36,199 nucleotides of DNA from Thermoplasmatota archaeon (GTDB lineage: Archaea > Thermoplasmatota > Penumbrarchaeia > Penumbrarchaeales > Penumbrarchaeaceae), in assembly GCA_016928095.1 (NCBI GenBank), contig JAFGLL010000073.1, positions 1-36,199 on the forward strand. The letters are read 5' to 3'. The notes below the pieces were generated by a model. The model was given only the letters and a program-made list of their open reading frames with translations, ran no database searches and was not told the origin of the DNA. Shown here one piece after another: positions 1-36,199 of the stretch; position 1 is the first letter of the stretch, and each line of letters begins with the position of its first letter. The position numbers and the translations under genes were made by a program.

Positions 1-492
1 AGTCGATGCTCCAAAAAAGTATATCGGCCGGCGGGCCTTCGTGATTATAATGGATGACGATTAGAAATTATGCAACACAGCACTTTTGATCATCATCTCG
101 ATCCGTTATCTCTGTTCTTCCTTATGAACATCGAATGCATATGTGTACATCTTTTCGAACGTTCCAATGGAATCCTTAAATACTCTTCATGGGAATATTC
201 TTACACGGAGTGGTGAGGAGAACTTTTTCAAAACACCACATAACGAACCCCCTAACCCCCTGATCCCACTCCGTGAAGATGGGGGGAGACTTTCACGCGT
301 CAGCCTCCCCCATCGCCCTTTATATGGCAAGGACCGAAAATTTTTAAATATCTATACCACATTGGTTAGTACAACGGGATGGGTGAAATAATATCTATTT
401 TTAATTCACGCATTCAATCCTCTCTTCCCAACCCCGTCCCGTTTGGACAGGGGGCGGCCTCGTTCGCGAGTGAGAAGCGCCCCTGTCATTCT
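1..492. other. Gene-poor flank with hairpins
   Basis: I see no convincing gene here. The stretch is AT-rich with several inverted repeats. A 9-base pair ACGGAGTGG / CCACTCCGT brackets about 212-284. An ATGGGGG / CCCCCAT stem lies at about 269-313. A longer structure lies at 446-487. A TATA-like run (ttttaaatat) near 342-351 could drive a short transcript towards the 446-487 hairpin, but nothing proves one. Confidence 0.4.
446..487 (+). ncRNA. Strong hairpin with UUCG-capped inner stem
   Basis: GACAGGGG (446-453) pairs with CCCCTGTC (480-487). Inside it, CTCG (459-462) and CGAG (467-470) close a TTCG tetraloop. This is stable if transcribed. A competing pairing between CCCCGTCC just upstream and GGACAGGGG is possible. 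No T-run follows, so it is not a simple terminator. It could be part of a small RNA or of the untranslated tail of the minus-strand fragment at 493-735. The structure is directly visible; any function is unproven. Confidence 0.3.
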
Positions 493-735
493 TCATGTTA
501 AAGGACGAGGTATACCCTTCTCCTTCAGTGTACTATCTTCGATCCCCTGTCCGACATCGATCATATCATGCTCCTTGACAGTGACCTTTCGTATATGGCC
601 ATCTTGACCGGAACTGTAGAGTCCAGGGAGATATGTCACCCTCTCGAATGGTAAGAACACTCTCAAGTTTTCAAGCTTTCACCAGTGTCAATGGCAATCG
701 AATTTTCCTTTGTTTCGTCGCTGATCATTCACTGA
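493..735 (-). pseudogene. Frameshifted gene fragment, unknown family
   Basis: Read on the minus strand, 660 down to 493 is an open 55-codon stretch that looks protein-like: it begins VFLPFERVTYLPGLY and ends KEKGIPRPLT before TGA. It has no good start. A stop lies upstream in its frame at 679-681. Just upstream in a different frame, 728 to 663 encodes a short segment ending DTGESLKT, so a single frameshift would join the two. I do not recognise the family. The most economical reading is the remnant of a gene that decayed next to the IS3 element. It could also be chance, because the fragment is short. Confidence 0.3.
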
Positions 736-929
736 CCTTGGATCCTGCAAGAGATATCATTCACCTACCCTATTCATTGGAACCATCGGAGACTCTCATC
801 ATCGACTCACACTCACCCAACAACCAACCGTTCCTTCATTTCGTTCATCCACTTCCCACGTTGATCACTCCACCCTTCTGCGCTCCGTTCGAAAAAGCAC
901 AGAAGAGACCAGGGAAATAATTCTCTCTC

Positions 930-1727
930 CTACCGATCATTCTTGAGATGGGGGCCATTTGTCACTATTTCCAGTGTATCCTCAAACGTTTCATATTCGT
1001 TCAGGCAAACCTCCTCAACTTTCAGAGTCTTGAAAAAACTCTTGACATAGGCATTATCATATGGATTTCCTTTCCTACTATTGCTGATCTGGATGCCATG
1101 GTTTCTAAGGCATTCAGTGAACCTCATCGAGGTATACTGGACACCCCTGTCTGAATGATGGATCAAACCGGAAATGTTCTGGTCACGTCGATTGTACAAA
1201 GCCATCTGAAGTGCATCCAATGCAGAGTCAGTGTCCAGATCCCTGCTCAACGACCATCCGATCACTCTTCTTCCATACAGGTCCATTTCAACAGCTAGGT
1301 AGATATATTCGTTCCTCAATTGAACATATGTGAAGTCTGCTCCCCAGACCTGGTTGGGACGGGTGATCTCCATTCTCCTGATCAGATTCGGATAGAATGG
1401 ATTACCATGTTCAGAGTCAGTTGTGATCGATCTGAATCTGCTCTTTCTGAATGTCAATTTCGCTTCTCTCATCAATCGGAGTACCCGTTTGTGATTGACG
1501 ATTAAGCCATGTCTTCTGAGCTCGTATGTAACTCGACGATATCCATAACCAGGATACTCGTGGATGATTTTACTGATCTGTTCCAGCACTGGTTTATCTC
1601 TACATCTTCTGGGATCGTGTCCTTTCCGCTTGAGCCAATCGTAATACCCGCTCTTGCTGACATCAAGTAGATCCGCTGCTGTTTTGACCTGGATCCTGTA
1701 TGGGTCCCTCTGATTTTTCCAGATCAT
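930..1727 (-). pseudogene. IS3-family transposase OrfB, catalytic Glu lost and C-terminus truncated
   Basis: This 265-residue protein has the N-terminal HTH_21-like region of IS3 OrfB and an integrase core (rve). The first catalytic Asp is in WGADFTYV and the second in HHSDRGVQYTS. The third acidic residue should be the Glu of the family motif YDNAxxESFFxTLK. Here it reads YDNAYVKSFFKTLK, a GAG-to-AAG change that removes the DDE glutamate. The family's usual end, a segment resembling YNxxRLHSALGY, is missing: after FEDTLEIV the protein continues only about 10 unrelated residues to a stop. The ATG overlaps the orfA stop as ATGA. The protein is very unlikely to catalyse transposition. Confidence 0.85.
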
Positions 1728-2115
1728 TTTGTATCTCTCCTGTACCGAGATTTCCGCCTCTCCTCCTCGACTCGGGCATTCATGGTCTCCAAGGTTTTTT
1801 TTAGGAACTCATTCTCGGCATAGAGCTTCCCGACCATTCTCTCCAGTTCTGCAACCTGGGCCTGGTCTTTGTATGGATGCCCGGGACCTGAGAATGCTTT
1901 CTCCGGATCTTCCAGGTATTCTTTCTTCCAGCGAGCTACCAGTGTGGGATGCAATCCGTTCTCGCGTGCGACCTGAGCAAGTGGAATTCACGATTCGATC
2001 TGGGCTAGAATAGCCATCTTGAATTCTCGATTGTAGTATGTTCTTGGTTTCGCCATGCTTCACCCCCACTGTCTTATTAGCTGATCATAGTGTCCACTGT
2101 CCGGGGTGCCGTCCA
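940..2115 (-). mobile_element. Decayed IS3-family insertion sequence
   Basis: The element holds overlapping orfA and orfB of the IS3 family, both on the minus strand. The upstream terminus may start with TGGAC at 2115, since IS3 ends normally begin with TG. I found no matching inverted repeat on the orfB side, where the orfB reading frame runs into unrelated sequence at about 960. So about the last 35 codons and the distal inverted repeat appear lost. Each orf also carries a disabling change (see those entries). The element is therefore a non-autonomous relic lying directly against the tetR promoter. Confidence 0.8.
1724..2056 (-). pseudogene. IS3-family OrfA with in-frame stop at codon 23
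   Basis: From the ATG at 2056 the frame encodes a typical OrfA start (MAKPRTYYNREFK) with a helix-turn-helix (LAQVARENGLHPTLVARWKKE) and a C-terminal leucine-zipper-like helix (ELERMVGKLYAENEFLKKTLE). It totals 110 residues if read through. A TGA at 1990-1988 interrupts the frame after the 22nd codon. At this place homologues usually carry Gly, so a GGA-to-TGA change is likely. Re-initiation at an internal ATG at 1954 would give only 76 residues and lose the HTH. The gene overlaps orfB by 4 bases (ATGA). Confidence 0.8.
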
Positions 2116-2157
2116 ATATTAATAATAATTGCTAATGCATGTAAGTGGTTACTTACA
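2113..2157 (+). promoter_or_regulatory. tetR promoter and palindromic operator
   Basis: A TATA-like stretch (AATATTAATAATAATT, about 2115-2130) is followed by a perfect inverted repeat TGTAAGT-GGTT-ACTTACA at 2140-2157, 10 bases before the tetR ATG at 2167. A transcript starting about 25 bases from the TATA box would begin inside the palindrome. A protein bound there would therefore block initiation, as expected for autorepression by TetR-family dimers. The palindrome is seen; its recognition by the adjacent regulator is inferred. Confidence 0.6.
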
Positions 2158-2166
2158 GGTGATGAT

Positions 2167-2757
2167 ATGGCCAGCGAGGATACAAGGGACAGGATAATCG
2201 ACACCGCTTTACACCTGTTCTCGACGCAAGGATACGACCTCACGACGACGAGGTCGATCGCGGAAGAGGCAGGTGTGAACGAGCTGACACTTTTTCGCAA
2301 CTTCGGCTCGAAGGAGAAACTGCTTTCCGAGGTCATGGACCGTTATTTCATCGAGATGAGGATGAAGATCGAAGTGGAGAGACCCACCGGAGACCCGCAG
2401 GAGGACCTCTACCGGATGATAACGACCGTCAGGGGGAACCTGCGGGAAAAGGAACCCTTGTTCCGTTTGATGATCCGCGAGGCTTCCAGGAACGATATCG
2501 TCGCCAGTAAGATGGGCCAGTTCCCGGTGATGGTTAAGAGGTTCATGCTCTCCAGGTTCGAGGAAGCCCTAAAAGGGCGAACCAGACCCGGGCTGGACCT
2601 CGAGACCGCCGGTGTCTTCTTCGCCAGCTACTTCATTCGGTCGGAGATCATGAGGATGATGCTCGGGGAGGACCCCTTCCACGAGATAGACGAGAGAAGG
2701 ACCAGGGAGGCAATTGACATCCTCTTGAAAGGGATCCTGAAGGAGGGTTCCCTATGA
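2167..2757 (+). CDS. TetR/AcrR-family transcriptional regulator
   Basis: This 196-residue protein has an N-terminal TetR_N DNA-binding domain: RDRIIDTALHLFSTQGYD followed by the HTH TTRSIAEEAGVNELTLFRNFGSKEKLL (roughly residues 25-53). An all-helical ligand and dimerisation domain follows. I chose ATG 2167 because the HTH starts at the usual distance and an AGGTGAT-type ribosome site precedes it. An upstream in-frame extension to 2038 would run back through the IS end and the operator. The stop overlaps the next gene's ATG (2754-2757), so the regulator heads the ABC exporter operon and probably controls it in response to an exported compound. The ligand is unknown. Confidence 0.9.
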   Translation: MASEDTRDRIIDTALHLFSTQGYDLTTTRSIAEEAGVNELTLFRNFGSKEKLLSEVMDRYFIEMRMKIEVERPTGDPQEDLYRMITTVRGNLREKEPLFRLMIREASRNDIVASKMGQFPVMVKRFMLSRFEEALKGRTRPGLDLETAGVFFASYFIRSEIMRMMLGEDPFHEIDERRTREAIDILLKGILKEGSL

Positions 2758-3476
2758 ACGTGGTGGAGGTTAGGGGACTTCGAAGGTCCTTCGGAAAGGT
2801 CCGCGCGGTAGATGGCCTTGACCTCGAGGTCCGAAAGGGGGAGGTCTTCGGTCTTCTGGGTCCGAACGGTTCCGGGAAGACCACACTGATAAGAATTCTC
2901 TGCGGTCTCCTGAAAGCGGACCGTGGGGAGGCAACTGTACTCGGAGAGAGTGTCGGATCCAGGTCATACTTGATGAGGACCGGTTACATGCCACAGGAAA
3001 TTGCCCTCTACGAGGACCTGACCGTCCATGAGAACCTGAAGCTCTTTTGCGGGATATACAGGGTGGGGAAGGACGAACTCATGGAGCGTGAAAGGGAGGT
3101 CCTGACCATGGTCGATCTGTACGATCGAAGAGGTTTCGTCCTTTCGACCCTGAGCGGTGGCCAGAAGCACAGGATATCATTGGCCGTGGCAATGGTGCAT
3201 TCCCCCGAACTGCTCTTCCTGGACGAGCCGACGGTTGGGGTCGATCCACCTCTCAGGGCGCACTTCTGGGACACCTTCAGGAAACTGAAGGAGGAGGGAA
3301 GGACGGTTATAATGTCCACACATTACATGGACGAGGCCATGAACTGCGACAGGATAGGGATGATGAGGAATGGAAAACTGATAGCGCTGGGGACCCCGGT
3401 CGATATCATGCGGCGAACGGGTTCCGACTCCCTCGAAGACGCATTCCTGAAAATGTGCGGGGAGGTGGATGGATGA
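2754..3476 (+). CDS. ABC transporter ATP-binding protein (DrrA/ABC-2 type)
   Basis: This 240-residue nucleotide-binding domain carries Walker A GPNGSGKTT (about residues 35-43), a Q-loop MPQE, the ABC signature LSGGQKHR, Walker B LLFLDEPT and an H-loop histidine (STHYMDEA). Its length and the short tail after GTPVDIM fit the subfamily that powers ABC-2 permeases for drug, lipid or polysaccharide export (CcmA/DrrA type). It overlaps tetR by 4 bases at the start and the permease by 4 bases at the end, so the three genes are translationally coupled and should form one unit. The exported substrate cannot be read from the sequence. Confidence 0.95.
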   Translation: MNVVEVRGLRRSFGKVRAVDGLDLEVRKGEVFGLLGPNGSGKTTLIRILCGLLKADRGEATVLGESVGSRSYLMRTGYMPQEIALYEDLTVHENLKLFCGIYRVGKDELMEREREVLTMVDLYDRRGFVLSTLSGGQKHRISLAVAMVHSPELLFLDEPTVGVDPPLRAHFWDTFRKLKEEGRTVIMSTHYMDEAMNCDRIGMMRNGKLIALGTPVDIMRRTGSDSLEDAFLKMCGEVDG

Positions 3477-4621
3477 AGATCGGAAGAGGCCTGATGGTAA
3501 CGAAGAAGCTGCTCTGGTCCCTCAAACACGACAGGAGAAGCCTTGTCCTGATACTGTTCGCACCGGTAATGGCGATGTTCGTTTTCGGGATAGCCTTCAG
3601 CGGGGAGGTCGATGACGTCAAGGTGGTCGTCCTAGACCAGGACGAGGGCCTTTTCATCCCGCAGCTGAACCTGACCGTGATCATCTCGCATGAGGTCCTC
3701 TCAAATATAGAGAAAGGAAAGCTCAGTATAACGATCGTTGAAAGCTACAACGAGGGAGTGGAGGATGTGGAATCCGGCCGGTACCGCTCTTTCGTTCATT
3801 TCCCCGAGAACTTCACAAGATCGCTCCTCCTGCCGATCCTTGAACCGGGTGCAACCGTGGAGAATGGAACACTCAGCATAAGGTCCGACCAGAGCAACGT
3901 GAACGTGGCATCGGAGGTCCAGAAGGCCTTCGCGAACGCCCTTCTGAAGACGATAGAGGACCGGGGTTACACATCTCCCCTCTCCGTCGATACGAGCTCC
4001 CCCATTTACGGAAAGGGGGCCGAGTTCATCGATATGTTCGTCCCGGGGATCATGGGTTTCGTGGTCTTCCTTCTGACCACACTTCTGACCTTGATAACCT
4101 TCGTCGGGGAGAGGACCAACGGAACCCTCGACCGGCTGCTTGCGAGCTCCGTCACGGAGGGGGAGATAGTCCTGGGATACGCCGTTGCCTTCAGCATGAT
4201 CGGTATGGTCCAGGTTGCGATACTGCTTTCCCTTGCGATGCTGGTCTTCGATATCATCGTTGTGGGGAATCCGCTGATCGCTTTCCTAATAGCTTCCCTC
4301 CTGGCCGTGGTAAGCGTGTCCCTCGGGATCCTGCTATCCAGCCTTGCACAGAGAGAGGCGCAGGCCATACAGTTCTTCCCGTTCCTGGTCCTGCCCGCAT
4401 TCCTGCTCTCGGGAGTGTTCTGGCCGCTCGAGGCGATCCCGGAATGGCTTCGACCCGTATCGTATATCGTCCCCGTTACCTATGCTGTCGAGGGACTGCG
4501 GTCCGTGCTTCTCAGAGGATGGGGGCTCACGGACATCTGGTTCGACATCCTCATCCTGGTCCTCTTCGCTCTGGTATTCCTCTCCGGAGCCGTGATCTCA
4601 CTGAAGATGAGAAAGAAGTAG
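3473..4621 (+). CDS. ABC-2 type transporter permease
   Basis: This 382-residue integral membrane protein has one TM near residues 23-44, then an extracytoplasmic domain of about 145 residues. A cluster of five TM segments follows from FVPGIMGFVVFLLTTLLTLITF onward, including the ABC-2 core motif region around ERTNGTLDRLLASSV. It ends in a short basic tail (LKMRKK). I chose ATG 3473: it overlaps the ATPase stop as ATGA and has GGAGGTG 5 bases upstream, whereas a GTG at 3455 lacks such a site. With the 2754 ATPase it should form a homodimeric or half-size exporter under the TetR regulator. Confidence 0.93.
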   Translation: MKIGRGLMVTKKLLWSLKHDRRSLVLILFAPVMAMFVFGIAFSGEVDDVKVVVLDQDEGLFIPQLNLTVIISHEVLSNIEKGKLSITIVESYNEGVEDVESGRYRSFVHFPENFTRSLLLPILEPGATVENGTLSIRSDQSNVNVASEVQKAFANALLKTIEDRGYTSPLSVDTSSPIYGKGAEFIDMFVPGIMGFVVFLLTTLLTLITFVGERTNGTLDRLLASSVTEGEIVLGYAVAFSMIGMVQVAILLSLAMLVFDIIVVGNPLIAFLIASLLAVVSVSLGILLSSLAQREAQAIQFFPFLVLPAFLLSGVFWPLEAIPEWLRPVSYIVPVTYAVEGLRSVLLRGWGLTDIWFDILILVLFALVFLSGAVISLKMRKK

Positions 4622-4700
4622 GATCTCCAACGGAGCCTTCCCCGTATCGATAACGGGATCGATACTGTTCCCGTACCCTGGTGTGTTATCACAGGAAAAG

Positions 4701-4712
4701 GTCTAATATACC
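4701..4712 (+). promoter_or_regulatory. TATA-like promoter for the radical SAM gene
   Basis: CTAATATACC lies about 32-41 bases before the ATG at 4744 in the 122-base gap after the ABC operon. This is the usual archaeal TATA distance for a very short leader. The permease gene has no matching T-run terminator, so some read-through is possible. Confidence 0.4.
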
Positions 4713-4743
4713 TCTTTAGATTGGGACCATCCGGGGAAGCGTA

Positions 4744-5826
4744 ATGGATGACAGGGAGATAGGGGACCATCTAAGCTCGGGCATCATTGATCTGATGGAT
4801 AGGGCATCCAGCATTCTGACGGAGTATTCCGAAACGAGACCCGAATGGGTCTTCGAACTGATCTCTCACCAGGTGTCCGCAGCCGGGAGAAGGAAGAAAC
4901 TCGACGATGATGGTGTCCATGTTCCTGCCTTCATGATAATATCGGTAACAAGAGAATGCAACCTCAACTGCAGAGGATGTTATGCCAGGAAGCTTCATTC
5001 CGACGTGGCCGCCGAGATGGACGACGGACTTCTGAGGAGCGTCCTGGAGCAGTGTAAAGAGCTCGGCGTCTCCATCGTCCTGACAGCCGGGGGGGAGCCT
5101 CTCCTGAGGCCCGGTCTCGTAGGGATCCTCAAGGAGTTCCCCGAGATCATTTTCCCCGTCTTCACGAACGGGTTGCTTCTGAATGAAAGTATGATCGAGG
5201 AGATCAGGGACGCCCGGAACATAGTACCGGTCCTCAGCATGGAAGGGTTCGAGGAGGAGACCGATCTCAGGAGGGGGGACGGCGTCTTCAGAAATCTCCG
5301 GAGAGTGATCCCCGCACTTTCTTCTTTGGGGATCTTTTGGGGGATCTCGGTGACCGTGACCTCGAAGAACAACGAGGTCGTGACCGGAAAGGGGTTCGTC
5401 GATGAGCTGATAAGTAATGGATGCAGACTTTTCTTCTACGTCGAGTACATCCCCATCGAAGAAGAAACCGACCATATCGCACCTACCCTCGAGCAGAGGA
5501 ACGATCTGATCAGGTTGATGAGCGTTTTCAAGGCCGATCATCCCGGGTTGTTCATAACGTTCCCGGGTGATGAGGAAAGACTTGGAGGATGTCTCTCTTC
5601 GGGCAGGGGTTTCGTTCATGTCGATCCATCGGGCAGACTGGAGCCCTGTCCGTTCGCTCCTTATTCGGATAGGAACCTGCGTGATGTCCCCCTCAAGGAA
5701 GCCCTCGGGTCCGAGCTGCTTGCAAATATCCGACAGAACCACGATATGCTCGAAGGGACCCGAGGTGGATGCACCCTGTGGAAGAACCGGGAGTGGGTCA
5801 AGGGGCTTCTTGACAAACGAGGATGA
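4744..5826 (+). CDS. Radical SAM protein with partial SPASM-like C-terminus
   Basis: This 360-residue protein has a TIM-barrel radical SAM core. The [4Fe-4S] motif CNLNCRGC uses C72, C76 and C79, followed by the SAM-binding GGEP (TAGGEPLLR). The C-terminal third has CLSSGRGFVHVDPSGRLEPCPF and a final GGC near residue 343. This resembles a shortened SPASM/twitch auxiliary-cluster region with the typical P-[SD]-G-x-L-x-PC turn. The N-terminal 60 residues are helical and unassigned. No precursor peptide gene adjoins it. A class I methyltransferase follows 96 bases downstream. It could be a peptide- or cofactor-modifying enzyme; the substrate is unknown. Confidence 0.85.
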   Translation: MDDREIGDHLSSGIIDLMDRASSILTEYSETRPEWVFELISHQVSAAGRRKKLDDDGVHVPAFMIISVTRECNLNCRGCYARKLHSDVAAEMDDGLLRSVLEQCKELGVSIVLTAGGEPLLRPGLVGILKEFPEIIFPVFTNGLLLNESMIEEIRDARNIVPVLSMEGFEEETDLRRGDGVFRNLRRVIPALSSLGIFWGISVTVTSKNNEVVTGKGFVDELISNGCRLFFYVEYIPIEEETDHIAPTLEQRNDLIRLMSVFKADHPGLFITFPGDEERLGGCLSSGRGFVHVDPSGRLEPCPFAPYSDRNLRDVPLKEALGSELLANIRQNHDMLEGTRGGCTLWKNREWVKGLLDKRG

Positions 5827-5884
5827 TACCACCGCAACCTGCCGATCGTTTTCAGGTTCTGGCGGAGTGCAATGAGATCTTTCC

Positions 5885-5900
5885 ATGCTTAAGATTTTAT
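5885..5900 (+). promoter_or_regulatory. TATA-like promoter for methyltransferase
   Basis: An A/T-rich box (cttaagattttatcc) is centred about 30 bases upstream of the ATG at 5923 and nothing like a ribosome site lies between. This suggests a leaderless transcript independent of the upstream radical SAM gene. Confidence 0.4.
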
Positions 5901-5922
5901 CCATTCAGGTCAATACACTTTC

Positions 5923-6603
5923 ATGGCCGGAGTGCAGCCAGAGGACATACAGAAAGTGCAGGCAGGATGGTTCAGGGAATGGCAGAGGTATCTGATCAGG
6001 ACCTACTGCGGGGACTGCACCACCGGTCTCGAGGTCGGGTGCGGTTCTGGAATGGTGATGGAGAACCTCTCTGACATACTTGAGGTCAAAGGCATTGACC
6101 TTGACCCCGCAGAGGTGGGGAATGCAAGGAAGAGAGGCATGGATGTGATCGAGGGCGACGGGGGAAAACTCCCCTTCGCGGACGGAAGCTTCGATCTCGT
6201 ATATTCCAGCTTCCTGTTCATCTGGGATCCCGATATGGCTAGGGTCATCAACGAGATGATCAGGGTTGCACGCAGGAATGTGTGCATACTTGGCGAGCCG
6301 GTATGGAACCGTGCTATCGTCCATCCGTCCGATCTATCCTCCCTTGTACAATATGAGAGGGATATCTTAATGGAGGAAGGGGGGAACCCGGAAGCCGGAA
6401 TGGACCTTCTGGACCTTATCTCCGGCATGGGTCTCAAGCATCGGTTCGGACTGATACCCCTTGACACCTCTCCGGAGGAGATGAGAAGATGGGTAAGCCT
6501 CGAGCGGGAATACACCGTAAAGCACGGGAGGGTCCTTGACGACCTCCCTCCCACACTTTTCTACATCCCTATGGTCTGGTCTGTCATCGACATCTCACGA
6601 TGA
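5923..6603 (+). CDS. Class I SAM-dependent methyltransferase
   Basis: This 226-residue protein has the Methyltransf_11 fold. Motif I is GLEVGCGSGMVMENL (about residues 34-48), motif II is the acidic GIDLDP, and motif III is GDGGKLPFADGSFDLVYSSFLFIWDPD. The C-terminal half carries no recognisable substrate domain. It is widely related to UbiE/arsenite/small-molecule methyltransferases, so substrate assignment is not safe. Its 3' end overlaps the convergent radical SAM/SPASM gene by 9 bases. The flanking radical SAM genes make a role in a modification pathway possible, but the convergent orientation argues against co-transcription with the 6595 gene. Confidence 0.85.
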   Translation: MAGVQPEDIQKVQAGWFREWQRYLIRTYCGDCTTGLEVGCGSGMVMENLSDILEVKGIDLDPAEVGNARKRGMDVIEGDGGKLPFADGSFDLVYSSFLFIWDPDMARVINEMIRVARRNVCILGEPVWNRAIVHPSDLSSLVQYERDILMEEGGNPEAGMDLLDLISGMGLKHRFGLIPLDTSPEEMRRWVSLEREYTVKHGRVLDDLPPTLFYIPMVWSVIDISR

Positions 6604-7920
6604 GAGCACGTTCATGCAGGTGTATTCTCCGGACCTCCATGAGAGGGGGCAGCCCCCCCCGCAAACAGCCAGCAGGTCGCATTCGCTGCAATCTTTCGGG
6701 AGGTCACCCCTCTCCCTGATGTTTCTGCAAAGCTCGCTGTTCCAGATATCCTTCCAGCTGTCCTTGAGGATGTTCCCCACCGGCTCGTAATAGCTCTGAC
6801 ATGGGATCACGGAGCCGTCCGGCTCCACGGCCATGTTCAGCCTGCAGGCCGAGCACTGTCGGATACCCAAACCCAGTGCCATGGGGTTCAGCTTGCAGTA
6901 AGGGGTCGGGGAATACCATCTGAACTCGAACCCCGACAACCTTCCCATGTCCCTGCCTTTCTCGAGTTTGGAGCAAAGTTCGGCAGGTTCCAGACCCTTG
7001 GTGGTCTTTCCCTTGCCCGACCTTATCAGGGAATTCACGGCTATATGCTTCACACCAAGGTCCCGGAGGAAAGAGATGGTATCCAGAACGGTCTGCTTGT
7101 TCTCTTCCATGATGGTGGTGTTGGTCACGAGATATATCCCGGCATCCAGGCAGTTCCTCACTGCCTGAACGGTCTCCCTGTGGGAGCCCTTGGCCTGCGT
7201 TATCCTCTCATGGACCCCTTCATCGTGCGAGGCCAGGGTTACCTGGACATGGTCCAGGCCTGCATCCATCAGCCTTTTAAGATATTTGCTGTCCTTCAGC
7301 TTCCTGCCGTTTGTGTTGAGCCCGGTGATCTGACCGAGACCTTCCGCATGTGCGATCAGGTCCGGCAGGTCCTCCCTCAGGGTGGGCTCCCCTCCTGTGA
7401 ATATTATATGGGGTATTCCAAGGTCCCAGAGCTTTTTTAGCACCTTCTTCCACTGATCGGTGGAAAGCTCCTTCTTATCCTTCGTCTCGTTGTAGCAGTG
7501 GATGCAGTCGTTGGAGCACCTGTAGGTCAGTGCCAGGTCCATGCGGTAAGGGGCCTTCTGTCCCTCGTACAATCTGGAAAGGTCATCCTCCATGTTCGAA
7601 ATGACCTCTTCGGAGGCCAAGGCCTCCTGGAATTCGCTCTTGAACATTTCCAGGTCCGATCTTACCTGCTCCTTCTTTACCCTGTAGATACCCCGGATGC
7701 GTTTCACGATGGTCTCGTCGTCCAGACCCTCCAGCATCAGGTAGCTGAACTCTATCCCGGTCCTGTTCAGGATGAGCATCTTGGATGCGTCAAGTATGAG
7801 CACTCCCTTATCGGGCGAGTCCACCCGAAGGTGTATCTTTCTTCCCTCGAGCCTTCCCTTGCCGAGGAAGTGATATACACCGGGTTTGACGAGCTTCTTT
7901 CTGAGGAACTCGAGCATCAT
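6595..7920 (-). CDS. Radical SAM/SPASM maturase with N-terminal PqqD-like domain
   Basis: This 441-residue enzyme has three parts. Residues about 30-98 form a PqqD-like peptide-recognition domain (ILNRTGIEFSYLMLEG, then a helix and EQVRSDLEMF). The radical SAM core starts at YRCSNDCIHCYNE with C135, C139 and C142 and carries the SAM motif FTGGEPTLR. A full SPASM domain has cysteines at about 356, 359, 374, 398, 411, 414, 420, 424 and 435, including EPDGSVIPC and CSECDLLAVCGGGC, enough for two auxiliary clusters. Known enzymes with this order modify ribosomally made peptides (PqqE, sactisynthase/ranthipeptide and related families). The ATG overlaps the stop of the upstream (Cys-Ala)6-tailed membrane protein by 4 bases, so that protein is the prime substrate candidate. 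Confidence 0.92.
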   Translation of the reverse strand: MMLEFLRKKLVKPGVYHFLGKGRLEGRKIHLRVDSPDKGVLILDASKMLILNRTGIEFSYLMLEGLDDETIVKRIRGIYRVKKEQVRSDLEMFKSEFQEALASEEVISNMEDDLSRLYEGQKAPYRMDLALTYRCSNDCIHCYNETKDKKELSTDQWKKVLKKLWDLGIPHIIFTGGEPTLREDLPDLIAHAEGLGQITGLNTNGRKLKDSKYLKRLMDAGLDHVQVTLASHDEGVHERITQAKGSHRETVQAVRNCLDAGIYLVTNTTIMEENKQTVLDTISFLRDLGVKHIAVNSLIRSGKGKTTKGLEPAELCSKLEKGRDMGRLSGFEFRWYSPTPYCKLNPMALGLGIRQCSACRLNMAVEPDGSVIPCQSYYEPVGNILKDSWKDIWNSELCRNIRERGDLPKDCSECDLLAVCGGGCPLSWRSGEYTCMNVLSS

Positions 7921-9566
7921 CTACCACCCCCCGCACAAGCGCACGCGCATGCGCAAGCACAGGCACATCCACCGCCACTGAAGCCTCCGGACCTCCCCCC
8001 ACTCCCTCCGGAAGGGGCGGGATGGAGGGTGTTCACAATGGAATGGGTCAGCCTGGTCGTGCTTGAGACCACGTTCTTGCTTAGGCTGTTAATGTTATTG
8101 ACATAAGACCTGGCGAAGCTCCCTGCCCCCAAAACGGCACCTCCTGAGCCGTGTGATGCACCTCCCGGGCCATGTGATGGATGATGTATGAATACCGGGA
8201 ACACCAGGATGTCCATCCTCCGGTCATAGTCGTCAGCCAGGGCGAGCCATTCATCCTTCTGCCTCAGGACCGCCTCCATAGCATCAGGATCAGCAGTGCT
8301 TCTTACCTCCTCCCATGCCCGATCGACTATGTTCCGGTAGAGCTGCTGCGTCTTCCTCTGGCTGAACCCGTCCATCTTCTTTTCGGTGAGCTTGATCATA
8401 CTTGTCAGTGCCTTCTCAAGCTGCGTCTTGTTAAAGGTCCCATCGGATTCTATCGAATCGAAAACGTCCTTCTCATACTGTTCGGTGAGAAGCCCTCCAT
8501 CGATCCATCCGAACCTCACAGGGTCCTGGGACGACTGGACTATGGCCCCCTTCTTGATCATACCATAGAGCACGAAGGCGAGGACCCTGTTCAGAGGAAG
8601 CTCCAGCACCATCGCCGCCTCGGGTGCGGTCAGGCCGGTCCTCGGCGGTCCGCTCGGAATTCTAACGGTTGGCCTGAAATAGTCCTTGCTCTTCCTGGCC
8701 GAAAAATAGATGGCAATGGCAACTATGGATACCCCGAAGAGGACAGGGAACAGGACAGGGAGCAGGAGGCACAGGAGCGCGAATACGGCAATGAACAGAT
8801 CCGCTATATCCATCCAGATGGTCTGTTCCCAGACCTTGTCAACATACTGCCGGTCGAAGGCAACACCCACATCGCAACTACCGCTGCTGATCGTCCCCGG
8901 TGATCTTTCCCCCCAGTGCCATGTGAGCTTCCATCCCTCCCCGGTCAGGGTACAAGCGTCCCACTCCCTGTTGTGCCAGGCAGTGTAGTTCAGGTCGGGG
9001 ACCGTCTGTGGAAGCACTATATGGACAGTAAGATCACCGGTATTCCCCCTCTGAAGATCGGCATCGAACCATGTTGGTCGGAACTCGACGCTTGCCATGT
9101 TCTCGTTCTCGGGGCTCTCCCATACCATCCTGTCGCAGACAATGGAGAACTCAACGACCACCCGATGGTCCGACCCCGCATTCATGTGGGCCTCTACCCC
9201 GGGGTCCACATACTCGGATCTTCGTATATCCGAAATGTCCTGATCCTTGATGATCGACCCGCCCACCGAGTATGTGGTGACATGAGCGCTGGCGGTGGAC
9301 AGTATGTAATATTTATTGGGCATCCCGACATCGACCACATCCAGTCCGCTGCCAAAATTAATGAAGTCGAAGGTATAGCTTATGAGAGCTTTCCCGTCTG
9401 TCCGGACCGACACCGTCACCTCTTCCCTGTCCAGAGAGAAATCGTAATCAGCCGCATTCGCACGTGACGGGACAGCATATATGAGAAAACCGGTCACTAA
9501 TATCAGAAGGAGGCAGATGATAAAAGGTCTTACCCTGTTCCCCGCTCCCTTCTCGAAACCGAACAT
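7917..9566 (-). CDS. DUF2207-like membrane protein ending in a (Cys-Ala)6 tail
   Basis: This 549-residue protein has a signal peptide (FIICLLLILVTGFLIYAV, cleavage near SRANA-A). A DUF2207-type extracytoplasmic beta domain spans about residues 40-245, followed by a hydrophobic hairpin or long TM at about 253-290 ending in the basic SARKSKDYFR. The cytoplasmic part has a winged-helix-like segment (LTAPEAAMVLELPLNRVLAFVLYGMIKKGAI) and helices. A Gly/Ser/His-rich linker leads to GGG-(CA)x6-GGGR at the very C-terminus. The Ala codons are GCC, GCT, GCA, GCG, GCT, GCG and the Cys codons mix TGT and TGC, so the repeat is kept at protein level. I prefer ATG 9566, which has AGGTG 6 bases upstream, over a GTG at 9575. 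It is followed with ATGA overlap by the radical SAM/SPASM gene. Inferred role: membrane-bound carrier of a modified Cys tail. Confidence 0.88.
   Translation of the reverse strand: MFGFEKGAGNRVRPFIICLLLILVTGFLIYAVPSRANAADYDFSLDREEVTVSVRTDGKALISYTFDFINFGSGLDVVDVGMPNKYYILSTASAHVTTYSVGGSIIKDQDISDIRRSEYVDPGVEAHMNAGSDHRVVVEFSIVCDRMVWESPENENMASVEFRPTWFDADLQRGNTGDLTVHIVLPQTVPDLNYTAWHNREWDACTLTGEGWKLTWHWGERSPGTISSGSCDVGVAFDRQYVDKVWEQTIWMDIADLFIAVFALLCLLLPVLFPVLFGVSIVAIAIYFSARKSKDYFRPTVRIPSGPPRTGLTAPEAAMVLELPLNRVLAFVLYGMIKKGAIVQSSQDPVRFGWIDGGLLTEQYEKDVFDSIESDGTFNKTQLEKALTSMIKLTEKKMDGFSQRKTQQLYRNIVDRAWEEVRSTADPDAMEAVLRQKDEWLALADDYDRRMDILVFPVFIHHPSHGPGGASHGSGGAVLGAGSFARSYVNNINSLSKNVVSSTTRLTHSIVNTLHPAPSGGSGGRSGGFSGGGCACACACACACAGGGR
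7921..7968 (-). repeat. Codons of the C-terminal Gly-rich (Cys-Ala)6 tail
   Basis: On the minus strand this block encodes GGG, six Cys-Ala dipeptides, GGG and Arg just before TGA. The six repeats use four different Ala codons and two Cys codons, unlike a slipped microsatellite. The tail lies next to the start codon of the putative maturase. Confidence 0.9.
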
Positions 9567-9575
9567 ATTGCACAC

Positions 9576-9965
9576 CTACCATTTTGGTTTCTCTTCCATA
9601 GTATAGACCTGATCGCAGTAAGGGCACTTCACAATCATTCCCATATCGGTGAACTTCACATCCTTCGTTTCCAGACCCGCACCGCAATTGTGGCATTTCA
9701 GCTTCTCCAACGACCTGTCCCCCCCTACAAGGTCCTCTCCTTTGATCTCGATCTTCTGTTCTATCCTAACATCCGGAGGCTTCTCCCCCTTCGATACAAC
9801 GATGACGATGACCAGCGGAGCAATACCAAGTAGGAACAGAAAGATGAACTGTATGATCAGGAATGCGGGAAAACCGGATGTCGACAATGCAAGGAACCAT
9901 ATGGCAGAAAGGATGAGGAAGAAAACTCCAAACGATATCAGAACGACCTTCAACCATGTCCTCAT
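9576..9965 (-). CDS. Small membrane protein with C-terminal zinc ribbon
   Basis: This 129-residue protein starts with two TM segments (about residues 7-29 and 33-56), followed by a cytoplasmic region. A zinc-ribbon follows with CHNC near residues 91-94 and CPYC near 114-117, 19 residues apart between knuckles. It is first in a minus-strand operon: its TAG stop lies directly at the start of the DUF2207-like gene, with a TATA-like box at 9988-9998. The start ATG is only about 28 bases from that box, so the mRNA is probably leaderless. I do not recognise a named family. Co-transcription suggests it works with the Cys-Ala tailed protein and its radical SAM partner, perhaps as an assembly or scaffold subunit. 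Confidence 0.8.
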   Translation of the reverse strand: MRTWLKVVLISFGVFFLILSAIWFLALSTSGFPAFLIIQFIFLFLLGIAPLVIVIVVSKGEKPPDVRIEQKIEIKGEDLVGGDRSLEKLKCHNCGAGLETKDVKFTDMGMIVKCPYCDQVYTMEEKPKW

Positions 9966-9986
9966 TACCGGTCTATCATGTTCTGC

Positions 9987-9998
9987 GGATAAAAGATT
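9987..9998 (-). promoter_or_regulatory. TATA-like promoter of the Cys-Ala tail operon
   Basis: On the minus strand, AATCTTTTATCC lies about 23-33 bases upstream of the ATG at 9965. This supports a three-gene transcript 9965 to 6595. There is no gap between the first two genes and a 4-base overlap between the last two. Confidence 0.45.
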
Positions 9999-10004
9999 TG
10001 CTTC

Positions 10005-10898
10005 TCACAGGCCCCTGGAATAGAATTCGGACACGAAGGGGTGCACCTTCTTCTCCTTCGCCTCCTGGATGATCTCGTGCGGCCCCATGGGCCCTTTCTC
10101 GGTGACGATCCGACTTACCAGATTGAGTGGGGTCTGATCGAAATAGTAGTTCATGATCCGGACACCTTCCATAGGTTCCATGATCTCGTCCGTCGGTCTC
10201 AAGACCTTCCTGTAGTTCTCGATACCCGCGGGGAGCACCTTATCGCTCCCTGCTACAGCGATCAGGTCCTTGCCCAGCAACCTGGCCTGTGATGCCAGCC
10301 CTCTTGTTCCGATCTTGTTGACCATGTAACGATGAGAGAGAGCATCCGCACCCACCATCACGATGTCCACATCCTCCATTTCCTGGAAAAGAGCGCTGTC
10401 CGCTACCAGGGTCACCGGGATCCCGAGGTCGCTGGTCCTTTTCGCCATCAACCTGCCCTCCCGGACCGGCCTTGCCTCCGAGAGGACCACCTCGAGCCTC
10501 TTTCCTTCGGATACGGCCTTCATCAAGGTGTCGGAGATGGTGGAACTGTTGGAGTAGGTCATTACCCTGAACCCGTCCTTGATCAGGGCCGAGGCCTTCT
10601 CGGAAACGATCCTGCCGCTGTTTTGCAGTTCGCTCCGGAAGGAACCGCAGAACCCATCGATGGGGAGGCCCTCTTCCATGCTCAACAATGCTCCGTTCAC
10701 GAGATTGACCATGGGGGCCATTGTAGGTTTCTGCTTCAGGAGATATACCAGGAGCTCGGTAAGGGTGTGATCATCCCGTATCGTACTTGCTGCGGTCCCG
10801 AGAACCTCGGAGGCCTTTAGGGTGAGCTCCACAGCACCCATCTCGTTATCACAACCGATACGGTCCATGCTCCCGAAGAACTCTTCAGCTTCTCTCAT
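10005..10898 (-). CDS. aIF2B-like (eIF-2B alpha/beta/delta family) protein
   Basis: This 297-residue protein belongs to the eIF-2B/MtnA/ribose-1,5-bisphosphate isomerase superfamily. It has an N-terminal helical region and a Rossmann-like C-terminal domain with VGADALSHRYMVNKIGT, ALIAVAGSDKVLP-type strands and the closing TPLNLVSRIVTEKG. The isomerases carry a catalytic Cys in a THCN-type motif. Here the equivalent stretch reads MTYSNSSTI, with Ser, so isomerase activity is doubtful and a regulatory eIF-2B-like role is more likely. I use ATG 10898, which lies about 30 bases from a TATA-like box. A TTG at 10925 would add nine residues and start inside the promoter. It is divergent from msrA across about 67 bases. 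Confidence 0.82.
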   Translation of the reverse strand: MREAEEFFGSMDRIGCDNEMGAVELTLKASEVLGTAASTIRDDHTLTELLVYLLKQKPTMAPMVNLVNGALLSMEEGLPIDGFCGSFRSELQNSGRIVSEKASALIKDGFRVMTYSNSSTISDTLMKAVSEGKRLEVVLSEARPVREGRLMAKRTSDLGIPVTLVADSALFQEMEDVDIVMVGADALSHRYMVNKIGTRGLASQARLLGKDLIAVAGSDKVLPAGIENYRKVLRPTDEIMEPMEGVRIMNYYFDQTPLNLVSRIVTEKGPMGPHEIIQEAKEKKVHPFVSEFYSRGL

Positions 10899-10926
10899 GA
10901 CGCTCAACTCACATTTTCGGTCCAAG

Positions 10927-10953
10927 GGATAAATAGACCATTTCGTTTATAAT
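10927..10953. promoter_or_regulatory. Divergent promoters for aIF2B-like gene and msrA
   Basis: Two TATA-like boxes lie back to back: CTATTTATCC on the minus strand (10927-10936) for the aIF2B-like gene and TTTATAAT on the plus strand (10946-10953) for msrA. The msrA ATG at 10966 is preceded by GGTGGTGAG. The boxes are close enough that the two promoters may compete for transcription factors. Confidence 0.45.
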
Positions 10954-10965
10954 GGTGGTGAGAAA

Positions 10966-11433
10966 ATGGATGAAGCGGTGTTCGGGGCCGGTTGCTTCTG
11001 GGGCGTTCAGGCGTCCTTCGACCAGCTGAAAGGTGTTGTTGGAACAGAGGTTGGATACTCAGGGGGCCATACCAGGGACCCGACCTACAAGGATGTCTGC
11101 ACCGACAGGACCGGGCATGCAGAGGTCGTCAAGGTCCGGTTCGACCCGTCGGTGATCTCATACCGACAGCTCCTTGACCATTTCTTCAGTATCCATGATC
11201 CCACGACCATCAACAGACAGGGGCCCGATACCGGGAGACAGTACCGGTCTGTGATCCTCTACAGGTCCGGGGAACAGGAGAAGGAGGCCAGGGAAGCATC
11301 GGACCGATGGGAACGCTCCGGAACCTATCAGATGCCGATCGTGACCGAGATCTCCCCATTGGGAGAATTCTACAAGGCGGAGGAGTACCATCAAAAATAT
11401 TTCGAGAGGACGGAGCTATGCCCCCATCGCTGA
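10966..11433 (+). CDS. msrA: Peptide methionine (S)-S-oxide reductase MsrA
   Basis: This 155-residue protein repairs oxidised methionine (S-sulfoxide) using the N-terminal catalytic motif GAGCFWG (Cys10). It also has the family motifs GYSGGHTRDPTYKDVC, TGHAEVV, FFSIHDPTTINRQGPDTGRQYRS and the late EEYHQKYFER. The single C-terminal Cys (LCPH, about residue 152) could be the resolving cysteine. The length is typical of the short archaeal and bacterial form with no fused MsrB domain. It has its own promoter and a good ribosome site (GGTGGTGAG). It is a cytoplasmic oxidative-stress protein, with no obvious functional link to its divergent neighbour. Confidence 0.97.
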   Translation: MDEAVFGAGCFWGVQASFDQLKGVVGTEVGYSGGHTRDPTYKDVCTDRTGHAEVVKVRFDPSVISYRQLLDHFFSIHDPTTINRQGPDTGRQYRSVILYRSGEQEKEAREASDRWERSGTYQMPIVTEISPLGEFYKAEEYHQKYFERTELCPHR

Positions 11434-11541
11434 GGATCGGCAGGAAAAATGGATGATAATTGGATAATATCCATATTTCGGTGTGGGATGTATAAAAGTT
11501 AAGGATGAAGCGTGACCACTGCTTTTATTGGACGCAGTTCC

Positions 11542-11559
11542 AAAAAATGTACGTTTTTT
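11542..11559. promoter_or_regulatory. Imperfect palindrome upstream of small acidic gene
   Basis: A6-TGTACG-T6 lies in the 211-base gap between msrA and the small acidic gene. Two TATA-like boxes flank it (TGTATAAAAG about 11490, ATATAATTATTAATA about 11600). The symmetry is partly just A/T runs around GTAC, so an operator role is a weak suggestion. Confidence 0.2.
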
Positions 11560-11644
11560 CCTCGATCTTTCCCGTCGGGCCCTTGTGAGCTTACAATGAT
11601 ATAATTATTAATAGTTGACAATCGCATGGATGTCAGGGATCATC

Positions 11645-11911
11645 ATGCCGGAAGAAGACAACCCTTTCCTTATAAAGTCCAAACCGCAGCTCGAAGTGAT
11701 GAGGGACGAGCCTCCGATAATCGATACGTTCGATTTCCTGGCTACACCCGAAGAAGCCAAGAAGATACATGACAAAGATATTATCGTTGACAGGACCAGA
11801 CCTAACTACGAGCAGGCGGGGACCCCGATCTGGGACAATAAGGATGCAAATGTCGATAACCCGGACTACGAGGTAGTCGACCATAAGGAAAAGAAGAAGG
11901 ACGAAGATTAA
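11645..11911 (+). CDS. Small acidic hypothetical protein
   Basis: The protein has 88 residues if the ATG at 11645 is used (MPEEDNPFLIKSKPQLEVM). An in-frame ATG at 11630 would fit a leaderless transcript from the TATA-like box near 11600, adding five residues. It is strongly charged and ends in KEKKKDED, with no TM segment or cysteine. The middle contains repeated Asp-Asn turns (WDNKDANVDNPDYEVVDH), suggesting an intrinsically disordered or partner-bound cytoplasmic protein. I do not recognise a family. Coding is supported by an isolated promoter, normal codon use and no competing frame. Confidence 0.65.
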   Translation: MPEEDNPFLIKSKPQLEVMRDEPPIIDTFDFLATPEEAKKIHDKDIIVDRTRPNYEQAGTPIWDNKDANVDNPDYEVVDHKEKKKDED

Positions 11912-12030
11912 AAGAGCTGAACCGTCCGCTTCGCCGTTCCCAAGGGTAGTCTGTCCCTTGTCCCCTCAAAACGGGATGGGGGAGGGAGCTGATCATCATT
12001 CTTCTTCGGTAATGTGGTTTTCCTGTCATT

Positions 12031-12999
12031 TCATTTCCGGTAGCAGACGTAGATGTCCGCCTCGATCATGATATCGTTCTCGAAAAAGTGGTGAACAAAA
12101 TAGAGGTTCCCATCTTCATCAAGCGAGGGCTCCCCTGCGAACATCTCCAGGATGAGGACCGGTTCCTGCCACACCCCGTTGATGTTGAACGACCTCCATA
12201 TCGAAGGGGTCCCCATATACGTCCTCGTGAACCACATCTCCCTGCCATCCGGCGTGAGGTACGGCCATCCCTCGTTCTCCGCAGTGTTCACCTCTTCTAT
12301 GTTGACAGGGGTGGACCAGTCGTCTCCTATCCTCTTCATCGTCCAGATATCATACTGCCCCTTGCCCCCTTCCCTGCCGGAATGGAAGTAGAGGTCATCT
12401 CCGACGAAATGGAGCTCCCCGACCTCAAGTTCGATCAATCTGTCTCCGGCGTACTGCCAGTTCTCCCATTCACCATCGACACGGTCCGCGGTGAACCAGT
12501 GAAGACCGGTGTACCCCTCCCTTGCGGATGCGAACCACATCGTATCCCCGACGATCGTATGAGCACCATCAAGTGCGAGCTTACCGGGATCCTGTAGCCA
12601 GACCCTCTTCGGTTCGGTCCATGTTCCGTTCCCCCTGCGGGATCCGTAGATGCCTGTCACATCATCGATGACCTGCTTTTCGGCGGGGACGCTCACGTCC
12701 GGGGTGAAGAAGAAGTAGAACGTGTTCCCGTCGGGAAGGATGAAGGGGGAATCCTCCCCGCCTCTGGTGTTCACGAGACCCGGCATGGGGACCGGTTCCT
12801 CGAACTCGTCCGAGTGAAGGATGGGGGGGTGGACATCGGTCTCGGGGGTCACCTTCACGGAATCGGCGGGGATCTTGTCATATCTGGTGATGTCAGGATA
12901 TTCCTCCCCCCCGTCCTCGAAGCAGCCGGGAAGCAGCACTGTTGCAGCAATGATCAGAATGGGAACTGCCCTCAAGATGTCACTTTTCATGAACGTCAT
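12031..12999 (-). CDS. Lipoprotein with WD40-like (PD40) beta-propeller
   Basis: This 322-residue protein starts with a lipoprotein signal: hydrophobic VPILIIAATVLLPGC, Cys likely lipidated, then an acidic GG-rich tether. The rest forms a beta-propeller with TolB/PD40-type blades such as SPFILPDGNTFYFFFTPD, GWPYLTPDGREMWFTRT and EPSLDEDGNLYFVHH, each with the strand-turn-D-G-x-x-[YL]-F pattern. I chose ATG 12999 because GGGGGTT precedes it by 4 bases; ATG 13026 would add a non-signal extension. It is predicted to sit on the outer face of the membrane and to bind a ligand or partner protein, with no catalytic residues evident. A strong terminator lies between it and the upstream SPFH gene. Confidence 0.85.
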   Translation of the reverse strand: MTFMKSDILRAVPILIIAATVLLPGCFEDGGEEYPDITRYDKIPADSVKVTPETDVHPPILHSDEFEEPVPMPGLVNTRGGEDSPFILPDGNTFYFFFTPDVSVPAEKQVIDDVTGIYGSRRGNGTWTEPKRVWLQDPGKLALDGAHTIVGDTMWFASAREGYTGLHWFTADRVDGEWENWQYAGDRLIELEVGELHFVGDDLYFHSGREGGKGQYDIWTMKRIGDDWSTPVNIEEVNTAENEGWPYLTPDGREMWFTRTYMGTPSIWRSFNINGVWQEPVLILEMFAGEPSLDEDGNLYFVHHFFENDIMIEADIYVCYRK

Positions 13000-13067
13000 G
13001 TTCAACCCCCGATGTTGTTCCCTCATCTTCTGGCGATATGCGGTGTTCCCACTGAAAAAACTTTCCG

Positions 13068-13110
13068 AAAAAAGAAAAAAAAAGACGGGGGGCCCGTGAA
13101 GGAGCCCCCC
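13068..13110 (-). terminator. Intrinsic-type terminator after SPFH gene
   Basis: On the minus strand GGGGGGC (13110-13104) pairs with GCCCCCC (13093-13087) across a 10-base loop. The T-rich tract that follows has nine Ts, one C and six Ts. It lies 22 bases after the SPFH stop and before the lipoprotein gene. It has the layout of a bacterial rho-independent terminator, although archaeal termination normally needs only the T-tract. Confidence 0.75.
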
Positions 13111-13131
13111 TTATAGGTTGGTGTCAAGACC

Positions 13132-15126
13132 CTAGGCCGCTTCAGCCTTCTCCGTTTCGGACCCATCCATCTTTCTGAGGAGTTCCTCCTTGACATGTCT
13201 GGACCTCTCGGACGGCTCACCGATCTCAACGAGATCGACCCCGAGCTTCTCCGACATCAGGAGGAGCATCAGGTTCTCGAAGGCCGAGAATGACCCATTC
13301 TCGTTGTTCCCCGATGATACGACCATCCTCGGTACGATGTCGATCTTCCCCTGCTCCACGGCCTGGGCGAACCTATCTATGGACTGCTGGAGTACCTGAT
13401 ACCTAGGACCGCCGTAAGCCCTGACCTTCTCCTCGATGGCAATGGCCTGGGCGATGCCTATTCTGGCCTCCTTCTCGGCATTCGCATCCGCAAGCGCCCT
13501 GATCTTCTCCGCCTCCTGGACGGACCTCTCGTAGTCGGCCTTGCCCTTGTTGCGCTGGATGTCGATGAAGACCTGGGACTCGGTGAGGGCCCTTTGCTGC
13601 ATGGCCAGGGCCTTTGCCTCGTTGAGCTCCTTCTCCTTCATTGCCGCGTCCTGTTGTCTTGCATAGGTCTCCAGCTGCTCCCGGGCGATCTGACGGTCCC
13701 GAAGCTGGACCAGGATCTGTTCGATCCTGCCATCATTGGCCGAGGAAGAGGGGGTCCCGATGAGCACCTCTTCGAGTTCCAGATCATAGTGAAGGAACTT
13801 CTCCCTCATGTCCCGGGATGACTTGTCCTGGATCTCGTTGCGCTCCTGGATGAGCTCGATGAGGGTCTTGGTCTGCCCGATGTTCTTGAAGTAGGCCGCC
13901 ACCATCGGGTCGAGGGTCTGGTCCACGAGCTTCTTCACATCCCCGAACCTCTGGATGACCAGGGGTGCTTTCCTGTAATCTATGTGAATGACCACGGAAA
14001 GGGGAAGCTCGGGCTCGAAAGCATCCTTGGTGATAAGGTCCACCGCGGAGAGGTTCTCGTCCAGTTTGTGGTTCCCGGTCTGGTTCTTGATCCATTTCAG
14101 GACTATGTTCGTGGTCGGTACCTGGATCACCATTCCGGCATAGGCGTTGAAGGGATATTTCCCCGGCATCAATGCATCCTTCCAGACACCCTTGTGTCCG
14201 ACATCCACCAGTTCGCCGTGCTTGTAATCGACCCCCGATGCATCCTCTCCCTTGCTCCCGAAGTAGGAGACAACCACCCCGACGTATCCTACGGGGACCA
14301 CGGTCTTGGGGATTATCTCCACCGTTGCGAAAAGCCTGTTAATGAAATATGTGCCATCCACGAGGACCTGGTACTGTTTACCTCTCTTTCCTCCTGCTGC
14401 CAGGAACCTCTCCGGGTCCTGGAAGTTATCATGGTTCAACTTCGAGCTGGGTGTGTTCTCGCCGACCTGGGGAGCGATTATCTCTCCAGGCTTCAGCGGT
14501 GGTCCGTCGTGTGCGGTCACGACACCGATGTTGTCTGACCTGCCCTTGATCACTATCGGCCTGAACCCTTCTCGGACCGAGATGATCTTCGCCATCTTCC
14601 TGAACGTGGGAAGGTCGTCTTTGTTTATGGGCAGGTGGTATATGTCATCCTCCAGGATGACGACGAACTGGGCCAGGTTGATCGCATAGGTGCCTTCCCT
14701 GATTATGCCCCTCTGCGGCCCTCTCTGACCTCCGTTCATCAGGAATCCTCTCACATCCTGGAACTCCATGCTCTCCTCTATCACCCTTCCCAGTGTCTGC
14801 TTCGGCCTCAGGGGCTCTCCATCACGTGCAAAGACATATCCGATAAGCCCCTGAGGTACGGTGACAAGGGGGACCTTGTGCACCCTGTACTTGAGCGGGG
14901 ACCTGAAATGTATACCGCCTCGAAGCACTTCCGGCTGGTACCCTGCTTCACCGTTGAGCGCGATGATGCAGTTCTTCAGTGAACCTTTCCCCGACCACTT
15001 CATCTCGACCACTGCGCACTTGTTGTTCGGTATCAATCTGAAACCCAGCAACCACAAGAGCAGAATGGTCACTGCTCCGATCCCCATGGATCCGAACAGC
15101 AACAGCGCTATCACAGCTCCTATCAT
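13132..15126 (-). CDS. SPFH/band-7 (flotillin-like) membrane protein
   Basis: This 664-residue protein has one N-terminal TM (about residues 3-28), then a duplicated beta module. The first copy runs from GLIGYVFARDGEPLRPKQ to GGQRGPQRGIIREGTYAINL. The second runs from NIGVVTAHDGPPLKPGE to GGKRGKQYQVLVDGTYFIN. The SPFH core follows (VPVGYVGVVVSYFG, ELPLSVVIHIDYRKAPLVIQRFGDVKKLVDQTLDP), then a long coiled coil rich in Ala/Glu (about 480-590). It ends with a helical tail in KAEAA. Proteins of this class oligomerise into membrane microdomain scaffolds. The start has GGAGGTG about 10 bases upstream and a TATA-rich region near 15195-15230. A strong terminator follows. Confidence 0.88.
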   Translation of the reverse strand: MIGAVIALLLFGSMGIGAVTILLLWLLGFRLIPNNKCAVVEMKWSGKGSLKNCIIALNGEAGYQPEVLRGGIHFRSPLKYRVHKVPLVTVPQGLIGYVFARDGEPLRPKQTLGRVIEESMEFQDVRGFLMNGGQRGPQRGIIREGTYAINLAQFVVILEDDIYHLPINKDDLPTFRKMAKIISVREGFRPIVIKGRSDNIGVVTAHDGPPLKPGEIIAPQVGENTPSSKLNHDNFQDPERFLAAGGKRGKQYQVLVDGTYFINRLFATVEIIPKTVVPVGYVGVVVSYFGSKGEDASGVDYKHGELVDVGHKGVWKDALMPGKYPFNAYAGMVIQVPTTNIVLKWIKNQTGNHKLDENLSAVDLITKDAFEPELPLSVVIHIDYRKAPLVIQRFGDVKKLVDQTLDPMVAAYFKNIGQTKTLIELIQERNEIQDKSSRDMREKFLHYDLELEEVLIGTPSSSANDGRIEQILVQLRDRQIAREQLETYARQQDAAMKEKELNEAKALAMQQRALTESQVFIDIQRNKGKADYERSVQEAEKIRALADANAEKEARIGIAQAIAIEEKVRAYGGPRYQVLQQSIDRFAQAVEQGKIDIVPRMVVSSGNNENGSFSAFENLMLLLMSEKLGVDLVEIGEPSERSRHVKEELLRKMDGSETEKAEAA

Positions 15127-15194
15127 CTATCCATTCACCTCCCTGGACCTCTCGGTCCATCACTTGTTCAAGGTGATAGGGACTATATGGATAT

Positions 15195-15232
15195 ATTCAA
15201 TTTATATTAAGATATATAAACATAAATTCAGT
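15195..15232 (-). promoter_or_regulatory. A/T-rich promoter region for the SPFH gene
   Basis: The minus strand reads TGAATTTATG, TTTATATATC and TTAATATAAA in succession in the 135-base gap after the 15262 gene. Several overlapping TATA-like boxes lie about 70-100 bases before ATG 15126, implying a leader that includes the GGAGGTG site. Confidence 0.4.
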
Positions 15233-15261
15233 TATAATGTGTCTCCAGCTCCATTCCAAGA

Positions 15262-16128
15262 TCATAACTCCAGACCGTATAATCTGTCGTCGAGCCTCGA
15301 ACCGATCCCCTCTTCCATCTTCTTCACGTTGAGGAACGCCCCGATCGCGACCGCAAGATAGATCATATATTCCGGAACCCGCAGCAGACCCGCCATCCTG
15401 CTGTTCATGGTCACTTCCTTCTGCAGTTCGTCTATCTCATCTGCATCGTAATCCTCCCTCTCCGGATCGATCCCGTCGATCACTTCCCCCGTCAGAGAAT
15501 ACGTCAGAGCGGCCGCGCCGATGGATGTTATCAGAGAAAGACACAGGAATACCCCCAGGAGCACCCTGCCCCACATCTTTGCAGGCTTGTAAAGTATCAT
15601 GGCATAACCCACGGCCAACATGATATTGGGTATTATGCTGAAAAACACCAACGAACGGACGTTCTCGAAGAGGTCTCTCAGCTCCTGTCCACCGAAACCC
15701 TCCCCACCCGCGCTGCCCAGAATGGACCCCATGGATAACAACGCCGTGATCATTGCAATGACCATCGTGACAAGGATCGCTATGATCACGATCACAAGAG
15801 CGATCAAGAGAAGGGTCCTGTGAGGCTTCTCCATTGCATTAGCACCGAGGAGCATCATTATTAAGGCCGAGATCCCGAGGCCGAGCACCCCCAGGCCGAG
15901 GATCGAGCTGATGCATGCTATCGGTGCAGCAAGCATGGACAGTATCATGCATGCGATCGCCCCCAGGAGAAGTCCCAGTCCCATCCTGGTCTGTTTCAGT
16001 CCCTTCCTCTTTGCTTCCTGAAACCTGTCGGTCCCCTGTCCACCTGGCATTTCATCATATCTATGCCCGGATCGATCGCCCGGGGACCGTTCCTCTATGC
16101 TAATACCAGGAGCATCATGATCGACCAT
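15262..16128 (-). CDS. Polytopic membrane protein, unknown function
   Basis: This 288-residue protein has a charged N-terminus of about 48 residues. About six TM segments follow (starting MGLGLLLGAIACMILSMLAAPIA, then LGLGVLGLGISALIMMLLGA, LLLIALVIVIIAILVTMVIAMITALL, LVFFSIIPNIMLAVGYAMIL, LLGVFLCLSLITSIGAAALTYSL and PEYMIYLAVAIGAFLNV). An acidic loop near residues 215-240 separates the last two. No family motif is recognised. Start ATG 16128 has a GGAGGGGG ribosome site 4 bases upstream. The gene lies upstream of the SPFH gene on the same strand with 135 bases between, so the two may share a membrane-organising role, but separate promoters are likely. Confidence 0.78.
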   Translation of the reverse strand: MVDHDAPGISIEERSPGDRSGHRYDEMPGGQGTDRFQEAKRKGLKQTRMGLGLLLGAIACMILSMLAAPIACISSILGLGVLGLGISALIMMLLGANAMEKPHRTLLLIALVIVIIAILVTMVIAMITALLSMGSILGSAGGEGFGGQELRDLFENVRSLVFFSIIPNIMLAVGYAMILYKPAKMWGRVLLGVFLCLSLITSIGAAALTYSLTGEVIDGIDPEREDYDADEIDELQKEVTMNSRMAGLLRVPEYMIYLAVAIGAFLNVKKMEEGIGSRLDDRLYGLEL

Positions 16129-16312
16129 TCTTCCCCCTCCTATCCATTTCTAAGGATCCATCCACTTAACGGGAAGGAGGTTAATAACACTTACCAGGCC
16201 GGAATATCGGGGATTTTATGTTCATTCAAATCCATAAATATACTGGATCCCTGATCACAGGCCTAAAGTAATTTATAAATCCAATGTAAATATTCATGAT
16301 CGGGGCTTCCAT

Positions 16313-17554
16313 ATGAAGAAGAGAAAGGGAAAACAGCCGGTCAAACCCAACGAGGATGAGGCAATGAAGGAGCGTCTGATCTACCTCAAGGGGCTCCAGG
16401 GGTCAACGATGAACATTCCGATAATCTACCGGCGGACGTTCGGGTGGGACATGGATTCAGTGATCTTCAAACCCATAAACCGCAGGTCGTTCGTAGTGTT
16501 CAGACCGGACCTGGACGAAGAGGAGATCGACCAATCCACCTACAGGGTCGTTCAGCTGAAGGTAAATGACCTCCCGATCTATTCCACCAAACGGACCGGA
16601 ATGGAAAGCCCGGACCCATCGATACTCGAGGAACTCCGTGAAAGCCTGGTCTCGCTCTCCCTTGTGGACCGTTATGTCCACATAGATATCCCCAAGGCCG
16701 GGGAATTCCGCCTCAACGAATGCCTGATGTCGGACCTGGAAAGCCTCTCCTCGGAACTCGGTTTCTCGTATTCCATCACTCCTACATCACATCGCTGCAC
16801 TTTCGTTTTCCCCAATTATTCAAACTCACAGATCGTTCTCAGGGCAAAGAGCGCCATAGAAGGGAGCATCGAGGCCTTTCGTGAGCTTATCGATGGCATT
16901 CTCCAGATGGACCGGGACACACTCGGTCAGAGAATGAAGGAGGTCGGTTTCCTGGTCAGGAGGGCCGAGATAAACATTGACAAGATCTATACCAACGCCC
17001 TCAATGTGCTGTGGGACCTGCCCCAGGTGGAACCTGCAGGTTATTTCATCGTCTCCCAGTCCATCGAGAGGATCCACGATGAAATGGAATACATGGTCCA
17101 GATAACAGAGGAAGCCCTGGAACTCCTGGACCAATGTCCGGAGCGTGTGGATAAGATACTTTTCGAGGAGCTTCTCTTCATCTGGAGGAACTCCATAGGG
17201 AGGTCCATCCAGGGGCTCGAACTGGGACTCGAGGCCATTGTTATGGGTAAGGAGGAGGCCGTGGAAAGATGCCTTGAGATGATCAGGAGTTACCGGGAGG
17301 AAAAGATCAACCGTTCCTCGTCCCAGGATATCGTGACCGGACAGTTGACACAGAGGATTGAAGGCCTGACCGTGAAGGGGGCCAAGAAAGACGGTATGAA
17401 GGTCCTGACAAGCAGGGAGTCGATGGCGGTAATCCAGGTCCTGTTCGTACTGAACCAGACCGCGGCAAGGTTGAGCAATATCACCAATGTCCTTGTAACC
17501 AAAACGCTCTATCTGAAAAGGACCGACAGCGGTTCATTCCCTCGGCTTCATTAA
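16313..17554 (+). CDS. AbrB-type N-terminus plus PhoU-like domain regulator
   Basis: This 413-residue protein starts with a swapped-hairpin AbrB-like DNA-binding segment (LKGLQGSTMNIPIIYRRTFGWDMDSVIFKPINRRSFVVF, about residues 25-66). A linker domain follows, then a PhoU-type helical bundle: AKSAIEGSIEAFRELIDGILQMDRDTLGQRMKEVGFLVRRAEINIDKIY and a second half ending near NITNVLVTKTLYLK. This order matches archaeal PhoU-related phosphate-uptake regulators, although no pst genes are in the window. It is divergent from the 15262 membrane gene, with a TATA-like ATTTATAAAT at 16271-16280. The target and the sensed signal are inferred only from the family. Confidence 0.8.
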   Translation: MKKRKGKQPVKPNEDEAMKERLIYLKGLQGSTMNIPIIYRRTFGWDMDSVIFKPINRRSFVVFRPDLDEEEIDQSTYRVVQLKVNDLPIYSTKRTGMESPDPSILEELRESLVSLSLVDRYVHIDIPKAGEFRLNECLMSDLESLSSELGFSYSITPTSHRCTFVFPNYSNSQIVLRAKSAIEGSIEAFRELIDGILQMDRDTLGQRMKEVGFLVRRAEINIDKIYTNALNVLWDLPQVEPAGYFIVSQSIERIHDEMEYMVQITEEALELLDQCPERVDKILFEELLFIWRNSIGRSIQGLELGLEAIVMGKEEAVERCLEMIRSYREEKINRSSSQDIVTGQLTQRIEGLTVKGAKKDGMKVLTSRESMAVIQVLFVLNQTAARLSNITNVLVTKTLYLKRTDSGSFPRLH

Positions 17555-17629
17555 TGTTCATCTAATGAATTTATAGATCTAAAAATGATCTTTAATTTTA
17601 AAATGCTCATATACCCATATCACCATAAG

Positions 17630-17885
17630 ACAACTCGCCGGGAAACCGGCCGGGGGTGAAAGAGATGAAAAGGAAGAACCCCAAGGACCCGCACAACCAT
17701 GCCTTCGTCTGACGGTCCGCACCCTCCCGGAGGAACACCACCGGTCTGGTGCGGACACACAAACGCAGCATGATAGGAGCAGGATCGGGCTCCGGCACCG
17801 GGGCCCGGGGGAGAAAGAGGAGAGAAAAAGGGCAGGGATGCCCCGAGGAACAAGGGCGGGGAAGGAGCCCATTCCCCGCCCGCAC
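17630..17885 (+). ncRNA. Candidate structured non-coding RNA
   Basis: The 392-base gap between two genes contains a GC-rich block with at least six hairpins. GCCGG-GAAA-CCGGC (17637-17650) has a GNRA loop. GGGGT/ACCCC (17653-17682) has a purine-rich loop. A 9-base GTCCGCACC/GGTGCGGAC stem encloses smaller ones (about 17719-17757). CGGGCTCCGG/CCGGGGCCCG lies at 17786-17807, GGGCA-GGGA-TGCCC at 17830-17843 and GGGCGGGGAA/TTCCCCGCCC at 17854-17881. A TATA-like stretch precedes it near 17600-17620 and a T-run follows at about 17903. I looked for RNase P and SRP RNA signatures and saw none. The class is unknown and expression unproven. Confidence 0.35.
17665..17712 (+). other. Possible 15-codon leader peptide inside the structured block
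   Basis: ATG at 17665 is preceded by GGGGGTG with a short spacer and encodes MKRKNPKDPHNHAFV before TGA at 17710-17712. The strong ribosome site is notable, but the peptide is short, and no biosynthetic gene that would need attenuation follows (the next gene is the DUF362 protein). Low confidence. Confidence 0.15.
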
Positions 17886-17946
17886 CTTATCCATATCAGA
17901 ATGTTTTTTTAATAATACACTCTAACCTGAGCAAGGTGAGTTCCAA

Positions 17947-19053
17947 ATGGCTAGCAAGGTCTATTTTGCATCACTCAGGGCGAGGTCCAGAAGCGAGAGC
18001 AGGACCAGCAAGGTCGGACGACTCTTCACTGCCGCAGGCTTGGGGGACGGGATAAGGACCGGCGATCTCACTGCGGTCAAGATACATTTCGGCGAGATGG
18101 GAAGCGATGCTTTCATCAATCCCATTTATGTAAGAGAGGTGGTAGACAGGATAAAGGAGGCTGGTGGGAAACCATTTATCACCGATTCGAACACGCTCTA
18201 CACGGGGAGCCGCCACAATTCGGTGGATCATCTGGAGACGGCCATCGCCCACGGTTTCGATTATTCCGTGGTGCGTGCACCGCTGATCATATCTGACGGC
18301 CTCAGGGGGAGGAACGTTTGCTGGGTGGATATCAATGCCAAACACTTCAAGAAGGTACGCATCGCCGCGGACATCCACAATGCCGATTCCCTGATCGTCA
18401 TGACCCACTTCAAAGGTCACGAGACAGCAGGCTTCGGCGGAGCCATCAAGAACCTTGGAATGGGTTGCGGTTCGGCTTACGGGAAGATGGACCAGCATTC
18501 CGTGCGGCCTAAGGTCGATCCCGTGAAATGCACAGGTTGCGGGACCTGCATGCGGATATGCCCGGTCGATGCCCACATACTCGAAGGAGGGAAGGTGTTC
18601 ATCAGGGATGAGGTCTGCATCGGATGCGGCGAATGCATCACGGTATGTCCACAGGAAGCCATTGGCCTCAATTGGTCCTCGGAGATCCCACCGTTCCTGG
18701 AGAGGATAGCGGAATATGCCTTCGGGGCGACCCGGAACAAGGTGGGCAGGATGGGGTTCATCAATTTCGTCACAAGGGTCTCCCCCGACTGCGACTGCTT
18801 CCCCTGGTCCGATAACCCCATCGTCCCCGATGTTGGTATCCTCGCATCCAAGGACCCTGTCGCTCTGGATGCTGCTTGCTACGATCTGGTTAACCGACAG
18901 CCGGGTTTCAGGGACTCCAAGCTCAAGGGCGGATGGGAGGCTGGCGAGGATAAGTTCAGGGGAATGAGGCCGAAGGTGGACGGAAGGATCCAGCTCAGGC
19001 ACGGAGAGGAGCTTGGGCTTGGAAACCTGGAATACGAACTCGTGGAGATATGA
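17947..19053 (+). CDS. DUF362 protein with two [4Fe-4S] ferredoxin motifs
   Basis: This 368-residue protein has the DUF362 fold (LTAVKIHFGEMGSDAFINPIYVREVVD, DSLIVMTHFKGHETAGFGGAIKNLGMGC). A bacterial-type ferredoxin insert holds CTGCGTCMRICP and CIGCGECITVCP near residues 198-240, giving two [4Fe-4S] clusters. The DUF362 C-terminus follows (DNPIVPDVGILASKDPVALDAACYDLV). DUF362 iron-sulfur proteins are common in anaerobic archaea and are usually unassigned; an electron-transfer or metal-dependent redox role is likely. It has a TATA-like box near 17903-17915. It is convergent with the patatin gene across 68 bases. Confidence 0.92.
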   Translation: MASKVYFASLRARSRSESRTSKVGRLFTAAGLGDGIRTGDLTAVKIHFGEMGSDAFINPIYVREVVDRIKEAGGKPFITDSNTLYTGSRHNSVDHLETAIAHGFDYSVVRAPLIISDGLRGRNVCWVDINAKHFKKVRIAADIHNADSLIVMTHFKGHETAGFGGAIKNLGMGCGSAYGKMDQHSVRPKVDPVKCTGCGTCMRICPVDAHILEGGKVFIRDEVCIGCGECITVCPQEAIGLNWSSEIPPFLERIAEYAFGATRNKVGRMGFINFVTRVSPDCDCFPWSDNPIVPDVGILASKDPVALDAACYDLVNRQPGFRDSKLKGGWEAGEDKFRGMRPKVDGRIQLRHGEELGLGNLEYELVEI

Positions 19054-19121
19054 AATCCTGCCGATGCATGTAATGGGCCGATGAGATAAAACACCCGGTC
19101 CAGCCGTCATGACCTCAGAGG

Positions 19122-20099
19122 TCAATCCCCTCTCAGCATGTCGCAGAGCAGATCAAGGTCCTCCGAGTGCTTGTCTATCATCTCCTGAGCCTCGACCTTG
19201 AGGTTGTGCATGTTCTGCTCCGATGCATTATCAAGATCGTCCATGCCAGAATCGAGCCGGGTCTGGAACCTGAAGTACCTCTTCCTCGCCCCCGAATGTT
19301 GAAGAAGCTTCTCCATCTGGTAGTCCACGGTATCGCTCTGACCGTCGAACATCACATTGAGTATCGGATGGGCCCAGTTGGCAAGCCCCCATCCTTTTGC
19401 ATCCTCCAGCGATATCCTGCGGGTGAGCTCTCCCGTTCCCAGCGAGAGGACAAGGATATCCGTTGCCTCCGGGAACAGGGTCCTTGCCTCTACATAGGTG
19501 CATAGGGCGGGATTGTTCGCGTAGGTCCCCCCGTCTATGAGGGCATAGTAATCAACGCCATTCTCGGTTCTGAGCCTGGCGGGTTCGAAATAGGTCGGGG
19601 CTGCGGAGGTCGCCCTTGCGACCTCCTTCATGGGGAAATCGTAGTCGGGACTCACCCTTGCCCTCTCGCTCCTGAAGAACCAGGCAGACCTGCTCTCGAT
19701 CTCGTACGACGGGATGATCAAGGGGCTCAAGGCCTCCTTCAACCGCGTATCCCCGAAGTATTCCTCCATGACATCCTCGAAACCCTTGACGGAGTATTTC
19801 TCATCCAGGAGCGCCCATGCCGATTCCAGGGTCCTCCATATCGAGCGGTAGAAGATCCTCGAGCCGTTCCTCTCGTATAGGTCGAGGATATCCTTTGCGG
19901 AGAACTCCGGCTTCCCCTTGCTGTTCGGTTTGGTAAGCCCTAGCGCTATGACGCCTCCAGTTGATGTCCCTCCAATAAGATCGAACAGGTCCGATATTCT
20001 GTCCCCGGTGATCTCCTCGATGTCCTTCAGGACCATGGAAGGGATGATGCCCCTGATCCCGCCTCCGTCTATGGATAGCACTTTCAATGATCCTTTCAT
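19122..20099 (-). CDS. Patatin-like phospholipase
   Basis: This 325-residue protein has the oxyanion-hole motif DGGGIRG at residues 11-17, the nucleophile motif GTSTGG with Ser46, and the dyad Asp in IDGGTYANNP (about residue 185). These are all the elements of a patatin-type Ser-Asp lipid acyl hydrolase. The C-terminal third is helical and acidic. No signal peptide or TM is seen, so it should act at the cytoplasmic membrane face. A strong TATA (TTTAAATAATATATAC) lies about 33-50 bases upstream. Patatin effectors occur in some antiphage systems, but no nucleotide-cyclase or other defence partner is adjacent, so a housekeeping lipid role is equally possible. Confidence 0.92.
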   Translation of the reverse strand: MKGSLKVLSIDGGGIRGIIPSMVLKDIEEITGDRISDLFDLIGGTSTGGVIALGLTKPNSKGKPEFSAKDILDLYERNGSRIFYRSIWRTLESAWALLDEKYSVKGFEDVMEEYFGDTRLKEALSPLIIPSYEIESRSAWFFRSERARVSPDYDFPMKEVARATSAAPTYFEPARLRTENGVDYYALIDGGTYANNPALCTYVEARTLFPEATDILVLSLGTGELTRRISLEDAKGWGLANWAHPILNVMFDGQSDTVDYQMEKLLQHSGARKRYFRFQTRLDSGMDDLDNASEQNMHNLKVEAQEMIDKHSEDLDLLCDMLRGD

Positions 20100-20131
20100 A
20101 TTGATCCTCGGGCCAATATGGGATTAGTTAG

Positions 20132-20148
20132 TATATATTATTTAAAGC
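20132..20148 (-). promoter_or_regulatory. TATA box for patatin gene
   Basis: The minus strand reads TTTAAATAATATATAC about 33-48 bases before ATG 20099, one of the best TATA matches in the window. Confidence 0.5.
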
Positions 20149-20173
20149 AGGCCGCGAGGTCTTGACGATCCGC

Positions 20174-20494
20174 TCATCGGATCCTGGAATACCTGTCCAG
20201 GAGTCTGCAGAGCCTGTCCCCCGTTTCCCTGGAAAAATCGCCTCGCTCCTCCACCTCTCGAACGAAATCCTTCGCTTCCTTTATGGACCTCTGCCTTGCC
20301 TTGGCGGTCATGTTCGCTTTGAAGGTATTGACCTTCTCCTCATCCATGTCGGATGCATCCATGATCTCGTTGAGGTCCCAGTTGAAGTAGTCGAGTTTGC
20401 CAAGGTTCAGCATCGGTTTCCTCTTTGCCTTCTTTTGCTCGTTCTGTCGGAAATTGCTGTTCCTGGACCGTCCACCGGTTTTGCCTGTACGCAA
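20174..20494 (-). CDS. Small basic/helical hypothetical protein
   Basis: This protein has 106 residues from a TTG at 20494. The basic N-terminus (KTGGRSRNSNFRQNEQKKAKRKP) may be disordered or bind nucleic acid. The C-terminal two thirds are helical and acidic (LDYFNWDLNEIMDASDMDEEKVNTF onward). GGGGAG lies about 10 bases before the TTG, and no better start is seen; an internal ATG (about residue 28) would keep only the helical part. A TATA-like AAAGTATAAG lies near 20535-20543. No family recognised. The gene sits between the patatin and a divergent STAS gene. Confidence 0.6.
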   Translation of the reverse strand: MRTGKTGGRSRNSNFRQNEQKKAKRKPMLNLGKLDYFNWDLNEIMDASDMDEEKVNTFKANMTAKARQRSIKEAKDFVREVEERGDFSRETGDRLCRLLDRYSRIR

Positions 20495-20602
20495 GCTAAT
20501 GACTCCCCATTTCCATACTGGCTCCTTTACTTATACTTTTGGTCCCGTGAACAGGGTTTTCAATGAAAAATATCATATAACCCCCACTCCAAATACCCAC
20601 CT

Positions 20603-20893
20603 ATGGAACTGAAGAGGATGCCCGGGGACGATAGCATCCATTGGATCGTCGAGGGGAACATGGACGAGGATTCCGTTCTCAGGTTGGAATCCATCATAAC
20701 CAACTCCCACGACCGTGGAGCGGATATAACCCTCGACCTTTCGGGTCTCGAATTCCTCCCGGAAATCGGAGCTCGCAGCATGAGCATCATGGCAAGGAAG
20801 CTTAGGGACAGAGGCTCCTCCTTCAGGATAGTCGGGGCAAGAGGCCACGTGAAGGAGAGATTGAAGGTATCCGGTGTCCTCGAGGATCAGTAG
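20603..20893 (+). CDS. STAS-domain protein lacking the usual phospho-serine
   Basis: This 96-residue single domain has the beta-alpha pattern of SpoIIAA-type anti-sigma-factor antagonists: HWIVEGNMDEDSVLRLES, ITLDLSGLEFLPEIGARSMSIMARKLRDRG, SSFRIVGARGHVKERLKVSGV. In the canonical domain the strand-helix turn reads D-S-S/T-G, and that Ser is phosphorylated. Here the turn is LPEIGARS, so classical partner switching by Ser phosphorylation is unlikely at that spot. A TATA-like AAAAATATCATATAA lies about 25-35 bases upstream of ATG, suggesting a leaderless mRNA. The 3' end overlaps the convergent amidohydrolase gene by 7 bases. Confidence 0.8.
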   Translation: MELKRMPGDDSIHWIVEGNMDEDSVLRLESIITNSHDRGADITLDLSGLEFLPEIGARSMSIMARKLRDRGSSFRIVGARGHVKERLKVSGVLEDQ

Positions 20894-22167
20894 GACTTCA
20901 TGTCGAGCCTTTCCGAAAGGTCCTGATACCTGTCCGCCAGTTCGGACCCGTCGATGAGCCTGCCTTTATTGTAAACGATGTCGCCTCCCACAATGGTCGC
21001 TCTCACCATATTGCCGACAGCTGAATAGACAAGCGCTGACTTCAGGTTATCCTTCCTGAGCGGCCCAAGCCCTGGCCCTATATCGACAACGCAGAGGTCC
21101 GCATTCATGCCCGGGGCAACCACGCCTCCGTTCTGTCCGAGTATCCCGTTCCCGTTGACCGTCGATACTTGCAGGACATCGGCAGCCGTGCAGGCGAGGG
21201 GGTCCCAGTACTGACCTTTCTGGACAAGTGCCATCTCCTTCATCTCCCTGAACATGTCCAGGGAATTGTTCGAAGCTGCACCATCGGTGCCAAGACCGAC
21301 CCTGACACCCATTCCATTCAGGTCCTTGAAGGGGAAGAATCCACCTGTCGCAAGCTTCTGGTTCGAGCTCGGGCAGTGGACCAGCGAAGCACCCTTCTCC
21401 CTGACGATGTTGAGCTCCCAGGAAGCCGCCCACCCCATGTGGACAAGTGCGGTTCTCTCCCAGAGGCAACCGTTGTGATCAAGCTCCTCGACCCCGAGCC
21501 TCCCCTTCACTCTTCTATTCTCGAATACCTCCTTTCGGGTCTCGGAGCAGTGGACGTGCAGTGGCACATCCTCCTCCTTTGACATCTCCCCGCATCTGAC
21601 CATCGTCTCCTCATCGTTGGTGTAGATGGAATGCAGGTTGACGATGGGTATGATACGGTCATGACCTCTGTATCTGTGAATGAACTCAACTGCGTTCTTC
21701 AGACGCTCTTCGGCCTTTCCCCAGACCGATATCAGAGGGACGCCTGCCGCCAGTCTTATACCGACCTTGTTCGCAGCCTCCACACCGGGTTCGGCCCCGT
21801 ACTGGTCCATGCAGGCGGTCGTACCGGTCCTTACCATCTCCAGAAAACCCATCTCCGCTCCCATTACTTCCTGCTCCGTTCTTAACCTCCCCTCGATATC
21901 CCACATCGTCCGGAGCCATTCCTGGAGAGGGGCATCGTCATTGGACCCCCTGAGCAATGTCATGGCCGCATGGGTGTGGGAGTTGACCAGACCGGGCATG
22001 ACGACCGATCGGGAGCAGTCGATGACATCATCTCCTCTCTGAAAAAGCTCCGCTCCAACCTTGTCAATGAGACCGTCCTCCAACCTGACATCGACCTTCT
22101 CGAGGATGCCGCTCCCGTCCATGCAAAGAACGAACCTGGCATTTTTCAGGACCAGTGGAGCCTTCAT
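20887..22167 (-). CDS. Amidohydrolase, MTA/SAH deaminase (MtaD/SsnA) type
   Basis: This 426-residue metal-dependent amidohydrolase has the HxH pair in VMPGLVNSHTHAAMTLLRG, further metal ligands in LHVHCSET and VHMGW, and the final Asp in GLGTDGAASNN. The C-terminal beta domain closes with MNADLCVVDI and IVGGDIVYNKGRLID. The closest well-known members deaminate 5'-methylthioadenosine or S-adenosylhomocysteine, the by-product of methyl transfer and radical SAM chemistry; other adenosine-type substrates are possible. The ATG at 22167 overlaps the dph6 stop by 4 bases (ATGA), so I reject a longer start at 22227. It forms an operon with dph6. Confidence 0.9.
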   Translation of the reverse strand: MKAPLVLKNARFVLCMDGSGILEKVDVRLEDGLIDKVGAELFQRGDDVIDCSRSVVMPGLVNSHTHAAMTLLRGSNDDAPLQEWLRTMWDIEGRLRTEQEVMGAEMGFLEMVRTGTTACMDQYGAEPGVEAANKVGIRLAAGVPLISVWGKAEERLKNAVEFIHRYRGHDRIIPIVNLHSIYTNDEETMVRCGEMSKEEDVPLHVHCSETRKEVFENRRVKGRLGVEELDHNGCLWERTALVHMGWAASWELNIVREKGASLVHCPSSNQKLATGGFFPFKDLNGMGVRVGLGTDGAASNNSLDMFREMKEMALVQKGQYWDPLACTAADVLQVSTVNGNGILGQNGGVVAPGMNADLCVVDIGPGLGPLRKDNLKSALVYSAVGNMVRATIVGGDIVYNKGRLIDGSELADRYQDLSERLDMKSY

Positions 22168-22841
22168 ACCAGCACCATCCTGTTCAATACGAACCTTGCC
22201 CGGCAAGGTCCGTCCTTGATCACGCATCCCTCGACCTCCATTCTCCTTTTATAAAGCGGAGCTTCAAGGACCAAGGTCTCTGCCTCGCCGCCCTCGAAGG
22301 CCGGGTGCGACCTCCATCTATCCGACAGGGAGAAGAACCGCTCCAGGTCCGCTTCCTCCACAACCCTTCCAAGGTCCTGATCACCGAAACCCTCGGAGGA
22401 ATATGATAGCAGGATGAACCTGAACCCAAGCTCAAGGAGCTCCTTCATGTAGGTCCTGCCATCCTTCCTCCACAGAGGAGTGAAGGAGACCAGACCCGCA
22501 TCGCAGGCTGCATCCGTGAATGCCATCCTCTGATAGTCGGACATCAGTGCCCCGGAGCACACTGCATCAAGGTCGAACTCGTCCTTCAGAACCTTCAGGG
22601 CTCCGGACAGCACCTCTTTCTCCAATTCCCTGGATACAGGAGAGTGAACCACCCGGGTCTCTATCCCGGTCAGCTCATGGAACATATGAGAGGCTTCCAT
22701 TCCCGGGGTCTGGTATAGCCATGAATCGGGATCGGCCGATCTCATGGTCAGAAGGACCGGGACCTCGAACCCCGAAAGCAGCATCCGGTGCAAGGAATAC
22801 GACGAATCCTTGCCGCCGCTGAACAGACAGCAAACCCTCAT
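22164..22841 (-). CDS. dph6: Diphthine-ammonia ligase Dph6
   Basis: This 225-residue protein of the ATP-PPase/N-type class starts RVCCLFSGGKDSSYSLHRM, the SGGKDS loop that adenylates the substrate. Family motifs follow: SGALMSDYQRMAFTDAACDAGL, TPLWRKDGRTYMKELLELGF, AFEGGEAETLVLEAP. Dph6 carries out the last step of diphthamide formation on elongation factor 2, amidating diphthine with ammonia. The length equals the short archaeal form without the C-terminal YjgF-like domains of eukaryotes. A TATA-like CTATTTAGTA at 22863-22872 suggests a leaderless start. It heads an operon with the amidohydrolase. Its promoter lies just after the stop of the duplicated peptidase fragment. Confidence 0.93.
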   Translation of the reverse strand: MRVCCLFSGGKDSSYSLHRMLLSGFEVPVLLTMRSADPDSWLYQTPGMEASHMFHELTGIETRVVHSPVSRELEKEVLSGALKVLKDEFDLDAVCSGALMSDYQRMAFTDAACDAGLVSFTPLWRKDGRTYMKELLELGFRFILLSYSSEGFGDQDLGRVVEEADLERFFSLSDRWRSHPAFEGGEAETLVLEAPLYKRRMEVEGCVIKDGPCRARFVLNRMVLV

Positions 22842-22875
22842 GGACCTTCGTAAGGGAGCCTTACTAAATAGAACT

Positions 22876-23012
22876 TCACATCAGGGCTTCGGGGTTCAAC
22901 CCCTTGAGCTCGTCTATGACGAAGAACCCATCCTTGCGGATGAGAACATCGTCGAAGTAGAGTTCCCCTCCGCCCCATTCGGGGGTCTGGATGAGGACTG
23001 GAGTGCACCTCT
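22876..23012 (-). pseudogene. Duplicated 3' end of the M29 aminopeptidase gene
   Basis: The minus strand encodes a segment reading [21 protein letters not shown] and ending LNPEALM before TGA, the same C-terminus as the intact aminopeptidase at 24993. The two copies lie 2117 bases apart in the same orientation. A 44-base block (22946-22989 and 25063-25106) is identical. The 70 bases downstream of it differ at about 19 positions, and upstream the similarity breaks near 23005 with a small deletion. The fragment has no start or metal-binding residues and is not a functional gene. It probably represents the displaced original 3' end after insertion of the AT-rich island. Confidence 0.85.
22946..22989. 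repeat. 44-bp perfect direct repeat, copy 1
   Basis: Identical to 25063-25106. It bounds an AT-rich segment of about 2.07 kb. Perfect identity across 44 bases inside otherwise 73% similar flanks is what one expects of a recombination core (attachment site) or recent gene conversion. Confidence 0.8.
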
Positions 23013-23052
23013 AAAATGATACAACGGGCTATTATGATATTCAATCCACTGA

Positions 23053-23535
23053 TCATGGATTATTTAGCACGATATCGTATATGGTATCGGTCATCCTTTT
23101 CGAATACACCTGGGACATACCGGTATCGTAGGAGAGATAATACCTATCTTCTTCATCGATGAGCAAACAGTGAGAATTCAAGAATCGAGAAAATCTGTGC
23201 TTTTTTATATTTTGTGGTCTAATCTTCTTATTCAATACCTTGCCACTCTTTCTATGAACGACTATCATCCTCCAGATACCATCCCTCAAAATCAGATAAC
23301 CTGAATGATTCCAGTGGATGAATAAAGGTTCAAGTAGTAGATTATTGTAAGCTTCAGTGCTTACGACAACCGGGAACATATATGTGGATCCGGATATTTC
23401 ATTGTCCTTAAGCATTTTTTCCAATATTTGGATCCTCTTCTTGAAAATGGTCCGTTCTATGTACAATATACTGAATACGATGATAATGATGAACAGATAC
23501 GAGAGGATATCATAAAGTATCTTCTCGATGATCAT
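23053..23535 (-). CDS. AT-rich island membrane-anchored protein
   Basis: This protein of about 160 residues has one N-terminal TM (LSYLFIIIIVFSILYI). A basic helix and a soluble mixed alpha/beta domain follow, with a hydrophobic-aromatic core (LFIHWNHSGYLILRDGIWRMIVVHRKSG; RFLNSHCLLIDEEDRYYLSYDTG). The ATG at 23535 overlaps the stop of the upstream 330-residue gene by 4 bases (ATGA); an ATG at 23541 would add two residues. No family recognised. Codon use is AT-rich like its partner and unlike the rest of the window. The pair could encode a membrane-bound effector or immunity function of an Rhs locus, which is speculative. Confidence 0.6.
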   Translation of the reverse strand: MIIEKILYDILSYLFIIIIVFSILYIERTIFKKRIQILEKMLKDNEISGSTYMFPVVVSTEAYNNLLLEPLFIHWNHSGYLILRDGIWRMIVVHRKSGKVLNKKIRPQNIKKHRFSRFLNSHCLLIDEEDRYYLSYDTGMSQVYSKRMTDTIYDIVLNNP

Positions 23536-24524
23536 ACGCATACCGTCCTATGTTCTTCTCTTTCATACTCGAACAGATAAGGCAATAATTCCCGTATCAA
23601 TAACCTCGTCAATAGGAAAGAAAGCATTACAAAAGATAGAAATAATGAAACACCAGAATAATCTAATGGTCTCTCCGTATAATATTCGAAATATTCTTCG
23701 TTAACAAATATCTGGTCGGCATATTCCATCGAAGAGTAAGAATATGAAAAATAACTCGGGGAATCGTGGATAAATAAAATTAAAGATCCTCCGATCATCA
23801 AAACCATAATAATTACATATGCCGCCATAATAATTTTTCCGTATTTGTCATCTAAAGAAATTTTATTTATGTCGAAGATATAAAAAGAAATAATGAAAGT
23901 GATCAAAAATAGCACCACTCCGAATCCAAAATCTATCAATTGAAGGAATAATGTAAATAAAGGAATGATATTTGGCATCAGAGCAACACTCTTATCGATA
24001 TCTTTTCTGTTTCTATACGCAAAAATAAAAGTGGTTATTATCAATAATACCGCAATAACATTGAATGATATAAAGAATAACTTTCCGCTCATGGAGATGG
24101 AGAACGAAAATGTATTTATCGTCAAATTCACCGATCGGTTATTCGTATTCTTCCAGGTACAATGGTAGACATCTCCCGTTGATAATGGAATTTCTTCATT
24201 ACTATTCGATGAATCGATAACAAGTAACAACTGGTCTTCCTTTTGAATTTCGAAGACTATTCTTTCCGAGGCGGGTTCAACTTCCCATTTCCAGATCAAT
24301 CCAGGTTCGGACCATCTATGGGAAGAAGTTAAGTTAATTGCAACATAATCATACGCTTCAAGTAGGATGGACTCATTCTCCAATTCCCGGTCATCGAATG
24401 ACTCGATATCATCATCCTTGTCAATGTAAGTTAATGTTATAATTATTAACATATTTAATGAAAAAATGATCAATGCAAAAAAGAAAGCCATTGCAACCGA
24501 AAAAAATTCATATTTATTTTTCAT
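23532..24524 (-). CDS. AT-rich island polytopic membrane protein
   Basis: This 330-residue protein has an N-terminal TM (about residues 8-33) and an extracytoplasmic beta-rich domain of about 115 residues (WKWEVEPASERIVFEIQ, HCTWKNTNNRSVNLTI). About four or five further TM segments follow, with FFISFNVIAVLLIITTFIFAY, FGVVLFLITFIISFYIF, IIMAAYVIIMVLMIGGSLILF and LFLSFVMLSFLLTRLLI, and a charged tail. The ectodomain resembles emp24/GOLD-type sheets only in general look. The family is not recognised. It starts 22 bases after the Rhs fragment ends and is translationally coupled to the next gene. Confidence 0.6.
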   Translation of the reverse strand: MKNKYEFFSVAMAFFFALIIFSLNMLIIITLTYIDKDDDIESFDDRELENESILLEAYDYVAINLTSSHRWSEPGLIWKWEVEPASERIVFEIQKEDQLLLVIDSSNSNEEIPLSTGDVYHCTWKNTNNRSVNLTINTFSFSISMSGKLFFISFNVIAVLLIITTFIFAYRNRKDIDKSVALMPNIIPLFTLFLQLIDFGFGVVLFLITFIISFYIFDINKISLDDKYGKIIMAAYVIIMVLMIGGSLILFIHDSPSYFSYSYSSMEYADQIFVNEEYFEYYTERPLDYSGVSLFLSFVMLSFLLTRLLIRELLPYLFEYEREEHRTVCV

Positions 24525-24546
24525 AGGTATTACAACTCTTATTTCT

Positions 24547-24810
24547 TCAGGTTATCATAATCATATTTGTTATGTTATCCTCGAGTTTGATGCCGTAATT
24601 GAACGTCCAGCTCCTGCCGAAATCGGTGATATCATTCGATTTCTTGCTGTTGTATGACCGGATTACCTGTAGCTGTTTTCCAAAACCTCTGATCCTTAAA
24701 GAGATATCTATGCCGGAGGAGTGGTACAGATTGCCGTTTGACGCGTTCACCATCTTGCCGATATAATAATACCATCTCCTAAAGCCTGTATCGGCTATAA
24801 CAATACCTCC
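24547..24810 (-). pseudogene. Rhs/YD-repeat protein, N-terminal fragment
   Basis: An open frame of about 87 codons contains NGNLYHSSGIDISLRIRGFG and QLQVIRSYNSKKSNDITDFG, then RSWTFNYGIKLEDN. This is the recognisable start of the Rhs shell (DUF6531-type: GNLY...D.SI.G.G..L...R.YNS......FG.GW..NY). After it the frame stops (TGA near 24547-24549), and none of the long YD-repeat region is present. There is no signal sequence and only a weak start (ATG 24753). It is a decayed or deliberately truncated piece of an Rhs gene carried with the island. No toxin tip or core is visible. Confidence 0.65.
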
Positions 24811-24992
24811 TCACTCCTTCAGAGGATTTTGTAGCATTAATTAAAAGAGCATATATAATTAACCCATATTTGTAACACTTTCCGAATCACATCTCTCTTG
24901 TGGGAAGAGTCTGACCTATTCGGAAAGATCAGAAAGATGACAATGGAAGAGCCCAAATAGTGTGAAGGAGAAAACGATGGAAGTTGCCTATC

Positions 24993-26108
24993 TCACATCA
25001 GGTTGTCGGGGTTGAGACCCTTCAATTCGTCCAGGACAAAGATCCCGTCCTTCCTGATCAACACATCGTCGAAGTAGAGTTCCCCTCCGCCCCATTCGGG
25101 GGTCTGTATCAGAACCATGTCCCAGTGTACCTTCGACCTGTTCCCGTTGGGCGCCTCGTCATAGGAGTTGCCCGGTGTGAAGTGGATGGATCCGGATATC
25201 TTCTCGTCGAACAGCGTATCGAGCATGGGTTTCGTTACGAAGGGGTTCACCCCGATAGCGAACTCCCCTACATACCTCGCTCCCTCGTCGGTATCGAGTA
25301 TCTTGTTCAGGGACTCCGTGTTGTTGGCGGTGGCCTTCATGATCTTCCCATCCTTGAACTCAAGCTTCACGGAGGAAAAGACCTTGCCGTCATACAGTGT
25401 CTGGGTATTGTAGGCAAGGGTTCCGTTCACCGAATCCTTCACCGGAGCTGTGAACACCTCACCGTCGGGGATGTTGAGCTCCCCGTCGCATTTTACAACT
25501 GGTATGTCCTTGATCGAGAATCTGAGATCCGTCCCGGGAGCGACGATGCGCACCTTGTCTGTCCTCTCCATGATAGCTTTGAGGGGGTCCATTGCCTTCG
25601 ACATCTTGCTGTAGTCCATCGTGCAGGTGTTGAAATAGAAGTCCTCGAAGGCCTCGGTGGACATCTGCGCCTGCTGTGACATGGATGAGGTGGGCCATCT
25701 GAGAACCACCCACCGTGTCCTGGGAACCCTCCACTCAATGTGAACGGGCCCCCACCAGTACTTCTTATACAATTCCATCTTCTCCGGGGGGACGTCCGAG
25801 GTCTCTGTTATATTGTGGGAGCCGCGGAGGCCGATGTAGGCATCCGCCTTCTTCATTGTGGCAAGCTCGAGCTCGCCGATGGTCCTCATTGTTCCCTCAT
25901 CCGCATCCATGTAGAGCCTACGCAGGACCTTCGCGTATTTCTGGGAGACCAGGGGTCTGCCCCCCACCTCGTAGACCTTCCGGACCAGCGTCTCGACCAT
26001 CTCGACGGGGATGTCGAAGGTCTCTATGTAGATGGTCTCTCCTTTCTTCAGTTTCGTTGAATGGTCTATCAGGACATCAGCAAGCTTCTTCAATCTGGGG
26101 TCGTACAT
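24993..26108 (-). CDS. Leucyl aminopeptidase, M29 (aminopeptidase T) family
   Basis: This metallo-aminopeptidase of 371 residues has the M29 metal and catalytic residues in order: Glu in DGEVFTAPV, Glu in GEFAIGVNP, His in SIHFTPGNSYDE with the nearby Tyr, and HWD in KVHWDMVLIQTP. It should release N-terminal residues in the cytoplasm with two divalent metals. I chose ATG 26108 because AGGTG lies 5 bases upstream; a GTG at 26114 would overlap that site. A TATA-like TTTTTATACG lies near 26139-26148. Its last 38 codons are duplicated 2.1 kb downstream (22876-23012), which suggests the present 3' end was acquired or restored by recombination. Confidence 0.93.
   Translation of the reverse strand: MYDPRLKKLADVLIDHSTKLKKGETIYIETFDIPVEMVETLVRKVYEVGGRPLVSQKYAKVLRRLYMDADEGTMRTIGELELATMKKADAYIGLRGSHNITETSDVPPEKMELYKKYWWGPVHIEWRVPRTRWVVLRWPTSSMSQQAQMSTEAFEDFYFNTCTMDYSKMSKAMDPLKAIMERTDKVRIVAPGTDLRFSIKDIPVVKCDGELNIPDGEVFTAPVKDSVNGTLAYNTQTLYDGKVFSSVKLEFKDGKIMKATANNTESLNKILDTDEGARYVGEFAIGVNPFVTKPMLDTLFDEKISGSIHFTPGNSYDEAPNGNRSKVHWDMVLIQTPEWGGGELYFDDVLIRKDGIFVLDELKGLNPDNLM
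25063..25106. repeat. 44-bp perfect direct repeat, copy 2 (inside aminopeptidase)
   Basis: Lies in the C-terminal coding region of the intact M29 aminopeptidase and matches copy 1 base for base. See the island finding for interpretation. Confidence 0.8.
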
Positions 26109-26168
26109 GATCACACCTGCTTTGTGGAAGGCCTGTAACGTATAAAAATCCTGATGTGAGATATGTAT

Positions 26169-26194
26169 AAAAAAAAGGGGCCCCGAAGGGCCCC
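26169..26194 (-). terminator. UUCG-hairpin terminator after the thermosome gene
   Basis: On the minus strand GGGGCCC-TTCG-GGGCCCC forms a perfect 7-base-pair stem with a UUCG tetraloop, followed by eight Ts (26176-26169). It lies 25 bases after the thermosome stop. This is a textbook intrinsic terminator layout, noteworthy in an archaeon. The T-run alone should suffice for archaeal termination; the hairpin may also protect the 3' end. Confidence 0.85.
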
Positions 26195-26218
26195 GAAAAA
26201 AGTGTCTTGAGACCCGGA

Positions 26219-27901
26219 TCAGTAATCCATGTCTCCCATTCCACCCATGCCGCCGCCTCCCATTCCGCCGGGAGGCATGCCGCCAGGTGCTCCGCCAGGG
26301 GCACCGCCGGACTTGGATGCTATCACATCGTCGATCCTCAGTACCATGTTCGCGGTCTCGGTGGCTGCCTGAATAGCCTGGGTCCCGACCCTGAGAGGTT
26401 CGAGGACGTTGAGCGCCCTCATGTCCTCTATCTGGCCGGTGTACACGTTCACTCCATGGAACTTCTTACCCTTGGAGTGTGCCTTGTTGATCTCGATGAT
26501 GGTGTTGATCGGGTCTAGCCCGGCATTCTCGGCCAGGGTCCTCGGAACGACCTCGAGTGCGGTGGCGAAAGCTTCGATGGCAAACTGTTCCCTGCCCCCG
26601 GTCTTGATGGCAAAGGACCGAAGATCCCTCGCGATCTCTATGGCGGCCGATCCGCCACCCGCGGTCATCTTTCCATCCTCGACAGCGACTGCCACGGTGG
26701 ACAGCGCATCGTGAAGGCCTCTCTCGATCTCGTCGATGACGTGCTCGGAAGCTCCCCTTATGAGGATGGACACGGCCTTTGCGTTCTTGCAGCCGGTGAC
26801 GAAGGTCATATCGTCACCGCCGATCTTCTTCTCCTCGACGGCACCTGCCTTGCCAAGGTCCGAGGGGCTGAGGTCCTCCAGGTTGGAGATGACCTTTGCC
26901 CCGGTGGCCTTTGCCAGCTTCTCCATGTCGGATTTCTTGACCCTTCTTGCGGCATATATGCCGTTCTTGGCCAAAAAGTGCTGGGCCAGATCATCAATGC
27001 CCTTCTGGCAGAAGACGACATTGGCTCCCGATCCCTCGACCTTCTTTACCATGTTCCTGAGGATGTTCTCCTCGTTCTCCAGGAATGCCTGGAACTGGGA
27101 GGGGTCCGTGATCTGGATCTTCGCATCGACCTCTGTCTTCTTCACCTCGAAGGCCGCGTTGATAAGGGCTATCTTCGGGTTCTTTAGGAATGTGGGCATT
27201 CCCTCATGCACCCTCTCCTTGTCAACGATGATGCCTTCGATGAGCTCGGTGTCCTTTATGGAGCCTCCCTGTTTCTTCTCGACCTTTATATTGTCGATAT
27301 CTGCCTTCTTCTTTCCATCCCTGGTCTCCGTGATGGCGGTCACCGCTTTCACGGCGATCTCCGCCAGGAGGTCCTTCTTATCCCCGGCAGACTTTCCGGT
27401 CATGGAGGTCTTGGCAATATTCAGCAGAGCCTCCTTGTCGTCAGCGACATTCAATGAGATGTTGTTCAGGATATCCACTGCTTTCTCGGCAGCAAGCCTG
27501 TAACCCTCCGTGATGAGGGTCGGGTGTATGTTCTTCTCGATGAGCGCCTCGGCAAGCTTCAGAAGCTCACCGGCGAAGATCACCGCGGTGGTGGTCCCAT
27601 CGCCGCATTGCTCGTCCTGGGTCTTGGCAACCTCGATAACCATCTTGGCTGCGGGATGCTCGACGTCCACCTCTTTGAGGATGGTCACACCATCGTTGGT
27701 GATGACGACATCTCCCATGGAATCCACAAGCATCTTGTCCATTCCCTTTGGTCCAAGGGTCGTCCTTACAGCGTCGGCTATCGCCTTTGCCGCTGCAATG
27801 TTGTTGAACTGAGCACCCTTGCCGCTCTTCCGGTCGGTCCCTTCCTTGAGGACCAGTATGGGTGTTCCACCTGCATACATATTGTTTCCACCTGCGTACA
27901 T
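26219..27901 (-). CDS. Thermosome subunit (group II chaperonin)
   Basis: This 560-residue ATP-driven folding chaperone builds double rings in the cytosol. Signature motifs are [50 protein letters not shown] and [17 protein letters not shown]. The tail [29 protein letters not shown] is the flexible Gly/Met tail of the family. The N-terminus is unusual: [12 protein letters not shown] is a 7-codon duplication, so there are two in-frame ATGs (27901 and 27880), and each is preceded by its own ribosome site (GGAGG and AGGTGG). Upstream lies a promoter with two 11-base direct repeats 30 bases apart. A UUCG-capped terminator follows. It is the only thermosome gene in the window. Confidence 0.98.
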
Positions 27902-27906
27902 GTTGA
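27865..27906. repeat. 21-bp tandem repeat spanning the thermosome start
   Basis: 27865-27885 and 27886-27906 match at 18 of 21 positions and contain both start codons plus the AGGTGG ribosome-like site. A tandem duplication of the gene's first seven codons explains it. Confidence 0.85.
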
Positions 27907-27954
27907 TCTTTCCTCCTTTTCACGTTCATATTCGGGGGTGATACTGTATAGGTC

Positions 27955-27995
27955 ACTTCTATAAATATATTTCTAATTTATAAGACTTCTATAAA
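27955..27995 (-). promoter_or_regulatory. Thermosome promoter with 30-bp-spaced direct repeats
   Basis: The minus strand carries TTTATAGAAGT at 27995-27985 and again at 27965-27955, exact 11-base copies set 30 bases (three helical turns) apart, with TATATTTATAG between. They overlap TATA-like boxes about 55-95 bases before ATG 27901. Spacing on one face of the helix suggests cooperative binding of a regulator (for example a heat-shock repressor) or a doubled promoter. The repeats are seen; the factor is unknown. Confidence 0.5.
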
Positions 27996-28211
27996 AACAT
28001 ATCTCAACTTCATGTTGACTACCTTGCAGTGTACCCGTCGTACCCGTGACCGTTCGGGGTATGGATGCAGCTCTCGACAGTCCTCGACAAGCCATTTATA
28101 GTGGATACGGTTTTGCGAGAGGGTCGGGGGTTATTATGATCCCTTGACGAGGTAGATCTTTCATGATGGATGAAGACCCGCACCAACGTTCGCAATTTGG
28201 AGGTATTGTCC

Positions 28212-29504
28212 TTGATAATGGTAGGACCGACCAGAATATGGTCATCCGCTTCGATGCCAGTCAGGACCCTCATTGCAAATGTGCGGCGGAAGGTGCCGGA
28301 ATACATCAAGCCTGAGACCACTCTGCTCCGGCAGGTAGCCCTGGTCCTGGTCGTCTGCGGCATCATAGATCTTTTTCCGGGGTTCTTCCTTGGCCGGTTC
28401 GAAGATATCCTGATAAAGATCCCGGGTCTCCTGATAATCCTGCCGTCAACGGTCGGCCTCAGGGGCAACATATTCGGTGCCCTTGCCGCCAGATTGGGTT
28501 CCAAACTCCATCTCGGAACTATAGAGCCCCGCTTCAGGAGGAACAAAGAGCTTCGGGTTCAACTCGTGGCAGCCGCCATGCAGCTGTTCTTCCTTTCCGT
28601 CCTCATCCCAGTGCTCGCAGAGGTCGCAGGGAGGCTCCTCGGGATCTCGGTGGGGAATGTCGAGGACCTGGTGTTCATATCGATCATTGCAGCCCTCATA
28701 TCAGGGGTCTTTATGTTCATCATCACCTTCGGTGTCTCGTTCCTCACGTTCAAAAGGGGGTGGGACCCGGACAATGTATCGATCCCCATAGTTGCCACTG
28801 CCGGCGATCTTCTCACGGTACCGGTGCTGTTCCTTTGTGCCCGCCTTTCCATGAATCTATCGGACGCCACTGCGTTCCTTTTCTCCGGATCGGCCATCAT
28901 CATGGTGTTGCTGATATCTCTATACATGGCCTTGAAGGGTAGAGGTGGGTCCAGAGAAATATTGAGGGAGGCCCTGCCCGTGGCAATGGTTGCGGTAATG
29001 TTCTCCACCTTCTCGGGTCTCGTTCTCGGGGCCAGCTTCGATGCCCTCCTTGCCGGATCGATCTTCCTGATAATGGTCCCTGCCCTGAACGGGCAGGGGG
29101 GGAGCATGGGATCGGTCCTCGGTTCGAGGGTCACATCCTCAGCGTATCTGGGTCAGTATAAACTCTCCTTCAGACCGAACGAACTTGCGATCTCCTCGGG
29201 CATCTCATTATGGCTGATCTCGCTGGTCGTCTTTCTCCTTGTCATCGGCGGCGGCGGAATGCTGTTGGGTGTGATCACCGGTAGCTCCATCCCTCCGGTC
29301 CTGGAGGTCCTCCTGATCATGTTCCTCGGAGCTACCCTCATAACAACCGTAACATCTGCCGTCGCTTACTATATCGCTTTTCTGTCATTCAAGCTCGGAC
29401 TCGATCCGGACAATGTCGTTATCCCGATACTGACAGCCTTCATGGACGTGGTGGGTTCTGGCTCCCTCATCCTTGTCCTGCTGATCATCGGTGTTCTCTT
29501 CTGA
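28212..29504 (+). CDS. MgtE/SLC41-type divalent cation transporter, two-repeat fusion
   Basis: This membrane protein of about 430 residues is made of two homologous halves, each with a MgtE-type motif. The first copy has PSTVGLRGNIFGALAARLGSKLHLG and LDPDN-like GWDPDNVSIPIVATAGDLLTVPVLF. The second has VPALNGQGGSMGSVLGSRVTSSAYLG and GLDPDNVVIPILTAFMDVVGSGSLI. The PDN.x.P.....D turn lines the Mg2+ path in this family. There is no cytoplasmic CBS domain, so it differs from bacterial MgtE. I propose TTG 28212, which has GGAGGT 7 bases upstream; ATG 28218 or 28170 are alternatives and change only the N-terminal 2-14 residues. A TATA-like CATTTATAG lies near 28092. Confidence 0.88.
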   Translation: MIMVGPTRIWSSASMPVRTLIANVRRKVPEYIKPETTLLRQVALVLVVCGIIDLFPGFFLGRFEDILIKIPGLLIILPSTVGLRGNIFGALAARLGSKLHLGTIEPRFRRNKELRVQLVAAAMQLFFLSVLIPVLAEVAGRLLGISVGNVEDLVFISIIAALISGVFMFIITFGVSFLTFKRGWDPDNVSIPIVATAGDLLTVPVLFLCARLSMNLSDATAFLFSGSAIIMVLLISLYMALKGRGGSREILREALPVAMVAVMFSTFSGLVLGASFDALLAGSIFLIMVPALNGQGGSMGSVLGSRVTSSAYLGQYKLSFRPNELAISSGISLWLISLVVFLLVIGGGGMLLGVITGSSIPPVLEVLLIMFLGATLITTVTSAVAYYIAFLSFKLGLDPDNVVIPILTAFMDVVGSGSLILVLLIIGVLF

Positions 29505-29558
29505 GAACAAGAAGAAAGCGTTATCTACAGGGGCCCCTTTCCTCGACTTGGTGCGCCG

Positions 29559-30938
29559 ATGACGGATGACATCTATCAGGGATACAGGGGTCCCGCCCTC
29601 GAGGTCCTCAAGAGGGAGAAGATAATCGTCTGGGACAGGATAGTAGTGAAGACACCCGAAGGTCCGGTGGAAGGCATTCTCCTTCCAAGGTCGGCCGGGG
29701 ACGATTCCCACCTTGTCCTGAAGATGATAACCGGATACAACATAGGCATCAGGTACGATCACGTGATATCCATCGAGCAGAAAGGCCAGAAGAAAGCGAA
29801 CTACAAGATCCCTGAAAAGGAATTCCCCTACGACAAGGACAAACCCAATGTCACGATCCTCGGAACGGGGGGGACCATCGCCTCAAGGCTGGATTACCGG
29901 ACGGGAGCGGTGATCCCCGCGTTCACCCCGGGCGAGCTCTTCGGGGCCGTTCCGGAGCTGGCCGACCTTGCCAATATCACGACGAAGAAGCTTTTCGGGG
30001 TCTTCTCCGAGAACATGGGCCCACACCAGTGGAAAGTACTTGCCGAGAACATCAAGAAGGAGATAGAGGGAGGCGTCCAGGGTATAGTCATCGGCCACGG
30101 GACGGATACCATGCATTATACAGCGGCCATCATGAACTTCATGGTCCAGAACTCCCCCGTCCCCATCGTCTGCGTTGGAAGTCAGCGATCATCCGACAGA
30201 CCTTCATCCGATGCTGCAAGGACACTTATCGGTTCCGTGACGACCGCAGCCTTTTCCGATGTTGCCGAGACTGTCGTCACCATGTTCGGTACCACCTCTG
30301 ACAGGTATATCTTCATACACCCGGGGACCCGGGTCCGCAAGATGCATTCCTCGTACCGCAACACCTTCAAGACCCTCGGGGACATACCCATCGGCAAGGT
30401 GGAGGACGGGCAGTTCACCTATTTCAGGAACGACTACCGGAAAAGGAGGACCGATACGGAGGTGGAGATCTATCCCAGGTTCGAGGAACGGGTATCCATC
30501 CTGTATTACTACCCCAACATGCACCCGGACATCCTGGAATCCATGATCGATAAAAGATACAAGGGCATCATAATAGCCGGGACCGGTCTGGGCCATGTAA
30601 ACAAACCCCTGTACGACCCGATCCAGAGGGCCCATGATGAGGGCATTCCCATGTTCATGACCGTTCAGACGCTCTACGGATATACTCACATGTTCGTTTA
30701 CGACACGGGAAGGGACCTGATGGCAAGAGGTGTGGTACCGCTCGACAACATGCTGCCCGAGGTGGCATACTGCAAGCTCGGATGGGTCATGGGACAGACC
30801 CAGGACCCGGAGGGTATCAGGAAGATGATGCTAACACCGATAAGCAGGGAGATCACACCCCGGGAGCCATATAACGGGTTCGTTCAGGGTCAGGGTGGCA
30901 TGGGCATGGTGGAGGATTTCCTGAAGGAGTTCTCCTGA
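29559..30938 (+). CDS. gatD: Glutamyl-tRNA(Gln) amidotransferase subunit D (GatD)
   Basis: This 459-residue asparaginase-like subunit frees ammonia from Gln/Asn for the archaeal GatDE complex, which converts Glu-tRNA(Gln) to Gln-tRNA(Gln). The N-terminal small domain (residues about 1-80) precedes the asparaginase fold with the first catalytic Thr in LGTGGTIASRLDYRTGAV and the second set in VIGHGTDTMHYTAA. Further family motifs are GSQRSSDRPSSDA and GTGLGHVN. It is 55 bases downstream of the transporter. The partner gene gatE usually follows but is absent here; the next gene encodes a surface protein, so gatE must lie elsewhere. Confidence 0.97.
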   Translation: MTDDIYQGYRGPALEVLKREKIIVWDRIVVKTPEGPVEGILLPRSAGDDSHLVLKMITGYNIGIRYDHVISIEQKGQKKANYKIPEKEFPYDKDKPNVTILGTGGTIASRLDYRTGAVIPAFTPGELFGAVPELADLANITTKKLFGVFSENMGPHQWKVLAENIKKEIEGGVQGIVIGHGTDTMHYTAAIMNFMVQNSPVPIVCVGSQRSSDRPSSDAARTLIGSVTTAAFSDVAETVVTMFGTTSDRYIFIHPGTRVRKMHSSYRNTFKTLGDIPIGKVEDGQFTYFRNDYRKRRTDTEVEIYPRFEERVSILYYYPNMHPDILESMIDKRYKGIIIAGTGLGHVNKPLYDPIQRAHDEGIPMFMTVQTLYGYTHMFVYDTGRDLMARGVVPLDNMLPEVAYCKLGWVMGQTQDPEGIRKMMLTPISREITPREPYNGFVQGQGGMGMVEDFLKEFS

Positions 30939-30989
30939 GGCTGTCCGCTCGGAAATAAGTATCCCGGGCTTTGCCTATTCCGTCTTCTT

Positions 30990-31003
30990 AATGTTTAAAT
31001 AAT
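30990..31003 (+). promoter_or_regulatory. TATA box for giant surface protein
   Basis: ATGTTTAAATAAT at about 30991-31003 lies in the gap after gatD. A start about 25 bases on would fall past ATG 31014, favouring 31044 as the translated start. Confidence 0.45.
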
Positions 31004-31043
31004 TACCAATACCATGGACCCCGGTCAGACTTATACGGGACCT

Positions 31044-34000
31044 ATGAATTTCGTATGGCGGGTGTTTCACTTGAATACCATGAGATCATTACACGGGGAT
31101 CGTCGAATATTTGCCTTCCCCATCCTTTTAATGGTCCTGCTTCCGATGGTCATTACCTTCCCGGCAGGTATATCCTTGAAACCTCTGGCATCGTTCGAGA
31201 CGGTGGATGTGCCCATGAACCTTCTGCACGATGTGAGGTCCATCGGTGACTTCGACAGGGACGGCTTCATCGACATCATCATGACCATGCCGACAAATGC
31301 GACCAACGGTCCGGATTCGGGCGTGGTGTTCCTGTTCTGGGGGAGCAAGGATGGGTTCCCTGCACTCGAACCCTACAATGCTGACCTGGTGATCACGGGT
31401 GAAGAGGGCTTCCTTCTGGGACAGAGTGTGGTGGCATGGGACTATGCTGGAGATACCTGGCCTGACCTTGTTATCGGCTGCCCGGGCGCACTTGGAGGGA
31501 CCGGTAAGCTGCTTGTTTACGAATCATCCGATATAAATATCGCGGTCAAGGGGACGATCCTGGACCCATCCCAGGCAGTATTCGAGATAGCAGGGAACGA
31601 TACATATCTCTTCGGATCGCATCTCGAGGTGGGTGACATGACCGGGGATGGGGTCGATGACCTTATGGTACTGTCGATGAGGAGCGGCACGACCCTTCCC
31701 AGGTTCGAGATGTTCTCGGGAGGAGTGCTCCCCGATTTCGGCTACGAGATAGAGCTTCCTCAGAACAGCGTGAAGAACAACACAAGGACCGCCTCGCTCG
31801 ATCTTTACGGGACAGGAAGGGACGCCTTCATCTTTTCCTCTCCGGACAACGGAGAGCTAAGGATCATCAACATCGAGGTCTCGGACACTCCCTTCTTCCT
31901 CCCCGGAGCGAACGTTACCGGGGTGGTCGATCTCCAGGGGAGCATAGCGACCTCGGGTAACACCTGGGGGTGGGGGGCAGGGGATGATGGGTGGGACACC
32001 TCACCCACCCACATTTATGATAGCGCCACGGGATATGATTCGGTAAGGTACAATGAAGCAACGGGGAACGCCAACAATGCGAACAGGTCCATAGGGGTGG
32101 AGAACAAGCTGTTCATCGAGGTGGGGGGTATCCTGACCACCAGCAACGAAAGGGACATGTCAGGAGCTTACGGGGTTTCCTTCCGGCTCTTACCATCGAA
32201 TATCAACGGGATCAATTCAGCGATCCTATCCTTCGACTGGGAATACGAGGACTGGGGTTTCGAATCCCAGGAGCGGCTCTGGATCAAAGCCAGATTGACC
32301 GGTTCCTCGGGGTCCATGACCTATCTTGGGAGCGGGATGGATAGGAACCCGGAACCGGACCTGACCCCGGAAATATTCACAATGCCGGGTCAGACCACCA
32401 GCAACGGACCGAACCTGTTCGGCACAGGCTCCTTCCAGACCGATATCCTGCAACTGATCGACGGTCCGGGTGAATATTATCTCGATATGGGCGGCAAGAT
32501 CTCGAGATGGACCGCAAGCTCCGAGTTCGGGGGTTTTGGCTTTGATAACATAACCCTCACCTTCAGGACACTTTCCCACGATATAAAGACCCTGACGGGA
32601 TCAGGCGGCCTTGGGTCAGGACTGCTCTCTGCTGATTGCGACAGGGATGGGCAGGAAGACCTTATGGTCGGTTCTCCCACCCAGGGGACGGTGAGGATAT
32701 TCAGGGGCGGCCAGCCATACTGGGTCCAACTCGCCGGTATCAATCAGGGGATGTGCAATACGACCATCACGGGTACTCCGAACTCGGGGATCGGGACATC
32801 CATGGCGAGGCTAGGAACATCTCCCTTCAACCTTGTCCCCTCGATAGCGATAGCAGCACCATTGGACTATATCGGACCCGGGTCCCTGGGGCGGATCTAT
32901 GTGTTCGACCTTCCAATTCCGGATGGCGAATTGGCTGTCGCTTCTGCAAGGGAGGTCAACGACGCACCGGAGGATTTCAACAACTATGGATGGCGCGTGA
33001 TATCGGTAGAGGACCACGATGGCAACCTGTACCCTGAGCTTCTCGTGCTCTCCTGGACATGGTCGGGCCATCTGAGAACCACACTTGTGGACAGGTCCCC
33101 AACACCCCCGAAGCTATGGATACTGACCCCCAAACGGCATGAGACCGTTTCCGGTCATGTCAACATCAGTGCAAGGGTGTTCGATATCGACAAGGATGCC
33201 AAAGTGGAGGACGTCAGGTTCTACCGCTCCAGCGACAATAGGTCCTGGAACCCCATAGGCGACGGTTCCCCTGACAGTGTGGAGGGTGATGTGGCCGTCA
33301 AATTCTGGAACACAACACTGTTCGCCAACGGTGGCTACTTCTTCAAGGTCAGTATCATCGACAGTTTCGGACTTGAAACGGCCATGTACACCGATAGGGT
33401 CGATGTTCTCAACCATGCGCCACCATTCGTGAAGCTGATATATCCAGCGGACCTGACGGAGCTAAGATGGGTGGAGGATATAACCGCGAAGGTCATCATC
33501 CCCTCCTCCGAGGAGCTTGACCCGCCCGTGAGGTTCTACTATTCCCGCGATAATATCACATGGACGGAATATGCTAACAGGTCCGCGCCGATCGATGGGG
33601 CCACCTCGGATTACATGGCGGAGTTCGACACGGAACCTCTGATGGATGGACCCATCTGGTTCATGGTCAACGCAAGCACCCGGTATGGACTCGGGTCCGG
33701 TTCAAGGAACATTGCACCGGCGTTCATAAACAATTACTATCCTCCCCAGGGCGAGATCCTCAGGCCGTTCCCCGGTTCGACCATCTCGGGGGCCTTCATC
33801 GTTACGGTCAGCACCCAGGACCAGGACGATGATGTGATATCGCCTCTGCAACTTTTCGTGAGGCAGACCGATGTGGAGACCTGGGACCTGCTTGGCAACA
33901 TGACCGGAGGCCAGAACGGCACCTTCACCTTCGAGTGGGACACCACACTGCTCGATAACGGGGAATACGACCTCATGGCAAGGGTGGTGGACTCGACGAA

Positions 34001-35510
34001 TCTGCAGGTCGAACTGATGCTGGACGAACCGGTCACCATACACAACCTCTACGAGCCTGCAGTAACGATCACCAGCCACACGGGTGGTGATTCCCTCACC
34101 GGCCTGGTGACCTTCACCGCGGTGGTGACGGACCGTGATATGAACATCCGGGAGAGCGATATCAGGTTCCTCTACAGGCCACAGGGGGTCGATATCTGGA
34201 ACTCCATGGGAAGGACGTTCCTTCTCGGCACCCTCGTCCAGGTCAACTGGGATTCGACCACAGTGAAGAACGGCCTCATTGATGTCAGGGTAGAAGTGAC
34301 GGACCAGGACAACCTCACAGGGATGCACCAGATATCCGACGTCCGCGTGAAGAACATTTACGGACCAAAGCTTCAGACGAACCTCCCGTCGTTCAATCTG
34401 CCCCTATCAGGGGTCGTGAGGCTTTCTTTCAACGTCTCGGATGACGAGCCGGTCCCACCGGCCAATATCAAGGTCGAAGTACTTGTCAGGACCACCTGGG
34501 TAGTTATCGACAATGTCAGCAGGACCGATCCGGGTGGAGCGTTCGTGCCCGATCAATGGACCTTGTACTACGTTGATTGGAACACGGCGGAGAGGGACGG
34601 TTCCGGCGATCGAATGTTCCCGGATTCACTGGGATATGATGTAAAGGTGACCGTGACCGACTCGGACGGCGAGATGATCGAATACATCACACCTGTTGCA
34701 TATCATGTTCGCAATGAGGGGATCGAGGGGGACGATGACGACGATGGACAGGCACTCTTCCTCGAAGGATGGATGATCGCCGTCATCGTGATCGTCATCA
34801 TCCTTCTGTTCATACTCATCCTGCTGATATTCATGTTCAGGGGGGATCGGAAGATCAAGGAACCCGTACCCAAGGTCAGTGTTCCTCAGGTGACAGCTAT
34901 CCCGGCGAGCCATCCAACTTCGCTCGAACCTCTGACACCGGTCGAGAAGAGGGAGGGAGGGATCTACTCACCGCCCGGGTGGGAGCCGTCCACTGTGACT
35001 GCTCCAGCGGAGGATATACCCCTGTTCATGGCCGGCTCGGAGACGGTTGACCTGGGTATCGACCTGGACCTCGAGCAGGACAAGGATGAGGAAGACCTGA
35101 CGGACCTCAGGGACGAGCTGTTCGGACAGAGAAAAGAGAGAAAGCCAAAGAGACCTGCCATCAAGAGGACACGGCAGGTCAGGGCCCCCGTCATCGAGGA
35201 GACCGTGGATATAATGCTTCCGGAAGGTGTGGTCCCGCCTTCGATCGCTCAGAGAGGGACCGAAGCGGGTCCGGAGGAGGAATGGGGGGAGACCGAAGAA
35301 TGGGGTGAGGACGAGGACTGGGAGGAGCTTGACGAGGAGGAGCTCGAAGAGCTTGACGAGGAGGAATGGGAGGATGTGGATGAGGAACCTAAGGAGGACC
35401 TCATCATCACCTGCAAATGCGGGGAGAAGATAGAGATACCGTCCGTGTTCAAAGGGACCAAGTTCAGATGCCCGCAGTGCGGAAGGAAAGGTTCGATCCC
35501 CGGCAGATGA
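31044..35510 (+). CDS. Giant single-pass surface protein, FG-GAP and Ig-like, cytosolic zinc ribbon
   Basis: This protein has about 1488 residues. After a signal peptide (FAFPILLMVLLPMVITFPAG) come FG-GAP beta-propeller repeats with Ca-binding loops (GDFDRDGFIDIIMT, GDMTGDGVDDLMVL, DCDRDGQEDLMVG). A jelly-roll-like region follows (about 300-510), then five Ig-like domains that start near SPTPPKLWILTPKRHETVSG. One TM follows (MIAVIVIVIILLFILILLIF). The cytoplasmic tail of about 220 residues is Pro/Glu/Asp-rich, with repeated EEW/EELDEEE runs. It ends in a four-Cys zinc ribbon (CKCGEKI ... CPQCGRKG). An ATG at 31014 lies too close to the TATA at 30994; I prefer ATG 31044, and 31080 is possible. 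Likely an adhesion or signalling surface protein; partner unknown. Confidence 0.85.
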   Translation: MNFVWRVFHLNTMRSLHGDRRIFAFPILLMVLLPMVITFPAGISLKPLASFETVDVPMNLLHDVRSIGDFDRDGFIDIIMTMPTNATNGPDSGVVFLFWGSKDGFPALEPYNADLVITGEEGFLLGQSVVAWDYAGDTWPDLVIGCPGALGGTGKLLVYESSDINIAVKGTILDPSQAVFEIAGNDTYLFGSHLEVGDMTGDGVDDLMVLSMRSGTTLPRFEMFSGGVLPDFGYEIELPQNSVKNNTRTASLDLYGTGRDAFIFSSPDNGELRIINIEVSDTPFFLPGANVTGVVDLQGSIATSGNTWGWGAGDDGWDTSPTHIYDSATGYDSVRYNEATGNANNANRSIGVENKLFIEVGGILTTSNERDMSGAYGVSFRLLPSNINGINSAILSFDWEYEDWGFESQERLWIKARLTGSSGSMTYLGSGMDRNPEPDLTPEIFTMPGQTTSNGPNLFGTGSFQTDILQLIDGPGEYYLDMGGKISRWTASSEFGGFGFDNITLTFRTLSHDIKTLTGSGGLGSGLLSADCDRDGQEDLMVGSPTQGTVRIFRGGQPYWVQLAGINQGMCNTTITGTPNSGIGTSMARLGTSPFNLVPSIAIAAPLDYIGPGSLGRIYVFDLPIPDGELAVASAREVNDAPEDFNNYGWRVISVEDHDGNLYPELLVLSWTWSGHLRTTLVDRSPTPPKLWILTPKRHETVSGHVNISARVFDIDKDAKVEDVRFYRSSDNRSWNPIGDGSPDSVEGDVAVKFWNTTLFANGGYFFKVSIIDSFGLETAMYTDRVDVLNHAPPFVKLIYPADLTELRWVEDITAKVIIPSSEELDPPVRFYYSRDNITWTEYANRSAPIDGATSDYMAEFDTEPLMDGPIWFMVNASTRYGLGSGSRNIAPAFINNYYPPQGEILRPFPGSTISGAFIVTVSTQDQDDDVISPLQLFVRQTDVETWDLLGNMTGGQNGTFTFEWDTTLLDNGEYDLMARVVDSTNLQVELMLDEPVTIHNLYEPAVTITSHTGGDSLTGLVTFTAVVTDRDMNIRESDIRFLYRPQGVDIWNSMGRTFLLGTLVQVNWDSTTVKNGLIDVRVEVTDQDNLTGMHQISDVRVKNIYGPKLQTNLPSFNLPLSGVVRLSFNVSDDEPVPPANIKVEVLVRTTWVVIDNVSRTDPGGAFVPDQWTLYYVDWNTAERDGSGDRMFPDSLGYDVKVTVTDSDGEMIEYITPVAYHVRNEGIEGDDDDDGQALFLEGWMIAVIVIVIILLFILILLIFMFRGDRKIKEPVPKVSVPQVTAIPASHPTSLEPLTPVEKREGGIYSPPGWEPSTVTAPAEDIPLFMAGSETVDLGIDLDLEQDKDEEDLTDLRDELFGQRKERKPKRPAIKRTRQVRAPVIEETVDIMLPEGVVPPSIAQRGTEAGPEEEWGETEEWGEDEDWEELDEEELEELDEEEWEDVDEEPKEDLIITCKCGEKIEIPSVFKGTKFRCPQCGRKGSIPGR

Positions 35511-35620
35511 CGGGGGATGATCCCGGGGCATTGTCAAAGATGCGTTCCAATGTTTGATTAAATACTCAACGTCATGTTTTTCTCACAAGGTCCGGGGACA
35601 CCGGACGAGGTGAGAAGGAT

Positions 35621-36199
35621 ATGACCAGAAAGAAAGCATCAAGGTTCGGACGCAGGATCGAGATCCCCGCCGGGGCGATCTATGCCCTCCTGGCGGCGAT
35701 CTCGTTGATATGCATCACGGTCGTGGCCGTGGCCTTCGCCGATGAGGGCGATCGGACAAAGGATACGGGTCTTTTCGAGGATGTGATAAGGTTACCCCAT
35801 CTCTATATCGACGAGGTGTTCTTCAGAAGCTCCGAGGATGTGGGCATCACGGTGGAGATCACCATCTACATGACCAATGATGGGACGAAGGACGCCTGCG
35901 GCGTGGTGGCCGATATATGGCCTGTCGTGGATGAATCCAATATAGCCTCCGACAGGAAAGAGATGGACTTCGGCGATATCGGGGTCAACCAGACGAAGGA
36001 CGCCACGGTGAAGATACTGCTGAATGCAGGGACGGTGCACTCCGTCGAGATCCTCGTCCACGAATCCCACAGGATCGTTCTCAAGGGGGTCGCAGAGGTC
36101 TCCACGAAGGGAACGGGCGGCAGCGACTATCAGAACGTGGAGGTCCGGGGGACCTCGGGCGACATGGATTACGACGGTATGCCCGATGAGTGGGAGATG
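35621..36199 (+). CDS. Secreted or anchored protein, C-terminus beyond the window
   Basis: This open frame of 193 codons is cut by the window end. It has a basic N-terminus (TRKKASRFGRR) and a signal anchor (AIYALLAAISLICITVVAVAFA). A beta-rich domain follows (ITVEITIYMTNDGTKDACGVVADIWPVV, VNQTKDATVKILLNAG) of the CARDB/Ig-like kind. The last visible part is a Ca-binding thrombospondin-3/dockerin-like stretch (DMDYDGMPDEWEM). The ribosome site GAGGTGAGAAGG precedes ATG 35621. It probably encodes another exported protein of the same surface set as the 31044 gene. The full length and anchor are unknown. Confidence 0.8.
   Translation, partial: MTRKKASRFGRRIEIPAGAIYALLAAISLICITVVAVAFADEGDRTKDTGLFEDVIRLPHLYIDEVFFRSSEDVGITVEITIYMTNDGTKDACGVVADIWPVVDESNIASDRKEMDFGDIGVNQTKDATVKILLNAGTVHSVEILVHESHRIVLKGVAEVSTKGTGGSDYQNVEVRGTSGDMDYDGMPDEWEM

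Follow-up and report, generated by a model that had tools for sequence, protein, structure and literature searches.

The window analysed here, a stretch of 36,199 nucleotides from a Thermoplasmatota archaeon, carries a gene cassette that includes a membrane protein with a Cys-Ala tail and a radical SAM/SPASM enzyme (Table 1). The enzyme ORF starts inside the stop codon of the membrane-protein gene, and the two ORFs confirm the 4-nt overlap described in an earlier note on this DNA. The position 9566 taken there as the end of the membrane-protein gene corresponds to an internal ATG, whereas the mechanical ORF begins at the GTG nine nucleotides further out. A gene for a small zinc-ribbon membrane protein lies upstream, and a methyltransferase gene is convergent to the enzyme gene with a 9-nt overlap. 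It is noted that both of these genes, as well as the TIGR04222/MNIO precedent discussed below, were omitted from the earlier reading.

Table 1. Features of the cassette, with coordinates in the window and residue numbers in the respective protein
Feature	Residues	Coordinates	Strand	Basis
Membrane protein with Cys-Ala tail, 552 aa		7917..9575	(-)	ORF, GTG 9575, alternative ATG 9566; 13-member alignment A2
Exterior beta-rich domain	43-250	8826..9449	(-)	AF2 strands, block pLDDT ~56-85
Transmembrane stretch, then basic residues (positive-inside)	251-294	8694..8825	(-)	Hydropathy and flanking charge, all members
Short helical, possibly winged-helix-like cytosolic part	317-341	8553..8627	(-)	TIGR04222/DUF2207-matching region; low-confidence model
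Conserved helical segment before linker	487-520	8016..8117	(-)	Alignment A2
Tail (Cys-Ala)6-Gly-Gly-Gly-Arg	537-552	7920..7967	(-)	100% identity, 15 loci
Radical SAM/SPASM enzyme with N-terminal PqqD/RRE-like domain, 441 aa		6595..7920	(-)	Pfam, NCBIfam, AF2 and Foldseek
RRE/PqqD-like domain, strands then three helices	1-102	7615..7920	(-)	AF2 block pLDDT ~57-89
CxxxCxxC radical-SAM cluster motif	135-142	7495..7518	(-)	19/19 homologues; lost in G035
SPASM region, Cys	356-435	6616..6855	(-)	Pfam SPASM
Small zinc-ribbon membrane protein, upstream cassette gene		9576..9965	(-)	Homologues upstream of tail protein
Class-I SAM methyltransferase, usual fourth cassette gene		5923..6603	(+)	Methyltransf_11 E 8e-17

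An invariant Cys-Ala tail

The membrane protein terminates in GFSGGG-CACACACACACA-GGGR, in agreement with the tail GGG-(CA)6-GGGR read earlier, and its exactly six CA units are encoded by TGT GCC TGT GCT TGC GCA TGC GCG TGC GCT TGT GCG. All 16 tail residues are identical across 15 main-clade loci, with GGGR invariant down to the final residue. The flanking Gly/Ser linker is 45% identical and the remaining protein 27-48%, and no other segment of the membrane protein matches the invariance of the tail. Codon differences between pairs of the 15 tails amount to 58% at third positions and 1.6% at first and second positions. Residues are thus identical while synonymous codons vary, which bears out the protein-level selection on the repeat claimed earlier. 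Of 390 genomes from the phylum, 18 contain the pattern (CA)4GG and none (0/390) contains its reversed control. The identical residues, the free synonymous codons and the zero count of the reversed pattern exclude chance or a DNA-level repeat as the origin of the tail. Matches to (CA)4GG in viral contigs lie in Cys-rich frames unlike these membrane proteins.

Tail length, which the earlier note proposed to follow across genomes, is identical in the 15 main-clade loci, but variant tails are found in two other lineages, f43 and f17. The f43 variant is (CA)4-G-(CA)3-GGGR. The f17 variant, SCACVSCACVSSCACACACAGGGAAGCAPK, has 9 Cys and belongs to a protein whose cytosolic part has been exchanged.

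Architecture of the membrane protein

Matches to the membrane-protein profile were obtained in 22 of the 390 phylum genomes, and the exterior domain is kept in all clades, f17 and G035 included. The cytosolic placement of the tail, as claimed earlier, fits the hydropathy and the charge of every member examined. The segment of residues 487-520 has a mean pairwise identity of 41%, compared to 27% in the preceding stretch (alignment A2), and is possibly the docking site for the enzyme. It should be mentioned that the AF2 models are shallow because only the sequences of the window, L004 and L005 were used as inputs. The mean pLDDT values of the two models are 56 and 50, and the C-terminal parts of both are unreliable.

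Weak profile similarity to TIGR04222 is seen in the juxtamembrane domain of 5 of 13 members, with a best E-value of 1e-5 in a relative; the best score is 25.3 bits against the NCBIfam curated cut-off of 43 bits, which no member reaches. Like the TIGR04222 proteins (PMC12452194), it is a membrane protein with a C-terminal low-complexity, Cys-containing region. The earlier description as DUF2207-like stands as a distant profile-profile similarity only. Alignment with hhalign against 12 DUF2207 proteins gives a probability of 94% over the transmembrane and cytosolic part, but YciQ alone gives 1.5%, and there is no DUF2207 Pfam match in G000 or the 13 members. Straight membership of DUF2207 was rejected on the latter two results.

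The radical SAM/SPASM enzyme

The enzyme matches Pfam Radical_SAM (E 5e-29) and SPASM (E 8e-12), and both the CxxxCxxC motif and the nine SPASM-region cysteines noted earlier were recovered. Seven of these nine cysteines, within residues 356-435, are invariant in 19/19 homologues, all of which have a Pfam SPASM match; the last one, Cys 435, is absent in 6/19. The PqqD-like domain of the earlier note is sub-threshold in the window enzyme itself (Pfam PqqD, E 0.0016), but its relatives reach values up to E 6e-6. The AF2 fold pattern, the fold matches to SkfB and SuiB, and a match of the lasso PqqD chaperone model to the G035 homologue (E 5e-6) likewise identify an RRE/PqqD-like domain.

The enzyme resembles peptide maturases: SkfB is its best PDB sequence match, and Foldseek places SuiB, PqqE and SkfB near the top for its AF2 model. 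The best NCBIfam model, PQQ_syn_pqqE (E 6e-39), gives a score of 134 bits, where the cut-off is 381. Identity as a PqqE/PQQ or heme-type radical SAM protein was rejected, as the scores are far below the cut-offs. The likeness to PqqE/PqqD includes the PqqD-like domain, here fused to the enzyme, and no PqqA-like peptide was identified.

Association of tail and enzyme across genomes

The enzyme profile gave 20 matches in the 390 genomes, the worst with an E-value of 1e-163 and with nothing further down to 1e-75. A Cys-Ala-tailed membrane protein adjoins all of these homologues (20/20), which was the check on constant adjacency set by the earlier note. A scan of viral contigs with the enzyme profile returned only distant radical SAM proteins of ≤39% identity. 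Among plasmids, tblastn with the enzyme found PqqE and other matches, all <60% identical, and tblastn with a tail protein found nothing relevant. Our literature search found no paper on the tail motif and none on DUF2207 together with radical SAM.

Divergent enzymes accompany the tail variants of f43 and f17. The f17 enzyme is 36-38% identical, the gene order also differs, and zinc ribbons are present as fused parts, the separate zinc-ribbon partner being absent. Considering that both gene order and cytosolic domain have changed in f17, tail and enzyme stay linked when other parts change. In G035 the pair is retained, with a membrane-protein tail that lacks cysteines and an enzyme homologue that has lost all three CxxxCxxC cysteines and all SPASM cysteines but one. 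Judged from the sequences of this one genome (88% complete), it is a correlated loss of tail cysteines and enzyme cluster cysteines. This observation goes beyond the adjacency test of the earlier note.

The zinc-ribbon protein has two hydrophobic stretches, a C-terminal CxxC...CPYC zinc ribbon and a PKW end, conserved as E-x-PKW among its homologues. Its gene lies directly upstream of the tail gene in the two f43 loci and in 13/13 main-clade loci with enough contig on that side. A methyltransferase homologue adjoins the enzyme in all main-clade loci except G004; in the two f43 loci it lies downstream of the enzyme gene and shares its strand. A connection to DVU_1556/DVU_1557 (Trs) was considered because these are top or near-top NCBIfam matches of the methyltransferase and the zinc ribbon; the scores are far below cut-off, and the connection is kept as a lead. 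An ABC ATPase family recurs in 7 of the loci compared, without a fixed place.

Comparison with known systems

The closest precedent is TIGR04222/MNIO, likewise a membrane protein with a Gly/Ser/Cys tail beside a peptide-modifying metalloenzyme. TIGR04222 membrane proteins have C-terminal Cys-rich low-complexity tails, placed in the periplasm, next to MNIO (DUF692) enzymes (PMC12452194). In contrast, the tail of the present family is predicted to be cytosolic and is a strict (CA)6GGGR instead of a varied Cys-rich region, and the enzyme is an RRE-radical SAM/SPASM protein. The cassette proteins scanned had no Pfam match to an MNIO family, the constant neighbour being the radical SAM enzyme.

The sactisynthases AlbA, SkfB, CteB and StsB share the RRE, radical SAM and SPASM (or twitch) domains, a Cys-rich substrate and similarity in sequence and fold with the present system. 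However, their substrates are short leader-core peptides, whereas the candidate substrate here is an integral membrane protein of 552 amino acids. Cys-to-Ala and Cys-to-Gly thioethers have precedents in sactipeptides (PMC8172795). QhpD, the radical SAM thioether maturase of quinohemoprotein amine dehydrogenase, acts on a protein subunit (PMC8172795). It resembles the present proposal in that cysteines are cross-linked inside a functional, retained protein and not in a released peptide, but it acts on a small, soluble subunit, in which the links are Cys-Asp/Glu, as opposed to a Cys-Ala repeat at the C-terminus of a membrane protein. The DUF2207 (PF09972) proteins have the same order in the aligned part (transmembrane segment, basic boundary, helical cytosolic domain). 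Those of the same phylum have a Gly-rich, Cys-free tail ending in AGGR, and the stretches scanned near DUF2207 genes contained no close enzyme homologue.

Proposed modification of the tail and alternative explanations

Our analysis supports the interpretation of the pair given in the earlier note. The invariant tail is always encoded beside a gene for a radical enzyme of the peptide-rewiring kind, so that the enzyme very probably acts on the tail while it is on the membrane protein. The adjacent enzyme is probably a dedicated RRE-guided radical SAM/SPASM maturase with the cytosolic tail as its substrate, and the modified tail is likely to be retained on the membrane protein. As for the chemistry, thioether formation is the leading candidate, put forward tentatively.

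The same enzyme could possibly perform another chemistry on the same tail instead of forming alpha-carbon thioethers: it might epimerise Ala or Cys, form carbon-carbon bonds or thioethers to the beta-carbon, or alter the tail in some other way. The matched radical SAM/SPASM proteins include carbon-carbon formers (PqqE, SuiB) besides thioether formers, and Cys, Ala, Gly and Arg are the only residues available in the tail. However, the i,i+2 spacing of cysteines is kept in most units of the tail variants, and in the f17 units CACVSCACVSS it is Cys that persists rather than Ala, which together point to sulfur as the reacting group.

Alternating cysteines are able to bind metals, and the zinc-ribbon protein is a constant neighbour or, in f17, a fused part. 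The tail might accordingly be a bare, unmodified thiol array acting as metal or redox ligand, with the enzyme directed to another site of the membrane protein or to the zinc-ribbon partner. We consider this unlikely: f17 keeps tail and enzyme despite lacking the separate partner and having another cytosolic domain, and neither the correlated loss in G035 nor an invariance that no other segment approaches fits well with it. A conventional RiPP operon, in which cleavage of the modified tail would yield a small peptide for release or export, is quite improbable. RiPP systems are typified by an RRE enzyme and a C-terminus like the core seen here, but the precursor would be a membrane protein of >500 amino acids with a conserved exterior domain, GGGR is invariant up to its final Arg, the DUF2207 proteins as nearest relatives keep Gly-rich tails ending in AGGR, and no further gene family common to most loci compared fits a dedicated protease or peptide exporter. 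It is very improbable that the tail, instead of being a substrate, keeps the enzyme at the membrane as a tether or activates it there by donating electrons or a cluster: one-to-one adjacency and the loss in G035 would also be expected, but the cysteine-less G035 homologue is still beside a tail-less protein, so the two can be associated in the absence of the tail, and SPASM sites as well as the peptide-binding domain typical of maturases are present in the enzyme itself.

For the maturase reading, we propose that the membrane-protein and enzyme genes would be translated together, and that the signal and transmembrane segments would insert the membrane protein with its tail left in the cytosol. 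The PqqD-like domain of the enzyme would then dock on the membrane protein, possibly at the helix before the Gly/Ser linker. The radical SAM cluster could generate a 5'-deoxyadenosyl radical for hydrogen abstraction within the repeat, while the SPASM clusters would hold the tail thiols for coupling, most likely as Cys-S-to-carbon thioethers onto Ala or Gly. The modified tail would stay attached, and the zinc-ribbon protein and the methyltransferase may assist or modify it further. The metal site or cross-linked Cys array of the earlier note is carried here as a hypothesis only. The tail may become a permanently tethered, cross-linked cysteine ribbon that is coupled to the exterior domain and senses metal, sulfur or redox state.

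Implications

Most RRE-bearing radical SAM/SPASM maturases have short-peptide substrates. Here an integral membrane protein supplies the candidate substrate, its C-terminal end, which is of unusually simple sequence and invariant over many archaeal families. The system offers a clean test case, with a single tail, a single enzyme and a single predicted mass shift, and the G035 pair, which lacks both the catalytic and the substrate cysteines, can serve as its natural control. Taken with TIGR04222/MNIO, the system suggests that enzymes unrelated to each other were recruited for decorating Cys tails on related membrane proteins, and a testable function could come to the DUF2207/TIGR04222 group. 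The sensor ribbon, if true, would amount to a RiPP analogue bound to the membrane, its modified core being a working part of a membrane protein.

Pairing of the Cys-Ala tail with the radical SAM enzyme

The membrane protein that ends in the Cys-Ala repeat (the tail protein) and its neighbor, an enzyme combining Radical_SAM and SPASM domains with a PqqD-like N-terminus, are encoded by overlapping genes. The genome of the window, 2.8 Mb and 96% complete, has no second (CA)4 site. One contig scan, reaching close relatives, recovered 62% identical enzymes in two DHVE2-group archaea, and a relatives search recovered homologues at 82%, 61% and 47% identity; the identical tail CACACACACACAGGGR adjoins the enzymes of all these relatives. 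The in-depth search covered one phylum of 390 genomes. The CACACACAGG pattern matches 18 of them, from 12 genera, while its reversed control matches 0 of 390. An enzyme profile built from 19 sequences detects 20 of the 390 genomes at E <= 1.1e-163, with no additional genome among them down to 1e-75. Eighteen of the 20 are those matched by the tail pattern, and the remaining two, of family f43, carry the tail (CA)4-G-(CA)3-GGGR, which lies outside the reach of that pattern. The pairing of tail and enzyme predicted in the earlier note is therefore borne out, the enzyme adjoining a Cys-Ala tail in 20 of 20 genomes. The chance of picking the same 20 genomes would be ~1e-33 if the two were independent, a figure that is illustrative only because the genomes share descent.

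Features of the window and of individual homologous loci
Feature	Stretch	Coordinates	Strand	Remark
Tail protein ORF, 552 aa	window	7917-9575	-	C-terminus SGGG-(CA)6-GGGR
Enzyme ORF, 441 aa	window	6595-7920	-	ATG overlaps tail-protein stop by 4 nt
Methyltransferase	window	5923-6603
Zinc-ribbon protein	window	9576-9965
Second radical SAM protein, 360 aa	window	4744-5826	+	near the cassette
Surface-type protein, 1498 aa	window	31014-35510	+	C-terminal TM
Presumed transposase	window	930-1727	-	resembles IS3-type OrfB by sequence pattern
Tail protein of genome G086	L042	6393-8039
Enzyme of genome G004	L036	6717-7994
Membrane protein and enzyme homologue of genome G035	L120	4560-7242

Two loci deviate in detail. 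In G086 one TGA breaks the frame of the tail protein, which may reflect a sequencing error, a pseudogene or recoding; the adjoining enzyme gene is intact. The enzyme of G004 stops early after CGGGCPL, without the last SPASM cysteine, and this genome also lacks the methyltransferase.

Conservation and topology of the tail protein

In an alignment of 13 proteins the mean pairwise identity of the tail is 100%; it is 43% for the exterior domain, 29% for the TM segment, 48% for the cytosolic domain and 45% for the Gly/Ser linker preceding the tail. Pairwise comparison of 15 tails gives differences at 58% of third codon positions; at first and second positions the figure is 1.6%, all of it due to Arg codons. 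Unlike a drifting repeat, the tail has a fixed repeat number. Based on hydropathy and the positive-inside rule, all members examined have a signal segment, an exterior domain, one TM segment and a cytosolic C-terminus, the only exceptions being marginal hydrophobic stretches.

AF2 gives a model of the tail protein that is of low quality as a whole (mean pLDDT 50), in which a beta-rich exterior domain can be made out along with a TM helix (253-294) and a further helix (484-517). The exterior part resembles, as a lead only, beta-sandwich domains of M1 aminopeptidases and ribophorin I in Foldseek. The enzyme model (mean pLDDT 56) is better at its N-terminus (block pLDDT 57-89), where strands followed by three helices give an RRE/PqqD-like order. 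Its best Foldseek matches include SuiB, PqqE and SkfB; the sactisynthase structure 5wgg ranks lower.

Variation around the conserved pair

In family f17 (four genomes), the enzyme is 36-38% identical to that of the window, and the two genes stand in the opposite order. Exterior domain and TM segment of the membrane protein are retained, two Zn_ribbon_TFIIB domains (PF13453, E ~1e-20) replace the helical cytosolic part, and the C-terminus reads SCACVSCACVSSCACACACAGGGAAGCAPK, then a short run to the end. Tail and enzyme thus remain linked while the middle of the protein varies. The fused ribbons (L031-L034) give the impression that a zinc-ribbon partner, otherwise a protein of its own, was incorporated.

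Such a partner, a small membrane zinc-ribbon protein ending in PKW, is encoded immediately upstream of the tail-protein gene in 13 of 13 main-clade loci (those with the identical tail) where the contig reaches, and likewise in the two f43 loci. Next to the enzyme gene lies one for a class-I methyltransferase; the two genes converge in the main clade and share a strand in f43. Neither accessory gene has a match in f17 or G035 at the E-value used, and the core is therefore the tail protein and the enzyme. For the window's methyltransferase and zinc ribbon, the top or near-top NCBIfam models are DVU_1556 and DVU_1557, far below cut-off, two models associated with the Trs seleno-radical-SAM system; a link to that system is possible but weak. 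The second radical SAM protein of the window has partial NirJ/AhbD-type similarity, lacks the PqqD-like part and is not among the neighbors common to homologous loci. Elsewhere in the window, the surface-type protein has a zinc-ribbon-like cytosolic end, CKCGEKIEIP...CPQCGRKGSIPGR.

Loss of tail and catalytic cysteines in one lineage

A membrane-family profile matches 22 of the 390 genomes, namely the 20 with the enzyme, G043, which is truncated by a contig end, and G035. The last of these (family f24, 88% complete) encodes a 439-aa membrane protein without a Cys tail, followed in unchanged gene order by a 459-aa enzyme homologue. In this homologue an RRE-like domain (E 5e-6 with the lasso PqqD model) and barrel similarity persist, but CxxxCxxC is gone and a single SPASM cysteine remains. 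Joint loss of substrate and catalytic cysteines is what the maturase hypothesis predicts, here in one lineage only. The homologue is possibly a pseudoenzyme kept beside its former substrate.

Relation to known families

The tail protein is covered by no Pfam family. TIGR04222 (NCBIfam) matches 5 of 13 family members weakly (best E 1e-5, 25 bits versus a cut-off of 43); its members sit in the membrane, have low-complexity tails that contain Cys and are often encoded next to MNIO enzymes, whose substrates they are proposed to be (PMC12452194). DUF2207 proteins of the same phylum give a profile-profile match (probability 94%) over the TM and cytosolic part. Their C-termini (L144-L155) are Gly-rich without Cys in 10 of 12, most ending in AGGR, which resembles the CAGGGR of the tail protein, and no close enzyme homologue occurs in the DUF2207 stretches scanned. 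The common Gly-rich ending may be a recognition signal. It is likely that the Gly-rich tail of a DUF2207-like protein turned Cys-Ala as a radical SAM maturase was recruited.

Proposed mechanism

The sequences show the anatomy, tail invariance, adjacency and correlated loss; the mechanism itself is inferred. The enzyme would use its RRE to dock on the membrane protein, for which the conserved helix 487-520 is a candidate site, and would alter the Cys-Ala repeat. The likeliest product would be thioether links from Cys to Ala or Gly carbons, with precedents in the sactionine to Ala25 of Trn-beta and a Cys31-Gly34 link; QhpD sets a precedent for a protein substrate, working on a protein subunit (PMC8172795). 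Epimerisation or another reaction is a possible alternative to thioether formation. Candidate roles of the modified tail are the sensing of metals, of sulfur or of redox state at the membrane.
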